A DNA stretch of 64,000 nucleotides from positions 1,550,001 to 1,614,000 of the forward strand of contig NZ_CP102275.1 of NCBI RefSeq assembly GCF_025149465.1, read 5' to 3'. This document shows positions 1 through 64,000 of the stretch, one piece after another. This DNA is from Thomasclavelia spiroformis DSM 1552. GTDB taxonomy: Bacteria; Bacillota_I; Bacilli_A; Erysipelotrichales; Coprobacillaceae. The position numbers and the translations under genes were made by a program. The notes under the pieces are model-generated. The model was not told where the DNA came from, searched no databases, and saw only the letters and a list, made by a program, of their open reading frames with translations. Within the stretch, counting starts at the first letter, position 1; the number at the start of each line of letters is the position of its first letter.

Positions 1-21
1 ACGCTAAAGCTTTATTGTTAC

Positions 22-50
22 CACGCGCATAGCACGTGGTTTTTGTTTCA
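22..50 (+). terminator. Possible terminator of a plus-strand gene left of the window
   Basis: CCACG...CGTGG stem with a short inner GC pairing and one mismatch, followed on the plus strand by TTTTTGTTT. The gene it would serve lies outside the window, so the assignment rests on the hairpin alone. Confidence 0.4.
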
Positions 51-53
51 CAA

Positions 54-90
54 TAAAAAAAGATCCAGATTTTTACAAAAATCTAGATCT
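54..90 (-). terminator. Rho-independent terminator of the hrcA-grpE-dnaK-dnaJ operon
   Basis: On the minus strand an almost perfect 13-bp stem (AGATCTAGATTTT paired with its complement, 3-nt loop) is followed by seven T residues. It starts a few bases after the dnaJ stop codon. Confidence 0.8.
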
Positions 91-96
91 ATAATG

Positions 97-1221
97 CTAT
101 TTTTTAAACTTACGTTTAAATATATCAAATGGTGATTCTTTTTTCTTAGATAATTTAGAAAGTTTAGTATACAATTCTCGTTCTTCCATTGATAACTTAG
201 TTGGGATTTTAACCTCAATTCTAACCATTTCATCACCATAAGTAGAACCTCTTAAGTCCTTGACACCTTTTCCTTTTAATCGTAAAATTGCACCCGATTG
301 AGTCCCTGCAGGAATCTTAACAGTAACATCACCATGGACAGTTGGTACATCAACTTCACAACCTAAAGTTGCATCAACATTGGAAACCGGAACCGTAATA
401 TGAATATTTCTACCTTCACGTTGGAAATGTTCATGTGGTTTTACTTGAATTTCCACATATAAATCCCCATTAGGTCCGCCATTGCTACCGCGACCACCTT
501 TACCAGATACTCGCAAACGTTGATTAGAATTAATACCAGCAGGAATATCTAATTCAACAGTAACTGTTTTTGTTTCGTAGCCTTTACCATGACAATGTGG
601 ACATTTATTACGCACTACCTTACCTGTTCCATTACAATCTGGGCATGTAGTTTCACTTACAAATGTTCCAAATGGAGAACGCTGCTGTTGTTGTATTGTT
701 CCACGACCACCACAGCGAGAACATGTTTGAACATCATTAGGATTTTTAGCCCCTGTTCCATTACAATGGCTACATGGTGCATCATAAGTTACCTTGATAT
801 CTTTTTTAACACCATGAACAGCTTCCATAAATTCGATGTTCAAGCCCATCAAATGATCATCACCACGTCTTGGACCATTATTTCTTTGACGGCTTCTACC
901 TCCACCACCAAAGAATGAACCAAATATATCACCTAAATCAACATCTTCAAAACCAAAGCCACCAAATCCTCCAGCTCCACCATTTCCAGCACCTTGTTCA
1001 AATGCAGCATGCCCAAAACGATCATATGTGGCTTTTTTATTTGGATCTGATAAAACTTCATAAGCTTCTTGAACTTCTTTAAATTTTTCTTCAGCCCCAG
1101 GCTCTTTATTAATATCAGGATGATATTGTTTTGCTTTTTTACGATAAGCTCTTTTTATTTCATCAGGTGAAGCTTGTTTCGACACCCCTAAAACTTCATA
1201 GTAATCTCTTTTATCAGCCAT
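97..1221 (-). CDS. dnaJ: Chaperone DnaJ (Hsp40)
   Basis: Cytoplasmic co-chaperone that delivers unfolded clients to DnaK and stimulates its ATPase. At 374 aa it has the full type I architecture: an N-terminal J domain with HPD at residues 34-36, a Gly/Phe-rich stretch around residues 75-110, four zinc-binding CxxCxGxG repeats ([32 protein letters not shown]) and the C-terminal client-binding domains. A GAGGGTGG ribosome site precedes the ATG. It is the last gene of the heat-shock operon, separated from dnaK by 55 bp that hold a hairpin, so its level may be tuned separately from dnaK. Confidence 0.97.
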
Positions 1222-1244
1222 CTTTCCACCCTCTTTACATTATA

Positions 1245-1267
1245 TAAAACCAAGGCAAAGCCTTGGC
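1245..1267 (-). terminator. Intercistronic hairpin between dnaK and dnaJ
   Basis: Seven-base-pair stem (CCAAGGC / GCCTTGG, AAA loop on the plus strand) followed on the minus strand by TTTTATATA. It looks like a weak or partial terminator that would lower dnaJ relative to dnaK, or an RNA-processing site. Its effect is inferred. Confidence 0.5.
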
Positions 1268-1276
1268 TTTAATAAA

Positions 1277-3097
<1,821 letters not shown>

Positions 3098-3101
3098 CTA
3101 T

Positions 3102-3641
3102 TTATTCACTTACTTTTACTAAAGATGCACGAATAACGCGATCTTTTAATTTATATCCTTTTTGTAACTCTTCAACAACCATATTTGGTTTAAAGTTATC
3201 ATCTTTTACTGTCATTACGGCTTGGTGGAAGTTTGGATCAAACTCTTCACCTTCTGTTTTAATTACCTCAACCCCTTGAGATTTTAAAACTTGCATTAAC
3301 TGATTATAAATCATTTCATATCCCTTTAAGAAATTTTTAATTTCATCACTTGGATTTTCTACAGCTAACGATCTTTCAAAATTGTCAACTACCGGCAACA
3401 ATTCTTCAATGAAAGATTGCATCATAAATTTCATTGCATTTGCATGTTCGTTTTGTAATCTTTTCTTAAGATTCTCCATATCTGCAAACACTTTATAATA
3501 ATCAGTCTTCCATGTATTTACTTCTTCTTCTAAAGCTACTAATTGTTCCTCGATAGTAGCTTCCTTTTCTTCTTTATTTTCAACTGTTTCTTCTACAGTT
3601 TCATTTTCAGATTCTTCATTTACTACTTCTTTATCAGCCAT
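3102..3641 (-). CDS. grpE: Nucleotide exchange factor GrpE
   Basis: Releases ADP from DnaK so that the chaperone cycle can restart. The N-terminal 40 residues are Glu-rich and probably disordered, followed by the long dimerising helix and the C-terminal beta domain (FDPNFHQAVMTV, GYKLKDRVIRASLVKVSE) that contacts DnaK. An in-frame GTG nine bases upstream exists, but GAGGTG lies six bases before the ATG at 3641, giving a 179-aa protein beginning MADKEVV. It sits between hrcA and dnaK in the heat-shock operon. Confidence 0.96.
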   Translation of the reverse strand: MADKEVVNEESENETVEETVENKEEKEATIEEQLVALEEEVNTWKTDYYKVFADMENLKKRLQNEHANAMKFMMQSFIEELLPVVDNFERSLAVENPSDEIKNFLKGYEMIYNQLMQVLKSQGVEVIKTEGEEFDPNFHQAVMTVKDDNFKPNMVVEELQKGYKLKDRVIRASLVKVSE

Positions 3642-3652
3642 TACATTCACCT

Positions 3653-4693
3653 CTATTCATCTTTTTTATCATCTGATTCATCAAAGAAAGCCTGTTCAAT
3701 ATTCTTTGAAATATAATCCACTAAAGAAACTACTTTTTCATAAGGCATTCTCGTTGGCCCTATTACTGAAATAGATCCCTTGGTTGTCGCTCCGGTTTTA
3801 AACGAAGCAGATATTACTGAAACATCATCAATTTCATTAATTGGTGAATCAGTTCCAATTCTTACCGTTACCCCTTCTTCATCAGATAGAGGTTGTAAGG
3901 CATTCCATACTTGAGAGTTTTCAAATGCACTAACAATTCTTCTCAATTTATTTACATCATTATATTCTGGTTGATATAACATATTCTCTTTTCCAGAAAA
4001 ATAAACATTACTTGATGCAAATTTCACAAACGCTTCTAGAAAAGCATTAAATAACTCTTCATGTTCTTTAATCTTTGCCGATAAAATAGGTTTAACATCA
4101 CGTTCAAGTCTAAATGCCACTTGTTCAATTGGTGTTCCAATCAACAAATCATTCATCACATTAACACAGCTAATTAAATCATCAATATTATGATGTCGAC
4201 TTAAATCAAAGACTTTATTTTCAACGTATCCTTGATTAGTTATAATAATTGCTGTAACTCGATCATCATCTAAAGGAACTACACTAATTCTTTGTAACGT
4301 ATCTTTACTTGAATCCGGTCCTAACACAACTGATGTTAAATGTGTTAATTCGCTCAACATTTGACAGCTTTTATGAATTATTTCATCTAACGTGCGATGA
4401 CGATCACTAAATATTTGTGCGACTTGATTCTTCAACCCATCATCTAAATCTCGCTTTTCAAGATTATCAACATAGAAGCGATATCCTTCTACTGAAGGAA
4501 CTCTTCCAGAAGAAATATGGGTTTTTTCTAAATATCCATAATCCTCAAGAAAACTCATCTCATTACGGATGGTTGCACTAGAATATGGCAATTGATATTT
4601 TGTCATCAAAGCTTTAGAACCAACTGGTTCTGCCGTTTCAATAAACTCATCAACGATACATTTGAAAATCAGTAATTGCCGCGCTGTTAGCAT
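3653..4693 (-). CDS. hrcA: Heat-inducible transcription repressor HrcA
   Basis: Repressor that binds CIRCE operators and is kept active by GroEL, so it autoregulates this operon. The N-terminal winged helix (MLTARQLLIFKCIVDEF, SSATIRNEM, KTHISSGRVPS) and the C-terminal GAF-like effector domain with the terminal IGPTRMPYEKV signature are clear. Upstream in-frame starts at 4750-4745 and 4705 lie inside or next to the promoter and CIRCE elements. The ATG at 4693 matches the family start (MLTxRQ) and is preceded by AAGGATGGTGAG, giving 346 aa. First gene of hrcA-grpE-dnaK-dnaJ. Confidence 0.94.
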   Translation of the reverse strand: MLTARQLLIFKCIVDEFIETAEPVGSKALMTKYQLPYSSATIRNEMSFLEDYGYLEKTHISSGRVPSVEGYRFYVDNLEKRDLDDGLKNQVAQIFSDRHRTLDEIIHKSCQMLSELTHLTSVVLGPDSSKDTLQRISVVPLDDDRVTAIIITNQGYVENKVFDLSRHHNIDDLISCVNVMNDLLIGTPIEQVAFRLERDVKPILSAKIKEHEELFNAFLEAFVKFASSNVYFSGKENMLYQPEYNDVNKLRRIVSAFENSQVWNALQPLSDEEGVTVRIGTDSPINEIDDVSVISASFKTGATTKGSISVIGPTRMPYEKVVSLVDYISKNIEQAFFDESDDKKDE

Positions 4694-4707
4694 TTTTCTC
4701 ACCATCC

Positions 4708-4734
4708 TTAGCACTCTTTCTTCCTTTGTGCTAA
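4708..4734 (-). promoter_or_regulatory. CIRCE operator 1 (promoter-proximal to hrcA)
   Basis: TTAGCACTC-N9-TTGTGCTAA, the HrcA operator consensus (TTAGCACTC-N9-GAGTGCTAA) with two mismatches in one arm. It lies just downstream of the -10 box, over the expected transcription start. Confidence 0.93.
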
Positions 4735-4738
4735 ATAC

Positions 4739-4766
4739 ATTATACATCAATTTTTAGCACTGTCAA
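4739..4766 (-). promoter_or_regulatory. Sigma-A promoter of the hrcA operon
   Basis: On the minus strand, TTGACA and TATAAT are separated by 16 bp. The -35 box lies inside CIRCE operator 2, and CIRCE operator 1 begins a few bases after the -10 box, so HrcA can block both polymerase binding and clearance. Confidence 0.88.
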
Positions 4767-4780
4767 CAACTTTGTGCTAA
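4754..4780 (-). promoter_or_regulatory. CIRCE operator 2 (overlaps the -35 box)
   Basis: TTAGCACTG-N9-TTGTGCTAA, a second CIRCE copy 19 bp from the first. It covers the -35 hexamer of the operon promoter. Confidence 0.9.
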
Positions 4781-4794
4781 AAATTATAAAAAAA

Positions 4795-4832
4795 AGAAAA
4801 GAAAAAATATCACTCTAATTTAGAATGATATT
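4795..4832 (-). terminator. Terminator of the comEC-holA-sdaA-hemW transcript
   Basis: AATATCA-TTCTA / TAGAG-TGATATT stem directly after the hemW stop, followed on the minus strand by TTTTTTCTTTTC. It separates this operon from the heat-shock promoter. Confidence 0.75.
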
Positions 4833-5924
4833 TTACATAAAATCCAATAAAATCATATTTAATAATTTAATTGATTCTTTATTACAACGCAAATACCCAT
4901 CTTCAATTACTAATGTTTTAAGTTTTAAATGTTTATCAAGCGCTACTTGATAAACATCATATATATCCTTATTATAACGTTCCTTAAATTCTTTTAAATC
5001 CAATCCCTTAACTAATCTTAACGACATCATTAAATGATTAAACATTATTTCTTCTTTAGAACATTCTATTTTACTAGTAGTATCACGATAATTTAAATAT
5101 GCATTTAAATTGCGACTATGTTCAATAATACAATTATCAATTTTACTACTTGCTCCTAAACCAATTCCATAATAATTATCATATTGCCAATATGTTAAAT
5201 TATGCAATGACTCAAAACCTTTTTTTGAATAATTACTAATTTCATATTTCATAAATCCTAGACTCTCTAATTTTTCATCAATTATTTGATTAATCAACGC
5301 TTCGCTATCTTCATCAAGTGATTGGTAATTTTGGTTTTTTAATACAGTATGATCTTCTAAAATCAACGAATAATATGAAACATGTTGTATATTTAATGAT
5401 TCAATAATATTTAAATCATTTTTAATATCTTGAAGTGTTTGATCAGGTAAACCATACATTAAATCAATTGAAATATTATCAAATTCAAGCTGCTGACCAT
5501 AGCGAATAATGCGTTTAACCATGTCACTAGTATGTTTACGATTGATCTTTTTTAATATGTTATCATTAAATGTCTCGACTCCAATACTTAACCTTGTTAC
5601 ACCACCTTTTTTTAAAATATCCAACTTATAATAATCTAATGTTTCAGGATTAGTTTCAATCGTTACTTCACAATCATTATTTATATATGGTCTAATCATA
5701 TCCATTAATGATTTTAACTGCTCATCATTTAAACTAGTTGGTGTTCCGCCACCGATATATATTGTTTTTAATGGTATATTAAGATTTAAATCATTTAATT
5801 CTCTTTTCAATACTTCTAAATAGTCATCAACTAATTCCTTATTATAAAAAACTTTACAAAAATCACAATATGCACAAATATGTAAACAAAAAGGAATATG
5901 AATATATAAAGAACTAGTTTTCAT
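4833..5924 (-). CDS. hemW: Radical SAM protein HemW (coproporphyrinogen oxidase-like)
   Basis: HemN-related radical SAM protein. Family members of this type are heme chaperones rather than true coproporphyrinogen III oxidases. With the start at 5924 (363 aa) the cluster motif is C13-x3-C17-x2-C20 in IHIPFCLHICAYCDF. GGGTPTSL and the HemN C-terminal domain follow. The upstream in-frame GTG at 5954 would overlap sdaA by 41 bp; the ATG at 5924 overlaps the sdaA stop by 11 bp, implying translational coupling. In B. subtilis hemW also sits next to hrcA. No other heme genes are in the window. Confidence 0.88.
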   Translation of the reverse strand: MKTSSLYIHIPFCLHICAYCDFCKVFYNKELVDDYLEVLKRELNDLNLNIPLKTIYIGGGTPTSLNDEQLKSLMDMIRPYINNDCEVTIETNPETLDYYKLDILKKGGVTRLSIGVETFNDNILKKINRKHTSDMVKRIIRYGQQLEFDNISIDLMYGLPDQTLQDIKNDLNIIESLNIQHVSYYSLILEDHTVLKNQNYQSLDEDSEALINQIIDEKLESLGFMKYEISNYSKKGFESLHNLTYWQYDNYYGIGLGASSKIDNCIIEHSRNLNAYLNYRDTTSKIECSKEEIMFNHLMMSLRLVKGLDLKEFKERYNKDIYDVYQVALDKHLKLKTLVIEDGYLRCNKESIKLLNMILLDFM

Positions 5925-7128
5925 CTTCAAAACCAAATTCTTTAGCCAAACCACCTAAAGATGTTTCTTTATAAGCGCTATTTAAATCTTTACCTGTTTG
6001 TTTCATTACACGAACAACTGCATCAAAAGAAACTTTATTTTTTCTTAAATATCCTAATTGTTTTGCATACATTGCAGCATCCATTGCTCTTAAAGCCCCA
6101 AAACCATTTCTTTCAATACAAGGAATTTGAACATAGCCACCTACCGGATCACAAGTTAAACCCAAATTATGTTCTAATCCCATTTCAGCGGCATATTGAA
6201 TTAAATTATTATTTAGCTCCAAAATCCAGCCATAACCAGCTGCTGCCATCGAACAAGCACTTCCAATTTCTGCTTGACAACCCCCATCAGCTCCAGAAAT
6301 AGTAGCATTTGCTTTTATTACATTACCAAAAACACCAGCTACTGCTAAAGCCTTAATAATTTCTTTTTTAGAAATATTTAATTGTTTATAACAATAATAC
6401 ATTACTGCCGGTAAAACGCCACTTGCACCACAAGTTGGGGCCGTAACAATACGGTGACCACTCGCATTTTCTTCACTAACAGCATAAGCGTAGCTACTTA
6501 CTAAAAGACGATCACGATCACCGCTTCGATGGGTATTGATTGCTTGTTGATAAATTGATTTAGCGACTCTTTTTAATTTTAATTTACCAGGTATCACACC
6601 AGTAGCAAATAATCCAGCTTCAACACTTGCAAACATTGCATCGACTATTTCATATAAATAAGCTTTAAAGTCATCGCCTTCAAATTCTAAAACATAGTCA
6701 TATAAATTAATTCCTTTTTTATCACAATACTCTAATATCTCATTTAAATTTTTATGAGGATAAACTTGCTTAGGGGGCTGTAAATTATCATCATCATAAA
6801 GTAAAGCTCCACCCCCAATTGAATATACTGTAATACTATCAAGTAACTTATCATCATGGTACATTTTAAAAATCATCCCATTTGGATGTTTTGGTAATTC
6901 TTCACTGACAAAATGAATCTCAACATTTTCTTTACCTAAAACTTCTTCGATAATTTTATCTGTCAAATGACCTTTTCCAGTTAATGCTAATGAGCCATGT
7001 AAATATACTTCATAATGATTTGCATCTTGATAAGTTTCTTTGATTTTAAAAGCCGCTTTTTGTGGTCCCATCGTATGTGATGAAGAAGGTCCAACTCCAA
7101 TTTTATATAATTCTCTTAGTGATTCCAT
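5914..7128 (-). CDS. sdaA: L-serine ammonia-lyase (dehydratase), single-chain iron-sulfur type
   Basis: Converts L-serine to pyruvate and ammonia using an oxygen-labile 4Fe-4S cluster. The N-terminal half is the beta-type domain (KIGVGPSSSHTMGP at residues 9-22) and the C-terminal half the alpha-type catalytic domain with TAPTCGASGV (Cys233), GSACSMAAAG (Cys292) and TCDPVGGYVQIPC (Cys326, Cys337). At 404 aa it is a fused chain, shorter than the roughly 455-aa enterobacterial fusion and unlike the split sdaAA/sdaAB of bacilli. AGGAGG precedes the ATG. It replaces the lepA/gpr/spoIIP genes found here in B. subtilis. Confidence 0.92.
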   Translation of the reverse strand: MESLRELYKIGVGPSSSHTMGPQKAAFKIKETYQDANHYEVYLHGSLALTGKGHLTDKIIEEVLGKENVEIHFVSEELPKHPNGMIFKMYHDDKLLDSITVYSIGGGALLYDDDNLQPPKQVYPHKNLNEILEYCDKKGINLYDYVLEFEGDDFKAYLYEIVDAMFASVEAGLFATGVIPGKLKLKRVAKSIYQQAINTHRSGDRDRLLVSSYAYAVSEENASGHRIVTAPTCGASGVLPAVMYYCYKQLNISKKEIIKALAVAGVFGNVIKANATISGADGGCQAEIGSACSMAAAGYGWILELNNNLIQYAAEMGLEHNLGLTCDPVGGYVQIPCIERNGFGALRAMDAAMYAKQLGYLRKNKVSFDAVVRVMKQTGKDLNSAYKETSLGGLAKEFGFEDEN

Positions 7129-7136
7129 AAATCCTC

Positions 7137-8087
7137 CTATATTTTTATCAAAAATAATTCTAAACCTATTTTTTTATCTATTTTACCTGTTTTAATCGCT
7201 TCATCTAACTTAGCTAAATCATTTAAACGCTTCAATAATTCATCTAAATCAAAATCTTTACCTTCTTGTCTAATATACTTCAAACGATAAGGATTAATTG
7301 CTAGAATTTTACCAATCTCTTTATCATTATACCCTTTACGATCTAATAATTTCACTTGATACATAAGTCGTAATTGTCCTGCAATTAAAACAATTAATTT
7401 CACTGGTTCTTCATTTAAAACCATTAAATCTTTATAAATAGAAAAAATCTTTTGACGATCTTTTTGAAGAATCGCGCTAGTTAAAGAAAAAACATTTTCA
7501 TCTAAAGGTTTACTTACAAGTTTGTCAACGCCTTCAATTGTAATATGCTTATCATACAAACATAACTTTTCTACTTCTAAAACAACCGTACTTAAACTAT
7601 CACCTACTCGACTCAATAAAAGTTCTAAGGCATCTTCATCAATAGTTGCCTGCCGTCTTTTTATTGCCTGACGAACATTATCAGATAATTTATAGTGATT
7701 AATTTTTTCATATTCAAAAAACTTTGCTTCTTTACGTAATCTTTTAACAAGCTTTTTACGTTCATCAAAATCATTTCCTTCATGATATAAAACAAAAATC
7801 ACATCATCATTATTATTATCCAAACACTTTTCAAAAAAACTTAATGCCATGTCATCTTTTTTTATTTTCTTAGTAGTTAAAAAATCAGCTTTTTTTAACA
7901 CTACCATCTTTTTATCCGTAAAAAAAGGCGGCGTAATTAAATCCTCATATACCGCCTCTATACTATCTTCATCACCACGATAAATAGAGAAATTCATATT
8001 TTCTTCATTGCAGGCAAAGTCTTTTTTTAATGATTCTAATTTTTGATTCATTAAAAAACTTTCTTCACCATAAATAACAATTATCAT
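7137..8087 (-). CDS. holA: DNA polymerase III subunit delta
   Basis: Clamp-loader subunit that opens the beta clamp. It has the AAA+-like fold of the family with an N-terminal IYGEESFLMNQKL motif, no functional Walker A, and the C-terminal collar domain. Upstream in-frame starts exist up to 8168, but GGAG lies eight bases before the ATG at 8087, giving MIIVIYGEES as in the family (316 aa). It follows comEC as in B. subtilis (comEC-yqeN) and is 8 bp from sdaA. Confidence 0.9.
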   Translation of the reverse strand: MIIVIYGEESFLMNQKLESLKKDFACNEENMNFSIYRGDEDSIEAVYEDLITPPFFTDKKMVVLKKADFLTTKKIKKDDMALSFFEKCLDNNNDDVIFVLYHEGNDFDERKKLVKRLRKEAKFFEYEKINHYKLSDNVRQAIKRRQATIDEDALELLLSRVGDSLSTVVLEVEKLCLYDKHITIEGVDKLVSKPLDENVFSLTSAILQKDRQKIFSIYKDLMVLNEEPVKLIVLIAGQLRLMYQVKLLDRKGYNDKEIGKILAINPYRLKYIRQEGKDFDLDELLKRLNDLAKLDEAIKTGKIDKKIGLELFLIKI

Positions 8088-8130
8088 TTCCATCACTCCA
8101 TCATCATTATAACCTACTTTTTGCCTAAAG

Positions 8131-10128
8131 TCATGAATAAATATAATTGTCATTACCGTAATATACAATTTTTACCATTCCCATTAAATCACTGCGATAT
8201 ATTTTAACTCCATAATCTTTTAAACGTAAAAGTACATCTTCATTGGGGTGATTATAACGATTATTCTTTCCACAACTAATTAAAGCTACTTTAGGTCTTA
8301 CAACATCTAAAAATTCACTGCACGTACCTGTACTACTACCATGATGAGAAACTTTTAAAACATCGGCTTTTAACTCTGGATATTTTTTTATCAATTCTTT
8401 TTCAACCTCACTTGAAGCATCACCCATAAACAAATAGACTAAATTATTGATTTTAGCTTTAATAACTAAAGAATCATCATTTTTATTATCATGACTAATT
8501 CCATCATCAAGCATTTCAATTTGAACATCACCAATCTTCATTTGTGATTGATATGTTGTAATTGTATTATCAATTTTTATTTGCTTAGATAATGAATCAT
8601 AACTGCCATTATGATCAAAGTCATCATGACTAATAAATACATAATCCAATTTATAAATCCCCTGTGAATTTAAATATGGTACAAGTGTCGTACTAGCTAG
8701 ATCTCTAGTTTGTAAACCACCTGTATCAATTAAAATATTTCCTTTATTAAATGGCTGTTGAATCAAAAAACAATCACCTTGACCAACATCAATCATTACT
8801 ACTTTTCCTTCAATATTATAAAATGGTTTTAAATAAAACATTAATAATAAACTAAATAACATTAATACTTCTCTAGTAACTTTAAGTTTAACATTTAATT
8901 TTAAAATTATTTTAAAATAAATAAAATAATAACTTAGTATAAAAAATAAAGTAGGTTTTAAAAAATTAAGATAAATCGAAAAATCATTACAAAAAACAAC
9001 AATATTATTCAAAAAATAAATAATAATAGCTACTATCCCATTAAACATATTTCCAAAAATAACATATAACCAAATTGATTGATATAAAACAGTAATTAAT
9101 GGTACTAAAATGATTCCAAGTAATAAAGATAAAATATTGATGCGATATTGAACCATTAAAATAATTGGCAAACTACCAAAATATACTAATAAATTAAAAT
9201 ATTTATTTTTATTAATTAATAAAATAACAAAATAAATAAAATAAGAAAAAATAAATGATAAACTATAAATAACATAGGGATTAATTACTAACATCAATAC
9301 TGTAACTATTGCTAAACAATCCAGCTTATTTAAATAATTTTTAAACAATACACTTAATACCATAATCAAATAAGCACGAACAAATGAAATATTAAACGGA
9401 ATAATATAAACGTATATACCAATCAAAACAATTCCAAGATAATTACAAAATTTAATTGGCATAATAAATCTTAATACTTTTTTAATCATATCCATCAACA
9501 TATGAATATGTAAACCTGATAAAGCAAATAAATGAATAATTGATAAATTAGTTAACTGTTCATATTCATCTTGAGCAAGATCATCTCTAATTCCTAAAAC
9601 AAACATTGAAGCATAATTATCAACATTACTTTTACCAGAAATACGTTCTTGTAGTTTTTGAAATAAAGTTTGTTTTGATTCATAATTTAATAGACGTTTA
9701 ATCGAAGCATTATTAGTAATTCCTTGACTATATAAATAATTTTTATAATTAAAAGCATGATCATTTGTTGGTTCAGTAATATCAAAATAAACTACTTCCA
9801 TCTCTAAATAATCACCTATTTCATATCCGACAAATTCACCATATACTTTAACTTTCGTCTCTTTTGTTTTTAAAACAATACTATTTTCATCAAGATTAAT
9901 TATTTCACCTTTAATAACTGGTTCATCAATTGGTTTTGGCCAATTGATTAAACAAGAAAAAATTATTGTAAAAATTAAAATTGTGATAAAATTATGCAAT
10001 TTTAAACGATATATAACAAATATCCCATAAACAAATAAAAACAGCCAAAAAATTGGGTGTACCAGCAAACTAACAATAACCAACAAACAGCTAATTCCAT
10101 AATAAATCAAACGATATTTTATAAACAT
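8131..10128 (-). CDS. comEC: DNA uptake channel protein ComEC/Rec2
   Basis: Membrane channel that carries single-stranded DNA into the cytoplasm during natural transformation. At 665 aa it has N-terminal membrane helices, an OB-like external segment, the Competence domain (FALSGLHIHMLM onward, many transmembrane helices) and a C-terminal metallo-beta-lactamase-fold domain beginning MIDVGQGDCFLI with the HDDFDH metal motif. It appears intact. Its start overlaps the last codons of comEA by 10 bp, so its translation and transcription normally depend on the now interrupted comEA. Confidence 0.94.
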   Translation of the reverse strand: MFIKYRLIYYGISCLLVIVSLLVHPIFWLFLFVYGIFVIYRLKLHNFITILIFTIIFSCLINWPKPIDEPVIKGEIINLDENSIVLKTKETKVKVYGEFVGYEIGDYLEMEVVYFDITEPTNDHAFNYKNYLYSQGITNNASIKRLLNYESKQTLFQKLQERISGKSNVDNYASMFVLGIRDDLAQDEYEQLTNLSIIHLFALSGLHIHMLMDMIKKVLRFIMPIKFCNYLGIVLIGIYVYIIPFNISFVRAYLIMVLSVLFKNYLNKLDCLAIVTVLMLVINPYVIYSLSFIFSYFIYFVILLINKNKYFNLLVYFGSLPIILMVQYRINILSLLLGIILVPLITVLYQSIWLYVIFGNMFNGIVAIIIYFLNNIVVFCNDFSIYLNFLKPTLFFILSYYFIYFKIILKLNVKLKVTREVLMLFSLLLMFYLKPFYNIEGKVVMIDVGQGDCFLIQQPFNKGNILIDTGGLQTRDLASTTLVPYLNSQGIYKLDYVFISHDDFDHNGSYDSLSKQIKIDNTITTYQSQMKIGDVQIEMLDDGISHDNKNDDSLVIKAKINNLVYLFMGDASSEVEKELIKKYPELKADVLKVSHHGSSTGTCSEFLDVVRPKVALISCGKNNRYNHPNEDVLLRLKDYGVKIYRSDLMGMVKIVYYGNDNYIYS

Positions 10129-10321
10129 AATAAACTCCGTATCCTTAAATATGTTTTATCACCAATACCAGAAATATTTTTAATATCTTCAATCATATTA
10201 AAGCGCTGTTTTTGACGATACTCAATTATTTTATCGGCAGTTTTGTCACCAATTCCTTTAATAGTCATTAATTGTTCTTTAGAAGCATTATTTAAAGAAA
10301 TTAAATTTTCACCCTCAGGTA
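10119..10321 (-). pseudogene. comEA: comEA 3' part (helix-hairpin-helix domain), separated by a group II intron
   Basis: C-terminal half of the competence DNA receptor ComEA. It reads PEGENLISLNNASKEQL, then two helix-hairpin-helix motifs (IKGIGDKTADKIIEYR and NISGIGDKTYLRI) and ends 10 bp inside comEC. It has no start of its own because the intron lies directly upstream. The 5' part is at 17008-17266. Joining 17266-17008 to 10321-10119 gives 462 nt without a stop except the last codon, so the gene is recoverable by exact splicing. I placed the junction where the frame closes and the intron ends in AT. Confidence 0.9.
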
Positions 10322-10395
10322 ATTGAATAGGGGCTAAGAATTAAAATCTTTCGCCCCTTTCACAACACCGTGCGTAGGGTTCCCTACACGGCGTT
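10322..10395 (-). ncRNA. Group II intron domains V and VI, copy 1
   Basis: Domain V hairpin ACGCCGTGTAGGG / CCCTACGCACGGTGT (about 10364-10394) lies immediately after the RT stop codon. Domain VI is the GGGGCGAAAG...CTTAGCCCC hairpin. Same sequence as in copy 2. Confidence 0.8.
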
Positions 10396-10948
10396 TCATA
10401 AGTTTATAGAGTTGTAATAATCTAGTGCACTTATAAATCCGTATATTTTTAATACTTCATTTGTAAGTGTCCTTTTTAGTATGAAGCTATTGGCGATGTG
10501 CCAGTAGCTTTTTCTTGTGTTTGCCCATTCCCATGCCTTACTTTTATTAATACCTAGTTTTTGTAAATTTCTATACCTTGTTCTTACTAACTTCCATCTT
10601 TTCCAATATATCATTCGTATTCTTCTTCTCATCCATGAGTCTATTTCCCTTAGATGTTTACTCATATTCGCTATCCTATAGTAATTCACCCAACCTGTAA
10701 TGTATTCTTTTAACTCTTTAGCTAATTCCTTACTTGATATTGGTCGGTTCCTTTTGGTGATTTCCTTTATTCTCTTTTTCATCTTTTCTTTAGATTTCTT
10801 GTGAACAGTGATTCGTACATTACCACTCTTCTCTATATAAAATCCAAAGCCCAAGAATTTTATATCAGTAATATAGGCTACCTTTGTCTTCTCTTGGTTC
10901 ACTTTTACAAATAATTTCTCTTCTAAATATCTTGTCACTGTTTCTTTG
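10396..10948 (-). pseudogene. Group II intron RT/maturase, C-terminal fragment
   Basis: Encodes the last ~180 residues of the 472-aa RT of copy 2 (from about TVTRYLEEKLFVKVNQEKT to SALDYYNSINL): the end of the palm/thumb and the maturase domain with GITGWVNYYR-like and AWEWANTRKSYW motifs. It is cut at its 5' side by IS copy A; the 3-bp target duplication TTG flanks the IS. No catalytic YADD remains in this piece. Confidence 0.9.
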
Positions 10949-10994
10949 TGGTACTATGTCAAGATTTCGGACCACATAAATGTAAGAAATTTAA

Positions 10995-11810
10995 TTAATT
11001 GATACTAATTAAATAATCATGCTCATATTCATTAGGTGATTTATAATCACAATGTGAATGTACTCTTATTGTATTATAAAATCCTTCTATGTATTCAAAT
11101 ACCAGCTTATATGCATGATTATAATTTATAATCTTAAATCTGTTCAGCCATTCCCTTTTTATCAATGCATGATATGATTCTATACACGCATTATCCCACG
11201 GTGTTCCTTTTTGTGAATAGCTTCTTTTCATCTGCTTAGTTAATCTTTTGTATTTCTTCGATGTATAGTGCACTCCGCGATCTGCATGGATTACTATTGG
11301 TTTTGCGCTTTTTCTTCTTTTTTTAGCTGTTTCCAGACATTTTAATACTTCATCTACTTCTAATGTTTTGCTTAATGTCCATGCTATTATTTTTCTTGAA
11401 TAGAGATCCATTATACTGGTTAAATATACAAATCCTTCATCTGCTGTCCAGATATATGTTATATCAGTACACCATGCCTGATTTGGTGCTTTTGGATTAA
11501 AATCTCGGTTTAGAATATTTTTTAGTTTATTTGAAAAATCACAGTCTTTTGTTGTTATTGTATATGGTTTGATATAATGAGCTTTAATATTGTTTTCCCT
11601 CATTATGTTTCCTACATATTTTTCACTTATTTTTTCTCCCTCTTTTTTTAGTATTTCAGTTATTTTAGGAGCTCCATATATTTCTTTTGAATCCTTATAG
11701 ATTTTCTTGATTCTTTCTGTGATTCTAGCTTTTCTGATTTTTTGTTTACATGGTTTTCTTTTCAAATATTCATAATATCCTGATTTACTCAGTTGTAATT
11801 TTTTTAGCAT
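10995..11810 (-). CDS. IS3-family transposase OrfB, copy A
   Basis: Integrase-core part of the transposase. An HTH_21-like segment (YGAPKITEILKKEG) precedes the rve domain with the DDE triad: Asp in WCTDITYIW, Asp in HADRGVHYTS and Glu in NACIESYHALIKREW. The frame is open upstream to the slippery A-AAA-AAG at 11903-11909 near the end of orfA, so the active product is probably the OrfAB fusion made by -1 frameshifting. Reads without interruption through the A7 runs that are altered in copies B and C. Confidence 0.9.
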   Translation of the reverse strand: MLKKLQLSKSGYYEYLKRKPCKQKIRKARITERIKKIYKDSKEIYGAPKITEILKKEGEKISEKYVGNIMRENNIKAHYIKPYTITTKDCDFSNKLKNILNRDFNPKAPNQAWCTDITYIWTADEGFVYLTSIMDLYSRKIIAWTLSKTLEVDEVLKCLETAKKRRKSAKPIVIHADRGVHYTSKKYKRLTKQMKRSYSQKGTPWDNACIESYHALIKREWLNRFKIINYNHAYKLVFEYIEGFYNTIRVHSHCDYKSPNEYEHDYLISIN

Positions 11811-11878
11811 ACCGGTAACTGAAGTCTGTTTATCTTTTTTAGATTTTTCTTTTATCCTTTTATAAAGATCCTGCTTAG

Positions 11879-12172
11879 TTAATTGCCCAGTATGCCAATA
11901 GCCTTTTTTAGGACTTCTAAAGCATCCTGTGTATCTTTCAGTTCTTTTTTTAATCTGGCAATTTCTTTAGCTTCGTCACTTGAATAATTACCGCTTCCTC
12001 TTGAATTAATTACGCCGTCATTACTACTGGCATCTTTAAGCCATTTATGAACAGTGCTATCAGCAATACCAAACTGTTTAGCTATAGCTACTTTAGATTC
12101 ATCAGGATGTTCTAAAACATATTGAACAACTCCCTGTTTAAATTCATCTGTAAATGTTGGTTTAGTCATCAT
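11879..12172 (-). CDS. IS3-family transposase OrfA, copy A
   Basis: DNA-binding subunit with an N-terminal helix-turn-helix (VAIAKQFGIADSTVHKWLKD) and a C-terminal leucine-zipper-like helix (IARLKKELKDTQDALEVLKKAI). Three successive ATG codons (12175, 12172, 12169) follow AAAAGGGG; I chose the middle one for spacing, and the upstream ATG at 12220 lacks a ribosome site. The A-AAA-AAG heptamer near the end directs -1 frameshifting into orfB. Copies B and C have the same orfA. Confidence 0.85.
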   Translation of the reverse strand: MMTKPTFTDEFKQGVVQYVLEHPDESKVAIAKQFGIADSTVHKWLKDASSNDGVINSRGSGNYSSDEAKEIARLKKELKDTQDALEVLKKAIGILGN

Positions 12173-12270
12173 CATATACCCCTTTTCTATTTTTGATTTA
12201 AGCTTATGACATTGTATCATATACTAGCTAGTTCTTCCATTTAACTGGTACAGTTTTTATTCTAGCATCA

Positions 12271-13089
12271 TTGACTCTCATTGCACTTCTTTTACTTTTG
12301 AATAGTATGACACAGTCATCTGCGTACCTTACAAATCGATTTCCTCTTCTTTCCATTTCTTTATCAAATTCATTAAGATATATATTTGATAATAATGGGC
12401 TGAGTGGCCCACCTTGGGGTACTCCTTTTGTAGTTTCTTCAAACTTATGTTTTACTATGACTCCTGCATTGAGATATTTATGTATGAGTGATATAACTCT
12501 TCCGTCTTTAATAGTTTGTGACAATATCTGTATAAGTCTTGAATGGTTGACTGTATCAAAGTACTTCTCTAAATCTAGGTCTACTGTATATCGATATCCT
12601 TCATTGGCGTATTCGACTACTTTTCTTACTGCTTGATGGGCATTTCTTCTTGGTCGGAACCCATAACTATTGTCACTGAATTGGGGTTCAAATATTGGTG
12701 TCAGTACCTGTACTATCGCCTGTTGTATGACCCTATCCGTCACTGTTGGAATTCCTAACTCTCTTTTCTTTCCGTTATCTTTTGGTATTTCTACTCTTTT
12801 AACGGCTTGTGGACTATAATGTCCCTCCATGATAAGTTTCTTTAGATAAGACCAGTGTTGTGCGAAATGCGTACGAACTTCTGCGACTTGCATTTTATCT
12901 ACACCACCACTTCCCTTATTACTCATAACCCTTTGGATTGCCTTTTCTATATTGGCATCCTCCATAATTGTTTCAAGTAACTTCTCATGTACTACAAATC
13001 TATTGGTGTTCTTCGTATGTGATATCTCTTGTTTTGATGTAGGATACACTTCTCCACTATTGTCGTATTCCGTACTATCTTCATAGAGT
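12271..13089 (-). pseudogene. Group II intron RT, N-terminal segment 1
   Basis: Holds the RT fingers and palm up to RSAMRV, including RYADDCVILFKS (YADD catalytic motif) and GVPQGGPLSP. The true start is missing (it lies at 16604 beyond the IS copies); the reading frame runs into IS copy A and ends in NDARIKTVPVKWKN, which is IS sequence. From 12273 on, the segment matches 14413-15229. Confidence 0.9.
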
Positions 13090-13187
13090 TGATGCTAGAA
13101 TAAAAACTGTACCAGTTAAATGGAAGAACTAGCTAGTATATGATACAATGTCATAAGCTTAAATCAAAAATAGAAAAGGGGTATATG

Positions 13188-13481
13188 ATGATGACTAAAC
13201 CAACATTTACAGATGAATTTAAACAGGGAGTTGTTCAATATGTTTTAGAACATCCTGATGAATCTAAAGTAGCTATAGCTAAACAGTTTGGTATTGCTGA
13301 TAGCACTGTTCATAAATGGCTTAAAGATGCCAGTAGTAATGACGGCGTAATTAATTCAAGAGGAAGCGGTAATTATTCAAGTGACGAAGCTAAAGAAATT
13401 GCCAGATTAAAAAAAGAACTGAAAGATACACAGGATGCTTTAGAAGTCCTAAAAAAGGCTATTGGCATACTGGGCAATTAA
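13188..13481 (+). CDS. IS3-family transposase OrfA, copy B
   Basis: Same translation as OrfA of copy A (helix-turn-helix plus leucine-zipper helix), with the A-AAA-AAG frameshift heptamer at 13451-13457. The -1 frame is open from the heptamer into orfB, reading KKGYWHTGQLTKQDLYKR before the first internal Met. Start chosen as in copy A. Confidence 0.85.
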   Translation: MMTKPTFTDEFKQGVVQYVLEHPDESKVAIAKQFGIADSTVHKWLKDASSNDGVINSRGSGNYSSDEAKEIARLKKELKDTQDALEVLKKAIGILGN

Positions 13482-13549
13482 CTAAGCAGGATCTTTATAA
13501 AAGGATAAAAGAAAAATCTAAAAAAGATAAACAGACTTCAGTTACCGGT

Positions 13550-14366
13550 ATGCTAAAAAAATTACAACTGAGTAAATCAGGATATTATGAATATTTGAAA
13601 AGAAAACCATGTAAACAAAAAATCAGAAAAGCTAGAATCACAGAAAGAATCAAGAAAATCTATAAGGATTCAAAAGAAATATATGGAGCTCCTAAAATAA
13701 CTGAAATACTAAAAAAAGAGGGAGAAAAAATAAGTGAAAAATATGTAGGAAACATAATGAGGGAAAACAATATTAAAGCTCATTATATCAAACCATATAC
13801 AATAACAACAAAAGACTGTGATTTTTCAAATAAACTAAAAAATATTCTAAACCGAGATTTTAATCCAAAAGCACCAAATCAGGCATGGTGTACTGATATA
13901 ACATATATCTGGACAGCAGATGAAGGATTTGTATATTTAACCAGTATAATGGATCTCTATTCAAGAAAAATAATAGCATGGACATTAAGCAAAACATTAG
14001 AAGTAGATGAAGTATTAAAATGTCTGGAAACAGCTAAAAAAAAGAAGAAAAAGCGCAAAACCAATAGTAATCCATGCAGATCGCGGAGTGCACTATACAT
14101 CGAAGAAATACAAAAGATTAACTAAGCAGATGAAAAGAAGCTATTCACAAAAAGGAACACCGTGGGATAATGCGTGTATAGAATCATATCATGCATTGAT
14201 AAAAAGGGAATGGCTGAACAGATTTAAGATTATAAATTATAATCATGCATATAAGCTGGTATTTGAATACATAGAAGGATTTTATAATACAATAAGAGTA
14301 CATTCACATTGTGATTATAAATCACCTAATGAATATGAGCATGATTATTTAATTAGTATCAATTAA
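13550..14366 (+). pseudogene. IS3-family transposase OrfB, copy B, frameshifted
   Basis: Matches OrfB of copy A until the Lys-rich ETAKK stretch, where an A7 tract has become A8 (around 14036-14043). The frame then breaks before the second catalytic Asp (HADRG); the remainder, including NACIESYHALIKREW, continues in another frame from about 14088 to 14366. No full DDE transposase can be made without a second slip. A homopolymer sequencing error is an equal possibility. Confidence 0.85.
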
Positions 14367-14412
14367 TTAAATTTCTTACATTTATGTGGTCCGAAATCTT
14401 GACATAGTACCA

Positions 14413-15229
14413 GACTCTCATTGCACTTCTTTTACTTTTGAATAGTATGACACAGTCATCTGCGTACCTTACAAATCGATTTCCTCTTCTTTCCATTTCT
14501 TTATCAAATTCATTAAGATATATATTTGATAATAATGGGCTGAGTGGCCCACCTTGGGGTACTCCTTTTGTAGTTTCTTCAAACTTATGTTTTACTATGA
14601 CTCCTGCATTGAGATATTTATGTATGAGTGATATAACTCTTCCGTCTTTAATAGTTTGTGACAATATCTGTATAAGTCTTGAATGGTTGACTGTATCAAA
14701 GTACTTCTCTAAATCTAGGTCTACTGTATATCGATATCCTTCATTGGCGTATTCGACTACTTTTCTTACTGCTTGATGGGCATTTCTTCTTGGTCGGAAC
14801 CCATAACTATTGTCACTGAATTGGGGTTCAAATATTGGTGTCAGTACCTGTACTATCGCCTGTTGTATGACCCTATCCGTCACTGTTGGAATTCCTAACT
14901 CTCTTTTCTTTCCGTTATCTTTTGGTATTTCTACTCTTTTAACGGCTTGTGGACTATAATGTCCCTCCATGATAAGTTTCTTTAGATAAGACCAGTGTTG
15001 TGCGAAATGCGTACGAACTTCTGCGACTTGCATTTTATCTACACCACCACTTCCCTTATTACTCATAACCCTTTGGATTGCCTTTTCTATATTGGCATCC
15101 TCCATAATTGTTTCAAGTAACTTCTCATGTACTACAAATCTATTGGTGTTCTTCGTATGTGATATCTCTTGTTTTGATGTAGGATACACTTCTCCACTAT
15201 TGTCGTATTCCGTACTATCTTCATAGAGT
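14413..15229 (-). pseudogene. Group II intron RT, N-terminal segment 2 (duplicate)
   Basis: 817-bp second copy of 12273-13089, offset by 2140 bp, flanked by IS copies B and C in direct orientation. Contains the same YADD palm region but neither the RT start nor its C-terminal half. Its reading frame ends in IS-B sequence after RSAMRV. Confidence 0.9.
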
Positions 15230-15327
15230 TGATGCTAGAATAAAAACTGTACCAGTTAAATGGAAGAACTAGCTAGTATATGATACAATGTCATAAGCTT
15301 AAATCAAAAATAGAAAAGGGGTATATG

Positions 15328-15621
15328 ATGATGACTAAACCAACATTTACAGATGAATTTAAACAGGGAGTTGTTCAATATGTTTTAGAACATCCTGATG
15401 AATCTAAAGTAGCTATAGCTAAACAGTTTGGTATTGCTGATAGCACTGTTCATAAATGGCTTAAAGATGCCAGTAGTAATGACGGCGTAATTAATTCAAG
15501 AGGAAGCGGTAATTATTCAAGTGACGAAGCTAAAGAAATTGCCAGATTAAAAAAAGAACTGAAAGATACACAGGATGCTTTAGAAGTCCTAAAAAAGGCT
15601 ATTGGCATACTGGGCAATTAA
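15328..15621 (+). CDS. IS3-family transposase OrfA, copy C
   Basis: Same protein as OrfA of copies A and B, with the A-AAA-AAG heptamer at 15591-15597. It probably still makes a DNA-binding OrfA, which in IS3 elements can act as a repressor of transposition; that role here is inferred. Confidence 0.85.
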   Translation: MMTKPTFTDEFKQGVVQYVLEHPDESKVAIAKQFGIADSTVHKWLKDASSNDGVINSRGSGNYSSDEAKEIARLKKELKDTQDALEVLKKAIGILGN

Positions 15622-15689
15622 CTAAGCAGGATCTTTATAAAAGGATAAAAGAAAAATCTAAAAAAGATAAACAGACTTCAGTTACCGGT

Positions 15690-16505
15690 ATGCTAAAAAA
15701 ATTACAACTGAGTAAATCAGGATATTATGAATATTTGAAAAGAAAACCATGTAAACAAAAAATCAGAAAAGCTAGAATCACAGAAAGAATCAAGAAAATC
15801 TATAAGGATTCAAAAGAAATATATGGAGCTCCTAAAATAACTGAAATACTAAAAAAAAGAGGGAGAAAAAATAAGTGAAAAATATGTAGGAAACATAATG
15901 AGGGAAAACAATATTAAAGCTCATTATATCAAACCATATACAATAACAACAAAAGACTGTGATTTTTCAAATAAACTAAAAAATATTCTAAACCGAGATT
16001 TTAATCCAAAAGCACCAAATCAGGCATGGTGTACTGATATAACATATATCTGGACAGCAGATGAAGGATTTGTATATTTAACCAGTATAATGGATCTCTA
16101 TTCAAGAAAAATAATAGCATGGACATTAAGCAAAACATTAGAAGTAGATGAAGTATTAAAATGTCTGGAAACAGCTAAAAAAGAAGAAAAAGCGCAAAAC
16201 CAATAGTAATCCATGCAGATCGCGGAGTGCACTATACATCGAAGAAATACAAAAGATTAACTAAGCAGATGAAAAGAAGCTATTCACAAAAAGGAACACC
16301 GTGGGATAATGCGTGTATAGAATCATATCATGCATTGATAAAAAGGGAATGGCTGAACAGATTTAAGATTATAAATTATAATCATGCATATAAGCTGGTA
16401 TTTGAATACATAGAAGGATTTTATAATACAATAAGAGTACATTCACATTGTGATTATAAATCACCTAATGAATATGAGCATGATTATTTAATTAGTATCA
16501 ATTAA
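15690..16505 (+). pseudogene. IS3-family transposase OrfB, copy C, two frameshifts
   Basis: An A7-to-A8 change near 15850-15858 stops the frame after ILKKRGRKNK. An A7-to-A6 change near 16177-16182 causes a second break after ETAKK. The three pieces (15690-15878, 15898-16206, 16227-16505) together span OrfB of copy A. The net length change is zero, but the segment between is out of frame and hits a stop at once. Confidence 0.85.
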
Positions 16506-16551
16506 TTAAATTTCTTACATTTATGTGGTCCGAAATCTTGACATAGTACCA

Positions 16552-16604
16552 AGTAAGCCTAATGATAGTTGACAGTATCCTATTTTATCTTGAGTATCTT
16601 TCAT
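16552..16604 (-). pseudogene. Group II intron RT, start codon and first residues
   Basis: ATG at 16604 with AAGGAGGTGA seven bases upstream, reading MKDTQDKIGYCQLSLGLL before IS copy C interrupts. Corresponds to 40764 downward in the intact intron. Confidence 0.85.
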
Positions 16605-17007
16605 TTCCAGTTCACCTCCTTATGTTCGGTCCTTCGCTAGATAACCATTACAGTTATCATCATCACTACTATGACCTCGGCTGACTTCCTAGGACAAACG
16701 TTTCCACCATGATTACATTTTCATCATGTTCCTAGGACCTCCCACGGTAAGACATAACACTTTCATCCTATGTACCCACTATCTTTACACTGCTTATTCC
16801 GTCGTACTATTGGACTTCGATTTGTTTAGCAATCTCATCCGATAAGCTTCTGCCTAAAATAGTTCGTATTCCTTGGGTCAGGACTTTGCCTCCAACTTCC
16901 TCCCGTTCACACCTTACGATGGATACCTTGTCTTCGGCTAGTGGTTGGTAGTACGAAACCCCCACAGTGGACTTTCACCACCTAGTCTTATGTCATGCGT
17001 GGCACAC
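16605..17007 (-). ncRNA. Group II intron domains I-III, copy 1
   Basis: The 403 nt from the GTGTG 5' end to the RT start codon hold the ribozyme scaffold, beginning with the GTGGTGAAAGTCCACTGTGG hairpin typical of class C introns. No gene is present. It appears identical to 40765-41167. Confidence 0.8.
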
Positions 17008-17266
17008 TATAAAAAACCGTTCTTGTTGCAAGAACGGTTTTATTATCAAAGCCATAAACATTTTCAACCTTGAGTTTTTTAAACACTTCTTCGATTGTAG
17101 GAACTCGATCAAAAGTAAGTTCTTGGTTATATTTTCCTTCTACACTAATAACGATCTTAAGATCATTTTCAATTTTATCAACTGTCGTCTCCGGCATTGA
17201 AAGTGAATAAAATGTAGAAACTATCATTAATAAAAATAGACCTATTATTTCATGTTTTTTCATCAT
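17008..17266 (-). pseudogene. comEA: comEA 5' part (membrane anchor and SLBB-like segment)
   Basis: N-terminal part of the competence DNA receptor: a membrane helix (EIIGLFLLMIVSTFYSL) followed by a short SLBB-like region (PTIEEVFKKLKVENVYGFD) up to RTVFY, where the intron begins. Read through the intron the frame stops after SVPRMT. GAGGTG precedes two ATG codons (17266 and 17263), the second better spaced. Rejoined with 10321-10119 it gives a 153-aa ComEA. Confidence 0.88.
17009..17040 (-). other. Terminator-like hairpin in comEA used as intron target
   Basis: A perfect 12-bp stem (AAACCGTTCTTG / CAAGAACGGTTT, 3-nt loop) followed on the minus strand by TTTTTTATA, immediately before the intron. 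It encodes KTVLATRTVFY of ComEA, so it is a coding sequence that mimics an intrinsic terminator. Confidence 0.85.
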
Positions 17267-17276
17267 ATCACCTCAT

Positions 17277-17302
17277 AAAAAAAGACTAGTTATCTAGTCT
17301 TT
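17277..17302 (-). terminator. Terminator of ruvAB
   Basis: AAAGACTAG / CTAGTCTTT stem with a 4-nt loop followed on the minus strand by TTTTTTT. It overlaps the ruvB stop codon and lies just upstream of comEA. Confidence 0.8.
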
Positions 17303-18286
17303 AAATTCAATATTTAAATGTTTATATGCTTCATATGTAGCAATTCTTCCTCTTGGTGTTCGTTTAATTAATCCAATTTGTAATAAATATGGTTCATACA
17401 CATCTTCTAAGGTCCTAGGTTCTTCACCGATTGAAACAGCTAATGATTCTAAACCAACTGGTCCCCCTTTAAAACGATGAATAATTCCTAATAAATACTT
17501 ATGATCCACTTCATCTAATCCTAAGCGATCAACTTTCAAACGATCAAGTGCTTCAACAGTTCTTTCTTTAGTAATAATTTCTTCACCATTAAATTGTGCA
17601 AAATCACGAACTCGTCTAAATAAGCGATTGGCAATTCGCGGTGTTCCTCTTGAACGCATCGCTAGAGCGGTTTTAGCATCATCATCCATCGGCATTTGAT
17701 ATACTCTACTAGTACGATCAATAATTACTTTTAATTCATCTTCACTATAATATTCTAACTTAGAAACAATTCCAAAACGATCCCGTAAAGGTGCTGATAA
17801 ATCCCCCGCTCTAGTAGTTGCACCCACTAAAGTAAATGGCGGTAAATCAATTCGTACTGATCTAGTAGATGCCTCTTTACCAATTACTACATCAACACAA
17901 AAATCTTCCATTGCAGGGTATAAAATTTCTTCTACAACTTTATTTAAACGATGAATTTCATCGATAAACAATACATCACCAGGTTCTAAGGCAGTTAAAA
18001 TTGCTACCAAATCACCAGTTTTTTCAATACTTGGTCCCGTAGTAATTTTAATATTAGTCCCCATTTCATTAGCAATGATCATTGACATTGTTGTTTTTCC
18101 TAAACCAGGAGGTCCATATAAAAGAACATGATCCAATGGCTCATCACGTAATTTTGCAGCACCGACAAAAACTTTTAAATTTTCTTTTAAACTTGTTTGA
18201 CCAACATATTCATCAAAGGAACTAGGACGTAATCCACTTTCATCTTCTTCTGATATATTAGCATCTAAAACTTCATTTCTTGTCAT
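17294..18286 (-). CDS. ruvB: Holliday junction branch migration ATPase RuvB
   Basis: Hexameric AAA+ motor that drives Holliday junction migration with RuvA. Walker [10 protein letters not shown], Walker [10 protein letters not shown], sensor 1 VGATTRAG, the arginine-finger region LRDRFGI and a C-terminal winged helix are all present in 330 aa. AGGAGG precedes the ATG. It lies 10 bp after ruvA; ruvC is absent, as is usual in Firmicutes that use RecU. Confidence 0.97.
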
Positions 18287-18296
18287 ATTATTCCTC

Positions 18297-18857
18297 CTAT
18301 TTTACTAGTAAACTAAGTGCTCTTTTTACATAACCATTAGTATCTAAATTTTCATCAGCTAAAACTTTTAATGCCTTTTCTACCTCAACCTTTCTATAAC
18401 CTAGAGCAATCAATACTTCTAAAGCCTCTTGTAAATCATCATTGGTTTTAATTGTAATTGGTACATCATTAAATTTCCCTTGTAAATCTAAAATAATCTG
18501 TTTTGCAGCTTTAGGTCCAATTCCAGGAATCTTTTTTAAATAATTAACATCATTAGTTTCAATTGCACTAATTATTCTTTCTAAATCTCCTGTGGCTAAA
18601 ATTCCAATTGCTGTTTTACAACCAATCCCTTTAACTAAAATTAATTTTAAAAACATTTCTTTTTCTTCAATAGTTTTAAACCCATACAATAATAGTACAT
18701 CTTCTTTTACATATTGATATAAATAAACTTTAATTTCTTTACCTTTAGTAAACTCATAAGGATTACTTACATATATTAAATATCCAATTCCATTATTTTC
18801 TACAACTATATGATCAACATTTATCTCAACTATTTTTCCAATTATATAGCTATACAT
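18297..18857 (-). CDS. ruvA: Holliday junction DNA helicase subunit RuvA
   Basis: Tetrameric junction-binding protein that loads RuvB. It has an N-terminal OB fold ([19 protein letters not shown]), tandem helix-hairpin-helix motifs ([29 protein letters not shown]) and a C-terminal RuvB-binding domain ([19 protein letters not shown]) in 186 aa. First gene of ruvAB. Confidence 0.95.
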
Positions 18858-18950
18858 GATATACTCCTTTATATTATTATACTACGTATTTACATACATT
18901 TTATCTTTACTTTGTATCAAAAGTTTCTCAACAATTATAGCATTGAACTA

Positions 18951-18978
18951 AAAAAAAGGAAAGTCATTAAAACTTTCC
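18951..18978 (-). terminator. Terminator of obgE
   Basis: GGAAAGT / ACTTTCC stem, then seven Ts on the minus strand, directly after the obgE stop. Confidence 0.8.
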
Positions 18979-20264
18979 TATTCATAATAATCAAATTCAA
19001 ATTCACCGATTGCTACATTATCGCCATCTTTAGCACCAGCATTTCTAAGAGCTTCATCAACACCCATATTTCTTAATTTAATTAATAAACGCTTTAATGA
19101 ATCATCACTTACTAAAGATGTCATTGCAACCATTCTTTCAATTTTCTTACCAGTAATACTCCAATTACCATTACCTAAATTATGTAATTCAAATGGTTTA
19201 TCTTCTTCATCACCCATTGTATATACAACTACATTTTCTTCATCATTATCTTTTAATTCAAATGAAGGCGTATTTTGCAATGTATCGGCAATTGCATATA
19301 ATACTTGATCAACACCATCATGAATAATTGCACTAATCGGAAAAACCTTAACCTCATCACCGACTTGTTCTTTAAAACGAGCAAGGTTTTCCTTAGCTCC
19401 TTCTTCATCCATCTTATTAGCAACAACAATTTGTGGTCGTTCTAACAAACGATACTGATATTCACCTAATTCTTTATTAATCGTTACATAGTCTTCATAT
19501 GGATCACGTCCATCAACTGCTCCCATATCAATAATATGAACAATTACACGACAACGTTCAATATGTCTTAAAAATTGATGTCCAAGTCCTCTACCTTGAG
19601 CAGCACCTTCAATTAATCCTGGTAAATCAGCCATAACAAAACTACGTCCATCTTTAACTTGAACTACTCCCAAATTAGGTACGATCGTAGTAAAATGATA
19701 ATCAGCAATTTCTGGTCTTGCTCTAGAAACAACTGATAGTAATGTTGATTTGCCTACTGATGGAAAACCAACTAAACCAACATCAGCTAATAACTTCAAT
19801 TCACATTGCAAATCAAATTTTTCACCAGGTTCACCACGTTCACAAATTTGCGGTGCTGGATTTCTAGATGTTGCAAAACGGGCATTTCCACGTCCGCCAC
19901 GCCCACCTTTAGCAATCACTACACGTTGTTTATCTTCAGTTAAGTCTGCCATGACCTTATTAGTTTCTTCATTAATGATAACTGTTCCTACTGGAACCTT
20001 GATTAGAGTATCAATTGCATCTTTACCATGCATCTTTTTAGCCATTCCATTTTGTCCTGATGGCGCTTTATATAAACGATTATACTTTAAATCCAAAAGA
20101 GTTGAAAGTGATGTTGTAGCTTCAAAAATAACACTACCGCCTTTTCCACCATCACCACCAGCTGGACCTCCTTTAGGTACATGAGCTTCACGTCTAAACG
20201 CAACTGTCCCATCGCCACCTTTTCCTGCTTCTACTCTTATTTTAGCTTTGTCAATAAATTGCAT
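18978..20264 (-). CDS. obgE: GTPase ObgE/CgtA
   Basis: Essential GTPase in 50S ribosome assembly and stress control. The glycine-rich Obg fold ([33 protein letters not shown]) covers residues 1-158. The G domain has [18 protein letters not shown] and NKMD. A C-terminal OCT domain follows ([18 protein letters not shown]), as in Firmicutes Obg; 428 aa. It ends EFEFDYYE. In B. subtilis spo0B lies between rpmA and obg; no such gene is seen in the 53-bp gap here. Confidence 0.97.
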
Positions 20265-20289
20265 GATTCCACCTCTTTTCTATATCATA

Positions 20290-20314
20290 TCAAAAAAATC
20301 CCTTTTCAGGGATT
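20290..20314 (-). terminator. Terminator of rplU-prp-rpmA
   Basis: AATCCCT / AGGGATT stem with a GAAA loop, followed on the minus strand by seven Ts, in the gap between rpmA and obgE. Confidence 0.8.
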
Positions 20315-20316
20315 AA

Positions 20317-20601
20317 TTATGCAGCTGGATAAACTGAAACTTGTTTTCTATCTCTTCCAAGTCTTTCGAATTTTACAATTCCATCAACTGTAGCAAATAA
20401 AGTGTCATCTCCACCTCTTCCTACATTGTTACCTGGATGGATTTTAGTTCCTCTTTGTCTATAAATAATAGATCCTGCTGTACAGAATTGCCCATCTGCT
20501 AATTTAGCTCCTAATCTTTTTGATCTAGAGTCACGACCGTTTTTAGTTGACCCTACCCCTTTTTTAGAAGCGAATAATTGTAAATCTAATTTGAACATCA
20601 T
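20317..20601 (-). CDS. rpmA: 50S ribosomal protein L27 with Prp-cleaved N-terminal extension
   Basis: Ribosomal protein near the peptidyl-transferase centre. The first residues [11 protein letters not shown] precede the mature start [14 protein letters not shown]; this is the Firmicutes-type extension that is removed by the Prp cysteine protease encoded by the next upstream gene. The rest is canonical L27 ([20 protein letters not shown]), 94 aa before processing. GGAGGT precedes the two ATG codons. Confidence 0.96.
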
Positions 20602-20604
20602 ATG

Positions 20605-20928
20605 TTACACCTCCACTTTAGATATCTTTATAAATTGTCCATAATCTTCAACCATAGTTTCAAATGTTGTTTCAAGCGTCTCTAGCACCACTTGACAAAC
20701 ATCATCTTTATGATCAACGACTATATTTATATAACCTTCATCAATCTCAATTTTACCTAAATGATTAGCTAAAAAACCTTTTTTAACTAACATATTCAAC
20801 ACACCAATACTAGCTGTTGAAACTCCAGCACATACTAAATCCTTGCCATATACATCACTATTAGCATGCCCAGTTACTTTAAGATTAATAATTTGATTGT
20901 CTTTTTTTTTAATTAATACATTAATCAT
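20605..20928 (-). CDS. prp: Ribosomal-processing cysteine protease Prp
   Basis: Cleaves the N-terminal extension of L27. The catalytic pair is visible as His in VTGHANSDVYG and Cys in DLVCAGVSTAS; 107 aa, the usual size (YsxB family). It overlaps rplU by 1 bp (TAATG) and lies 3 bp before rpmA, the standard rplU-prp-rpmA order. Confidence 0.95.
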   Translation of the reverse strand: MINVLIKKKDNQIINLKVTGHANSDVYGKDLVCAGVSTASIGVLNMLVKKGFLANHLGKIEIDEGYINIVVDHKDDVCQVVLETLETTFETMVEDYGQFIKISKVEV

Positions 20929-21236
20929 TATCCATTGATAGTATTGATTACTAATTTTGTATAAGGTTGTCTATGACCTTGTTTTTTATGATAATGTTTT
21001 TTAGGATTGTATTTGTAGATAACAACTTTCTTTTCTTTACCTTGTTTTTCTACAGTAGCTTCAACAGTTGCACCTTCAACATAAGGAGCACCTAATTTAG
21101 CTGTTTTATCACCTACAAATAATACTTTATCAAAAACAACTTTTTCTCCTACTTCAACATCTAATTTTTCTACAAAAATAGTATCTCCAGCTTCTACTTT
21201 AATTTGTTTTCCACCTGTTTCAATAATTGCGTACAT
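20928..21236 (-). CDS. rplU: 50S ribosomal protein L21
   Basis: Primary 23S rRNA-binding ribosomal protein, 102 aa, starting [18 protein letters not shown] and ending with the conserved [19 protein letters not shown] block. AGGAGGT precedes the ATG. It is first in the rplU-prp-rpmA operon, under an L21-leader RNA and a strong promoter. Confidence 0.97.
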
Positions 21237-21244
21237 ATCGCACC

Positions 21245-21333
21245 TCCTATAAAATTATTCTAAGACTCGCCAACCAAGGCAGCATTGCTTTAATACCTCT
21301 TATGTGCGGTTGTAGCTAGAGGTCTACAACATT
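21245..21333 (-). ncRNA. Ribosomal protein L21 leader RNA
   Basis: The roughly 90-nt untranslated region between promoter and rplU contains TGTTGTAG...CTACAACCGCACATAAGAGG and CCTTGGTTGGCGAGTC, resembling the conserved L21 leader of Firmicutes that mediates autoregulation of the operon. Identified by memory of the pattern, not by a covariance model. Confidence 0.65.
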
Positions 21334-21337
21334 TTTT

Positions 21338-21366
21338 ATTATATTGAATATGTCTAGTAAAGTCAA
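21338..21366 (-). promoter_or_regulatory. Sigma-A promoter of rplU-prp-rpmA
   Basis: TTGACT - 17 bp - TATAAT on the minus strand, near consensus. The -35 hexamer overlaps the spoIVFB stop codon. Confidence 0.88.
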
Positions 21367-22106
21367 TTAGTTTTTAAATTTTTTATTAATTTTTCTAACA
21401 TTTGATTTTCTTTAAAAGTATAGCCATCAATTACATAAACATTATTGTATGGTCGATAAAAACAAATTTTTTTATTTATTTTATAAAGCTTATAATCATT
21501 TCCTTCTAATCTTTTTAAAAACAAACGAATAATCATAAACCTAAATTCTTTAATATATTCATAATTAGCATACAACAAATAAAAATAAACAAGTAAATAA
21601 CTCATCTCATTATATAATACAATCAGTATTGATAATGATAACAAAGATATTTTTATTTGTAGTTTAATTGCTTGATAATAATCTCTAAAAAGCGATAATA
21701 GTAATAATATTATTTTAGATCCATCTAACGGATATATTGGTAATAAATTAAATACAAATACTAATTTATTAACTTCTAACAAATAAGAACTGTCAGTAAA
21801 TATTTTAATAATAATATGAAGCGGTAAATGAACTGATAAACCACCTAATAACATAATTAATTCTTGACAAATATGATGCAAGCCAAAGTCATTAAGACTT
21901 AAAAATGCCCCAAATGGAAATATTTCCACTTTATCAATTTCAAATTTAAATTTTTTTGCGAAATAATAATGACCATATTCATGAATACATACAATTACTA
22001 ACGCACTAAAATATCGATAAAAATCATTATTTACAATACTTACAAAAAGATAGACCAAAGTAAAAGGATGGACATACCAATCACTCCATCCTTTGATACT
22101 CTTCAT
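21363..22106 (-). CDS. spoIVFB: Stage IV sporulation intramembrane metalloprotease SpoIVFB
   Basis: Site-2-type protease that in B. subtilis releases pro-sigma-K in the mother cell. The zinc motif is IHEYGH and the third-ligand motif NLLPIYPLDGSKI; several membrane helices precede a C-terminal cytosolic tail. The longest frame starts at 22133, but the ATG at 22106 (MKSIKGWSDW), with AAAGAGA upstream and a shorter overlap with spoIVFA, is more likely (about 247 aa). Position between spoIVFA and rplU matches B. subtilis. Confidence 0.88.
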   Translation of the reverse strand: MKSIKGWSDWYVHPFTLVYLFVSIVNNDFYRYFSALVIVCIHEYGHYYFAKKFKFEIDKVEIFPFGAFLSLNDFGLHHICQELIMLLGGLSVHLPLHIIIKIFTDSSYLLEVNKLVFVFNLLPIYPLDGSKIILLLLSLFRDYYQAIKLQIKISLLSLSILIVLYNEMSYLLVYFYLLYANYEYIKEFRFMIIRLFLKRLEGNDYKLYKINKKICFYRPYNNVYVIDGYTFKENQMLEKLIKNLKTN

Positions 22107-22647
22107 AACTAATCTCTTTACCCAAATATTCAAATTTTAAAATGAACTTCTCATTATAACTACCTAGTACCATCCCTTGATCAATTTCATCATATAAGCC
22201 TACCATTACATTATCAATTTCACTATAAGTAATCTCCACACCCTTTTTACTTAAAACAATTACATATTTTCCATCACTACCTATTTCAATAACTCTACCT
22301 GCTTCAAGATTTAAAACCTGATTACTATTATTAGTATAATAATTTCCATCAAGATGTTCATAATTTATTTCACTAGATGTAGTAATTGCATCATCAGGTA
22401 AAAACGATAATAATGAATCAGATAACCAGCTAGTAACTTTTTTATAGTTTGCATCATTTAACACCAAATCTTTAATTTTTGTATTAGGATTTAATTTTAC
22501 ATATGACATCGACACTAAAACAACTAAAATAACAACCATAAACTTAATCATAAAATTATAAAAACGTTTAAAATTATCATCATTTAATGGATATTTAGTC
22601 CCTTTTCGTTTTTGCATGCGCTTCCTTATCTCATCAAGATCACTCAT
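22081..22647 (-). CDS. spoIVFA: SpoIVFA-like regulator of SpoIVFB
   Basis: Membrane protein with a cytosolic N-terminal basic segment (RKRMQKRKGTK), one transmembrane helix (MIKFMVVILVVLVSMSYV) and a C-terminal M23-like beta domain (AGRVIEIGSDGKYVIVLSKKG) lacking zinc ligands. In B. subtilis SpoIVFA holds SpoIVFB inhibited until a signal arrives from the forespore. Assignment rests on architecture and on its place directly before spoIVFB; 188 aa. Confidence 0.8.
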   Translation of the reverse strand: MSDLDEIRKRMQKRKGTKYPLNDDNFKRFYNFMIKFMVVILVVLVSMSYVKLNPNTKIKDLVLNDANYKKVTSWLSDSLLSFLPDDAITTSSEINYEHLDGNYYTNNSNQVLNLEAGRVIEIGSDGKYVIVLSKKGVEITYSEIDNVMVGLYDEIDQGMVLGSYNEKFILKFEYLGKEISYEEYQRME

Positions 22648-22695
22648 CTTATCACCTAATTCATTATATGAATTTTATTAGATTAAAGACGTTAA

Positions 22696-23475
22696 TTATG
22701 TATTAAAAATTCGACGAATAAAACTCTTTTTACGATATTTTAAATACGGAACTTGTTTACCTAACAAACGATTAGCAATATTTAAAAAGCAATTATGCAA
22801 CATATGATGTTCATTTAAAAAAATTGGTACACCACGATTATTTGCTTCAATCATATCATGGCTATCATAAACAATTCCAAGTAACGGCAATGATAACATT
22901 TCTTTAGCATCTTCAATCATTAAAGAACGATTACTATCAATATCATCAAGATTAACTTTATTAACTATCATATTAATTGTATTGATACCTTTTTTCATTA
23001 ATAAACCAACTACGCGATCAGCATCACGCAAAGAAGAAACATCAAGGTTTACAACAACAATTGCTTCACTTGCTAAAGATGAAGAATATTCAAAACCTTT
23101 TTCAACTCCAGCTGGACTATCTACAATAATAAAATCAAAATCTTTACTCAATCTTTCTATTAAAGCATTCATTATTTCAGTATCTAAATTTTCAAATGAT
23201 AAAGATTTACATGAAGGTAATAAACTAAGTCCGGCAATTCGTTTATCTTTAACTAATACTTGCTCAATTGTACAACGGCCCTCTACTACATCATTTAAAT
23301 CATAAACAACACGATTTTCCAACCCCATCATCACATCAAGATTTTTCAATCCAAAATCACCATCAATCAAACAAACTTTAAATTTACTAAAAGCTAAAGC
23401 ACTAGCAACATTAACACTAACACTACTTTTACCTACCCCACCTTTACCAGAAGTAACTACAATAACTCTAGACAT
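22696..23475 (-). CDS. minD: Septum site-determining ATPase MinD
   Basis: Membrane-bound ParA-type ATPase that recruits MinC to block polar division. Deviant Walker A SGKGGVGKSS near the N-terminus, IDGDFGLKNLD, DSPAG switch II, and a short C-terminal basic amphipathic stretch (RKKSFIRRIFNT) suited for membrane binding; 259 aa. Overlaps minC by 8 bp. Confidence 0.96.
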   Translation of the reverse strand: MSRVIVVTSGKGGVGKSSVSVNVASALAFSKFKVCLIDGDFGLKNLDVMMGLENRVVYDLNDVVEGRCTIEQVLVKDKRIAGLSLLPSCKSLSFENLDTEIMNALIERLSKDFDFIIVDSPAGVEKGFEYSSSLASEAIVVVNLDVSSLRDADRVVGLLMKKGINTINMIVNKVNLDDIDSNRSLMIEDAKEMLSLPLLGIVYDSHDMIEANNRGVPIFLNEHHMLHNCFLNIANRLLGKQVPYLKYRKKSFIRRIFNT

Positions 23476-24043
23476 AAATCATGTCCCCCTTATCTAAAAA
23501 TATTTCACTGTCTTTATAATAAAGCATTGTAAGTTCAAAACTTGTATAACTCTGTCGAGAAACCCCATTAATTCTAATATGAGCATTTTTAAAACATTGT
23601 CCACTAATTCTTGAATTAGGTGTCATCCCTTCAACAAAGCCACTTACACGCCCCATAACATACAATTTACCACTAAAACGAACAATTGCCCCAGGATTAA
23701 TTTGACCAATAATTAATGCATCCTGATCAATTTTCAATACTTCTCCAGAATGAATTGTTTTATTAATTATTTTAATTTTATTTTTAGGTTCTTTTTTAAT
23801 CATATTGATTCCATCAAATAACAATACTTGTTTTTCAAACAACAAATCCAATAAACATGTTAATTCACGAACACTCAAAATTCGACTTTTAAAATCAAAA
23901 AAAGCCTTTGGATAAAAACCATTACTTTTAAATAATGGTGAATCCAAAAGACTTTCTAGTTCTTTTATTAAATTATTAAATTCTTGACTATCATCTAAAA
24001 CAAACACTAGATGACCACTAACTCCTTTTACTTTGATATGCAT
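23468..24043 (-). CDS. minC: Septum site-determining protein MinC
   Basis: FtsZ assembly inhibitor. The C-terminal beta-helix domain is recognisable in HSGEVLKIDQDALIIGQINPGA, LYVMGRVSGF and AHIRINGVSRQSY. The N-terminal domain is divergent but of normal length (191 aa in total). The start overlaps mreD by 26 bp with GAGGGA just upstream. Operon mreC-mreD-minC-minD as in bacilli. Confidence 0.9.
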   Translation of the reverse strand: MHIKVKGVSGHLVFVLDDSQEFNNLIKELESLLDSPLFKSNGFYPKAFFDFKSRILSVRELTCLLDLLFEKQVLLFDGINMIKKEPKNKIKIINKTIHSGEVLKIDQDALIIGQINPGAIVRFSGKLYVMGRVSGFVEGMTPNSRISGQCFKNAHIRINGVSRQSYTSFELTMLYYKDSEIFLDKGDMIYV

Positions 24044-24551
24044 TGACTTTTCCCTCGAATCCTAATTTTTTATGGATAAAATACACTGGAGCAATCAATA
24101 CTAAATTAAATAACACCGTTGGTAACAAGCGATTTTTCAAAAAGATAACAATTGAAAGCTGCGTAATATTAGTTATCCACATCAACCAATATAACACAAC
24201 TTCTTGCACGATTATTGTCACAATTACGGCGATAAACATCTCTAATAACGTAAAAGTTGCTAATTTTGTATACTTTTTTCCTAAAAAAGCATACATACAA
24301 TACAATAAAACATAAATCAATAAACTATTTGCATAAACGATAGCATAATACAAACCAGATACCGTTGCAAATATGTAACGATGTTCATTTCCAATCGTAT
24401 TATTTAAAAGTGTAAACATCATTAAACTAATATAAGGAATAATCGTAATTCCTGATTTATCAAAATTAAATGGAAGATAATAGCTTATTACACTATCAAT
24501 AATAAAACTAAGTGCCATCACTAAATAATAACGATATAGTTTTTTATTCAT
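24018..24551 (-). CDS. mreD: Rod shape-determining protein MreD
   Basis: Polytopic membrane protein of the elongasome, with five to six hydrophobic helices and few charged residues (177 aa from the chosen start). AGAGGA seven bases before the ATG at 24551 favours that start over the one at 24581. It overlaps mreC by 8 bp and minC by 26 bp. MreD is poorly conserved, so the identification leans on topology and gene order. Confidence 0.85.
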   Translation of the reverse strand: MNKKLYRYYLVMALSFIIDSVISYYLPFNFDKSGITIIPYISLMMFTLLNNTIGNEHRYIFATVSGLYYAIVYANSLLIYVLLYCMYAFLGKKYTKLATFTLLEMFIAVIVTIIVQEVVLYWLMWITNITQLSIVIFLKNRLLPTVLFNLVLIAPVYFIHKKLGFEGKVNAYQSKRS

Positions 24552-25398
24552 TATTATTTCCTCTAAAAACAACCGAAACATATGTTAAATCACTAAAATC
24601 TTCAGCCGGTTTAACTTTAAGCGTCTTCGTTGTTCCATCACTAGAAACATCCATCCCCTCAGCAACACCGATATAGATTCCTTTAGGGGCTTTTTGATCT
24701 CCACCTAATCCCGAAGTAATAACATTAGCATTAGGCTCAAGTTTATCAATATTGCTTAATAATGTTACTTCATAACACTTACTTTCTACATCATAACCTT
24801 TTAATAAACCATATGCATTTTGATCACCATTCATAATTTGTACTGGTAAATCAGAAACTGGTTTTTCAGCTGTCAATAATTGAACCGTAGAACTTACTTC
24901 TGTAACAGAAGTAACTTTTCCAATCATTCCTTTAGAAGCAACAACAACCATATCTTCCTTTACACCTGCCATACTTCCTAAATCAATGGTAATTTCATTT
25001 GTCCAATTACTTGCATCACGTGAAATAACAGTAGCTGTTTTAACATTATAATCAGTTGTAAGTTCCTTTAAATCTAAAGCCTTTTTTAAATCATCTATTT
25101 CATTAGATAAAACATTTGTATTAACTTCCACACTAGCGTAAGCTGCCAATTGTTCTCTTAAAATCTTATTTTCATCATAAACATCTTTTAATTCGTTATA
25201 TTCATTAAATAAATTACTTATAAACTCAATTGGTTTTTTAATTACATAGTACTCTACTACAGCTACTGTATCACTTATCATTCTTTCAATTCCCCACTGT
25301 GTTCGTGAAAAAATTAATGAAATACTTGAAAAAACAATAATTGTAACTGTAATAATTAAAATGATCTTTCTATTTCTTTGCTTCTTTCGATTATTCAA
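24544..25398 (-). CDS. mreC: Rod shape-determining protein MreC (TTG start)
   Basis: Periplasm-facing scaffold linking MreB filaments to peptidoglycan synthases. N-terminal membrane helix (KIILIITVTIIVFSSISLIF), coiled coil (NELKDVYDENKILREQLAAY) and two beta-barrel domains with VISRDASNWTNEITIDLG and VITSGLGGDQKAPKGIYIG; 284 aa. The start is TTG at 25398 after GAGGTGATAA; the next Met is residue 40, inside the extracytoplasmic part, so TTG initiation is needed. mreB is not adjacent. Confidence 0.93.
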   Translation of the reverse strand: MNNRKKQRNRKIILIITVTIIVFSSISLIFSRTQWGIERMISDTVAVVEYYVIKKPIEFISNLFNEYNELKDVYDENKILREQLAAYASVEVNTNVLSNEIDDLKKALDLKELTTDYNVKTATVISRDASNWTNEITIDLGSMAGVKEDMVVVASKGMIGKVTSVTEVSSTVQLLTAEKPVSDLPVQIMNGDQNAYGLLKGYDVESKCYEVTLLSNIDKLEPNANVITSGLGGDQKAPKGIYIGVAEGMDVSSDGTTKTLKVKPAEDFSDLTYVSVVFRGNNNE

Positions 25399-25456
25399 AT
25401 TATCACCTCACACGTACATTCATTATAAGGCATTAATATAAAATAATCAATTAACT

Positions 25457-26134
25457 TTAGACTTCAATAATTTCTTTTGATGCAAAACTATAAAATTTAT
25501 TTCTACCAATAATTAAATGATCAACAATTTCAATTTCTAATTCCTCAGCCATCCGATACAATCGTTTAGTTATTTCAATATCTTCAAAAGAGGGCTTTGG
25601 ATTACCTGAGGGATGGTTATGAATCACCATAATCCTACTACTACCACAAATTAATGCTTCTTTAAATATTTCTCTACCACTAATAATTGAAATATTATTA
25701 CTACCAATAAAAACCGTTTTTTCTTTCATTACTTCTAATTTAGAATTTAAACATAAAATGATAACATGTTCTTGCTGTTCAAACATCAGCTTATCTTTAA
25801 CTAAATAATATCCATCTTTAGGTTCTTTAATAACCGTCTGTTCCTTTTGAATTCCTTTGATTCTTTTTGTAAGCTCGATTACAGCAAGGATACTAATTGC
25901 TTTAGCCTTTTTTATTCCATTGATAGAAACTAGCTGATGATATGTGACATCTTTTAAATATGACAAACCGCCCACTTCATTAATAACCCGCTGTGCTAAC
26001 TGTAATGCTGATTCTTTTTTACTACCCGTTCGTAATATCAATGCTAATAATTCATTATTAGTTAAACTATCAATCCCATAATAATAGGCTTTTTCACGAG
26101 GGCGTTCTTTTTCAGGATAATTTTTTATTTTCAT
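25457..26134 (-). CDS. radC: RadC family protein (JAMM domain)
   Basis: 225-aa protein with an N-terminal helix-hairpin-helix region (LTNNELLALILRTGSK, LVSINGIKKAKAISILAV) and a C-terminal JAMM metal site (VIHNHPSGNPKPSFEDIEITKRL). It is conserved in bacteria; a direct repair role is doubtful and its reaction is unknown. Overlaps the upstream SPOR gene by ATGA, so the two are co-translated. In B. subtilis maf lies between spoIIB and radC; here it is absent. Confidence 0.92.
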   Translation of the reverse strand: MKIKNYPEKERPREKAYYYGIDSLTNNELLALILRTGSKKESALQLAQRVINEVGGLSYLKDVTYHQLVSINGIKKAKAISILAVIELTKRIKGIQKEQTVIKEPKDGYYLVKDKLMFEQQEHVIILCLNSKLEVMKEKTVFIGSNNISIISGREIFKEALICGSSRIMVIHNHPSGNPKPSFEDIEITKRLYRMAEELEIEIVDHLIIGRNKFYSFASKEIIEV

Positions 26135-26517
26135 GAGCTCAATTCTTTAATAATTGCTTCATAATTTTGTTGTTCAATATCATCTTTTAGTTCATTAGAA
26201 AATTTAACTTGTTTAATTACACATGTAATACCTTGTTCACTAATACCATTACCCATAGTCTTTGCCTCCTGTTCATTTAAAAATACTCCAGCTATAACTA
26301 CAAAGTTATTATCTTTTTGATATTTGTAATTTGGTTGTTTTAAATTTGTTAACTGATTAATCATCTCATTGGCATTTTCTTCTTGCTTATATATTCCTAC
26401 TTGAACTATGTAAGCATCAATTTCACTTTCAAGTGATGAAAAAACTTTTAAATAAAATCCACCAAATAATATCGACAACCCAACTGCACTAACTATTGCT
26501 AATCTAATTATCTTCAT
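26131..26517 (-). CDS. SPOR-domain membrane protein, SpoIIB-like
   Basis: 128-aa protein with a single N-terminal membrane helix (LAIVSAVGLSILFGGFYL) and a SPOR-like domain (DAYIVQVGIYKQEENANEMINQL ... FVVIAGVFLNEQEAKTM). SPOR domains bind denuded peptidoglycan at septa. Its place before radC equals that of spoIIB, a septal peptidoglycan protein used in engulfment, but it is much shorter than B. subtilis SpoIIB. TGGAGGT precedes the ATG. Function is inferred from domain and synteny. Confidence 0.75.
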   Translation of the reverse strand: MKIIRLAIVSAVGLSILFGGFYLKVFSSLESEIDAYIVQVGIYKQEENANEMINQLTNLKQPNYKYQKDNNFVVIAGVFLNEQEAKTMGNGISEQGITCVIKQVKFSNELKDDIEQQNYEAIIKELSS

Positions 26518-26554
26518 ATTCTACCTCCAATAAAAGAATATGCTCATAATTATA

Positions 26555-26584
26555 AAATATGAAAGGCTAATAGCCTTTCATATT
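26555..26584 (-). terminator. Terminator of the GG-leader peptide genes
   Basis: ATATGAAAGGCTA / TAGCCTTTCATAT, a 13-bp perfect stem overlapping the last stop codon, followed on the minus strand by TTTTATAATT. With the valS terminator upstream it bounds a two-gene unit. Confidence 0.7.
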
Positions 26585-26726
26585 AGCGATTTCGTGTAAT
26601 AGAATAATGAGTTTTAATTAATCTTGCAGTATTTAATCCCGCAACAACAGCAGCTATAGTAATAATAAATGGTAAAGCAAATCCACCATTAGTTTCTTTT
26701 TGTATACTGATTGGTAATTCTTTCAT
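26583..26726 (-). CDS. Small double-glycine-leader peptide 2 (bacteriocin-like)
   Basis: 47-aa peptide. Residues 1-15 (MKELPISIQKETNGG) resemble a double-glycine leader. The presumed cargo, residues 16-47, has a hydrophobic stretch (FALPFIITIAAVVAGL) followed by a basic tail (ARLIKTHYSITRNR). The leader aligns residue by residue with that of the upstream gene (M-x-E-L-x-x-S-x-Q-x-E-x-x-G-G). GGAGAT lies 4 bases before the ATG, inside the end of the upstream gene. No C39-peptidase exporter or immunity gene is adjacent. Could be one half of a two-peptide bacteriocin or a signalling peptide; unproven. Confidence 0.65.
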   Translation of the reverse strand: MKELPISIQKETNGGFALPFIITIAAVVAGLNTARLIKTHYSITRNR

Positions 26727-26727
26727 A

Positions 26728-26886
26728 CTATCTCCATTCAATTGAAATAATTCTTGGAATTGAAATTCTTCCTGCTGAAGATCTTACCATTTTATAAACC
26801 GCCGCCCCAATTACAACACAAAAAACTACTGTTCCTATTCCACCGCCAGAAATCTCCATTTGACTACTTAATTGCAATTCATTCAT
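26728..26886 (-). CDS. Small double-glycine-leader peptide 1 (bacteriocin-like)
   Basis: 52-aa peptide. Residues 1-15 (MNELQLSSQMEISGG) form a leader like LSxxEMxxISGG of class II bacteriocins. The cargo has a hydrophobic helix (GIGTVVFCVVIGAAVYKMV) and a basic C-terminal part (RSSAGRISIPRIISIEWR). AAGGAGG lies 13 bases before the ATG, longer than ideal; the only other in-frame codon start is blocked by a TGA. It occupies the folC/comC position between valS and the SPOR gene. Export partner not in the window. Confidence 0.65.
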   Translation of the reverse strand: MNELQLSSQMEISGGGIGTVVFCVVIGAAVYKMVRSSAGRISIPRIISIEWR

Positions 26887-26982
26887 TCTCGTCTTTCATC
26901 CTCCTTTTATTTCAAGGCCACACATCCACTAAACCTCTTATTATCTTTTACAATTAAAATAATTTTTTTACTACAAAAATAT

Positions 26983-27009
26983 AAAAAAACCATTAACAAA
27001 TGTTAATGG
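26983..27009 (-). terminator. Terminator of valS
   Basis: CCATTAACA / TGTTAATGG stem followed on the minus strand by seven Ts. It separates valS from the small peptide genes. Confidence 0.82.
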
Positions 27010-27018
27010 CTTAATAAA

Positions 27019-29643
27019 TTACATCGTATCTAATTTTTCTTTAACTGCGTCATATTTTGATTGATAATCAGCTAATTTCTTTCTTTCTAATTCAACTTTT
27101 TCTTTTGGTGCTTTAGAAACAAATTTTTCATTAGCTAACATATTTTGACAACGTTTAATTTCTCCTTCAAGTTTACTTAATTGAGCTTGTAACTTTTCTT
27201 TTTCAGCATCTTTATCAATATAATCACCTAATTCTATTAATAAAGAATTACCACCTTTAATTGTAATATTTGCTACTTCACCAGTTGCTTTTAAATTGTA
27301 ACCTGAACAAATTGCATTACATAATTTTTTAATATATGGTAAACATTGGTCCATTAAACTTTCTAACTGACTATCTTTTGTATCAATAATATATGCAACT
27401 TCAATTGCATTTTTAATTGTATATTGACTTCTAATTTCACGAATTCCTTTAACAATATCAATTAAATATGTAAATTGATCATTAATTTGTTCATCATTAA
27501 AATCTTCATTTACTTCTGGCCATGAAGCAATACAAATAGATTCTTCAAGATGTGGAATTGCTTGGAAAATTTCCTCAGTTACAAATGGCATAAATGGATG
27601 TAACATCTTTACAATAGCATTTAAAACATATACTAAAGTATTCAAACTTGCTTGTTTTTCAACTTCATTTTCACTATTTAAATGAACTTTAGTTAATTCA
27701 ATATACCAAGAACAAAAATCATCCCAGATAAATTTATATAACTCTGTTCCAACATTAACAAATTCAAATTTATCCATATTAATATCTACTTCTCTAATCA
27801 CTTCATTTAAGCGATTTAAAATCCACTTATCACATAAATTTAAATTGTCAAATGTTAAATCTTCATACTTCATCGATTCATCAATATTCATTAAAACAAA
27901 TCTAGCGCTGTTCCAAATTTTATTAATAAAATTCCATGAAGATTCTAGCTTTTCAGGAATATAGCGTAAATCCATTCCTGGTGCCGAATTTGTTGTTAAA
28001 AAGAATCTAAGCGTATCAGCTCCATATTCATCAATAACATCCATTGGATCAACACCATTACCTAAAGACTTAGACATTTTACGTCCTTGTTCATCACGAA
28101 TCAAACCATGAATCAATACATTTTCAAATGGTCTTTGATCAGTAAAGTGTAATGATTGGAAAATCATTCTACTTACCCAGAAAAAGATAATATCATAACC
28201 AGTTACTAAAGTATTAGTTGGGAAATAGCGTTTAAATAACTCACTATCTTCATTTGGCCAACCTAAAGTTGAAAATGGCCAAAGTGCACTAGAGAACCAA
28301 GTATCTAAAACATCTTCATCTTGTTTCCAATTTTCAATATCTTTAGGAGGTTGTTTACCTACATAAACTTCTCCAGTTTCTTTATGATACCAAGCAGGTA
28401 CTTGATGACCCCACCATAATTGACGAGAAATACACCAATCTTCAATATTTTCCATCCATTGATTGAATGTTTTTTCAAAACGTTCTGGAACAAAATTTAC
28501 TTTAGAATCTTTTAATTGATTATCTAGAGCCATCTTAGCTAGAGGTTTCATTTTTACAAACCATTGTTTAGATAAATATGGTTCAACAATAGCATTACTT
28601 CTTTCAGAATGTCCAACTTGATGCATATGTTTTTCAATATGATCAACGATTCCATTAGCTTCAAAATCAGCAACTAACGCTTTACGACATTCAAAACGAT
28701 CCATTCCTTGATATTTATTTGCTAATTCATTCATTGTTCCATCATCATTCATACAAATTGGCATATCTAAATTATATTTTTTAGCTAAAGCAAAGTCATT
28801 AGGATCATGAGCTGGCGTACATTTCATAACTGCTGTTCCAAATGACATATCAATATAACTATCAGCCATAATTGGTAAAGGTTCTCCATTAGCTGGATTA
28901 ATTGCCTTTTTACCTACTAAATGCGTATATCTTGTATCATCAGGGTGAACAAAAATTGCTTGATCGGCAAACATTGTTTCAGGACGGGTTGTTGCAATGA
29001 CTAATTCTTCATCACTATCAACAATTTTATATTTGAAATAATACATTGCCCCTTCAATTTCTTTATGAATAACTTCAATATTACTTAATGCCGTACGTTG
29101 CATGGGATCCCAGTTAATGATTCTTTTACCTTGGTAAATCAATCCCTCATTATATAATTTAACAAATACTTCTTTAACCGCTTCACTTAATCCTTCATCT
29201 AAAGTAAAACGTTCTTTAGAATAATCAAGTGATAAACCTAATTTTTCCCATTGACTACGAATAATTGAGGCATATTCTTCTTTCCAAGACCATGCTTTTT
29301 TTAAAAATCCTTCTCTTCCTAAATCATAACGAGAAACACCTTCTTCTTGCATTCTAGCCTCTACTTTTGCTTGAGTGGCAATTCCAGCATGATCCATTCC
29401 TGGAAGCCATAAAGCATCATATCCTTGCATTCTTTTATAGCGAATGATCATATCCTGTAATGTAGTATCCCAAGCATGACCTAAATGTAATTTACCAGTT
29501 ACATTAGGTGGGGGAATAACGATAGAATATGGTTTTTTGCTTGTATCACCTGCTTCAAAATATTTTTTTTCAATCCACTTACGATATTTTCCTTCTTCTA
29601 CTTTATGATGATTATACTTTGGTTCTAATTGCTTTTTCATCAT
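27019..29643 (-). CDS. valS: Valyl-tRNA synthetase
   Basis: Class I aminoacyl-tRNA synthetase charging tRNA-Val and editing threonine. HIGH motif in [16 protein letters not shown], the CP1 editing domain, the KMSKS signature [10 protein letters not shown], the anticodon-binding domain and a C-terminal coiled-coil arm. The longest frame starts at 29655, but GGAGG lies six bases before the ATG at 29643. Controlled by a T-box leader; gene order spoVID-ysxE-valS as in B. subtilis. Confidence 0.97.
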
Positions 29644-29666
29644 TTTTACCTCCATATTTTTAATAA

Positions 29667-29880
29667 ATAAAAAAGCATCGTCATAAGGACGAATGCTCGT
29701 GGTACCACCTTACTTTGCATAATATTTATGCCTCAAAAACTTTAACGCAGTTATACGTGTTTACCTACTTAGTTTCAATAAACATGCTCCTAGGCTACCT
29801 TCAATTTCTTATTTTATCCTATTTCCACCAACAAGGACTCTCTATCAAACATCAAAACCTACTCTTCCTAATCGTTGCTA
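29667..29880 (-). promoter_or_regulatory. T-box leader of valS
   Basis: The minus-strand leader contains the T-box sequence AAGGTGGTACCACG (29698-29711) followed by a terminator hairpin GAGCATTCGTC / GACGATGCT and six Ts. Upstream are stem I elements (GATAGAGAGTCC, GTTGGTGGAAATAGG). Uncharged tRNA would stabilise the antiterminator. A GTA valine codon in AAGTAGGTAAAC is the likely specifier, but I could not fold it. Confidence 0.88.
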
Positions 29881-29885
29881 AAGAC

Positions 29886-29914
29886 ATTTTAACAAAAACC
29901 ATTCCACTAGTCAA
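29886..29914 (-). promoter_or_regulatory. Sigma-A promoter of valS
   Basis: TTGACT - 17 bp - TAAAAT on the minus strand, just upstream of the T-box leader; the -35 hexamer abuts the stop codon of the preceding coat-kinase-like gene. Confidence 0.75.
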
Positions 29915-30827
29915 TTGAAAGCTTTTTATTTAACGAAGAAATAGAATCTAAATAATATAATAAACGTGACATAACAATAATATTATTAATTTCATCATGT
30001 CCCAATTTAATAATCGGTACAACATGCAACAAACATCTAAGCAATAACTTCTCTTCTTTTAAAAGTTTTAACTTACAAAAATAACTATCCAAAATTACAT
30101 CAAAATCAAAAATAAGTTCTGGTATCTTTTGATACATATTATAAATATCATAAATACATAAATTAATTTTAATATGATCAAACGAAATCAGCTTACCTTC
30201 TTTCATCATAATATGAGCATAACTAAAATTATTGTAAGTCAAACATAATCTAATTGTATCTAAATTACATACATAATCTCGATAACAATCTAATATCTCC
30301 AAGGCATTTTTCAAACAACATTCAATTTTATGATAATTTAAAACAAACATCCATCCTGTTGGACTTTTATAAATCATTGTTTCAAAATTATTCATTAACT
30401 CATTATAATAAGCTTTTCGTTCATGAATAATTCTTTCAAGATCTTCAATTTGCTGTTTAAAAAAACTTTTAGAAGCACTATAATTGAAAAAAGTTTTTGA
30501 ATGCAAATAAGCCAAACATTCATAATAAAATTTTAATTTCAACTCTTTTACAATCATATTATCTTCTTTTATCCATCTACTTAAATAAAACATCTTATCT
30601 TCATAGATTGTAATTGCCTGATGATTTACATTTTTTATTACTTTTAAAAAACATTCCAAATGTAAACTTTCAATATGATCAAAAATAACTGTCAAATTAC
30701 TGTTTTCAATAAACTTCAAACAAAAAAATCCTTCATTACACTTTACCTTATATACCCTTTGAGAAACCTTAATTAATCCAATAACCTTTAAACAATAGGC
30801 TTCTTCAATTATTTTACTTACATACAT
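29907..30827 (-). CDS. ysxE: Spore coat kinase-like protein, YsxE/CotS family
   Basis: 306-aa member of the aminoglycoside-phosphotransferase-like CotS/YsxE/YutH group, seen in the lobe order KVKCNEGFFCLKFIE ... ECLAYLHSKTFF ... DLDTIRLCLTYNNFSYAHIMM ... LISFDHIKIN. The canonical catalytic HGD(F/L) is replaced by TYNNFSYAHIM, so kinase activity is unlikely, as in other coat members. It overlaps spoVID by 14 bp and precedes valS, the YsxE position. Named by synteny and fold; sequence is divergent. Confidence 0.7.
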   Translation of the reverse strand: MYVSKIIEEAYCLKVIGLIKVSQRVYKVKCNEGFFCLKFIENSNLTVIFDHIESLHLECFLKVIKNVNHQAITIYEDKMFYLSRWIKEDNMIVKELKLKFYYECLAYLHSKTFFNYSASKSFFKQQIEDLERIIHERKAYYNELMNNFETMIYKSPTGWMFVLNYHKIECCLKNALEILDCYRDYVCNLDTIRLCLTYNNFSYAHIMMKEGKLISFDHIKINLCIYDIYNMYQKIPELIFDFDVILDSYFCKLKLLKEEKLLLRCLLHVVPIIKLGHDEINNIIVMSRLLYYLDSISSLNKKLSID

Positions 30828-31611
30828 AAGGAATAATTAAAACATTGCCAGCAACTAGTGGTTTATCTTGATTATAATCTCTAATAATACTTTCATCAAT
30901 TTCATAACGACTAGCTACATCTTCATAATTATCATTTTCTTTAACAATATACAAATAATAAGTACCAATACTATCACTAGAATCTTTAAAAATAGGTCGT
31001 GATTTGCTTGGATAAACTTTTTCTTGTAATTGTTCTTCAATTTCTTCAGTTACTGCTTTTTCTTTACTCTCTACATCCTTACTTACAACATCTTTTTTAA
31101 CCGTATCATAATCACTAATTGGTTCTATTGGTCTACTTTCAGCAACTTTATTTTCTTTTTCTAATGGTTCTTTTACAATTTCATTATTTTCTAAAGCTTG
31201 TTCATCAATCATCGATTCTTTACGAATTAAATCTTCAATTTCATCAACTGTTTCTTTTTCAAACAATGAATCATCTTTAACATAACGATCTTCTCCATCA
31301 ACTACCCCATGAATTCCAACTTCAATTTTTATTTGAATATTACCATCTTTAATATGATAATCAAAATCTTCTACTTTAATATTAAAATCACGCTGATCAA
31401 CAATCTTATCAAAAGTCGCTAAAACATCCATATCAACATCATCATGGAATTTTTTACCATCGTTATATTCCCCCTTTACAATTAAACTTCCAATCGCCCT
31501 TACACCAACACTTTCAATCTTATAATTAATTGATTCATCAACCGATAAAGACAATAACTCTGTTAATTCATGATTCAAATCAATCCATTTTTCAAAATAT
31601 ATTCTTTGCAT
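30814..31611 (-). CDS. spoVID: Spore morphogenesis protein SpoVID-like, LysM domain
   Basis: 265-aa acidic protein with a conserved N-terminal beta domain (MQRIYFEKWIDLNHELTELLSLSVDE), a long charged low-complexity middle and a C-terminal LysM domain (YYLYIVKENDNYEDVASRYEIDESIIRDYNQDKPL). In bacilli SpoVID lets the coat encase the forespore. GGGAGG six bases before the ATG at 31611 decides the start over 31638. Operon with the YsxE-like gene. Confidence 0.85.
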   Translation of the reverse strand: MQRIYFEKWIDLNHELTELLSLSVDESINYKIESVGVRAIGSLIVKGEYNDGKKFHDDVDMDVLATFDKIVDQRDFNIKVEDFDYHIKDGNIQIKIEVGIHGVVDGEDRYVKDDSLFEKETVDEIEDLIRKESMIDEQALENNEIVKEPLEKENKVAESRPIEPISDYDTVKKDVVSKDVESKEKAVTEEIEEQLQEKVYPSKSRPIFKDSSDSIGTYYLYIVKENDNYEDVASRYEIDESIIRDYNQDKPLVAGNVLIIPYVCK

Positions 31612-31653
31612 ATATACCTCCCATACAAATATATGCAAAAAAATATTAGATAT

Positions 31654-31676
31654 GAAAAAAGACAGTCAAACTGTCT
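31654..31676 (-). terminator. Terminator of engB
   Basis: AGACAGT / ACTGTCT stem with a 3-nt loop followed on the minus strand by TTTTTTC, overlapping the engB stop. Confidence 0.75.
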
Positions 31677-32274
31677 AATTAAAATCAATATCACATAATT
31701 CATATATAGCATTCCATGCCTCTTCAATTCCAATTTTTTTCAAACTAGAAAAACGAATAAACTTATCCTCTTTATGGAATCCTAAAGTATTTTTTATTAA
31801 CTGTTCATTTTTCTTTAAATCATTTCGTTTCAATTTATCTTCTTTAGTTGCCACAACAATTACCGGTACATTATGATGTTTAACAAACTCATACATCATC
31901 ACATCATCTTTAGTTGGTTTATGACGATAATCAACTAATAAAATAAATCCTTTTAAACTAGAACGTAATTTAATATACTCATCCATTGTTTTTCCAAACT
32001 GTTTAGTTACATTATTATTTACTTTAGCATAACCATAGCCTGGAACATCAACAAAATACAATGCATCATTGACATTAAAAAAATTCAATGTTCTTGTCTT
32101 TCCAGGCGTACTAGATACTTTAGCCAAACCATTTCGATTTAACATTGCATTGATAAAACTGCTTTTCCCTACATTACTTCGTCCAGCTAAACACATTTCA
32201 GGATAAGTTTCTTGAGGCCACTGACTTTTCCAAGCGGCTGAAAGTACATATTCTGCTTTTTTTATTTTTACCAT
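31675..32274 (-). CDS. engB: Ribosome biogenesis GTPase EngB (YsxC/YihA)
   Basis: GTPase needed for 50S assembly. G1 AGRSNVGKSSF, G3 DVPGYGYAKV, G4 ATKEDK and G5 FSSLKK are all visible in 199 aa. AGGTGAT before the ATG at 32274 sets the start; an in-frame GTG lies three codons upstream. Follows lon as in B. subtilis (lonA-ysxC). Confidence 0.95.
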   Translation of the reverse strand: MVKIKKAEYVLSAAWKSQWPQETYPEMCLAGRSNVGKSSFINAMLNRNGLAKVSSTPGKTRTLNFFNVNDALYFVDVPGYGYAKVNNNVTKQFGKTMDEYIKLRSSLKGFILLVDYRHKPTKDDVMMYEFVKHHNVPVIVVATKEDKLKRNDLKKNEQLIKNTLGFHKEDKFIRFSSLKKIGIEEAWNAIYELCDIDFN

Positions 32275-32302
32275 TTCTATCACCTATTTCATTGTACCAT
32301 AA

Positions 32303-32333
32303 AATAAGAAAAGGGTTAAATTTTTTAACCCTT
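32303..32333 (-). terminator. Terminator of lon
   Basis: AAGGGTTAAA / TTTAACCCTT stem, then TTCTTATTTTA on the minus strand, adjoining the lon stop. Confidence 0.65.
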
Positions 32334-34653
32334 ATTTAACAAGTGCATGTTCTAAAACTGTATCAATATGATCAGCTAATACAATTTCTAATTCTTCTCT
32401 TACAGACTCTGGGATATCTTCAATATCTTTAGCATTATCTTTAGGAATAATAATCTTTTTAATTCCTGAACGATGTGCCGAAATAGATTTTTCTTTCAAT
32501 CCTCCAATTGCAAGTACATTACCTCTTAACGTAATTTCACCAGTCATTGCAACATCACTACGTACTGGTTTATTTTTTAACGCAGAGTAAATTGCTGTAG
32601 TTAATGTAACACCCGCACTAGGTCCATCTTTTTTCACCGCTCCTTCTGGAACGTGAATATGAATATCTTCTTTATCAAATTTAACATCTTCAAGACCATA
32701 TTTAACTTTATTAGCTTTCATATAATCTAAAGCAATTGATGCAGATTCTTTCATAACATCACCTAGTTGTCCAGTAATTACAAACTTACCAGAACCATCA
32801 AAATGATTTACTTCAATTGGTAAGATATCACCACCAAATTGAGTATATGCCATTCCTGTAACGACACCAATTTGATCATGATCTAATTTTTTAGTATGTT
32901 CAAATGGTGCTTTACCCAAATAATTTTCAAGCTCTTTAGCAACAACAGTAATTTTGCTTTGTTTATCTTTTAAAATAATCAAAACGACTTTACGACATAC
33001 TTTAGCAATTAATCTTTCTAAATCACGAACCCCAGCTTCACGAGTATAATGACGGATGATTTTCATGATTGCTTCGTCTTCAAAAGTTAATTGTTCAGAT
33101 GTCAAACCATGCATACCTAATTGTTTTTTAATTAAATGATTTTTTGCAATCATTAATTTTTCTTGTTCAGTATAAGAAGAAAGCTCGATGATTTCCAAAC
33201 GATCTCTAAGAGGACCAGGAATATTACCTAAATCATTAGCAGTAGCGATAAATAATACTTTTGATAAATCATAAGGTTCTTCTAAATAATTATCTGAAAA
33301 TTGATTATTTTGTTCTGGATCAAGAACTTCCAACATTGCACTAGTAGGATCACCCTTATAATCACTTGACATTTTATCAATTTCATCTAATAAGAAAACA
33401 GGATTAATAACCCCGGCTTTTTTCATACTTTGAATAATTCTACCAGGCATAGAACCTAAATAAGTACGACGATGTCCTCTTACTTCAGCTTCATCTTTAA
33501 CACCACCTAAAGATGCTTTAACAAACTTACGTTCTAATGCTCTAGCAATACTTTTTGCTAGTGAAGTTTTACCAACTCCTGGTGGACCTGCTAAACAAAT
33601 AATTGGCGCTTTTAGATTTTGTGTCATTTGTTTAACAGCTAAATGTTCAACGATTCTTTCTTTAACTTTTTCTAAACCGTAATGATCAGCATTTAAAACA
33701 TCTTCAACTTTTTGAATATCTTCAACATCCTTAGTTTCTTGATACCAAGGGACTTTTAACATCCAATCAATATATGTTCTAACAACATTTGATTCAGCTG
33801 ATGCAGCTGGCATTGTTTCAAATCTTCTTAATTCTTCTTCGATTTTATCTTTAACATATTGTGGATATGGATTTTTTTGTAATTCCTCACGAATTGATTC
33901 TGCATCATCTTCTTTAGGAACACTATCCCCTAATTCTTCTTTAATCGCTCTAAGTTTTTCGCGCAAATAATATTCTCGTTGATTTTCGTCAATGCTTTCA
34001 CGTACTTTACGATTAATTGATTCTTCAATTTCATTAATTACTTTTTCAGATTCGATTGAACTAATTACTAATAGTAAACGTTCATTTACATTAATAGTTT
34101 CTAATATTTTTTGTTTTTGAGTAAATTCTACAGGTAAATATTGTCCAATTGTATCTGCTAAAACACTTGCAGAAACACCACTTGTAAGACGATTAATTGA
34201 ATCTAGCGGAATATTTGGCATACTTCTTCTAGCTTTTTCAAAATAAGATGTAGCTTTACGAACTAAAGCAACTTCTTCATTACGATCGCCTACTTCATCT
34301 TCAAGAATAGTTACTTGAGAATATATAGCACCATTTTGTTCAACAAAACCATCTAAACGTACTCTCTTTACTCCAAGTACAGTAAGTTTAACTGTTCCTG
34401 CACTATCACGACGTACTTTACGATCAATTTTACAAATAGTACCAATATGATATACATCATCAAAAGAAGGATTATCCGTTAAAGGATTAACTTGAGAAAC
34501 AAAAACGATATTGTTATCGTGTTCATTTGAACTTAACTCAAGTGCTTTTAAACTCATAGGACGTCCAACATCTAATGTTAATTTGTTTTCTGGGAAAACA
34601 ACCATACCTCGAGTACAAACTACCGGTAAATTTAATACAGTTTGTTCGTTCAC
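32332..34653 (-). CDS. lon: ATP-dependent Lon protease (GTG start)
   Basis: AAA+ serine protease degrading abnormal and regulatory proteins. N-terminal LAN domain (LNLPVVCTRGMVVFPENK), Walker A GPPGVGKTSLAKSIA, Walker B VFLLDEIDKM, and the Ser-Lys dyad with catalytic Ser in KDGPSAGVTLTTA and Lys in GGLKEKSISAHR; 773 aa. Start is GTG at 34653, seven bases after AGGAGG. It lies after tig with only a terminator between and no clear promoter, so it may depend on read-through or an internal promoter. Confidence 0.97.
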   Translation of the reverse strand: MNEQTVLNLPVVCTRGMVVFPENKLTLDVGRPMSLKALELSSNEHDNNIVFVSQVNPLTDNPSFDDVYHIGTICKIDRKVRRDSAGTVKLTVLGVKRVRLDGFVEQNGAIYSQVTILEDEVGDRNEEVALVRKATSYFEKARRSMPNIPLDSINRLTSGVSASVLADTIGQYLPVEFTQKQKILETINVNERLLLVISSIESEKVINEIEESINRKVRESIDENQREYYLREKLRAIKEELGDSVPKEDDAESIREELQKNPYPQYVKDKIEEELRRFETMPAASAESNVVRTYIDWMLKVPWYQETKDVEDIQKVEDVLNADHYGLEKVKERIVEHLAVKQMTQNLKAPIICLAGPPGVGKTSLAKSIARALERKFVKASLGGVKDEAEVRGHRRTYLGSMPGRIIQSMKKAGVINPVFLLDEIDKMSSDYKGDPTSAMLEVLDPEQNNQFSDNYLEEPYDLSKVLFIATANDLGNIPGPLRDRLEIIELSSYTEQEKLMIAKNHLIKKQLGMHGLTSEQLTFEDEAIMKIIRHYTREAGVRDLERLIAKVCRKVVLIILKDKQSKITVVAKELENYLGKAPFEHTKKLDHDQIGVVTGMAYTQFGGDILPIEVNHFDGSGKFVITGQLGDVMKESASIALDYMKANKVKYGLEDVKFDKEDIHIHVPEGAVKKDGPSAGVTLTTAIYSALKNKPVRSDVAMTGEITLRGNVLAIGGLKEKSISAHRSGIKKIIIPKDNAKDIEDIPESVREELEIVLADHIDTVLEHALVK

Positions 34654-34679
34654 TTTAATTCCTCCTATCTTCTATTTAC

Positions 34680-34703
34680 TAAAAAGACGCTTGAGCGTCT
34701 TTT
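34680..34703 (-). terminator. Terminator of tig
   Basis: AAAGACGC / GCGTCTTT stem with a 4-nt loop plus TTTTTAG on the minus strand, between tig and lon. Confidence 0.78.
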
Positions 34704-34705
34704 AA

Positions 34706-35989
34706 TTATTTCTTTAAGTTATCTTTTACTAAATCGATAGCTTTACGAGTTAAAATATCATTTTCAACACGGCTCATATTTCCTTTGAAAATATTTTTAA
34801 CTTCATCTAATTCTTTTTTATAATAATCAGCAATTGATTGTAATTCAGCTTCTAATTCTTCATCACTAGCAACTAGTTTTTCTTCTTTAATAATTGCTTT
34901 TATAATTGCATTGATTTTGAAACGTTCTTCAGCTTGTGGTTTGATATCTTCTAAAATATCAGGAACATCTTTTCCTGTAAATTGTTTATAAATATCAAAA
35001 TTTAATCCTTGACTTTGTAGATTTTGTTCAATCTCTTTTAAAATCATTTGTTGTTCTTGTTTAATTAAAGCTTCACTGTTTTCAATTTTTGAGTTTTTAA
35101 TTAATGTTTGATAAATATCATTCATGAATTTTTGTTCATTTTCATTTTCTTTACGAGCTTTAATGTTTGCTTTAATATGGTCTTTTAATTGATCTAATGT
35201 TTCAACACCATCAATATTAACATCTTTAGCTAATTCATCATCAATTTCAGGTAAATGTTTTTCTTTAATTTCATGAACAGTTACTTTAAAAGTAGCTTCT
35301 TTACCAGCTAAATCAACAGCTCCATAATCATCTGGGAATTTAATAGTAATTTCTTGTTCTTTATCAACACCCATTCCGATTAATTGATCTTCAAATCCAG
35401 GAACAAATGATCCACTTCCAATTTCTAATGGATAGTTTTCACCACTACCACCTTCAAAAGCAACACCATCAATAAATCCTTCAAAATCAATTACTGCAGT
35501 ATCACCTTTAGCAACTTTTCCACCTTCTTTTACAGATAATTCTGCAAATTGGCTTTGATAATTTGCTAATTGTTCTTCAATTTCTTTTTTAGTTACAGTT
35601 ACACGTGTTTTCTTAATTTCTAACCCTTTATATTCACCTAATTCAACTTCTGGTTCAACAGGTACTAAAATTTTAACTTGTAACTCTTCTTCATCAATTT
35701 TATCAACACTTAAAGCAGGTTGTGCAATTGGTTCAACTTTTGCTTCTTCAAGTGCTTTAGCAAAATTAGCTTGTAAAATCATATCAGTTGCTTCTTCAAG
35801 AATTTTACCTTTACCAATTCTTGCTTTAACAACAGCTATTGGTGCCTTCCCTTGTCTAAATCCATCAATTTTAACTTTTCTTGATAGTTTGTTTAATGCT
35901 TTTTTTTGAGATTCTTTCCATTCTTCTTTATCAAATGCTACTGTTACTTCAACAATTGCATTTTCTAGTTTTTTATTATTAATTTTCAT
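34706..35989 (-). CDS. tig: Trigger factor
   Basis: Ribosome-bound chaperone and peptidyl-prolyl isomerase for nascent chains. N-terminal ribosome-binding domain with the FRQGKAP signature (GFRQGKAPIAVV), a central FKBP domain (GDTAVIDFEGFIDGVAFEGG ... LPEIDDELAKDV) and the C-terminal chaperone arms; 427 aa from 35989, where AAGGAG precedes the ATG. clpX, which follows tig in B. subtilis, is missing here. Confidence 0.96.
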   Translation of the reverse strand: MKINNKKLENAIVEVTVAFDKEEWKESQKKALNKLSRKVKIDGFRQGKAPIAVVKARIGKGKILEEATDMILQANFAKALEEAKVEPIAQPALSVDKIDEEELQVKILVPVEPEVELGEYKGLEIKKTRVTVTKKEIEEQLANYQSQFAELSVKEGGKVAKGDTAVIDFEGFIDGVAFEGGSGENYPLEIGSGSFVPGFEDQLIGMGVDKEQEITIKFPDDYGAVDLAGKEATFKVTVHEIKEKHLPEIDDELAKDVNIDGVETLDQLKDHIKANIKARKENENEQKFMNDIYQTLIKNSKIENSEALIKQEQQMILKEIEQNLQSQGLNFDIYKQFTGKDVPDILEDIKPQAEERFKINAIIKAIIKEEKLVASDEELEAELQSIADYYKKELDEVKNIFKGNMSRVENDILTRKAIDLVKDNLKK

Positions 35990-36018
35990 ACAATTCTCCT
36001 TCATTAGTTTCATCACGT

Positions 36019-36047
36019 ATTATATACTATCAATTTCATTAATTCAA
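36019..36047 (-). promoter_or_regulatory. Sigma-A promoter of tig
   Basis: TTGAAT - 17 bp - TATAAT on the minus strand, about 30 bp upstream of the tig start. Confidence 0.75.
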
Positions 36048-36093
36048 CTTATTTAAACACTAATATCTTAAAATTTGTGACTTTTTTGTGACT

Positions 36094-37017
36094 TTAATAT
36101 TCAATTTGCTTAATTTCTTCTAATTTTTCCAAAATTTCTTCTTTATCACAATTATAAAACAATTCCATATCCTCTAACTCTACATCGATATATTGCATCG
36201 ATGCTAAATAATAATGAATTGCTCCAGCAATTGCTCGATATTCAAATTCATCAATGTATTTAGGATACATTAAATACAGATAAAAATTCAAAAACTGAAA
36301 ACATAGATTATATAACGAAGGATTTTCATCTTCAATCACTTCACTCAATAAAGATAAAATCGCTTCCCCTACTTCTTGATTCAATACCATTGGAGCATAA
36401 CTTGGATTAATTTCATACTCAACTCCATTTTTTACTAATACCATTTCTTCATCGATTTCTTGATCAATCATTAATTCAATCAATAAGCTTTTAGCAAAAC
36501 TTGGCTTACTATCATCTTTCAAAAAAATTCTAATAGCCGGTAATAGTCGCCGAATATTCATTCCTTCCATTTGCTCAATTGCCATATACAAAAGATCTTC
36601 ATTAGCAATATCTCTTTGTAAAATATTTTCCATATCATCTAAACTAAAAGCATTATTATGACGTTCAATTCCTTCGTTTGCTTCTTTTTTAGCAAGCAAC
36701 AACTCATCATATGCGGCATTAAAAACACTTTCATATTCATATGGAATATAAGGCATTGACAGTTCTTCAACTACAATATCAATTGCTTCTTCAAATTCTT
36801 CTAACTCTTTTAATGTTGCTAAATAAATACTTACAACATCATAGTATGTATTACTAGCCTTTATCTTAGCCAACATTCCTTCATTTTTAGCTTGTTGATA
36901 TTGTCCTAAACCATATAAACAAACCAATCTTTGATAACGAACAGTTTCATCATCTAAATCTGTAAGTAAATCTAAAGCATCCTGAAATTGACTATTTGCA
37001 ATATATTCTTCAATCAT
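36094..37017 (-). CDS. TPR-like helical repeat protein, YsoA position
   Basis: 307-aa acidic, all-helical protein with TPR-like repeats in the first third (YIANSQFQDALDLLTDL, LGQYQQAKNEGMLAKIKAS, ELEEFEEAIDIVVEEL) and no catalytic motif. It lies directly upstream of tig, the place of B. subtilis YsoA, a TPR protein of unknown role. Presumably a protein-protein interaction scaffold in the cytoplasm; the function is not known. Confidence 0.7.
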   Translation of the reverse strand: MIEEYIANSQFQDALDLLTDLDDETVRYQRLVCLYGLGQYQQAKNEGMLAKIKASNTYYDVVSIYLATLKELEEFEEAIDIVVEELSMPYIPYEYESVFNAAYDELLLAKKEANEGIERHNNAFSLDDMENILQRDIANEDLLYMAIEQMEGMNIRRLLPAIRIFLKDDSKPSFAKSLLIELMIDQEIDEEMVLVKNGVEYEINPSYAPMVLNQEVGEAILSLLSEVIEDENPSLYNLCFQFLNFYLYLMYPKYIDEFEYRAIAGAIHYYLASMQYIDVELEDMELFYNCDKEEILEKLEEIKQIEY

Positions 37018-37039
37018 ACATTCTCCTTAAAAAAATTAG

Positions 37040-37174
37040 TTATTCTTCATCATCTAAGTCTAATTGATATTCAGGTTCTTTTTCTTCACCTTCTTGTTGG
37101 CGTAAACTTTCAATTACATCAATATATTGACCTAACACGCCATTCTTTAAAAAATCATCATCTGTTAAAGGCAT
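37040..37174 (-). CDS. Small acidic protein of unknown function
   Basis: 44-aa peptide, starting MPLTDDDFLKNGVLGQYIDV and ending LDLDDEE; over a third of the residues are Asp or Glu. GAGGAG lies eight bases before the ATG at 37174 (another ATG at 37180 is too close). It sits 22 bp upstream of the TPR gene and probably shares its transcript. No signal peptide or membrane segment; I recognise no family. Confidence 0.55.
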   Translation of the reverse strand: MPLTDDDFLKNGVLGQYIDVIESLRQQEGEEKEPEYQLDLDDEE

Positions 37175-37247
37175 ATTCATCACTCCTCAACCACTTATTA
37201 TAACAACCCTCAAATATTTTTCAATTGAAAAACTCATATTTACATAA

Positions 37248-38126
37248 TTATCGATACTCAAAAAACAATTTAAATAACTGTCGATAATAATCTATAAAAA
37301 CACTATTTTTTCGCCAAACAAAATTAATATCATGTTCAATTGATAATCCCGCAATATCAATCTCTTTCAACAAACCACTTTCTAACTCTTTTTCAACCGC
37401 TATTTTATATATAAAACTAACACCATGATTATTTTTAATCAATTGTTTGATCGTATTAATATTACTTATCTCAATTAAATTTGCAAAATCATTGACATTT
37501 AAATTACGATCACCCAAATAACGCTCGATGATTTCTCTAGAACCCGAACCAACTTCTCTAATAATTAAATTATATTTAAACAGTTCACTAATATCATCAA
37601 CATGATCTAATTTAAAATCATTTGATGCAACACATACATATCTTTCTTGACAATAATGTAAAAAATCATATTCAAACTTGTTAAAATATCCTTCTACTAA
37701 AGCAAAATCAATCGCTCCTTCATTTATATAGTTCAATAATTCTTTAGTATTGGCAACTTTCATTTTAATCACTGTATTACTTTCATCTGATAAAAGACCA
37801 TCAATAATATTAGGCATGATATATTCACCAACTGTAAGTGTTGCTCCAAAAATCAATTCATGCTTTTCTTTCATATCATTAAATCGCTTTTTTAAAAAAA
37901 TATCGTCATGTTTTAATGTAGTTGCATATTCTAATAAAATTTGCCCTTCTTTAGTAAGTTGCATTTTTTTACCGTGAAAATAAAATAATTTAACATTATA
38001 GTATTCTTCTAAATAATGAATATGATTTGAAACAGCTGGTTGTGTAATATTCAGAAATTGACTAGCTTTAGTAAAGTTCATAAATTTACATACTGTTAAA
38101 AAAGTATCAATTCGAAAATCTAACAT
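37248..38126 (-). CDS. LysR-family transcriptional regulator
   Basis: N-terminal winged helix-turn-helix (FTKASQFLNITQPAVSNHIHYLEEYYNVKLF) followed by the two-lobed LysR effector domain; 292 aa. Start taken at the ATG at 38126 (AAGGGTGAT upstream), seven codons inside the longest frame. It diverges from the YeiH transporter gene with a 108-bp shared control region, as in the E. coli yeiE/yeiH pair, so it is the likely regulator of that gene. Ligand unknown. Confidence 0.88.
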   Translation of the reverse strand: MLDFRIDTFLTVCKFMNFTKASQFLNITQPAVSNHIHYLEEYYNVKLFYFHGKKMQLTKEGQILLEYATTLKHDDIFLKKRFNDMKEKHELIFGATLTVGEYIMPNIIDGLLSDESNTVIKMKVANTKELLNYINEGAIDFALVEGYFNKFEYDFLHYCQERYVCVASNDFKLDHVDDISELFKYNLIIREVGSGSREIIERYLGDRNLNVNDFANLIEISNINTIKQLIKNNHGVSFIYKIAVEKELESGLLKEIDIAGLSIEHDINFVWRKNSVFIDYYRQLFKLFFEYR

Positions 38127-38204
38127 TGTATCACCCTTATCAATCATAACATTTTTTTATTATTATATAAATATATATAATTTTTATTTATTATAATAAT
38201 CATG

Positions 38205-38210
38205 TATAAT
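38205..38210 (+). promoter_or_regulatory. Putative -10 box of the yeiH-like gene
   Basis: TATAAT preceded by TG (ATGTATAAT) 24 bp upstream of the ATG, in a very AT-rich divergent region with several AT-N-AT half sites that could bind the LysR regulator. No good -35 is visible, consistent with an activator-dependent promoter. Confidence 0.45.
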
Positions 38211-38234
38211 ATGCTCGATTAAAGGAGGAAGACA

Positions 38235-39239
38235 ATGAATAAAATCAAAAACAATACTTTAGGCGTTATTTTATGTTTAGCAATCGCTTTACCTGCATAC
38301 TATTTAGGAACTCTTTTCCCACTAGTTGGTGGTCCTGTGTTTGCTATTTTAATGGGGATGATTATTACTTATTTCGTTAAAGACAAAAGTAAAGTTCAAG
38401 ATGGGATTACATACACATCTAAAAAGATTCTACAATACGCTGTTATCTTACTTGGATTTGGGATGAATTTAAAAGATATCTTAAAAATTGGGACAACATC
38501 TTTGCCAATCATTTTGTCAACAATTACAACATCATTAGTAGTTGCTTATGTATTATGTAAACTTTTAAAGATTCCATCAAAAATTGCAACATTGATCGGT
38601 GTTGGTTCATCAATTTGTGGTGGTTCTGCAATTGCTGCAACCGCTCCAGTAATTGAAGCCGATGACGAAGAAATCGCCCAAGCAATTTCGGTTATCTTTC
38701 TATTCAATATCCTAGCAGCGTTAATTTTCCCTACATTAGGTGGGATCCTTGGTCTTTCAAATGATGGTTTTGGATTATTTGCAGGAAGTGCAGTTAATGA
38801 TACTTCATCAGTTACAGCTACAGCTACAGCTTGGGATGGAATTCATGGTAGCAATACATTAGACCATGCAACAATCGTCAAACTAACAAGAACGCTTGCA
38901 ATCATTCCAATTACTCTAGTTCTAGCTTTTAAACGTACTCGTGATAATGAAAAAAATAACAGCAAAGTAAATCTCAAAAATATTTTTCCATATTTTATCC
39001 TTTTCTTTGTTTTAGCATCAATTATTACAACCGTATTTAGTTTACCAACAACAATTACCGCTCCAATTAAAGATTTAAGTAAATTTTTTATTGTAATGGC
39101 AATGGCAGCAATCGGGTTAAATACAAACATTGTAAAGCTGATAAAAAGTGGTGCTAAGCCAATTTTATTAGGGTTTACATGTTGGGTTTCTATTACATGT
39201 GTATGTTTATTGATGCAAGCACTTTTAGGATTGTTATAG
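38235..39239 (+). CDS. YeiH family putative sulfate/anion exporter
   Basis: 334-aa polytopic inner-membrane protein of the YeiH (PF03601) family, about ten hydrophobic helices. Family motifs include [31 protein letters not shown] and [15 protein letters not shown]. Some members have been linked to sulfite or sulfonate-derived sulfate export, but the substrate here is unknown. AAAGGAGG precedes the ATG. A single-gene unit ending in a terminator. Confidence 0.88.
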
Positions 39240-39262
39240 ACGGTTATTCCGTCTTTTTTTAT
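39238..39262 (+). terminator. Terminator of the yeiH-like gene
   Basis: AGACGG / CCGTCT stem with a short loop, followed by TTTTTTTATTT on the plus strand. Confidence 0.8.
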
Positions 39263-39271
39263 TTAAAGAAA

Positions 39272-39345
39272 ATTGAATAGGGGCTAAGAATTAAAATCTT
39301 TCGCCCCTTTCACAACACCGTGCGTAGGGTTCCCTACACGGCGTT
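39272..39345 (-). ncRNA. Group II intron domains V and VI, copy 2
   Basis: Domain V hairpin (about 39314-39344, GCCGTGTAGGG / CCCTACGCACGGT) and the domain VI GGGGC / GCCCC hairpin after the RT stop. Confidence 0.82.
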
Positions 39346-40764
39346 TCATAAGTTTATAGAGTTGTAATAATCTAGTGCACTTATAAATCCGTATATTTTT
39401 AATACTTCATTTGTAAGTGTCCTTTTTAGTATGAAGCTATTGGCGATGTGCCAGTAGCTTTTTCTTGTGTTTGCCCATTCCCATGCCTTACTTTTATTAA
39501 TACCTAGTTTTTGTAAATTTCTATACCTTGTTCTTACTAACTTCCATCTTTTCCAATATATCATTCGTATTCTTCTTCTCATCCATGAGTCTATTTCCCT
39601 TAGATGTTTACTCATATTCGCTATCCTATAGTAATTCACCCAACCTGTAATGTATTCTTTTAACTCTTTAGCTAATTCCTTACTTGATATTGGTCGGTTC
39701 CTTTTGGTGATTTCCTTTATTCTCTTTTTCATCTTTTCTTTAGATTTCTTGTGAACAGTGATTCGTACATTACCACTCTTCTCTATATAAAATCCAAAGC
39801 CCAAGAATTTTATATCAGTAATATAGGCTACCTTTGTCTTCTCTTGGTTCACTTTTACAAATAATTTCTCTTCTAAATATCTTGTCACTGTTTCTTTGAC
39901 TCTCATTGCACTTCTTTTACTTTTGAATAGTATGACACAGTCATCTGCGTACCTTACAAATCGATTTCCTCTTCTTTCCATTTCTTTATCAAATTCATTA
40001 AGATATATATTTGATAATAATGGGCTGAGTGGCCCACCTTGGGGTACTCCTTTTGTAGTTTCTTCAAACTTATGTTTTACTATGACTCCTGCATTGAGAT
40101 ATTTATGTATGAGTGATATAACTCTTCCGTCTTTAATAGTTTGTGACAATATCTGTATAAGTCTTGAATGGTTGACTGTATCAAAGTACTTCTCTAAATC
40201 TAGGTCTACTGTATATCGATATCCTTCATTGGCGTATTCGACTACTTTTCTTACTGCTTGATGGGCATTTCTTCTTGGTCGGAACCCATAACTATTGTCA
40301 CTGAATTGGGGTTCAAATATTGGTGTCAGTACCTGTACTATCGCCTGTTGTATGACCCTATCCGTCACTGTTGGAATTCCTAACTCTCTTTTCTTTCCGT
40401 TATCTTTTGGTATTTCTACTCTTTTAACGGCTTGTGGACTATAATGTCCCTCCATGATAAGTTTCTTTAGATAAGACCAGTGTTGTGCGAAATGCGTACG
40501 AACTTCTGCGACTTGCATTTTATCTACACCACCACTTCCCTTATTACTCATAACCCTTTGGATTGCCTTTTCTATATTGGCATCCTCCATAATTGTTTCA
40601 AGTAACTTCTCATGTACTACAAATCTATTGGTGTTCTTCGTATGTGATATCTCTTGTTTTGATGTAGGATACACTTCTCCACTATTGTCGTATTCCGTAC
40701 TATCTTCATAGAGTAAGCCTAATGATAGTTGACAGTATCCTATTTTATCTTGAGTATCTTTCAT
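39346..40764 (-). CDS. ltrA: Group II intron reverse transcriptase/maturase
   Basis: 472-aa intron-encoded protein. RT motifs include GVDKM, YRYTVDLDLEKYFDTVNH (RT2), KGVPQGGPLSPLLSNIYL (RT4) and RYADDCVILF (RT5, YADD). A thumb/maturase domain follows (ITGWVNYYRIANMSKHL ... AWEWANTRKSYWHIANS). No endonuclease domain follows, as in class C RTs. AAGGAGGTGA precedes the ATG. Promotes splicing and retrohoming of its intron and may serve the RT-defective copy 1. Confidence 0.95.
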   Translation of the reverse strand: MKDTQDKIGYCQLSLGLLYEDSTEYDNSGEVYPTSKQEISHTKNTNRFVVHEKLLETIMEDANIEKAIQRVMSNKGSGGVDKMQVAEVRTHFAQHWSYLKKLIMEGHYSPQAVKRVEIPKDNGKKRELGIPTVTDRVIQQAIVQVLTPIFEPQFSDNSYGFRPRRNAHQAVRKVVEYANEGYRYTVDLDLEKYFDTVNHSRLIQILSQTIKDGRVISLIHKYLNAGVIVKHKFEETTKGVPQGGPLSPLLSNIYLNEFDKEMERRGNRFVRYADDCVILFKSKRSAMRVKETVTRYLEEKLFVKVNQEKTKVAYITDIKFLGFGFYIEKSGNVRITVHKKSKEKMKKRIKEITKRNRPISSKELAKELKEYITGWVNYYRIANMSKHLREIDSWMRRRIRMIYWKRWKLVRTRYRNLQKLGINKSKAWEWANTRKSYWHIANSFILKRTLTNEVLKIYGFISALDYYNSINL

Positions 40765-41167
40765 TTCCAGTTCACCTCCTTATGTTCGGTCCTTCGCTAG
40801 ATAACCATTACAGTTATCATCATCACTACTATGACCTCGGCTGACTTCCTAGGACAAACGTTTCCACCATGATTACATTTTCATCATGTTCCTAGGACCT
40901 CCCACGGTAAGACATAACACTTTCATCCTATGTACCCACTATCTTTACACTGCTTATTCCGTCGTACTATTGGACTTCGATTTGTTTAGCAATCTCATCC
41001 GATAAGCTTCTGCCTAAAATAGTTCGTATTCCTTGGGTCAGGACTTTGCCTCCAACTTCCTCCCGTTCACACCTTACGATGGATACCTTGTCTTCGGCTA
41101 GTGGTTGGTAGTACGAAACCCCCACAGTGGACTTTCACCACCTAGTCTTATGTCATGCGTGGCACAC
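40765..41167 (-). ncRNA. Group II intron domains I-III, copy 2
   Basis: 403 nt of ribozyme scaffold between the GTGTG 5' splice site and the RT start codon; no protein gene. Same sequence as 16605-17007. Confidence 0.82.
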
Positions 41168-41170
41168 TAA

Positions 41171-41195
41171 CAAAAAAACACACTAATGTGTGTTA
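41171..41195 (-). terminator. Terminator of tRNA-Arg copy 1 and intron target
   Basis: ACACAC / GTGTGT stem with a 4-nt loop, then TTTTTTTGTTA on the minus strand, where the intron begins. Confidence 0.85.
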
Positions 41196-41203
41196 TTTTC
41201 TAA

Positions 41204-41280
41204 TGGCGTCCACGAAGGGATTCGAACCCCTGACCGCACGCTTAGAAGGCGTGTGCTCTATCCAGCTGAGCTACGTAGAC
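41204..41280 (-). tRNA. tRNA-Arg (anticodon TCT), copy 1
   Basis: 77 nt with encoded CCA. Acceptor GTCTACG pairs with CGTGGAC; D arm GCTCAGCTGGATAGAGC; anticodon stem-loop CACGCCTTCTAAGCGTG with TCT; T arm GGGGTTCGAATCCC. Reads AGA (and AGG by wobble). Confidence 0.97.
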
Positions 41281-41301
41281 TTCTTTATCAACTGCTCAAA
41301 T

Positions 41302-41330
41302 AATATAACATATAAAATTATATAATGCAA
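41302..41330 (-). promoter_or_regulatory. Promoter of tRNA-Arg copy 1
   Basis: TTGCAT - 17 bp - TATATT on the minus strand, 21 bp upstream of the tRNA. Confidence 0.75.
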
Positions 41331-41474
41331 GTATTTTTTATTTTATCTTTACCTTAAAATACTAAAAGAAAATTTTATCTCACTTTATTTTCATATAATT
41401 ATATATCTGACATTACATTTAAACAATATTGTTTTAAAATTAACGGACATAGCTTGCACATAAACATATTACAC

Positions 41475-41518
41475 GAAAAATAAAAACCTTTGATAAAAAC
41501 CATTAGTATCAAAGGTTT
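41475..41518 (-). terminator. Terminator of tRNA-Arg copy 2
   Basis: AACCTTTGATA / TATCAAAGGTT, an 11-bp perfect stem, then TTTATTTTT on the minus strand. A second small GAGATT/AATCTC hairpin lies nearer the tRNA. Confidence 0.8.
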
Positions 41519-41551
41519 GCAGAGATTTCATCAATCTCATTATTTTTAAAA

Positions 41552-41628
41552 TGGCGTCCACGAAGGGATTCGAACCCCTGACCGCACGCTTAGAAGGCGT
41601 GTGCTCTATCCAGCTGAGCTACGTAGAC
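41552..41628 (-). tRNA. tRNA-Arg (anticodon TCT), copy 2
   Basis: Same 77-nt sequence as copy 1, but with its own promoter and terminator. The 270-bp spacer between the two genes holds only these control signals. Confidence 0.97.
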
Positions 41629-41649
41629 CTCTCTCTTGACTGCTTAAAT

Positions 41650-41678
41650 ACTATAACATATTCAAAAGAGATGCGCAA
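41650..41678 (-). promoter_or_regulatory. Promoter of tRNA-Arg copy 2
   Basis: TTGCGC - 17 bp - TATAGT on the minus strand, 21 bp from the tRNA, the same spacing as at copy 1. Confidence 0.72.
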
Positions 41679-41684
41679 GTATTT

Positions 41685-42149
41685 TTAAATAATTTCTTTA
41701 AATTCTACTTCAAGCTGCCCTTTATCTACATAAATTACACAATACGATTTATTACTCCCTTGTCTTGGCAAAGTTGTAGAGCCAGGATTAATTAAATAAA
41801 ATCCATCAATATTATCACATTGAGGAACATGGGTATGTCCAGATAATAAAACATCACAACCATGACGTTGCAAATCATCTACCATCATCGTTTCTCTATT
41901 TAAATATCCATATCGATGCCCATGTGTTACCAAAAATGCTAAACCTTCTGTTTCGAACATAATTTCATCATCTAACTTGGCCATCCAATCATTATTACCA
42001 CGAACACTTATCCAACCTTTTAAATCCTTTTCCATTCCTTCACTATCACCACAATGAACATAAAAATCCCCATCTGGTTCTAATCTTTTTATTTCTTCAA
42101 TTATATTTCGATATCCATGATTATCAGACATTATTACTATTTTCTTCAT
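41685..42149 (-). CDS. YfcE/MJ0936-family metallophosphoesterase (YsnB-like)
   Basis: 154-aa calcineurin-like phosphodiesterase. Metal-binding motifs are MSDNHG (DxH), HCGDSEG (GD), GNND and HGHRYG with GHTHVP. Family members hydrolyse phosphodiesters in vitro; the natural substrate is not known. It follows gerM, like ysnB in the B. subtilis racE-gerM-rph-ysnA-ysnB cluster, though rph and ysnA are missing here. Confidence 0.9.
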   Translation of the reverse strand: MKKIVIMSDNHGYRNIIEEIKRLEPDGDFYVHCGDSEGMEKDLKGWISVRGNNDWMAKLDDEIMFETEGLAFLVTHGHRYGYLNRETMMVDDLQRHGCDVLLSGHTHVPQCDNIDGFYLINPGSTTLPRQGSNKSYCVIYVDKGQLEVEFKEII

Positions 42150-42194
42150 CTACATCACCAATAACATTATACACAATTAATTTACAAATTTGAA

Positions 42195-43103
42195 TTATAT
42201 TTTAATTCGATTATCAACTTTACCATTTACATCTTCTACTGGTGCTATTTCTTGACCATCGATGTATAAAGAAACTTTTTTTACATTTTCTAAATGACTT
42301 GCTGATTTTACTATTTGATTATATAAATTATTATCAATTGATTCATTATCATTTAAAATATTACTTGCTAAATAGATATTTAAATGCCCTTCATTTAATG
42401 AACACTGTTGTACTAATGTTAAAGGTTGTTCAGATTCAATTTCCTTTAACATCAATGATACTTTAGTATCGATATCATTATCTTGAGTCTCAATTCTTTT
42501 AGTAATTGGAACATAATATTCTTGATTATTAATTGTTTTAGTATTATAAACAACTACTGGTACAGTTTTATATAAATAATTACTTGTTGATTCAAAATTA
42601 TTAATTCCAAGTCTATTAGTAATACAGCTAGCTGGAATAGTACTATTTTTTAACGTACTAACATCATTACCATCAATTTTTAAATTAATTTTTTCAATGT
42701 CGCCTACACAAAAAACATAAGATAGCATTTCAAAAATATCCAAAGCTTCTTGATTATTTTCAACATATAAATGATCACTAAAATCAAATGTTAATGATTT
42801 ATCATTAATAGCAATCGCATTTACTTGTAAATTTGCATCTAAAATTGGATGTAATCCTAAATACTCATAGTCTTTAGATTTCATTACTTCAATTAAATTA
42901 CGATATTTACTATCGTCTTCTAAATTTTGTTTTAAATCAATCTCAATCGGTACTAGCATATTATCATCATCTCTAAAAACAACGGTTTGATAATTTGTAT
43001 TTACTACTTCTTTTTTTTCCTTTTTATCATCTTGTTTAAAATAAATGATTCCAAATCCTAAACATAAACATACAAAAATGCTTAAAAGTACTTTGATTCG
43101 CAT
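42195..43103 (-). CDS. gerM: GerM-domain sporulation/germination lipoprotein-like protein
   Basis: N-terminal membrane helix (VLLSIFVCLCLGFGIIYF) and two GerM-type repeats, one around NLIEVMKSKDYEYLGLHPIL...LSYVFCVGDIEKINLKIDG and one around MLKEIESEQPLTLVQQCSL...VSLYIDGQEI; 302 aa. GerM in bacilli helps form the engulfment channel and spore cortex. The Cys residues in the helix give no clear lipobox. GAGGTGG before the ATG at 43103 sets the start. Lies after murI as in B. subtilis. Confidence 0.85.
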   Translation of the reverse strand: MRIKVLLSIFVCLCLGFGIIYFKQDDKKEKKEVVNTNYQTVVFRDDDNMLVPIEIDLKQNLEDDSKYRNLIEVMKSKDYEYLGLHPILDANLQVNAIAINDKSLTFDFSDHLYVENNQEALDIFEMLSYVFCVGDIEKINLKIDGNDVSTLKNSTIPASCITNRLGINNFESTSNYLYKTVPVVVYNTKTINNQEYYVPITKRIETQDNDIDTKVSLMLKEIESEQPLTLVQQCSLNEGHLNIYLASNILNDNESIDNNLYNQIVKSASHLENVKKVSLYIDGQEIAPVEDVNGKVDNRIKI

Positions 43104-43171
43104 ACTTACCACCTCATCATATTTTATGAAACAGATACTTTAAAATACCAAAAAATCTTTTCATTAATATA

Positions 43172-43198
43172 AAAAATAGATTAGCTTAGCTAATCTAT
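43172..43198 (-). terminator. Terminator of murI
   Basis: TAGATTAG / CTAATCTA stem, then ATTTTTTATATT on the minus strand, overlapping the murI stop. Confidence 0.72.
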
Positions 43199-43975
43199 AA
43201 TCAAATGTTCAACTTTTAAATTAGTATAATCAAAAAAGCCTGATGATGAATAAATAAATTCATCAACATCACCAGTAGTATATATTTTAGTATAACTACA
43301 TTTATTAAAATTTAATAACTTTTTCCTTAATAAAATATCCTTAACACTTTTACTAATTGCCTCACTACTAGAAACATATTCAATATTAGGCAATACATTT
43401 TCTATTTGCTCTTTTAAAATAGGATAATGTGTACATCCTAAAATAATCGATTGAATTCTTTCTTTATATTCATCAAGATATTCATGTAAAATATCATAAA
43501 TTCCTTCTTTATATTTTCCTGATTCTACCAAAGGTACCAATTTAGGAGTTGCTAGTGAAAAAGTTTCAATTTTACTATCAATTTGTTTAATTGTTTCAGG
43601 ATATTTATTAGACTTAATTGTTGCTACAGTAGCAATTATTAAAGTATTTGCTACCTTACGATTAATAAAATCATTAACTGTTGCATCAATTACCCCAATG
43701 ATCATTACTTCAGGATAAGTCATTTGTAAACGTTCTAATACTGTAGAACTAGTTGTATTACATGCTAAAACAATCAATTTAACATTTTGTTTAATAAAAT
43801 ATTCAACGATACCGCTAGCATATTTAAACAATTGAGCTGGGGTCTTATCGCCATAAGGGCAATGATAATTATCCCCAATATAAATGATATTTTCATTTGG
43901 AAGCAATGATTTAATTGAATTTAAAACGGTTAAACCACCTACTCCTGAATCAAAAACTCCGATTGCTCTTTCCAT
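43190..43975 (-). CDS. murI: Glutamate racemase
   Basis: Makes D-glutamate for peptidoglycan. Both catalytic cysteines are present: LACNTTSST and LGCTHYP. The N-terminus shows the family motif IGVFDSGVGGLTVL and YIGDNYHCPYG; 261 aa. The gene lies between a VanY-like gene and gerM, within a cell-wall/spore cluster. Confidence 0.95.
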   Translation of the reverse strand: MERAIGVFDSGVGGLTVLNSIKSLLPNENIIYIGDNYHCPYGDKTPAQLFKYASGIVEYFIKQNVKLIVLACNTTSSTVLERLQMTYPEVMIIGVIDATVNDFINRKVANTLIIATVATIKSNKYPETIKQIDSKIETFSLATPKLVPLVESGKYKEGIYDILHEYLDEYKERIQSIILGCTHYPILKEQIENVLPNIEYVSSSEAISKSVKDILLRKKLLNFNKCSYTKIYTTGDVDEFIYSSSGFFDYTNLKVEHLIID

Positions 43976-43979
43976 TTAA

Positions 43980-45137
43980 TTACTCCTTATTATCTTTATA
44001 TTCTTCTAATGCTAAATTTTGATTATGTAAAATAGTAGCGATTTCTTTACCTACATATCTAAATGTAGTTGGACTATATTCATGTCCAGTTACTTCTACT
44101 TTATCTGCTGGATAACGTAAAATAAAACCATATTCATAACTATGTTCCATTAGCCAAGCGTAAATATCGGTTTGGTTAAAATCTTTTACGCTTATTTCTG
44201 ATTTTTGTAAATCAACAGTACTTCCTAATTGATACTCATTATACCCAGCTACTACACCTCGATCTTCTAAAAGAGCCACATCATATCCAATAAATGATTT
44301 AGTTAAAATAAGCCCCTTATCACATTCTTTATAACAAGCACGATACATTTCTAATAGATTTTGATATGTTTCTTCTTGTAAATACATAAAATGTTTAATT
44401 CTTGGAATTCCTGAGGCAATGACTAATTTTTTAGGTTCATAACCCCCTATAAATGTCTCATTATTTATAACTATAGATAATTTACTTGGATTATATATTC
44501 TTTTAGCATTCGGTAATAGATCTTGATTAAATAGTGTTGCTAATGAAGTTTTATTATAATTAACACATAATTGCTTAAAACTATCATATAATTCATTATC
44601 ATCTAATTGATCAATCTCTTTCATTTTATTTAAATAATTATTTGTATCACTCACATATGTATAATCAGTTTCATCATAAATAGCTCTTAACATCTGATAA
44701 TATTCAATATTATCAAAATCAAAATTTTCTTGATTAATATATGCTTCTACAAGATCATTTTTAATCAATATATCACAATAACTTAAAGCCCTACTTGCAA
44801 AAGATACCTCTAATTTATCTGCCAACTGATTACCCACACTAATCAAATTATTTAAATCAGGATATTTATTTATTTTATCCAAAGCATTATAAAACTTATA
44901 ATTCATTAAATTAAAATCCGGAATTTCAATATATTTAATAAACTCATTGACTGCAATTGCATTTTCAATCAAATACTCTTGTTCTTCATCATCTAAATAC
45001 ATTTCAATCAATGCTCGATTATCATTATTAATTCCATTCACTCGATAAAACTCATCATATTTACGATTTATTGAAATAAATGCAATACAAAAACATAACG
45101 TTACTACTACATATAAATGCCATCTCTTTAATTTCAT
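43980..45137 (-). CDS. VanY/M15B-like protein with lost zinc site
   Basis: 385-aa protein with an N-terminal membrane anchor (LYVVVTLCFCIAFISI), an unassigned helical region and a C-terminal D-Ala-D-Ala carboxypeptidase-like domain. The usual zinc motif SxHxxGxAxD reads NEYQLGSTVD, so His is Tyr; the usual ExWHxRYVG reads YSPTTFRYVG, so both the catalytic Glu and the His ligand are gone. Fold retained, peptidase activity improbable. AAGGTGA sets the ATG at 45137. Between gerE and murI, 4 bp from murI. A role in binding wall peptides during sporulation is a guess. Confidence 0.78.
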   Translation of the reverse strand: MKLKRWHLYVVVTLCFCIAFISINRKYDEFYRVNGINNDNRALIEMYLDDEEQEYLIENAIAVNEFIKYIEIPDFNLMNYKFYNALDKINKYPDLNNLISVGNQLADKLEVSFASRALSYCDILIKNDLVEAYINQENFDFDNIEYYQMLRAIYDETDYTYVSDTNNYLNKMKEIDQLDDNELYDSFKQLCVNYNKTSLATLFNQDLLPNAKRIYNPSKLSIVINNETFIGGYEPKKLVIASGIPRIKHFMYLQEETYQNLLEMYRACYKECDKGLILTKSFIGYDVALLEDRGVVAGYNEYQLGSTVDLQKSEISVKDFNQTDIYAWLMEHSYEYGFILRYPADKVEVTGHEYSPTTFRYVGKEIATILHNQNLALEEYKDNKE

Positions 45138-45189
45138 AACATCACCTTGTATCATTATATACCAACAATAAATAAAAAACCACTTTAAA

Positions 45190-45220
45190 TTAATAGACCG
45201 AATTTAATTCGGTCTATTAA
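45190..45220 (-). terminator. 31-nt perfect palindrome at the end of gerE
   Basis: TTAATAGACCGAATT and its exact complement around a single central base, 15-bp arms, overlapping the gerE stop. Little T-run follows on either strand, so it is a weak terminator or RNA-stabilising hairpin rather than a classical terminator. Confidence 0.55.
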
Positions 45221-45420
45221 AACTCCAATTCCTTTAATCTAACCAATTCAAAAACCGCTTGAATTCTTGAATCAACTCCTAATTTTTGAATAACATTAGA
45301 AATATGATTACGAACCGTTTTTTCGCTAATCTTTAATATTTGAGCAATTTCTTTAGTTGAATGATTATTTATTAAAAGAGTAAAAACCTCTCTTTCTCTT
45401 GGAGTAAGAATGATATTCAC
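45217..45420 (-). CDS. gerE: Late spore regulator GerE (LuxR-type HTH)
   Basis: 67-aa protein that is only a LuxR-type DNA-binding domain: LTPREREVFTLLINNHSTKEIAQILKISEKTVRNHISNVIQKL. Lack of any receiver or sensor domain and its size match GerE, which tunes sigma-K spore-coat genes in the mother cell. In B. subtilis gerE also lies upstream of racE/murI and gerM, supporting the assignment. Confidence 0.88.
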   Translation of the reverse strand: MNIILTPREREVFTLLINNHSTKEIAQILKISEKTVRNHISNVIQKLGVDSRIQAVFELVRLKELEF

Positions 45421-45462
45421 TAATTAATTCACCTCTTAATTTAATATATGAGAGAATTAATT

Positions 45463-47229
45463 TTACGTGTCTTTTTTCAAAACGTTAAAAAGATTAGCTG
45501 CTACTTCTTTGGGTAACACTTTTTCTAATTGTTCTAAACTTGCTTCTTTTAATTGTTTAACACTGCCAAATTCTTTTAATAATAATTTTTTACGTTTCGG
45601 TCCAATTCCTTCAACATTATCAAGAATTGATTGAAACAATGACTTTGAACGAACATTTTTATGAAAACTTATTGCATAACGATGTACTTCATCTTGCATC
45701 CTAACTAATAAAAAGAATAATTCACTTTTTTTATCAATAGCAACTTCATTACCTTCGCTATCTAAAAGCATTGAAGTAGAGTGTTTATCATCTTTAGCTA
45801 AGCCACAAACCATAATATTTAAATTCAAACTATCAATTACTTCTTTAGCTACTTTGATTTGCCCTTTACCACCATCGACAATAATTAAATCCGGTCTTTC
45901 TAAATTTTCCATTAAAACCCGATAATAACGTCGATAAATTACTTCTTTCATACTTGCATAATCATCAGGTCCTTCAACTGTCTTAATTTTAAATTTTCGA
46001 TAATCTTTTTTAGATGGCAATCCATCTTTAAAACAAACCATTCCAGCAACAGCATACGATCCTTGAATATTAGAGTTATCAAATAATTCAATTCTTCTAG
46101 GTAAGTCAATATTCAACAATGAACCTAATTGCTTAATTGCACCAATTGTAGAAGCTTCATTTTTTTGAATCAATAAAAATTTCTTTTCCAATTGTTCCTT
46201 AGCATTTTCATTGGCCATAGCTACTAAATTAGCTTTATTTCCTTTTTGGGGTTTGATAATTTTACATTTAATAATTTCCTGCAATAACGAAACATCCAAT
46301 TCTTTTGGTACTAATAATTCCTTTGGTTCCGTATTTTCTTGATAAAATAACACTAAAAAAGAAATAATTTGTTCTTGAAAATCATCTTGCATTGGTACTA
46401 AGTTCAAATCACGGGCCAAAAGCTTACCATTACGCATAAAAAATAATTGCAAACACAAATATCCTTTATCATGATAATATCCAACAATATCACGATCAAC
46501 TAAATCATTAAACTGAACATGTTGTTTACTAGTAACATGTTGAATATGACTAATTAAATCACGACATTCTTTAGCCAATTCATAATTTTGCACTTCACTA
46601 GCATTATACATTTTTTCTTGCAATTCATTAATTATTTGCTTAGTATCCCCTTGAATAAATTTAGTAATATTTGATGTTATTTGTTTATATGTTTCTTCAT
46701 TTACTGTTTGAATACATGGTGCTAGGCACTGATTTAAGGAATAATATAAACATGGTTTTTTAGGAATGTGATTACATTTTCTTAATGGATATAGACGATT
46801 TAATAATTTAAATGTTTCTCTTGCAGCAGTTCCATCGGGAAATGGTCCAAAATGACGATGTTTTTTATCTTGGGCATTTCTGACAATTTTTAAACGGGGA
46901 TGTCTTTCTTTAGTAAGTTGGATGTATGGATAATATTTATTATCCATAAAAGAGATATTGTATTTTGGTGAATAATCTTTGATTAGATTTATTTCTAATA
47001 ACAAAGCTTCTTTTTCAGAATCAGTAACAATATAATCAAAATCAACAATTTCATGAACTAATTTAGTTGTTTTATAATTATGAGCTCCAACAAAATAAGA
47101 AGAAACACGATTTTTTAATTTCTTAGCTTTTCCAACATAAATAACATCACCGTTTTTATCTTTCATCAAATAACAACCAGGTAATAGCGGTAATAAAGAA
47201 AGCTTATCTTTTATCATTTTACGGTTCAT
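45463..47229 (-). CDS. uvrC: Excinuclease ABC subunit UvrC
   Basis: Dual-incision nuclease of nucleotide excision repair. N-terminal GIY-YIG domain (LPGCYLMKDKNGDVIYVGKA), UvrB-interacting UVR segment (EVQNYELAKECRDLI), the RNase H-like endonuclease domain (ELFDNSNIQGSYAVAGMV, LIIVDGGKGQ) and C-terminal helix-hairpin-helix (VEGIGPKRKKLLL); 588 aa. Overlaps mutS2 by one base (TAATG). Confidence 0.96.
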   Translation of the reverse strand: MNRKMIKDKLSLLPLLPGCYLMKDKNGDVIYVGKAKKLKNRVSSYFVGAHNYKTTKLVHEIVDFDYIVTDSEKEALLLEINLIKDYSPKYNISFMDNKYYPYIQLTKERHPRLKIVRNAQDKKHRHFGPFPDGTAARETFKLLNRLYPLRKCNHIPKKPCLYYSLNQCLAPCIQTVNEETYKQITSNITKFIQGDTKQIINELQEKMYNASEVQNYELAKECRDLISHIQHVTSKQHVQFNDLVDRDIVGYYHDKGYLCLQLFFMRNGKLLARDLNLVPMQDDFQEQIISFLVLFYQENTEPKELLVPKELDVSLLQEIIKCKIIKPQKGNKANLVAMANENAKEQLEKKFLLIQKNEASTIGAIKQLGSLLNIDLPRRIELFDNSNIQGSYAVAGMVCFKDGLPSKKDYRKFKIKTVEGPDDYASMKEVIYRRYYRVLMENLERPDLIIVDGGKGQIKVAKEVIDSLNLNIMVCGLAKDDKHSTSMLLDSEGNEVAIDKKSELFFLLVRMQDEVHRYAISFHKNVRSKSLFQSILDNVEGIGPKRKKLLLKEFGSVKQLKEASLEQLEKVLPKEVAANLFNVLKKDT

Positions 47230-49541
47230 TATTCAAAATATACTAAGGTTGCCCCTAGCCCTCCTTCGTTAGGACCGCCATCACGATAACTAACTACATA
47301 TTTATTTTTATCAAGTAATTTACGCACACCATTTCTTAAAACACCAGTACCCATACCATGAATAATTCTTACCATTGAATAATTATTTACTAAGGCATCA
47401 TCTAAAAATTTATCAACAAGTGCCATTGCTTCTTCATAGCGTTTACCAATTATATTTAATTCAAAACTTTGATTTGTTGATTTACGTAATGCTTTAAGAT
47501 TTGATTTAACTTTTTTAGGTTTAACTTTTTTAGAAATAAAGCTAACTTCTTCAGGTTTAGCATTTAGTTTTAAACCACTCATATCAATTGTTAAAATCCC
47601 TTTTCTATTAATTGAAAGAATTTCTCCTTGACGATTAGCAGACAATACTTTAACAATATCCCCCACTTGATAAACATGATTTGTTTCATTAACAACTTTC
47701 TTTTCTTCATGTTTTAATAAATCAAGATTTCTTTTAGCATCAATAACAACATGTTGTTTTAATACTGCTTGTTTTTTTAAATCCTCAACGACTAAATCAA
47801 TTTCTTGTTTTGAATCTTCTAATAATTGATTAGCTTCTTTTTTAGCTTTTTCCATTAAATCATCTTTTTGTTTTTCAAAATTACTAATTAAACGATTATA
47901 TTTATTTATCTTATTAGTAGCTTCATGATTTAAAGCTTCTAATTGATCTTTTTGAATCTGAATTTGGGCTAATTCATCTTGAAGCTTTTCCAATAATTTA
48001 TCACTATCAGTCAAACTACTTTCTTTAATTTGATAAGCTAATTCAACAATTTCTTTTTTTAAACCTAATCTTGAAGAAATCTCAATAGCATATGAATTAC
48101 CAACACTACCTTCAATTAAACGATATGTCGGTTTCATATTTTCTTGATCGAATTCTACTGCAGCTACTAAAATATATTCTTCATTTTTGGCATATTCCTT
48201 TAAACCAGAATAATGTGTAGAAGCTACGATAATTGGATTTACTTGATGTAAATATCGTAAAATTGCTTCTGCAATACTTTGACCCTCTTTAGGATCAGTC
48301 CCCGAACCAATTTCATCTAATAAAACTAACGATTTTTCAGTTGCCTCATTAGTAATTTCAACTAAACGTTTCATATGACTTGAAAATGTTGATAATGATT
48401 GTTCAATTGACTGTTCGTCACCTAAATCAACACATATTTGATCAAACATTGGAATCGTTGCTTGATTACAAGGAACCGCCATTGCACATAATCCCATTAA
48501 ACTTAATAACCCAGCTGTTTTTAAAACTACTGTCTTTCCTCCAGTATTTGATCCACTGATTAACAATATTCGCTTAGGACTAGTTAAAACAATACTATTT
48601 GCAACAACTTTATCACGATCAATCAACGGATGACGAGCTTTAATTAAACTAAAATTAGCATAATCTTCGTTAATACTAGGAACAACACCATCAATTTGAA
48701 TTCCATAACCAGCTTTAGCAAAAATTACATCAACTTTTACTAATAATTCTTGATTTTCATGTAAACAATCATAATTATCTTTAACTTGTTTTGAAAGTTC
48801 CATTAAAATTCGATTAATTTCTTTGATTTCATCATCACGAGCATGAATCAACTGATTATTCATTGCTACAATCACTTCTGGTTCAATAAACATTGTCGAA
48901 CCAGTAGCTGAAACAGCATGAACAATTCCTTTAACACTATTTTTATTTCCAGCTTTAACCGGTAAAACCAAATGATTATTACGACTAGAAATAGCTTCTT
49001 GTGATAAATAATCTTTATTGGCAACTTTAATTTGTTCCATTTTAGCTCTAATATTTGTTTCAATCGATAATATTTGTCTTCTGATTCGACGTAATTCTTT
49101 ACTAGCACTATCTAAAACATTACCACTACTATCAATACAACGATTAATTTCTTTTAATAGTTGTTTTGGTAAAATGAATTGATTACATAATTGAATCAAT
49201 TCATTTTCTTCTAATTCTTTATCTGATAAATAATTAATTATTTCTTTAACATTATTTAATAAATAAACTATTTGTACAAAATCTTCACCAAATAACATCC
49301 CATCTTTATTAGCTTTTGATAATAAAGTTTCAATATCATTGTAGTATCCAATTGGTAAACGACCATATTTATAAATAAGCTGCATCGCTTGATCAAGATA
49401 CTTTTGGTTTAATTTTAAATCGTCTAAATCATCAAAGGGCTGTAATTTAGTAATTTTATCTTTAGCTAAATTTCCTACACAAAAACTTATAACTTTATTT
49501 TTAATTTGATTAAATTCTAATGTATCATATATGTTTTTCAT
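47229..49541 (-). CDS. mutS2: Endonuclease MutS2
   Basis: MutS paralogue implicated in recombination control and ribosome rescue. Core clamp domain, ATPase Walker A SGSNTGGKTVVLKT and Walker B LVLLDEIGSGTDP, a long coiled coil (about residues 510-600), a KOW-like segment (YQVGDIVKVLSANRQGEI) and a C-terminal Smr domain (RIIHGMGTGVLRNGVRKLL). The Smr LDLRG motif reads LNIIG. 770 aa, normal length. Order cvpA-mutS2 resembles B. subtilis yshB-polX-mutS2 without polX. Confidence 0.95.
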   Translation of the reverse strand: MKNIYDTLEFNQIKNKVISFCVGNLAKDKITKLQPFDDLDDLKLNQKYLDQAMQLIYKYGRLPIGYYNDIETLLSKANKDGMLFGEDFVQIVYLLNNVKEIINYLSDKELEENELIQLCNQFILPKQLLKEINRCIDSSGNVLDSASKELRRIRRQILSIETNIRAKMEQIKVANKDYLSQEAISSRNNHLVLPVKAGNKNSVKGIVHAVSATGSTMFIEPEVIVAMNNQLIHARDDEIKEINRILMELSKQVKDNYDCLHENQELLVKVDVIFAKAGYGIQIDGVVPSINEDYANFSLIKARHPLIDRDKVVANSIVLTSPKRILLISGSNTGGKTVVLKTAGLLSLMGLCAMAVPCNQATIPMFDQICVDLGDEQSIEQSLSTFSSHMKRLVEITNEATEKSLVLLDEIGSGTDPKEGQSIAEAILRYLHQVNPIIVASTHYSGLKEYAKNEEYILVAAVEFDQENMKPTYRLIEGSVGNSYAIEISSRLGLKKEIVELAYQIKESSLTDSDKLLEKLQDELAQIQIQKDQLEALNHEATNKINKYNRLISNFEKQKDDLMEKAKKEANQLLEDSKQEIDLVVEDLKKQAVLKQHVVIDAKRNLDLLKHEEKKVVNETNHVYQVGDIVKVLSANRQGEILSINRKGILTIDMSGLKLNAKPEEVSFISKKVKPKKVKSNLKALRKSTNQSFELNIIGKRYEEAMALVDKFLDDALVNNYSMVRIIHGMGTGVLRNGVRKLLDKNKYVVSYRDGGPNEGGLGATLVYFE

Positions 49542-49543
49542 CT

Positions 49544-50353
49544 TTACTCACTCACTACTATTTTATTTAATATCATCTCTACATTTATTTTCGTACTATC
49601 TAACTTATTTAATAATTTGATTACTTCATCATATTGTTTTTGAGTTAAATTAATAGGATTTTCAATTTGATTAAAGTCTTGCCAATAATTATTCATCATT
49701 TTATCTAATTTTTCTTGACTAATAATACCACTATCATATGCTTTATTTAAAGTAAGTGCAATATAATAAATGTTTTCACTATTAAAGCTATCATAATTGA
49801 TTCCATTATCAATAACTATACCAACATTATTAATCGCTTCTATTTCATTAGTAACAGTCGGTACTAAATTCAAAATTTTTTTAGCAAAAATAGTATTTTC
49901 AACGGCTTCCTTACCTCCAGACAATATTGGCATAATAATAAAAACTAATCCTAAATAAATAATAATTATTCCCTCAATAAAACTAGCAATTATTCCAAGC
50001 AAACGATCAATATGCTCAAATAATTTAAATGCATAAATAATCCTTTTTAAAAGTGGTTTAATAATTAAACCAAGAAAAAAAAGCAGCAATTTTAAACATG
50101 CTAATAAAATCAAAAAGATAATAAAACGATTTACTATATCACCAATAACTTCCCCTATTCCTTCAACTTGATAAATTTTAAATATATTAGCTAACGGTGA
50201 AGAAGCATATAAACTAATCACTAAAGAAACAATCGTTGCCATTAAATCATAGCCCCGATAAACAAAACCTTTTATGTACCCTAAAATTAACATTATTAAT
50301 AAAATAAAAACTATTATTACATCAATAATTAATGAATTTATTGCAAAATCCAT
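49544..50353 (-). CDS. cvpA: CvpA family membrane protein
   Basis: Four N-terminal membrane helices of the CvpA type (IDVIIVFILLIMLILGYIKG, DLMATIVSLVISLYASSPLA, FIIFLILLACLKLLLFFL, EGIIIIYLGLVFIIMPIL) followed by a 130-residue cytosolic or external tail, longer than the usual 170-200-aa family member (269 aa). CvpA proteins influence envelope functions, but the mechanism is unclear. Two bases upstream of mutS2, so co-transcribed. Confidence 0.82.
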   Translation of the reverse strand: MDFAINSLIIDVIIVFILLIMLILGYIKGFVYRGYDLMATIVSLVISLYASSPLANIFKIYQVEGIGEVIGDIVNRFIIFLILLACLKLLLFFLGLIIKPLLKRIIYAFKLFEHIDRLLGIIASFIEGIIIIYLGLVFIIMPILSGGKEAVENTIFAKKILNLVPTVTNEIEAINNVGIVIDNGINYDSFNSENIYYIALTLNKAYDSGIISQEKLDKMMNNYWQDFNQIENPINLTQKQYDEVIKLLNKLDSTKINVEMILNKIVVSE

Positions 50354-50380
50354 GAAAACACCTCATTTTCTTTGATATAC

Positions 50381-50409
50381 ATTTTAACAAAACAAATTTA
50401 TACTGTCAA
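50381..50409 (-). promoter_or_regulatory. Sigma-A promoter of cvpA-mutS2-uvrC
   Basis: TTGACA - 17 bp - TAAAAT on the minus strand. Its -35 hexamer is the same six base pairs used, read on the other strand, as the -35 of the rnhC promoter. Confidence 0.75.
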
Positions 50410-50432
50410 AAAATTTAAAAATATGTTATACT
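50404..50432 (+). promoter_or_regulatory. Promoter of the rnhC-like gene
   Basis: Weak -35 TGTCAA, 17 bp, extended -10 TGTTATACT on the plus strand. It overlaps the divergent cvpA promoter at the -35 box, so the two should compete for polymerase. Confidence 0.7.
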
Positions 50433-50459
50433 ATTTTAGTAGGACTAGGAGGACAAGTA

Positions 50460-51245
50460 ATGAACATGAATGTAGCAAAACTCAATAATTCTAAAAGAAT
50501 GAACTTTATTAATATGCATGCTTACGATAAACTTGTGGCTTTTAGCGACTCTAAAACAGCAAACAGCTCTTCTAAAGACCCTAATAATTATCAAAAGATT
50601 AGCCATATTGGTTGTGATGAAACTGGGTCAGCTGATTTCTTCGGCCCACTTTGCGTTGTTGCTTGTTATGTAGATGAACGTGACATAGATTGGTTAGTTA
50701 GTCTAAATATCCGTGATCCAAAAGAAATGGATGTACACGAATTAGTTCGTATTGCTAGAGAGATAAAAGACCGGTTAATTTATAGTTTATTGCTCCTTGA
50801 TAATTCGCATTATAATGCAATGGTAAAAGCAGGGAATAATTTAGCTAATATTAAAGCAAAATTATATAATCAGGCTGTTACTAATGTCATGCAAAAAGTA
50901 GGTATGCCAGTTAAAAACAAATTAATTAATCAATTTGTTTCCCCAAAAACGTATTATAATTATTTAAAACATGAAGTAATTGTTGTAAAAGACTTGACCT
51001 TTGTTCAAAAAGGAGAAGAACAGTATTTAGCCATAGTTTGCTCAATGATATTGTCAAAATATGCATATTTGCAATATTTCACTAATATGTCACGTAGTTT
51101 AAAAATGAATCTACCTCATGGTAATAGCACTAGTGTTGATGCTATTGCAGTTGAAATTGCAAAAAAATACGGTCCTAAGATGTTAAACAAAGTTACAAAA
51201 ACTAATATGACTAATTACAAACGCATTAAAAATTTAATTGGATAA
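50460..51245 (+). CDS. rnhC: Ribonuclease HIII homologue with altered active site
   Basis: 261-aa RNase HIII-like protein. The catalytic DE pair (Asp53-Glu54) is kept in GCDETGSADFFGPLCV, and NLANIKAKLYNQA and FVQKGEEQYLAIVCSMILSKYAYLQ match the family. But the IDQF motif, with an active-site Asp, reads INQF (Asn157), the DSKKL motif reads DPKEM, and the N-terminal TBP-like substrate domain is shortened. RNA/DNA hybrid cleavage may be weakened or lost. Neighbours cvpA/mutS2 match the B. subtilis rnhC context. Confidence 0.82.
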   Translation: MNMNVAKLNNSKRMNFINMHAYDKLVAFSDSKTANSSSKDPNNYQKISHIGCDETGSADFFGPLCVVACYVDERDIDWLVSLNIRDPKEMDVHELVRIAREIKDRLIYSLLLLDNSHYNAMVKAGNNLANIKAKLYNQAVTNVMQKVGMPVKNKLINQFVSPKTYYNYLKHEVIVVKDLTFVQKGEEQYLAIVCSMILSKYAYLQYFTNMSRSLKMNLPHGNSTSVDAIAVEIAKKYGPKMLNKVTKTNMTNYKRIKNLIG

Positions 51246-51265
51246 CTTTTGTTATCCTTTTTTTA
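51240..51265 (+). terminator. Terminator of the rnhC-like gene
   Basis: GGATAAC / GTTATCC stem with a TTTT loop, followed by TTTTTTTATT; overlaps the stop codon. Confidence 0.85.
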
Positions 51266-51389
51266 TTATGTATTGATATGATTCAAATATACTTTAAATA
51301 AAATATCATATTTATTTAGAAATTATTTATTTTAAAATAATTATAAATATTATATAATAATATATATTTTATTATAAAGGGGAATATTA

Positions 51390-52097
51390 ATGGAACTAAT
51401 TATTGAACATTTACAAAAAAGTTTTGAAAAAAAAGAAGTACTAAAAGACATTAGTTTTACGTTTAAACCGGGGAAAATATATGGTCTATTAGGGCGAAAT
51501 GGAGCGGGAAAGACAACATTATTTAACTGTCTTAATCAAGATATAACAATAGATAAAGGTATTGTATTATTACAAGAAAATAATCAACAACGTGCTCTTG
51601 AAATTGAAGATATTGGATATGTACTTTCAACTCCTACTGTTCCTGAGTTTTTAACAGCACGTGAGTTTTTAAAATTCTTTTTAGAAATTAATGAAAAACA
51701 AATTACTGATTTAAAAAGTATTGATGAGTATTTTGATTATATTAATATAAAAAAAGAAGATCGTGATCGTTTGTTGAAAGATTTTTCTCATGGAATGAAA
51801 AATAAAATGCAAATGCTGATAAATATTATTTTAAAACCTAATGTTTTACTTTTAGATGAACCATTAACTTCATTAGACGTTGTAGTTGCTGAAGAAATGA
51901 AAAATGTTTTACGTCATTTAAAAGAAGATCGTATTTTAATTTTATCTACACATATTATGGAGTTAGCATTGGATTTATGTGATGAAATTGTTATTTTGAA
52001 TCATGGTAAACTACAGGAAGTATCAAAAGATCAATTAGATAATGATGAATTTAAAGATAAGATCTTAGCGATGCTAAGGGAGGAAGATTATGCTTAA
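51390..52097 (+). CDS. ABC transporter ATP-binding protein
   Basis: 235-aa ATPase of an ABC-2-type exporter. Walker A GRNGAGKTTL, Walker B VLLLDEPLTSLD and the His switch STHIME are clear; the signature motif is the divergent FSHGMKNKM instead of LSGGQ, as often seen in small export ATPases. AAGGGG precedes the ATG. Overlaps the permease by 8 bp. Substrate not evident; neighbouring genes give no clue. Confidence 0.9.
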   Translation: MELIIEHLQKSFEKKEVLKDISFTFKPGKIYGLLGRNGAGKTTLFNCLNQDITIDKGIVLLQENNQQRALEIEDIGYVLSTPTVPEFLTAREFLKFFLEINEKQITDLKSIDEYFDYINIKKEDRDRLLKDFSHGMKNKMQMLINIILKPNVLLLDEPLTSLDVVVAEEMKNVLRHLKEDRILILSTHIMELALDLCDEIVILNHGKLQEVSKDQLDNDEFKDKILAMLREEDYA

Positions 52098-53667
52098 AAC
52101 ATTTTGGATTGCCTTTAAATTAAAAATTACTTATCGAGTCAACACAATTATCTATTCATTAAAACAATTACCTCTAATAAAAAAAATTCTTCCTGCTTCT
52201 TTATATGCAAGCAATATTTTAAAAAGAATCGCATATGTTATTTCTTTGCTATGGGAAATTGTTGAAATATTTTTGTATAAAGGTCTTTATTTAGGAATCT
52301 TTTTAATCGCTCCTATAATGCTTGGTAGAATTGATATCAGTCTTCAACCAACATATTTTGTTCATATTTTATTGTTTTTAACGATAGCTGGAGCTGTTTC
52401 TAATAATCGTCTCTTTGATCCTAGTCGCGATAAATATTATGCAATTATTTTAATGAAGATGGATGCTACTAAATATACAGTTACTAATTATTTATATGAA
52501 TTATTAAAAATTGTAATTGGTTTTTTGGGCTTTTTAATTTATGCTAATATTGTATTTGGTTTTCCGTTTTATCTTTGTTTGTTATCTCCTTTAGCTCTTT
52601 GTGGTGCTAAGATTATTTCTGGCTGTTATTCACTTTATCAATATAAAGCTAAAGGTAAAATCCGTAATGAAAATAGTCCTGTTAAAGCTGTTTGGACAAC
52701 GATTGGAATTTGTTGGTTATTAGCTTATCTTCCATTCCTTACTGGTTTTGTTTTACCATTATCAGTTGGCATAATAATTTTGATTATCATGTCTTTAGGA
52801 ATTTGTGGATTTAGCTATATTTATCGTTTTTCTTTATATCGACCAATGTATCAAGTTTTACTTGGACAAAAATTTTCGGCTATTAATGTTTCAATAAAAC
52901 AAATAACAAACGATAATTATTTAAAATCAATTAGTAGTGATGCATCAATTACTAGTAAGAAAAAAGGATATGCTTATTTTAATGAACTATTTGTTAAACG
53001 TCATCAAAAACTACTATGGCGTAGCGCTAAAAGAATTACTGTATTTGCACTTGGATTATTAATTGCAGCAATTATAGCATTACTTTCTTTTCCAAATATA
53101 CACCCTCAAATGAATAAAATGTTATTAAACTTTTTACCATATTTTGTTTTCATTATTTATTCTTTTAATTCTGGAAAATCAGTCGTTCAAGCAATGTTTC
53201 GTAATTGTGATCACAGTATGCTTACATACTCGTTTTATCGTCGTAAAGACGTAATTATTTCTTTATTTTATTTACGTTTACGTGATGTCATTTGTATTAA
53301 TTTAATGCCAGCATCGATAATCGCTATTGGACTTCCTATTTTATTATACATAACTGATAAAAATACTGATCCATGGATATATTTGATAGTTTTTATTTGT
53401 ATTATTGCAACAAGTATTTTCTTTTCAATTCATTATCTTACTTGTTATTATCTTTTACAGCCCTATAATAGTATGACCGAAACAAAAAGTAGTACATATA
53501 ATGTTATTATGTCTTTAACTTATTTAATTTGTTTTGCTTTTATTTATTTACGAATGAATGCATTTGTATTTGGTTTGATAATGATTGCTTTTTGTGTCAT
53601 TTATATAATTATTGCTAGTATCTTAGTTTATCGTTATGCTTCTAAAACATTTAGACTTCGTCAATAA
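52090..53667 (+). CDS. ABC transporter permease, ABC-2-like, 525 aa
   Basis: Polytopic membrane protein with about ten to twelve hydrophobic segments, charged N-terminus and a cytosolic loop around residues 270-300 (SISSDASITSKKKGYAYFNELFVKRHQKLLWRSAKRI). No named domain can be assigned with certainty. Coupled to the upstream ATPase by an 8-bp overlap, so together they form a two-gene exporter ended by a terminator. Could handle a peptide or lipid, unknown. Confidence 0.82.
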   Translation: MLKTFWIAFKLKITYRVNTIIYSLKQLPLIKKILPASLYASNILKRIAYVISLLWEIVEIFLYKGLYLGIFLIAPIMLGRIDISLQPTYFVHILLFLTIAGAVSNNRLFDPSRDKYYAIILMKMDATKYTVTNYLYELLKIVIGFLGFLIYANIVFGFPFYLCLLSPLALCGAKIISGCYSLYQYKAKGKIRNENSPVKAVWTTIGICWLLAYLPFLTGFVLPLSVGIIILIIMSLGICGFSYIYRFSLYRPMYQVLLGQKFSAINVSIKQITNDNYLKSISSDASITSKKKGYAYFNELFVKRHQKLLWRSAKRITVFALGLLIAAIIALLSFPNIHPQMNKMLLNFLPYFVFIIYSFNSGKSVVQAMFRNCDHSMLTYSFYRRKDVIISLFYLRLRDVICINLMPASIIAIGLPILLYITDKNTDPWIYLIVFICIIATSIFFSIHYLTCYYLLQPYNSMTETKSSTYNVIMSLTYLICFAFIYLRMNAFVFGLIMIAFCVIYIIIASILVYRYASKTFRLRQ

Positions 53668-53696
53668 TTATTATACTATTACATATTGAACATGTT

Positions 53697-53733
53697 AAAA
53701 GCAGGTAATACCTCTAAGTATACCTGCTTTTTG
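53697..53733 (+). terminator. Terminator of the ABC exporter operon
   Basis: AAGCAGGTA / TACCTGCTT stem with an 18-nt loop, then TTTTTG on the plus strand. Confidence 0.75.
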
Positions 53734-53872
53734 AATTATGCAATCTATTTCCTAATTCGTTTTGATATAACTCAAATCCATAAACAGATTAGTTTTTTAA
53801 TTTCATCTTATTAAACAAGAAAATCAATGCGGCTACTATCATAATAAATCAGTTATTTAATGCATATATAAG

Positions 53873-54460
53873 TTACCATTCTTTTGTCTTTGCTTCATAT
53901 CTTACTTTCATTATTTCCATTTGATATATAATAACAGGAAATAAAGAAATTAAAGCAAATACACCAAAAACTAAAGAACGATCCATAACAGTAAATATGA
54001 CAAACATAAGTAGAATTAAGAGCCATGGATTACGTAAATTACGATAGTAGTTTTCTTTATCCTCAAAAGAAGTATGAAGTTCAAATGGCTTTCCATCATT
54101 CTTCTTTTCTACAATTAGCAATTCTCGATTAAAAGTACTATTATTGGTTGCAATTCGCCCACCTTTTTCAGCCCATGGGCGCCAGCGTACTTTTCCAATT
54201 GAATAATTAAGATTAATATTTTTATAAAATACCTTATAACCCATATCTTCTAAAAAATCATAATAATCTTTTGCATCATCTTTTGTTTTATGACCAATAA
54301 ACTCCACGCAATATTTTACTTGATTTGGTTTGCATTCTTCAAATTCATATAACATTTTCCCTGTTTGAACAAGACGATAACCTTTTTCAGACATTTTATT
54401 TAACCAATTTGCTTGCACAATCAACAGCCCTCCAAAAAAGCGATAACATTTTTTTCTCAT
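53873..54460 (-). CDS. DUF2812 domain membrane protein
   Basis: 195 aa. The N-terminal DUF2812 region has QANWLNKMSEKGYRLVQTGKMLYEFEECKPNQVKYCVEFI and a central RWRPWAEKGG stretch; two C-terminal membrane helices (NPWLLILLMFVIFTVMDRSL, VFALISLFPVIIYQM) follow. DUF2812 genes are usually paired with PadR regulators, as here, with a 4-bp overlap. Possibly a membrane stress or anti-regulator component; no activity is known. Confidence 0.82.
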   Translation of the reverse strand: MRKKCYRFFGGLLIVQANWLNKMSEKGYRLVQTGKMLYEFEECKPNQVKYCVEFIGHKTKDDAKDYYDFLEDMGYKVFYKNINLNYSIGKVRWRPWAEKGGRIATNNSTFNRELLIVEKKNDGKPFELHTSFEDKENYYRNLRNPWLLILLMFVIFTVMDRSLVFGVFALISLFPVIIYQMEIMKVRYEAKTKEW

Positions 54461-54780
54461 ATTGCCCCTCCAACAATTTCATTTGCAACACTTACAAGTT
54501 GATCTAGTCTTATAAGCTCTTTTTTTACTATTTCTTTTCCAAGCGTGGTAATGATATATTCTTTCCTTCTATCTTCGCTATCTCCATAAGGCATAATCCA
54601 GCCTTTTTTCTTCAATGAATTCAATGCACCATACAAAGTCCCTGCACCTAATAAAAGTCGTCCTGTTGTTTTTTCTTCAATAAATTGCATAACAGCATAT
54701 CCATGTTTAGGTGTATAAAGAGAAAGTAAGATATAAAATGTAACTTCTGTAAGCGCACCACCATTTACATTATCCCGCAT
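54457..54780 (-). CDS. PadR-family transcriptional regulator
   Basis: 107-aa winged-helix regulator: LTEVTFYILLSLYTPKHGYAVMQFIEEKTTGRLLLGAGTLYGALNSLKKKGWI is the PadR DNA-binding core, with a short C-terminal dimer helix (PadR-s2 type). Its start overlaps no other gene and has AAGGAGG upstream. It is probably the autoregulator of the PadR-DUF2812 operon; such regulators often respond to membrane-active drugs or peptides. Confidence 0.9.
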   Translation of the reverse strand: MRDNVNGGALTEVTFYILLSLYTPKHGYAVMQFIEEKTTGRLLLGAGTLYGALNSLKKKGWIMPYGDSEDRRKEYIITTLGKEIVKKELIRLDQLVSVANEIVGGAI

Positions 54781-54813
54781 AAGTTATCCCTCCTTACTAC
54801 GGTTACTGTAATA

Positions 54814-54842
54814 AATATATCACTAAACGTAATAAAATTCAA
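54814..54842 (-). promoter_or_regulatory. Sigma-A promoter of the PadR-DUF2812 operon
   Basis: TTGAAT - 17 bp - TATATT on the minus strand. The 286 bp from here to the next gene at 55129 hold two inverted repeats (listed separately) and no other gene I can see. Confidence 0.7.
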
Positions 54843-54937
54843 GAAAAACTACCAATATTACATTGAAAAAAATTCTTTTTTATAAATTAAAAGTAAATAA
54901 CAACACATGTCTATTATTAATTATTTGATAAAAAAAT

Positions 54938-54979
54938 GATAGAAACCTATAACTTTAACTTTTAATTATGGTTTCTATC
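54938..54979 (-). repeat. Inverted repeat, possible terminator
   Basis: GATAGAAACC ... GGTTTCTATC with inner ATAA/TTAT pairing. Followed on the minus strand by ATTTTTTTATC, so it could end a minus-strand transcript, though no gene is visible just upstream on that strand. Confidence 0.45.
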
Positions 54980-55050
54980 TTTAAAGTAGTAACTTTAACA
55001 TTCAATACAATACCTTAAATATATGCTTTACACATACATTTCTCATCAGA

Positions 55051-55087
55051 TTTGCACACAGTATTTTTGACAAGTAAACTGTGCAAA
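55051..55087 (+). promoter_or_regulatory. Putative operator of the DUF6442/XRE module
   Basis: TTTGCACA ... TGTGCAAA inverted repeat enclosing a TTGACA hexamer (55067-55072), upstream of the decayed gene pair. XRE-type repressors commonly bind such repeats in their own promoters; a proper -10 box is not seen. Confidence 0.4.
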
Positions 55088-55128
55088 AGCAATCGACAAT
55101 AAAACTTAACAAAAAGAGAGGGCATTTT

Positions 55129-55443
55129 ATGAATAAAGAAGAAGTTTTAGCAAAAGCAAAACGAGAAAATTTTTTAGGCGATGAACGAGAAAAAGATATA
55201 CGTACCAAAAGTGACGCATTTTCGCTTTGGTGATTTATTATTTTAGGTTGCACCATAATGATAATTAAATTGATAAGAGTTCAATCCCCAGCAGATATAA
55301 TATCCCTCTTTACTTGCACATCAGGTTTAGCATTTGTTTATGAGGGTATCAAACTGAAAAAGAAATTTAATCTTATTTGTGGAAATATTCTATTGGTACT
55401 TTCTGCATACTGCTTTTATAAATTTTGTGTGGAATTATTTTAA
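55129..55443 (+). pseudogene. DUF6442-like small membrane protein, nonsense mutation
   Basis: Reads MNKEEVLAKAKRENFLGDER ... KSDAFSLW, then an in-frame TGA at 55231-55233, then FIILGCTIMIIKLIRV ... FCVELF to 55443 in the same frame. The layout (charged N-terminus with DEREK, two membrane helices) matches small proteins found next to XRE regulators. One substitution would restore the 104-aa protein. GAGAGGG precedes the ATG. Overlaps the XRE start as TAATG. Confidence 0.7.
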
Positions 55444-55647
55444 TGAAGGATAAACTGGTATTAAAAAACAATCTCAAAAAGGTGCGAACAAAAAAAACTA
55501 TCACAATCAGCTTTAGCGGAAATGGTTGGAGTATCTAGGAATACAATTAGTTCCATTGAAACAGGACAATTCAATCCTACTGCTAAACTTGCACTTATTT
55601 TGTGTATTGCACTTGATAAAAAATTTCAGGAACTATTCTATTTTTAG
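55443..55647 (+). pseudogene. XRE-family HTH regulator, frameshifted
   Basis: Begins MKDKLVLKNNLKKVRTKK, then after a run of eight A residues (about 55500-55507) the frame is off by one. Removing one A gives LSQSALAEMVGVSRNTISSIETGQFNPTAK... to ...KFQELFYF, a complete 67-aa Cro/CI-type regulator. Either a real slippage mutation or a homopolymer error. Confidence 0.75.
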
Positions 55648-55660
55648 GAGTGATATTGTG

Positions 55661-55725
55661 TTAGGACTTAAAAAACGTGACATAAAAAAGCATTGAAAGC
55701 TGGTGCAAAGGAAAATACATTATAA
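55661..55725 (+). pseudogene. Remnant of a third short gene after the XRE regulator
   Basis: From a GTG preceded by AGGAG the frame reads LGLKKRDIKKH and stops; adding one A to the A6 tract gives KKALKAGAKENTL before a TAA at 55723-55725. Too short and uncertain to name. Confidence 0.3.
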
Positions 55726-55738
55726 GCATAGTCGATAA

Positions 55739-55779
55739 AAGGGAGAGACACTATCTTGTTCAATCTCCCTTACTTTTTT
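55739..55779 (+). terminator. Terminator of the decayed DUF6442/XRE module
   Basis: AAGGGAGA / TCTCCCTT stem followed by ACTTTTTT on the plus strand. From here to 55905 I see no gene. Confidence 0.65.
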
Positions 55780-55904
55780 CCGTCATATCAAGACTTATTC
55801 AATCATGGTAAATTCGTAGTAAAATAGTTACTTTTCTAATTGATGAATAGTCTTTAAATACCATATTTATGCGGATAATCGATTTTTTATATTAGGTTTT
55901 AATA

Positions 55905-55943
55905 AAATAAAAAAAGATATAACTTAATTACAAATTATATCTT
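55905..55943 (-). terminator. Terminator of the lspA-rluD-comEB operon
   Basis: AAGATATAA / TTATATCTT stem followed on the minus strand by TTTTTTTATTTTATT, overlapping the comEB stop. Confidence 0.75.
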
Positions 55944-56406
55944 ATTTAAACTCAATTGAAATCGGTGGTACTTTAGTGTATTTTACTCCAGCTGCATCCA
56001 ACATTCTTTTTGCCGCACGATCACTATCAGTTCCACTATATTTATCATCTTCAAAAACAATTTCGCTAATACCACTTTGAATAATTGCTTTAACACATTC
56101 GTGACATGGAAATAAAGAAACATAAATACGACATCCTTTTAAATTTCCAATGCTATTTAAAATTGCATTTAATTCTGCATGAACTACATATGGGTATTTA
56201 GTATCATATAAATCCCCTTCTCTAACTTCCCATGGAAATTCTTTATCATCACAACCCCAAGGAAGACCATTATAGCCTACTCCAACGATTTTATTTTCTG
56301 GACTAACAATGCACGCCCCTACTTGAGTATTAGGATCTTTAGAACGAAAAGCCGATAATTTTGCAACACCCATAAAATATTGTGTCCAATTTATAACTTT
56401 ACTCAT
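55942..56406 (-). CDS. comEB: dCMP deaminase (ComEB family)
   Basis: Deaminates dCMP to dUMP for dTTP synthesis. Zinc site HAELNAI and PCHECVKAII; substrate loop GYNGLPWGCDD; 154 aa. In bacilli this gene lies between comEA and comEC; here it is 46 kb away, overlapping rluD by 8 bp. The name reflects the family and does not imply a role in DNA uptake. Confidence 0.93.
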   Translation of the reverse strand: MSKVINWTQYFMGVAKLSAFRSKDPNTQVGACIVSPENKIVGVGYNGLPWGCDDKEFPWEVREGDLYDTKYPYVVHAELNAILNSIGNLKGCRIYVSLFPCHECVKAIIQSGISEIVFEDDKYSGTDSDRAAKRMLDAAGVKYTKVPPISIEFK

Positions 56407-57319
56407 CTTTCATTTCCTCCTCTAATTCATCCAATTTAGCTTTAAAATAATCCGGTAATTCGCTTTCAAATTCCATATATTCTTTTGTCGTAGGATGAAT
56501 AAAACCTAATTTTTTAGCATGTAAAAACTGTCCATGACTACAATCATCTTTACGATATCCATATTTAGGATCACCATACACAGGATAACCAATATAACTC
56601 ATATGTACCCTAATTTGATGAGTTCGTCCTGTCTCTAAACGACATTCTATTAAACTCATATTTTTATAACGTTTTAAAACTGTAAAATTTGTAATCGCAT
56701 TTTTACTATTATTTTTTGTTACACACATACTTTGACGATCATTTGGATTACGTCCAATCGGTGCATCAATTTTGCCTTGAACATGAGGAATCAAACCATG
56801 TACTAAAGCAACATATCTTCTTGTAACACTATGATCCTTTAATTGTTCTGATAAAAAACGATGTGCTATATCATTTTTAGCTACCATTAATAATCCACTT
56901 GTTTCTTTATCGATTCGATGAACTATTCCCGGACGATTTACTCCATTGATTCCTGATAAATCTTTGCAATGAAATAAAAGGGCATTAACTAAAGTCCCAC
57001 TAGTAATTCCCGGTGAAGGATGAACGATCATTCCTGTAGGTTTATCAATCACAATTACATCCTTATCTTCATAAACAACATTTAAAGGAATATCTTCAGC
57101 TTCAATTTCTAAATCACTATTGTCTTCAATAGTGATTTCAATTTGATCATTTAACTTTGTCTTATAACTCGCCTTTTCTACTTTTCCATTTACTAAAACT
57201 AAACCTCGACCAATCATTTCTTGAATCTGTGTTCTTGATAATTCCTCCATATTTAAAGCAATAATCTTATCTAATCGATAATTATTGTTATTCTCTACCA
57301 ATAAATTAATTTTTTCCAT
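56399..57319 (-). CDS. rluD: Pseudouridine synthase RluD family
   Basis: N-terminal S4 RNA-binding domain (YRLDKIIALNMEELSRTQIQEMIGRG) and RluA-type catalytic domain with the Asp motif HRIDKETSGLLMVAK and LETGRTHQIRVHM; 306 aa. In Firmicutes the gene after lspA (YlyB type) modifies 23S rRNA. GAGGAG seven bases before the ATG at 57319 sets the start; overlaps lspA by 14 bp. Confidence 0.94.
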   Translation of the reverse strand: MEKINLLVENNNNYRLDKIIALNMEELSRTQIQEMIGRGLVLVNGKVEKASYKTKLNDQIEITIEDNSDLEIEAEDIPLNVVYEDKDVIVIDKPTGMIVHPSPGITSGTLVNALLFHCKDLSGINGVNRPGIVHRIDKETSGLLMVAKNDIAHRFLSEQLKDHSVTRRYVALVHGLIPHVQGKIDAPIGRNPNDRQSMCVTKNNSKNAITNFTVLKRYKNMSLIECRLETGRTHQIRVHMSYIGYPVYGDPKYGYRKDDCSHGQFLHAKKLGFIHPTTKEYMEFESELPDYFKAKLDELEEEMKDE

Positions 57320-57791
57320 GTATGCGCTCCTCAAAAATAATTTCAAAAATGATTAATATAACTCCTATTACAACTGCAATATCAGCAATATTAAAAATTG
57401 GAAAATTATAATTAAAAATAACAAAATCTATAAAATCACGTACATAACCAAGTACAATACGATCAATTAAATTACCAGCCATTCCAGCAAAAGTAAGTAC
57501 TAATCCAAAACGTGTTAAAACTTCTCTACTTTTGGTTTTGGTAAAAAAATAAATCATAAAAATAGCCGACAATAATGCAATTATAATAAATAATTCTAAA
57601 TGACCTGCAAGCATTCCCCAGGCCACACCGGTATTTTGTGCATATGTAAAATAAAAAAAGTTATCGATTATTTCCTGTGACTGTCCAAGTTGCATTGATG
57701 ATGATACTAAATGTTTAGTAAACTGATCTCCACCAATTATTAAAATCAATGTAACCAAATACAATATTTTATCTCTTTTTGTTAATTTCAT
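57306..57791 (-). CDS. lspA: Lipoprotein signal peptidase LspA
   Basis: Inner-membrane aspartyl protease that removes lipoprotein signal peptides. Four hydrophobic helices and the conserved boxes DQFTKHLV, NTGVAWG, GNLIDRI (catalytic Asp) and FNIADIAVVIG (catalytic Asp); 161 aa from the ATG at 57791, which follows TTGGGTGA. Longer in-frame starts up to 57836 are less well placed. Confidence 0.95.
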   Translation of the reverse strand: MKLTKRDKILYLVTLILIIGGDQFTKHLVSSSMQLGQSQEIIDNFFYFTYAQNTGVAWGMLAGHLELFIIIALLSAIFMIYFFTKTKSREVLTRFGLVLTFAGMAGNLIDRIVLGYVRDFIDFVIFNYNFPIFNIADIAVVIGVILIIFEIIFEERIHGKN

Positions 57792-57845
57792 TTTATCACC
57801 CAAAGACATTATACAATAAACTTTTGCTAACCACAATAAACACCC

Positions 57846-58499
57846 CTATAAAACATAAATAATCACTGCTAAAAAATGAAACAATGAACCAATCATTACA
57901 AAAATATGAAACAATTCATGAAAACCAAAACTGCTAAACCAATTTGGTTTTTTTATAATATAAATAATTGCTCCAACTGTATAACTTATCCCTCCTACAG
58001 CAATTAAACCAAAACATCCTAAAGGTACTTTATTGAATGCTTGAAAATCAAAAATCAAAGCCCATCCCATCAATAAATAAAAAGCAGTAGAAATAAATCT
58101 AGGCGCATTTAACCAAAATAATTTAATAATAATGCCAACGATTGCAATAAACCAAATTACACTCAAGAAATAAACACTATGAGGATATGATAAATATTTT
58201 AGACATATTGGTGTATATGTTCCTGCAATCAATACATAAATCATTGAATGATCTAATTTACGTAAAAAACGTTTTATTTTATTGTTATTATCTCCATTAT
58301 AATAATGATACATACTACTAGCACTGTATAAAGCAATTGACGATACTCCAAATACAATCGCCCCTATTAAACTTACTAAATCACTTTTACAAATCTTTGC
58401 CATTATAATCATTACAAACAGCATCAAAAACGAAAATATCGCTCCAATCAAATGTGTCAAACAACTAACTCTATCCATTGCTCTATCAATTATCCACAT
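57846..58499 (-). CDS. Hemolysin III/YqfA-like PAQR membrane protein
   Basis: 217-aa seven-helix protein of the hemolysin III/progestin-adiponectin receptor group. Conserved metal-site residues are seen as SSMYHYY and DHSMIYVLIAGTYTP near the middle and SSFGFHELFHIFVMIGSLFHF at the C-terminus. Role in membrane lipid homeostasis is possible; haemolysis is not established. AGGAGG precedes the ATG. A 21-bp palindrome lies just upstream. Confidence 0.9.
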   Translation of the reverse strand: MWIIDRAMDRVSCLTHLIGAIFSFLMLFVMIIMAKICKSDLVSLIGAIVFGVSSIALYSASSMYHYYNGDNNNKIKRFLRKLDHSMIYVLIAGTYTPICLKYLSYPHSVYFLSVIWFIAIVGIIIKLFWLNAPRFISTAFYLLMGWALIFDFQAFNKVPLGCFGLIAVGGISYTVGAIIYIIKKPNWFSSFGFHELFHIFVMIGSLFHFLAVIIYVL

Positions 58500-58512
58500 A
58501 TAATACCTCCTT

Positions 58513-58533
58513 ATATAGTTATCATAACTATAT
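58513..58533. promoter_or_regulatory. 21-bp palindrome upstream of the hemolysin III-like gene
   Basis: ATATAGTTAT-C-ATAACTATAT, perfect 10-bp arms, 14 bp before the start codon and downstream of a TTGACA on the minus strand. It looks like a dimeric repressor operator; no regulator gene is adjacent. Confidence 0.55.
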
Positions 58534-58571
58534 TATATAATATCATTATTATAATATATGTCAATCAGTTA

Positions 58572-58600
58572 TTGAATCCTATATATAAATAAGATAAAAT
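58572..58600 (+). promoter_or_regulatory. Promoter of the DUF1836 gene
   Basis: TTGAAT - 17 bp - TAAAAT on the plus strand, about 18 bp before the start codon. Confidence 0.6.
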
Positions 58601-58617
58601 ATCATTGAGGTGATTAT

Positions 58618-59154
58618 ATGAACGAACTAGAACAGATTATTGATAAAGTAATTAATAAAAGTATTTTAAAAAGTCAAGATATTCCTTCATTAGATTTATA
58701 TATGGATCAAATAATGACTTTATTTGAAACAAATTTAAATGACAATAAACGCTATCAAGATGATAAGTTACTTACTAAAACAATGATTAATAATTACTCC
58801 AAAGCAGGAATCATTAAACCAGTTAAAGGAAAAAAATATACTAAAGAACAAATTATTGGCATGTTAATAATTTATAATTTAAAAAATATTATTACAATTC
58901 AAGAAATCAAAGATCTTTTATTACCAATATATGAAACAAACGAAAATTTAGAAATAATCTATGATCGTTTTATTGAAATAACTACTAACCAAACACAATT
59001 AAAGCCATTAATTGATAATCTTATCAATACTAATCAACTTGATATTAATGATAAAAATGAAAAACTAATTGCAATCTTAGTTCTAGCAAATTTAGCTAAT
59101 CAAATAATTAATGTTATTGAAGGAATTATTGACAACGATTCTAAAAATATTTAG
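58618..59154 (+). CDS. DUF1836 protein
   Basis: 178 aa. The DUF1836 core is KLLTKTMINNYSKAGIIKPVKGKKYTKEQIIGMLIIYNLKNIITIQEIKDLL, which resembles a MerR-type winged helix, so it may bind DNA. Its role is unknown. The stop codon lies directly before the -35 box of the metF promoter, so it is transcribed separately or as a leading gene. Confidence 0.82.
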   Translation: MNELEQIIDKVINKSILKSQDIPSLDLYMDQIMTLFETNLNDNKRYQDDKLLTKTMINNYSKAGIIKPVKGKKYTKEQIIGMLIIYNLKNIITIQEIKDLLLPIYETNENLEIIYDRFIEITTNQTQLKPLIDNLINTNQLDINDKNEKLIAILVLANLANQIINVIEGIIDNDSKNI

Positions 59155-59184
59155 TTGACGATATACCTCAATTATCGCTATAAT
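59155..59184 (+). promoter_or_regulatory. Sigma-A promoter of the metF-metH operon
   Basis: TTGACG - 18 bp - TATAAT, 31 bp before the metF start. The short leader leaves no room for a SAM or T-box riboswitch. Confidence 0.75.
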
Positions 59185-59214
59185 AATCATAATATTTTAT
59201 TGGAGGGAAGAAGT

Positions 59215-60105
59215 ATGAAAATTATTGATTTATTACATAAAAGACCGACATTATCGTTTGAAATATTTCCACCTAAAAATTATGATGGTGATATTAGTTC
59301 AATCTATCAAACAATTGATGAGTTATCAAAATTAAAACCTGATTTTATTTCTGTAACGTATGGGGCTGGGGGATCGACTACTAAAAATACAGTTGAAATT
59401 GCTTCAAAAATTAAAAATGACTACAACATTGAAGCTGTTGCTCATTTAAGTTGTATCGATGCTTCACCTAAACAACTTATTAAAATTATCGATGCTTTAA
59501 AAGAAAATAAAATTGAAAATATTTTATCATTGCGTGGTGATTATCCTAAAGATTATGATCCTAAGAATACATATCATTATTTTAAATACGCTAGTGAATT
59601 AAATGAATTTATTACCAAAAACTATCCTGATACTTTTTGTTTAAGTGGTGCTTGTTATCCTGAAGTACATCAAGAAGCTACTTCATTAGAAAATGATTTA
59701 GATGCTTTGAAGAAAAAAGTTGATGCTGGAGCACAATATTTAATTACTCAAATTTTCTTTGACAATAACTATTATTATCGTTTATTAAGAGAAGCTAGAA
59801 TCAAAGGCATCAATGTCCCTATTATTGCTGGGATAATGCCAGCAACTAATTCTAAATCATTATTAAAGATTGCTAAACTTAGTGGTAGCAATATCCCATA
59901 TAATTTATCAGCAATGATTGAACGTTTCAAAAACAATCCTAAAGCTATGAAAGAAGTAGGAATCAATTATGCTGTATACCAAATAATCGATTTGATTACT
60001 AATGGTGTTGAAGGAATTCATATTTATACGATGAATCGACCTGAAATAGCCAAAGAAATAATCGCTAGAATAGATAATATTTTAAAAGAATTTATCAATG
60101 ATTAA
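59215..60105 (+). CDS. metF: 5,10-methylenetetrahydrofolate reductase
   Basis: FAD enzyme making 5-methyl-THF for methionine synthase. TIM-barrel motifs LSFEIFPPKN, SVTYGAGGS, ILSLRGDYPKD and QIFFDNNYYYRL; 296 aa from the ATG at 59215 preceded by GGAGGGA. It overlaps the next gene by 8 bp, forming a metF / reactivation protein / metH operon. Confidence 0.95.
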   Translation: MKIIDLLHKRPTLSFEIFPPKNYDGDISSIYQTIDELSKLKPDFISVTYGAGGSTTKNTVEIASKIKNDYNIEAVAHLSCIDASPKQLIKIIDALKENKIENILSLRGDYPKDYDPKNTYHYFKYASELNEFITKNYPDTFCLSGACYPEVHQEATSLENDLDALKKKVDAGAQYLITQIFFDNNYYYRLLREARIKGINVPIIAGIMPATNSKSLLKIAKLSGSNIPYNLSAMIERFKNNPKAMKEVGINYAVYQIIDLITNGVEGIHIYTMNRPEIAKEIIARIDNILKEFIND

Positions 60106-60730
60106 AGAAAATGCTTTAAAGTATTTAGGTTATTTAAATAATCAAGTCGATAAAAAAACTGATTTATTATTGGATGAATGTTTACAAGAAATATCAAAGA
60201 TTCAACCTAAATTCATGTATCAAATTTATACATTAAAACATCATCCACTAAAAATAAAAGAATTAGATATTTCATTAGATTATCCTGAATTAATCGATTT
60301 GTTTGATAGTTGTAATAAAGTAGTTATTATTGCTTGTTCATTAGGTATTGAAATTGATAAAATGCTTCGTTATTATGCAATGATCGATATAACTAAAATG
60401 ACTGTCTTAGATGCGTTAGCTAGTAGTTATCTAGAAGCTAAATGTGATGAATTTGAAAATAAGCAACATTTTGGTAGTCATACTTATCGTTTTTGTCCTG
60501 GTTATGGTAGTGTACCTCTTGAACTAAATAAAAAATTATCACAAGCTTTAGCTTGTGATAAACATATTGGGTTAACTGTCCAGGAAAACAATCTATTGAT
60601 TCCACAAAAATCAATGATTGGATTAATCGGTATTGGGGATACAAGAAAGATTAGACATTGTTTTTCATGTGTTAATTTAAATGATTGTATATATAGAAAG
60701 AAGGGACAAAGATGTTACAAGAAAGATTGA
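60098..60730 (+). CDS. Separate methionine synthase reactivation-domain protein
   Basis: 210-aa protein homologous to the AdoMet-binding reactivation domain that is fused to MetH in E. coli. YRFCPGYGSVPLELNKKL corresponds to the RxxPGY motif, and the C-terminus carries a Cys cluster (HCFSCVNLNDCIYRK) typical of free-standing versions. Overlaps metF by 8 bp and metH by 19 bp, so the pieces are made together. Confidence 0.88.
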   Translation: MIKENALKYLGYLNNQVDKKTDLLLDECLQEISKIQPKFMYQIYTLKHHPLKIKELDISLDYPELIDLFDSCNKVVIIACSLGIEIDKMLRYYAMIDITKMTVLDALASSYLEAKCDEFENKQHFGSHTYRFCPGYGSVPLELNKKLSQALACDKHIGLTVQENNLLIPQKSMIGLIGIGDTRKIRHCFSCVNLNDCIYRKKGQRCYKKD

Positions 60731-63069
60731 AAAAAGAAATTTTAGTTTTTGATGGTGCCATGGGAACACAATTGCAGGCCGCAAAATTAAAAGCTGGAGA
60801 AATTCCTGAGTATTTAAATATAACTGATCCATATTTAATTCAAAAGATTCATCTTGACTATTTAAATGCTGGTGCTAATTTTATTACAACTAATACATTT
60901 GGAGCTAATCCATTAAAATTAAAAGATGCGCCATATCAATATAATGAAATAATTGAAACTGCGATCAATAATGCAATTATAGCTCGTAAAAAAGCTAATC
61001 GAGAAAATGACAGTTATATTGTTTTAGATATTGGACCAATTGGACAATTACTAGAGCCAATGGGTACTTTGACTTTTGATGAAGCTTATGAAATTATAAA
61101 AAAGCAAGTTTTGATTGCAAAAGATAAAGTTGATGCGATTTTATTAGAGACATTTACTGATATTTATGAAGCTAAAGCTGGTATTTTAGCTGTTAAAGAA
61201 AATAGTAATTTACCAGTTTTTGTAACAATGACATTTGAAAGTAATTTAAGAACTTTATCAGGTTGTGATCCTATTACAATGGTTAATGTTTTAGAAGGAT
61301 TAAATGTTGATGTATTAGGTGTTAATTGTTCTTTGGGGCCAATTGAATTAACTCCAATTATCAATGATATTTTAAAAGTTGCTACTGTCCCTGTGATGAT
61401 TCAACCTAATGCTGGATTACCATGCTTAGTCGAAGGTAAAACGTGTTATAACATGGATATTGATACATTTGTATCAAAAAGTATTGAACATGTAAAAAAT
61501 GGTGTACGAATCATCGGTGGTTGCTGTGGAACTACACCAGAATTTATCGCAAGATTAAAAGATGCTTTACCTGAAAAAATTACTTTAACTAAACCAGTGA
61601 TTGCAACTAGGGTATCTAGCGGTAATCAAACAGTTGAATTTGGTCATCATATTGTTGTTTGTGGTGAACGTTTAAATCCAACTGGGAAAAAGAAATTAAA
61701 ACTAGCGTTAAAAGAAGAACGTTATGATGAATTGATTGTCGAAGCAATTAAACAAGATCAAGCTGGTGCTCATGTACTTGATGTTAATGTTGGACTTCCA
61801 GGTATTGATGAAGTTAGTACAATGAAAAAAGTTATTAAGTTATTACAAGAAGTAATTTCATTACCATTGCAAATTGATAGTTCTAATCCTGAGGCAATTG
61901 AACAGGCATGTCGTTATTATAATGGTAAACCATTGATTAATTCAGTTAATGGTAAAATGGAAACAATGGAAGCAATTTTTCCTATTGTAAAAAAATATGG
62001 TGGGGTCGTAATTGGTTTAACATTAGATGAAAATGGTATTCCATCTATGGCAAAAGACCGCTATGAAATTGCTAAAAAAATCATTGCTACTGCAAAAAAA
62101 TTTGGTATTAGTAAGGAAAACATTATTATTGACTGCTTAGTTTTAACTGTTTCTGCTCAACAAAAAGATGTTATAGAAACAATTAAAGCTGTAAAAATGG
62201 TAAAAGAATTAGGGGTTCATACTGTTCTTGGAGTTAGTAATGTTTCATTTGGTTTACCTAATCGACCATTATTAAATAAAACATTTCTTACAATGGCTAT
62301 GACTAATGGATTAGATTTACCAATCATCAATCCTTTAGATCAAGAATTGATGGCAGCTATTGATGCCTTTAATGTTTTATTTAATTATGATCATGATGCT
62401 ACTAATTATATTCAAAAACAATCTAATCAAACTATTACAAGCCAATCAAAACCATCAGATTTTAGCTTAAATGACATTATTATTCATGGTCTAAAAGAAG
62501 AAGTTATAAATGCAACAAAAAAACAACTAGAAAAACAACCTGGTTTACAAATTATCAACCAAATTTTAATTCCAGCTTTAGATACTGTAGGAAAACAATA
62601 TGAAAATAATATCATTTTTTTACCACAACTAATTCAAGCAGCTGAAACTTCAAAAATAGCTTTTGGTGTAATTAAAGAAACTTTTAAAGAAACTTCAGCA
62701 ACTAAAGGTCCTATTATTATGGCTACTGTTCATGGTGATATCCATGATATTGGTAAAAACATTGTCAAAGTGGTTTTAGAAAGTTATGGATATAAAATAA
62801 TTGATTTAGGTAAAGATGTACCACCTGAAACAATTGTTGAAGCATATCATAGGCATCAACCAAAAGCCATTGGTTTAAGTGCTTTAATGACTACTACTGT
62901 TGTTTCCATGGAAAAAACTATTGCATTATTAAAAGAAATCGATAATATGTGTCCTATTTTTGTTGGAGGTGCTGTATTAACAGCTGATTTTGCTAAAGAA
63001 ATAAATGCTGATTTTTATGTTAAAGATGCTATGGATACAGTAGAATTAATGAATAAGATAGTCAAATAA
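60712..63069 (+). CDS. metH: Cobalamin-dependent methionine synthase lacking the reactivation domain
   Basis: 785 aa. N-terminal homocysteine-binding barrel (FDGAMGTQLQ; zinc Cys in GVNCSLGP and GGCCGTT), folate-binding barrel (CGERLNPTGKKKLK, DVNVGLPGIDE, IDSSNPEAIEQ), the cap domain and a C-terminal B12-binding domain with DIHDIGKNIV (DxHxxG) and GLSALMTTTV. The E. coli fourth domain is absent and supplied by the preceding gene. Requires imported or salvaged B12; no cobalamin genes are in the window. Confidence 0.95.
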   Translation: MLQERLKKEILVFDGAMGTQLQAAKLKAGEIPEYLNITDPYLIQKIHLDYLNAGANFITTNTFGANPLKLKDAPYQYNEIIETAINNAIIARKKANRENDSYIVLDIGPIGQLLEPMGTLTFDEAYEIIKKQVLIAKDKVDAILLETFTDIYEAKAGILAVKENSNLPVFVTMTFESNLRTLSGCDPITMVNVLEGLNVDVLGVNCSLGPIELTPIINDILKVATVPVMIQPNAGLPCLVEGKTCYNMDIDTFVSKSIEHVKNGVRIIGGCCGTTPEFIARLKDALPEKITLTKPVIATRVSSGNQTVEFGHHIVVCGERLNPTGKKKLKLALKEERYDELIVEAIKQDQAGAHVLDVNVGLPGIDEVSTMKKVIKLLQEVISLPLQIDSSNPEAIEQACRYYNGKPLINSVNGKMETMEAIFPIVKKYGGVVIGLTLDENGIPSMAKDRYEIAKKIIATAKKFGISKENIIIDCLVLTVSAQQKDVIETIKAVKMVKELGVHTVLGVSNVSFGLPNRPLLNKTFLTMAMTNGLDLPIINPLDQELMAAIDAFNVLFNYDHDATNYIQKQSNQTITSQSKPSDFSLNDIIIHGLKEEVINATKKQLEKQPGLQIINQILIPALDTVGKQYENNIIFLPQLIQAAETSKIAFGVIKETFKETSATKGPIIMATVHGDIHDIGKNIVKVVLESYGYKIIDLGKDVPPETIVEAYHRHQPKAIGLSALMTTTVVSMEKTIALLKEIDNMCPIFVGGAVLTADFAKEINADFYVKDAMDTVELMNKIVK

Positions 63070-63096
63070 AAACTGTAACAAAAGTTACAGTTTTTT
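63067..63096 (+). terminator. Terminator of metH, shared with the convergent murE operon
   Basis: AAAACTGTAAC / GTTACAGTTTT stem with an AAAA loop, then TTTTTT on the plus strand; A residues on the other side give a shorter T-run on the minus strand as well. Confidence 0.8.
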
Positions 63097-63376
63097 AATG
63101 CATATTTTTTGAACGCCAACAATCATTAGAACGACTATTACCATTATTCATTACAATAATATTTATCTTCCGTCTTTTAAAATAAATCTCTTCTTCTTTC
63201 ATATCCATGATTGCTGATAAACGCTTATGACCATCTTGACAATAATATTTACCATCTTCAATAACTACTTTTATAGGAAACGATAAGCCAATTCGTTTAA
63301 TTGATTCATACATACTTTTTCGATAATCTTTTTTAATAAAAATAATCTCTTCAATATCGACTTGTTGAACTCTCAT
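63095..63376 (-). CDS. Small ParB/Srx-fold protein
   Basis: 93-aa protein resembling the N-terminal ParB-like nucleotide-binding fold: VDIEEIIFIKKDYRKSMYESIKRIGLSFPIKVVIEDGKYYCQDGHKRLSAI (ParB box I/II-like order with QDGHKRL in place of GERR). No DNA-binding helix-turn-helix follows, so it is not a chromosome-partition ParB. The C-terminus is basic. ATG at 63376 overlaps the murE stop (TAATG), indicating an operon. Role unknown. Confidence 0.65.
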   Translation of the reverse strand: MRVQQVDIEEIIFIKKDYRKSMYESIKRIGLSFPIKVVIEDGKYYCQDGHKRLSAIMDMKEEEIYFKRRKINIIVMNNGNSRSNDCWRSKNMH

Positions 63377-64000
63377 TAACAATTACACCCATCAATACAC
63401 TTAAGCACTTCTTCTTGATCGCTAAAATGTCTTTTACCATCTTTTGTTTCTTGATAATTTTCATGACCCTTTCCTAAAATCATCAAAATATCATTTTCAT
63501 CAAGCATTTTTACTCCTTTATAAATAGCATCTTGACGCTCAACAATGATTTCAAAATTATCACTAATTAAATTAGCTGTAATATCATTTAAAATAGCTTC
63601 TGGTTCTTCTTTACGAGGATTGTCACTTGTAAAAATAACATAATCGCTATTATCTACTGCAATTTTACCCATGATTGGACGCTTAGTAGCATCACGATTA
63701 CCACCACAACCAATTATTGTAATAATTTTTCCTTTTTTGAACTCTTGAGCACTTTTTAAAACATTTTCAACTGCATCAGGGGTATGAGCATAATCAACAA
63801 AAATACTATTTGTATTATATTTTATCAATTCCATTCGTCCAGCTGGAGCTTTTAATTTTTCATTTAACAATAAAATATCTTCAATCTTAAACCCTAATTT
63901 ATTTACTAATAATAACGCTGTTAAATAATTATAAATATTATATCTACCAACCATATTTAATCTTACATGGTAGCTATTATCTAAATATCTAAAATCAAAT
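63376..64000 (-). CDS. murE: UDP-MurNAc-tripeptide synthetase MurE, 3' part (5' end outside window)
   Basis: The C-terminal two domains of a Mur ligase: NMVGRYNIYNYLTALLL, VDYAHTPDAVENVL, TIIGCGGNRDATKRPIM and the specificity motif FTSDNPRKEEPEAI. DNPR is the signature of enzymes adding meso-diaminopimelate rather than lysine. The frame is open upstream to the window edge, so the gene is cut by the window, not truncated in nature. Followed by the ParB-like gene. Confidence 0.92.
   Translation of the reverse strand, partial: FDFRYLDNSYHVRLNMVGRYNIYNYLTALLLVNKLGFKIEDILLLNEKLKAPAGRMELIKYNTNSIFVDYAHTPDAVENVLKSAQEFKKGKIITIIGCGGNRDATKRPIMGKIAVDNSDYVIFTSDNPRKEEPEAILNDITANLISDNFEIIVERQDAIYKGVKMLDENDILMILGKGHENYQETKDGKRHFSDQEEVLKCIDGCNC

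Follow-up and report, generated by a model that had tools for sequence, protein, structure and literature searches.

A small gene lying between valS and radC, named pepA here, is a core gene of the bacterial family to which Thomasclavelia spiroformis DSM 1552 belongs, and its product is probably a small membrane protein of the producer's own envelope, made as a precursor whose double-glycine (GG) leader would be removed by a C39 peptidase dedicated to it. The gene was analysed in the window, i.e., the whole stretch of 64,000 nucleotides (contig NZ_CP102275.1, positions 1,550,001 to 1,614,000), in which positions are counted from the first letter. GG peptides are almost automatically taken for bacteriocins or pheromones; PepA is instead a core gene, and puts an unannotated small membrane protein beside radC, mreC and mreD in bacteria that are common in the gut. 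No earlier description of pepA or of its coupling to C39 was found in the open-access literature. The elements of the locus are the following, all on the minus strand:

27019..29655, minus strand: valS, the gene regularly found upstream of pepA in family members
26987..27012, minus strand: valS terminator, bounding the unit on the pepA side
26978..27006, minus strand: promoter-like site TTAACA-17-TATATT for pepA-pepB, a consensus match only
26728..26886, minus strand: pepA, an ORF with an ATG start encoding a 52-aa precursor, MNELQLSSQMEISGG/GIGTVVFC...
26842..26886, minus strand: GG leader of pepA, MNELQLSSQMEISGG, 15 residues, recognised by residue conservation in relatives
26731..26841, minus strand: predicted mature part of pepA, GIGTVVFCVVIGAAVYKMVRSSAGRISIPRIISIEWR, 37 residues, recognised by its homologues next to radC, with or without a leader, in Erysipelotrichales and further Bacilli
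26583..26726, minus strand: pepB, an ORF with an ATG start encoding a 47-aa GG-leader peptide, MKELPISIQKETNGG/FALPFI...
26682..26726, minus strand: GG leader of pepB, MKELPISIQKETNGG, from the ORF reading and a GG-leader pattern scan
26556..26584, minus strand: intrinsic terminator 3' of pepB, a hairpin with a 13-bp stem
26131..26517, minus strand: SPOR-domain gene (PF05036), the first gene downstream of the unit
25457..26134, minus strand: radC, the gene that most regularly adjoins pepA homologues, leaderless forms included
24544..25398, minus strand: mreC, after radC
24018..24581, minus strand: mreD, after radC with mreC (the pair spans 24018..25398)

The two genes are in tandem, with the start of pepB located 1 nt past the stop of pepA and a ribosome-binding site (AAAGGAGGATG) upstream of pepA, and in each product a GG leader precedes a hydrophobic helix and a basic tail. 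A preliminary description of this DNA had recognised both genes as an isolated unit between the valS terminator and a 13-bp hairpin of its own, with no C39 exporter or immunity gene adjacent. All of this was borne out: the genes are real and have true GG leaders, the valS terminator and the 13-bp hairpin were found, and no immunity protein or exporter of the kind expected of a class IIb system occurs within the unit, whose neighbours are valS and SPOR/radC. Neither product has an above-cut-off match in Pfam or NCBIfam. A match of PepA to an inovirus coat family of Pfam (E 0.007, below the cut-off) was put down to similar composition and not to kinship. The mature part consists of a membrane helix followed by the KMVRSSAGRISIPRIISIEWR tail, and a structure prediction of low to medium confidence (pLDDT 67) places helices at residues 4-11, 15-36 and 45-51, the first of them within the leader and followed by a break. 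The mean charge is -2 for the leader and +4 for the flank on the C-terminal side.

Searching by sequence alone, we found pepA in 34 of the 37 family genomes, the one studied here included; matches in the other genomes have E values from 5e-7 to 2e-23. The genera that carry it include Thomasclavelia, Faecalibacillus, Massilimicrobiota, Beduini, Kandleria and Sharpea, a family that we take to be Coprobacillaceae, and the gene order valS-pepA-SPOR/radC-mreCD is fixed in the neighbourhoods read, from about 20 of its genera. Within the genus, substitutions in pepA fall mostly on the third codon position (92/48/196 at positions 1/2/3) and dN/dS ranges from 0.05 to 0.18; a chance ORF is ruled out by this conservation and codon bias. 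pepB is present in all nine genomes of the genus and limited to it, with a dN/dS of 0.35-0.40, most genera having PepA alone. PepB evolves faster than PepA and would be a second substrate, specific to the genus, of the C39 peptidase proposed to cut PepA. At the valS locus, two to four tandem PepA paralogues occur in genus g7 (L036, L037 and L039) and in g15 (L045), and short GG-leader peptides of unrelated mature sequence adjoin pepA in a pepB-like manner in two genomes (L034:8780-9036 in G010 and L031:9001-9135 in G020).

GG leaders are defined here by a length of 15-18 residues, hydrophobic residues at -12, -7 and -4, and GG, GA or GS at -2 and -1. The PepA leader agrees with this definition, although position -7 (Q in 17 and M in 5 of 22 relatives) departs from the hydrophobic expectation. 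Among these 22 relatives, L-12 and G-2 are found in all, G-1 in 21, and I, V or L at -4 in 20. The longer pattern originally said to be shared by the two leaders is not conserved as written, the fixed residues being L-12, G-2, G-1 and mostly I/V/L-4, a set that corresponds to the canonical signature of GG leaders. In the PepA of one relative (G011, L044:7926-8165), GE replaces GG at the predicted cleavage site, although a full PCAT is encoded in this genome.

A profile of the mature part without its leader (A1), searched across the order, retrieved homologues across Erysipelotrichales, and in the sister family these are located directly upstream of radC-mreC. The conserved segment corresponds to the membrane helix and the tail YK..S..GR.SIP.....EW. 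Three forms are present in the sister family: proteins with a leader ending in GG (e.g., G197, G260, G263, G057 and G275), proteins with a degenerate leader ending in GK, GL or GR (G273, G276, G280, G282, G284 and G286), and leaderless proteins of 39-42 residues that retain the mature tail, such as MTTSSLLLYVAIVAGIAAIYKLLTSGRGRVSIPGIEMTWGK of G053. The broader profile A3 reached other families of the class and found the same gene in Bacilli families with small genomes, mostly in the order valS-pep-radC, where the constant neighbour is radC, not mreC. Many of these small-genome leaders end in PG or VG instead of GG, which, like the GK, GL and GR endings in Erysipelotrichales, counts against a C39-cut precursor. 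Leaders such as MRKLSDNELNEVEGG agree with the classical consensus of GG leaders, and the bacteriocin leader family TIGR01847 scores above its cut-off for a distant homologue, not for PepA itself. Since leaders of the small-genome families fit this consensus and pass TIGR01847, having a leader is probably the ancestral state, and the leaderless forms would be derived.

The preliminary description had supposed a remote transporter. In the genome, which is a single contig, one full PCAT of 687 aa was indeed found, directly upstream of ybeY-cdd-era (G000:C1:801075-803135). It combines a C39 domain, an ABC membrane domain and an NBD (PF03412, PF00664 and PF00005), with an intact catalytic triad (Cys22, His99 and Asp115; PF03412 E 1.8e-37), a Walker A motif GDTGAGKS at 512, a signature LSSGQ at 610 and a Walker B motif VLILDE at 630. 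Among solved structures, PCAT1 (4ry2, E 4e-71) is the closest to it, and the C39 profile matches the solved peptidase domains of LahT, PCAT1 and ComA. A second C39 match in the genome (C1:1984749) fits C39_2 (PF13529) better and was regarded as unrelated. When the whole genome was scanned for GG-leader starts, nine matches were obtained, of which pepA and pepB were the sole free-standing small ORFs; the scan used one DNA start pattern and would miss other starts. Full PCATs are found throughout the family, and the C39 gene lies directly upstream of ybeY in 19 of the 19 family neighbourhoods read, the same place that it occupies in other families. The PCAT gene of G034 is split over contigs. 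In-frame stops were noted in the PCAT of G014 and, by a search flag, in that of G029.

Outside the family, the ybeY locus carries reduced forms of this protein. In leader-bearing genomes of the sister family, solo C39 ORFs of about 111-141 aa are located immediately upstream of ybeY, while in the small-genome families C39 is fused to a membrane domain (C39-TMD) and Walker A is absent in all seven proteins checked. G648 presents a C39 with about one helix and G623 a solo C39. The motor-less C39-TMD proteins and the solo C39s show, at the level of sequence, that the ATPase can be dispensed with in these other lineages. Between the PCAT C39 domains and the solo C39s, only the catalytic Cys, His and Asp are invariant. 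The activity of the solo C39s is not certain, as most of these ORFs begin right before the catalytic Cys and are devoid of the upstream Gln. The isolated peptidase domain LahT150 has been characterised as a GG protease by itself (PMC6363468). The series from full PCAT through C39-TMD and solo C39 to no peptidase represents a natural experiment on the roles of leader, peptidase and motor.

Where both loci could be read, the leader and the C39 gene were always found together or were both missing: 65 genomes have a leader and C39, 20 have neither, and the two mixed classes (leader without C39, leaderless with C39) are empty. The 65 comprise 33 PCATs, 17 C39-TMD proteins, 1 C39 with one helix and 14 solo C39s. 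The Fisher value of this tally, 7e-20, should not be read literally, since the genomes share ancestry. On the best RadC tree, the change between leader and leaderless forms needs only three steps, and one when considering strongly supported branches, too few for an independent-pairs test on this tree to reach significance. Therefore, the co-occurrence is strong but not final. Several apparent exceptions disappeared on closer reading: G282 has a solo C39 missed by Pfam, G260, G261 and G263 have divergent solo C39s, and G425 has a C39-TMD. Seven genomes, mostly fragmented assemblies, stand outside the tally (G603, G332, G262, G279, G287, G288 and G009); in G603 and G332, which bear a leader, no C39 was located and the ybeY loci were not found. 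In G016, a member of the family, pepA is absent and a 540-aa PCAT remnant is located upstream of ybeY (L193:1486-3108), in which Walker A is missing and Ala replaces the catalytic Cys. Sister-family genomes also encode other PCATs, of about 720-760 aa (G212:C11:306300, G200:C1:1105485 (genus g54)), and in g54 these coexist with leaderless PepA; hence, having a PCAT at another site is not tied to having the leader. The two loci are nearly linked in G658 (L248), with C39-TMD and ybeY about 2 kb from the peptide gene and radC.

Three other interpretations have to be weighed against that of an envelope protein matured by C39. Streptococci use such PCAT/GG pairs for signalling, and PepA could likewise be a family-wide exported pheromone that the PCAT cuts and secretes and that a receptor encoded elsewhere reads. 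The canonical GG leader, the presence of full PCATs throughout the family and the lack of an immunity gene agree with this idea. Nevertheless, pheromones usually diverge fast and are located with their own kinase or regulator, whereas the PepA tail is conserved across families and no receptor gene occurs in the neighbourhoods of pepA or of the C39 locus. In addition, the lineages with a motor-less or solo C39 and those with leaderless proteins have no evident secretion route, and we consider a pheromone unlikely.

More doubtful still is the interpretation of PepA as an ordinary small membrane protein, whose GG-like leader would be a mere N-terminus while the C39 protein at ybeY serves other substrates. 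A helix with a negative N-side and a positive C-side could insert by itself, the leader was lost independently only one to three times, and other GG leaders in the genome were sought with one start pattern. However, the leader has the canonical docking residues and spacing, and TIGR01847 is passed by a distant homologue; the 65:0 versus 0:20 co-occurrence and the joint decay in G016 also speak against this interpretation, and that one-pattern scan returned no further free-standing GG-leader ORF. Finally, the preliminary description put forward a class IIb bacteriocin of two peptides that a remote transporter would export, for which two tandem GG-leader peptides with hydrophobic helices and the score of a distant PepA homologue on TIGR03949 (class IIb lactobin/cerein; 20.7 bits, cut-off 21.5) can be invoked. 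This is very unlikely, given that pepA belongs to the core genome and is matched by a dedicated leader peptidase whose gene has a fixed site of its own, and is further opposed by the purifying selection on PepA and the absence of an immunity gene, by the lack of co-conservation of the two peptides (PepA near-universal and slow-evolving, PepB genus-limited), by the genera with PepA alone, which are the majority, or with two to four paralogues of it, and by the existence of leaderless and motor-less lineages. From that description, the GG-leader peptides with a remote C39 are retained and the bacteriocin is not.

Our results are best explained by PepA acting as an envelope protein of the producer. 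The leader would dock on the C39 domain, in T. spiroformis that of the PCAT upstream of ybeY, with L-12 and I/V-4 sitting in the groove as in LahT (PMC6363468), and a cut after the double glycine is predicted to free the 37-residue PepA. Until then, the leader probably keeps the hydrophobic protein inactive. Mature PepA is predicted to be a single-span protein, formed by the helix and the positively charged tail G-R-x-S-I-P-x(5)-E-W, and an N-out/C-in topology is expected from the charge of this tail under the positive-inside rule. It would work in the producer's own envelope and not as a released bacteriocin; as lineages without the motor or without the leader still conserve the mature part, PepA most likely acts in the producer's membrane. 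The leaderless homologues, together with the lineages that have an ATPase-less C39 protein, also point to an activity of PepA that does not depend on leaving the cell. Nevertheless, the PCAT of T. spiroformis has an intact ATPase, which makes true export possible in the family, and it may additionally move the peptide across the membrane. Other lineages would use C39 with a membrane domain or C39 alone, or would have lost leader and peptidase and make the mature form directly. A role of PepA in envelope growth or division, near RadC and MreCD, is a guess from the neighbourhood. In a broader sense, the chances seem about even that C39 and the GG leader represent, across several Bacilli families, a maturation system for a core small envelope membrane protein that does not solely serve export, persists without the ABC motor or without motor and membrane domain, and ends when leader and peptidase are lost together.

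Among known systems, MAM of Faecalibacterium comes closest in kind, a GG-leader envelope protein that is core to its group, co-occurs strictly with a PCAT and is not a bacteriocin (PMC12184118). Like PepA, it combines core status, a GG leader and PCAT pairing; its leader has I or V at -12, M at -7 and V at -4. In contrast to PepA, MAM is about 135 aa long, in most species its gene adjoins that of the PCAT, and it is not known to have leaderless or motor-less counterparts, both of which exist for PepA. A PCAT that serves the biology of the producer and not competition is also known from HetC of Nostoc, which has a developmental role; HetC differs by a cyclic-nucleotide-binding domain at its N-terminus and by a function that depends on the ATPase (PMC10986499).

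FapD and FilB (NF058616 and NF050078) resemble the solo C39s in having C39 without an ABC transporter, and their profiles weakly match the solo and C39-TMD proteins, but they come from the amyloid and pilus systems of different bacteria, and the proteins studied here score far too low to reach their cut-offs. The best NCBIfam match of the PCAT, the solo and the C39-TMD proteins is the Mbov_0121 family peptidase ABC transporter of mycoplasmas (NF045998), which the PCAT matches with 327 bits (the cut-off of 500 bits is not reached).

The systems of class II bacteriocins and GG pheromones, including PCAT1, ComA and LahT, share with PepA and its PCAT the leader signature, the C39 triad and the full PCAT architecture. 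They differ in that here peptide and transporter are unlinked core genes with no immunity gene or regulator, and in that, among PepA relatives, the peptidase may be a C39-TMD or solo protein and the leader may be absent. The unlinked paired loci, the series of peptidase reduction and the leaderless homologues set the present case apart from the known systems. An ordinary bacteriocin-type pair is likely present in G055, whose PCAT (L074:4614-7308) is located away from ybeY, right after a 126-aa GG-leader-like protein.

Follow-up and report, generated by a model that had tools for sequence, protein, structure and literature searches.

The protein encoded at 43980..45137 (minus strand) of the window, by which we mean the whole 64,000-nucleotide stretch of Thomasclavelia spiroformis DSM 1552 DNA that was analysed, has the properties of a degenerate peptidase: the catalytic residues of an M15B carboxypeptidase have been lost, the fold has been kept, and the gene is under purifying selection. 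We call this protein pVanY. Our main reading, to which we assign a probability of about 0.6, is that pVanY is a vegetative, non-enzymatic wall factor that is not specific to spores; any named partner for it is less likely than this reading itself. The host genome is a single contig of 2.53 Mb, and the features of the gene and its product are as follows.

43980..45137, minus strand: pVanY (pseudo-M15B protein), 385 aa, with an in-frame upstream ATG at 45155
45060..45125, minus strand: predicted single N-terminal transmembrane helix, residues 5-26, from the AlphaFold helix and the sequence; basic residues precede it
45003..45059, minus strand: juxtamembrane motif YDEFYRVNGINNDNRALIE, residues 27-45, from an alignment of 23 family rows
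44508..45059, minus strand: N-terminal all-helical domain, residues 27-210 (184 residues), pLDDT 93.3
43989..44507, minus strand: M15B/LdcB-fold domain, residues 211-383, from the AlphaFold model and structure superposition
44289..44291, minus strand: Ile283, where the substrate-carboxylate Arg (Arg120 of S. pneumoniae LdcB, the YRS arginine) belongs
44211..44240, minus strand: NEYQLGSTVD in place of SxHxxGxAxD, residues 300-309, with Ser and His lost and Asp kept
44058..44075, minus strand: SPTTFR in place of EPWHxR, residues 355-360, with Glu and His lost

A longer reading of the open reading frame (43980-45155, minus strand) gives 391 aa; the start in relatives corresponds to the ATG at 45137 and the 385-aa product. 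The AlphaFold model has a mean pLDDT of 91.9. The protein is predicted to be inserted in the membrane through its N-terminal helix, with the helical and M15 domains on the outside. The M15 domain superposed on zinc-free BaLdcB (4jid) over 170 residues with a Z score of 24.7 and an rmsd of 1.7 A, and Pfam matched VanY with 43.8 bits (cut-off 25) over profile positions 60-132 only, the second half of the model; together these identify an LdcB-type domain of the M15B fold. The best NCBIfam and PDB sequence matches were of the VanY/VanXY type, with scores far under all NCBIfam cut-offs (74 against 425 bits). Up to an E-value of 10, Pfam reported nothing in pVanY besides VanY (M15) and no M23 domain, so the protein is not LytM by descent. 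The helical domain of the window copy matched no Pfam family and no solved structure (Foldseek E at least 3.5; VIA Z at most 4.7), the latter result being no proof of a new fold. Conservation is highest in residues 27-45, not in the pocket: mean column identity across the 23 family rows is 0.86 in this juxtamembrane segment versus 0.47-0.62 in the M15 regions, where E301, Q303, L304, G305, R341, T350 and G363 are invariant in all 23 rows.

Passages in PMC4087270 give His153, Asp160 and His207 as the zinc ligands of pneumococcal LdcB, universally conserved in LdcB, describe Glu204 as invariant, and state that Arg120 (Arg or Lys) contacts the product carboxylate and that Gln125 and Ser151 are strictly conserved. 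The corresponding residues in pVanY are Tyr302, Asp309 and Thr358 at the zinc-ligand places, Ser355 for Glu204, and Ile283, Ala and Asn300 for Arg120, Gln125 and Ser151. Alignment by phmmer to VanY-B (5hnm) pairs NEYQLGSTVD with SEHQLGLAVD and SPTTFRYVG with EPWHYRYVG, which places the replacements as Ser to Asn, His to Tyr, Glu to Ser, Trp to Thr and His to Thr. An earlier note on this DNA had described a VanY-like protein with replaced motif residues, and the Pfam and phmmer matches confirm that description. Its further statement that all visible zinc-site motifs are lost stands for both zinc histidines, the Glu and the Ser, but not for the zinc Asp (D309), which remains; the exchange of the YRS arginine for Ile283 is a loss that it did not list. 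A complete His-Asp-His site elsewhere in the protein was searched for and not found. Among 38 aligned family rows there is no conserved substitute zinc His, as every histidine in the C-terminal domain is missing from at least 11 of them (kept in 27 at most), and an alternative zinc site was rejected on this ground. Judged by its residues, pVanY appears to be a catalytically dead member of the M15B fold.

A pVanY orthologue was present in 41 of the 43 genomes from the window's family that were covered by a protein search, the exceptions being G015 (72% complete) and G025. Because both zinc histidines and the Glu are missing from all 38 aligned family rows, the altered motifs cannot be put down to chance; the Asp is kept in 6 of 38. 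The first zinc His is replaced by Tyr or Phe in 26/38 rows and the second by Ile, Thr or Val in 36/38, a mostly hydrophobic refilling from which the pocket appears to have been remodelled, not randomly decayed. Asp occupies the Glu place in 21/38 rows and His the Trp place in 22/38, amounting to a pair shifted by one position; as a candidate new catalytic D-x-H pair it fails in the window sequence, which has S and T instead. Values of dN/dS (NG86) were 0.08-0.15 for pVanY in six pairs within the window's genus and 0.02-0.19 for murI in four pairs. pVanY is under purifying selection in the genus, and these ratios together with its conservation rule out pseudogene decay. At two loci, L045 (G001) and L043 (G024), pVanY is split into two frames, by sequencing error or recent loss; both genomes are Spo0A-positive.

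The surroundings of the gene agree with the placement first given for it, between gerE and murI.

41685..42149, minus strand: calcineurin-like phosphoesterase, directly adjoining pVanY in non-spore-forming relatives
42195..43112, minus strand: gerM-like gene with a Germane domain
43176..43198, minus strand: terminator-like hairpin and T run after murI
43190..43975, minus strand: murI, glutamate racemase, starting 4 bp past the pVanY stop
45190..45220, minus strand: strong hairpin after gerE, 14 pairs with a T-rich tail (z -3.5), unflagged by the terminator scan
45217..45420, minus strand: gerE-type HTH gene, 67 aa
45463..47229, minus strand: uvrC, directly adjoining pVanY in non-spore-forming relatives
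47229..49541, minus strand: gene that we take to be mutS2-like, outer part of the conserved block

The hairpin at 45190..45220 stands between gerE and the pVanY-murI pair and, because hairpins follow both gerE and murI, this pair may form a transcript of its own. The conserved order of the locus is mutS2-uvrC-[gerE]-pVanY-[murI]-[gerM]-phosphoesterase. In spore formers of the window's family it runs uvrC-gerE-pVanY-(murI)-(gerM)-phosphoesterase, and the block mutS2-uvrC-(gerE)-pVanY-(murI)-(gerM)-phosphoesterase is found again in the sister family, where 41 loci have uvrC in view. The order in B. subtilis is presumably gerE-ysmB-racE-gerM-ysnB. In a family outside the order (f10), murI follows pVanY at 4/4 loci. 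At one locus outside the order, L133:3200-4949 (G301), the two genes are paired without uvrC, gerE, gerM or the phosphoesterase alongside, and their neighbours are NAD-kinase-like and DEAD-box-helicase-like genes (named by eye). Just downstream of the cluster in the window, positions 39346-40764 (minus strand) encode a group II intron reverse transcriptase/maturase (RVT_1 and GIIM).

A sporulation-specific protein would be absent where sporulation genes are missing, and pVanY does not behave in this way. In nine genomes of the window's family (G010, G011, G019, G020, G026, G027, G030, G031 and G032) it lies directly between uvrC and the phosphoesterase; at the locus in these nine genomes no gerE, murI or gerM was found, and searches of the same genomes gave neither SpoIVA above cut-off nor any Spo0A match, with a weak SpoIVA fragment in G026. 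Only G025 lacks SpoIVA, Spo0A and pVanY together, and the gene is kept in 9/10 family genomes negative for both markers. It has outlived sporulation at two separate places in the family tree, one being L018 and the other a set of eight; a passage of PMC8340488 reports loss of sporulation in several clades of Erysipelotrichaceae. Two further genomes, G004 and G024, gave no SpoIVA match but have gerE and Spo0A, and their missing SpoIVA was taken as draft gaps; G009 has SpoIVA and no Spo0A match. The role in spore wall formation that the earlier note had suggested is not supported as the conserved role, given this retention in genomes that do not form spores and have no gerE or gerM nearby.

Across the order, SpoIVA was above cut-off in 66/294 genomes, and pVanY was present in 64 of these 66 versus 97 of the other 228 (Fisher p 1e-17, uncorrected for kinship). 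With 64/66 SpoIVA-positive genomes carrying the gene, pVanY may have an additional role in spore formers. In the sister family, 86 genomes carry pVanY without SpoIVA above cut-off. It is gerE at the locus that matches SpoIVA status, at 38/40 loci of the window's family and 40/41 of the sister family (uvrC in view), with pVanY at all of them; the position of pVanY beside gerE and gerM is inherited gene order. In the window's genome two Spo0A_C-domain genes lie adjacent on opposite strands (G000:C1:27906-28202 and 28339-28650), and two or more Spo0A_C matches occur in each of the nine genomes of the genus.

The wider spread of pVanY was followed with A2, an N-terminal profile built from 17 rows of the window's family and 3 of the sister family. 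In the order A2 found pVanY in 162/294 genomes, comprising 42 of the window's family, among which the match in G025 is weak (E 4e-5) and was left out of later counts, and 120/251 of the sister family, where it is missing in the remaining 131. A class-wide draw of 296 genomes gave, outside the order, four genomes of f10 and weak matches in G358 and G455, whose SEH and EPWH motifs are complete and which were taken as ordinary relatives. Loci were taken as 43 from the sister family and then 20 regions (13 sister-family orthologues, 4 from f10, 2 ordinary relatives and L143). Catalytic states were read in 99 orthologues, 40 from the window's family, 55 from the sister family and 4 from f10. Excluded were L013 and L114 (truncated), L137 and L138 (full-motif VanY relatives from other families) and L143 (no N-terminal match). 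The zinc triad is absent from 71 of the 99, present without the Glu in 18 and present with the Glu in 7; 2 rows keep two ligands and 1 (L145, at a contig end) was unreadable, seven of the states having been set by eye (5 triad without Glu, 2 no triad). All rows of the window's family and of f10 are without the triad, and the sister family shows three stages at one locus: triad with Glu (L101, L112, L115, L121, L146, L147 and L152), triad without Glu, and neither.

For a quick tree, from which the motif columns were omitted, L043 and L045 were also dropped (frame broken), leaving 97 orthologues opposite 10 M15B paralogues. A branch with SH-aLRT 100 splits the two sets. The substrate Arg place holds Arg in 1 of the 97 orthologues (L044) and Lys in 6, versus Arg in 10/10 paralogues. 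A single sister-family group of 28 (support 90) holds most rows that keep the triad. A minimum of five changes of zinc state is required on this tree, which has 32/104 branches open and a poorly resolved backbone and underlies the relations given for the sister family and f10. If a complete zinc site is assumed to be hard to regain, the Arg would have been lost first and zinc later. The zinc state is independent of sporulation: triad loci occur with gerE (L107, L113, L117, L122) and without it (L098, L106, L112), and triad-free loci are likewise of both kinds. In our main reading pVanY is vertically inherited.

The window's genome has three other M15B genes at different places, all with SEH and EPWH motifs, and two of them keep every listed active-site residue; in the third (L001:955-1980, plus strand) Asn takes the place of the zinc Asp (SEHQLGLGVN) and the other motif residues are kept. 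By hhalign, the M15 part of pVanY with its lead-in (columns 208-382) aligned to the M15B paralogues with a probability of 99.9%, and its N-terminal domain gave no significant match to their N-terminal part (0.9%); an origin as a full-length duplicate of a paralogue is not supported by these values. A link between pVanY and other M15 genes was looked for in matches to A1, the alignment of 23 family rows, counted by eye: they were missing from 20/294 genomes, none of them pVanY-positive, and nearly all pVanY-positive genomes of the sister family, with G245 as an exception, had at least two. Kinship and the query itself both confound these counts, which do not serve as evidence. At a different locus, the M15 protein encoded by L074:1620-2672 (plus strand, G250) also has a site that looks dead (PGYADAQLGLSVSV ... 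AVPNYFRYVG). Its gene adjoins a pseudouridine-synthase-like one (named by eye); the protein retains the YRS Arg, and its site was lost by a route other than that of pVanY.

Because a dead domain on a tether is combined with a conserved juxtamembrane motif and with ordinary paralogues in the same genome, the data suggest a binding or recruiting factor, and all results are consistent with a pseudo-carboxypeptidase that is anchored in the membrane and serves in binding or regulation. In the mechanism that we propose, pVanY would sit in the cytoplasmic membrane with both domains outside and act in vegetative wall metabolism, not in spores specifically. Its helical juxtamembrane part would dock on a membrane partner, which could be a wall synthase or one of the active M15 carboxypeptidases encoded elsewhere in the genome, and the dead M15 domain would hold a stem peptide or the partner and so recruit or gate trimming. 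Peptide binding, the identity of the partner and regulation are all putative parts of this scheme. Against the wall-factor reading, the gene is dispensable in some lineages, being missing in over half of the sister family (131/251), and the seven orthologues with triad and Glu mean that the orthologous group is not purely pseudoenzymatic.

The excess of pVanY among SpoIVA-positive genomes (64/66 versus 97/228, uncorrected for kinship) also counts against that reading, since it would fit a part-time role in sporulation. Taken further, and with the gene lying between gerE and gerM in genomes of spore formers, it could point to a spore-specific pseudoenzyme that works with gerE and gerM in building or remodelling the spore cortex or the wall laid down at engulfment, like SpoIIQ of B. 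subtilis, a degenerate LytM protein. We consider this unlikely, given that the gene persists at two tree places after sporulation, gerE and gerM have gone and that a hairpin parts gerE from pVanY-murI. An enzyme with altered chemistry, using another metal, residue set or substrate, would account for the seven orthologues that have His-Asp-Glu-His without the substrate Arg and for the shifted Asp and His of the window's family; it seems improbable, however, because the shifted pair is lost in the window sequence and the zinc places vary, with no conserved C-terminal histidine and no single replacement set. The steep difference in identity between residues 27-45 and the M15 regions would also be explained if the function lay in the helical juxtamembrane domain, acting for instance on a partner in the membrane, and the M15 domain were inert ballast or a spacer. 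This has a small chance of being right, as the M15 domain is kept in 23/23 rows with invariant residues of its own.

If pVanY is a vegetative wall factor, its conservation among common gut bacteria suggests a component of the wall machinery that has not been described before, and within a well-known gene cluster it sets vegetative functions apart from those in spores. Its orthologues form a natural series from enzyme to pseudoenzyme at one locus. A broader and more tentative proposal, which we hold to be possible and somewhat doubtful, is that the degenerate LytM factors have a counterpart of M15 type, a second class of dead wall peptidases, in the form of an order-wide vegetative regulator at one locus with staged loss of substrate Arg, Glu and zinc in that order; forms with zinc and Glu, with zinc only and without zinc could then be compared directly in one gene. 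In mostly open-access literature (titles and starts of abstracts), no M15/LdcB or VanY-domain pseudoenzyme of this kind was found among the matches listed, nor was such a protein among those listed for the window's genus and carboxypeptidases. Degenerate M23/LytM regulators are already known, and the novelty lies in a degenerate LAS wall peptidase derived from M15 instead of M23.

Compared with known systems, pVanY shares its fold with the M15B enzymes LdcB/DacB (Z 24.1 for BsLdcB 4ox3, 24.7 for BaLdcB 4jid and 16.3-16.6 for pneumococcal entries) and the sequence context SEHQLG / EPWHxRYVG, but it lacks both zinc histidines and the equivalents of Glu204, Ser151, Gln125 and Arg120, and it has an extra helical domain of ~185 residues. 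The VanY/VanXY D,D-carboxypeptidases are nearest by sequence; unlike them pVanY has lost the active site, and no van cluster is implied. The Hedgehog signalling domain, an M15-like fold that works by binding and has kept its zinc, shows only a distant fold likeness to the M15 domain (Z 7-9). The degenerate LytM factors EnvC, NlpD and DipM are, like pVanY, retained non-catalytic peptidases of the LAS superfamily; they are M23 proteins with known partners, whereas pVanY belongs to M15. PMC8416486 and the abstract of PMC10336132 describe the inactive M23 members EnvC and NlpD as regulators of wall hydrolases, and by analogy pVanY may best be read as the M15 counterpart of these degenerate LytM regulators.
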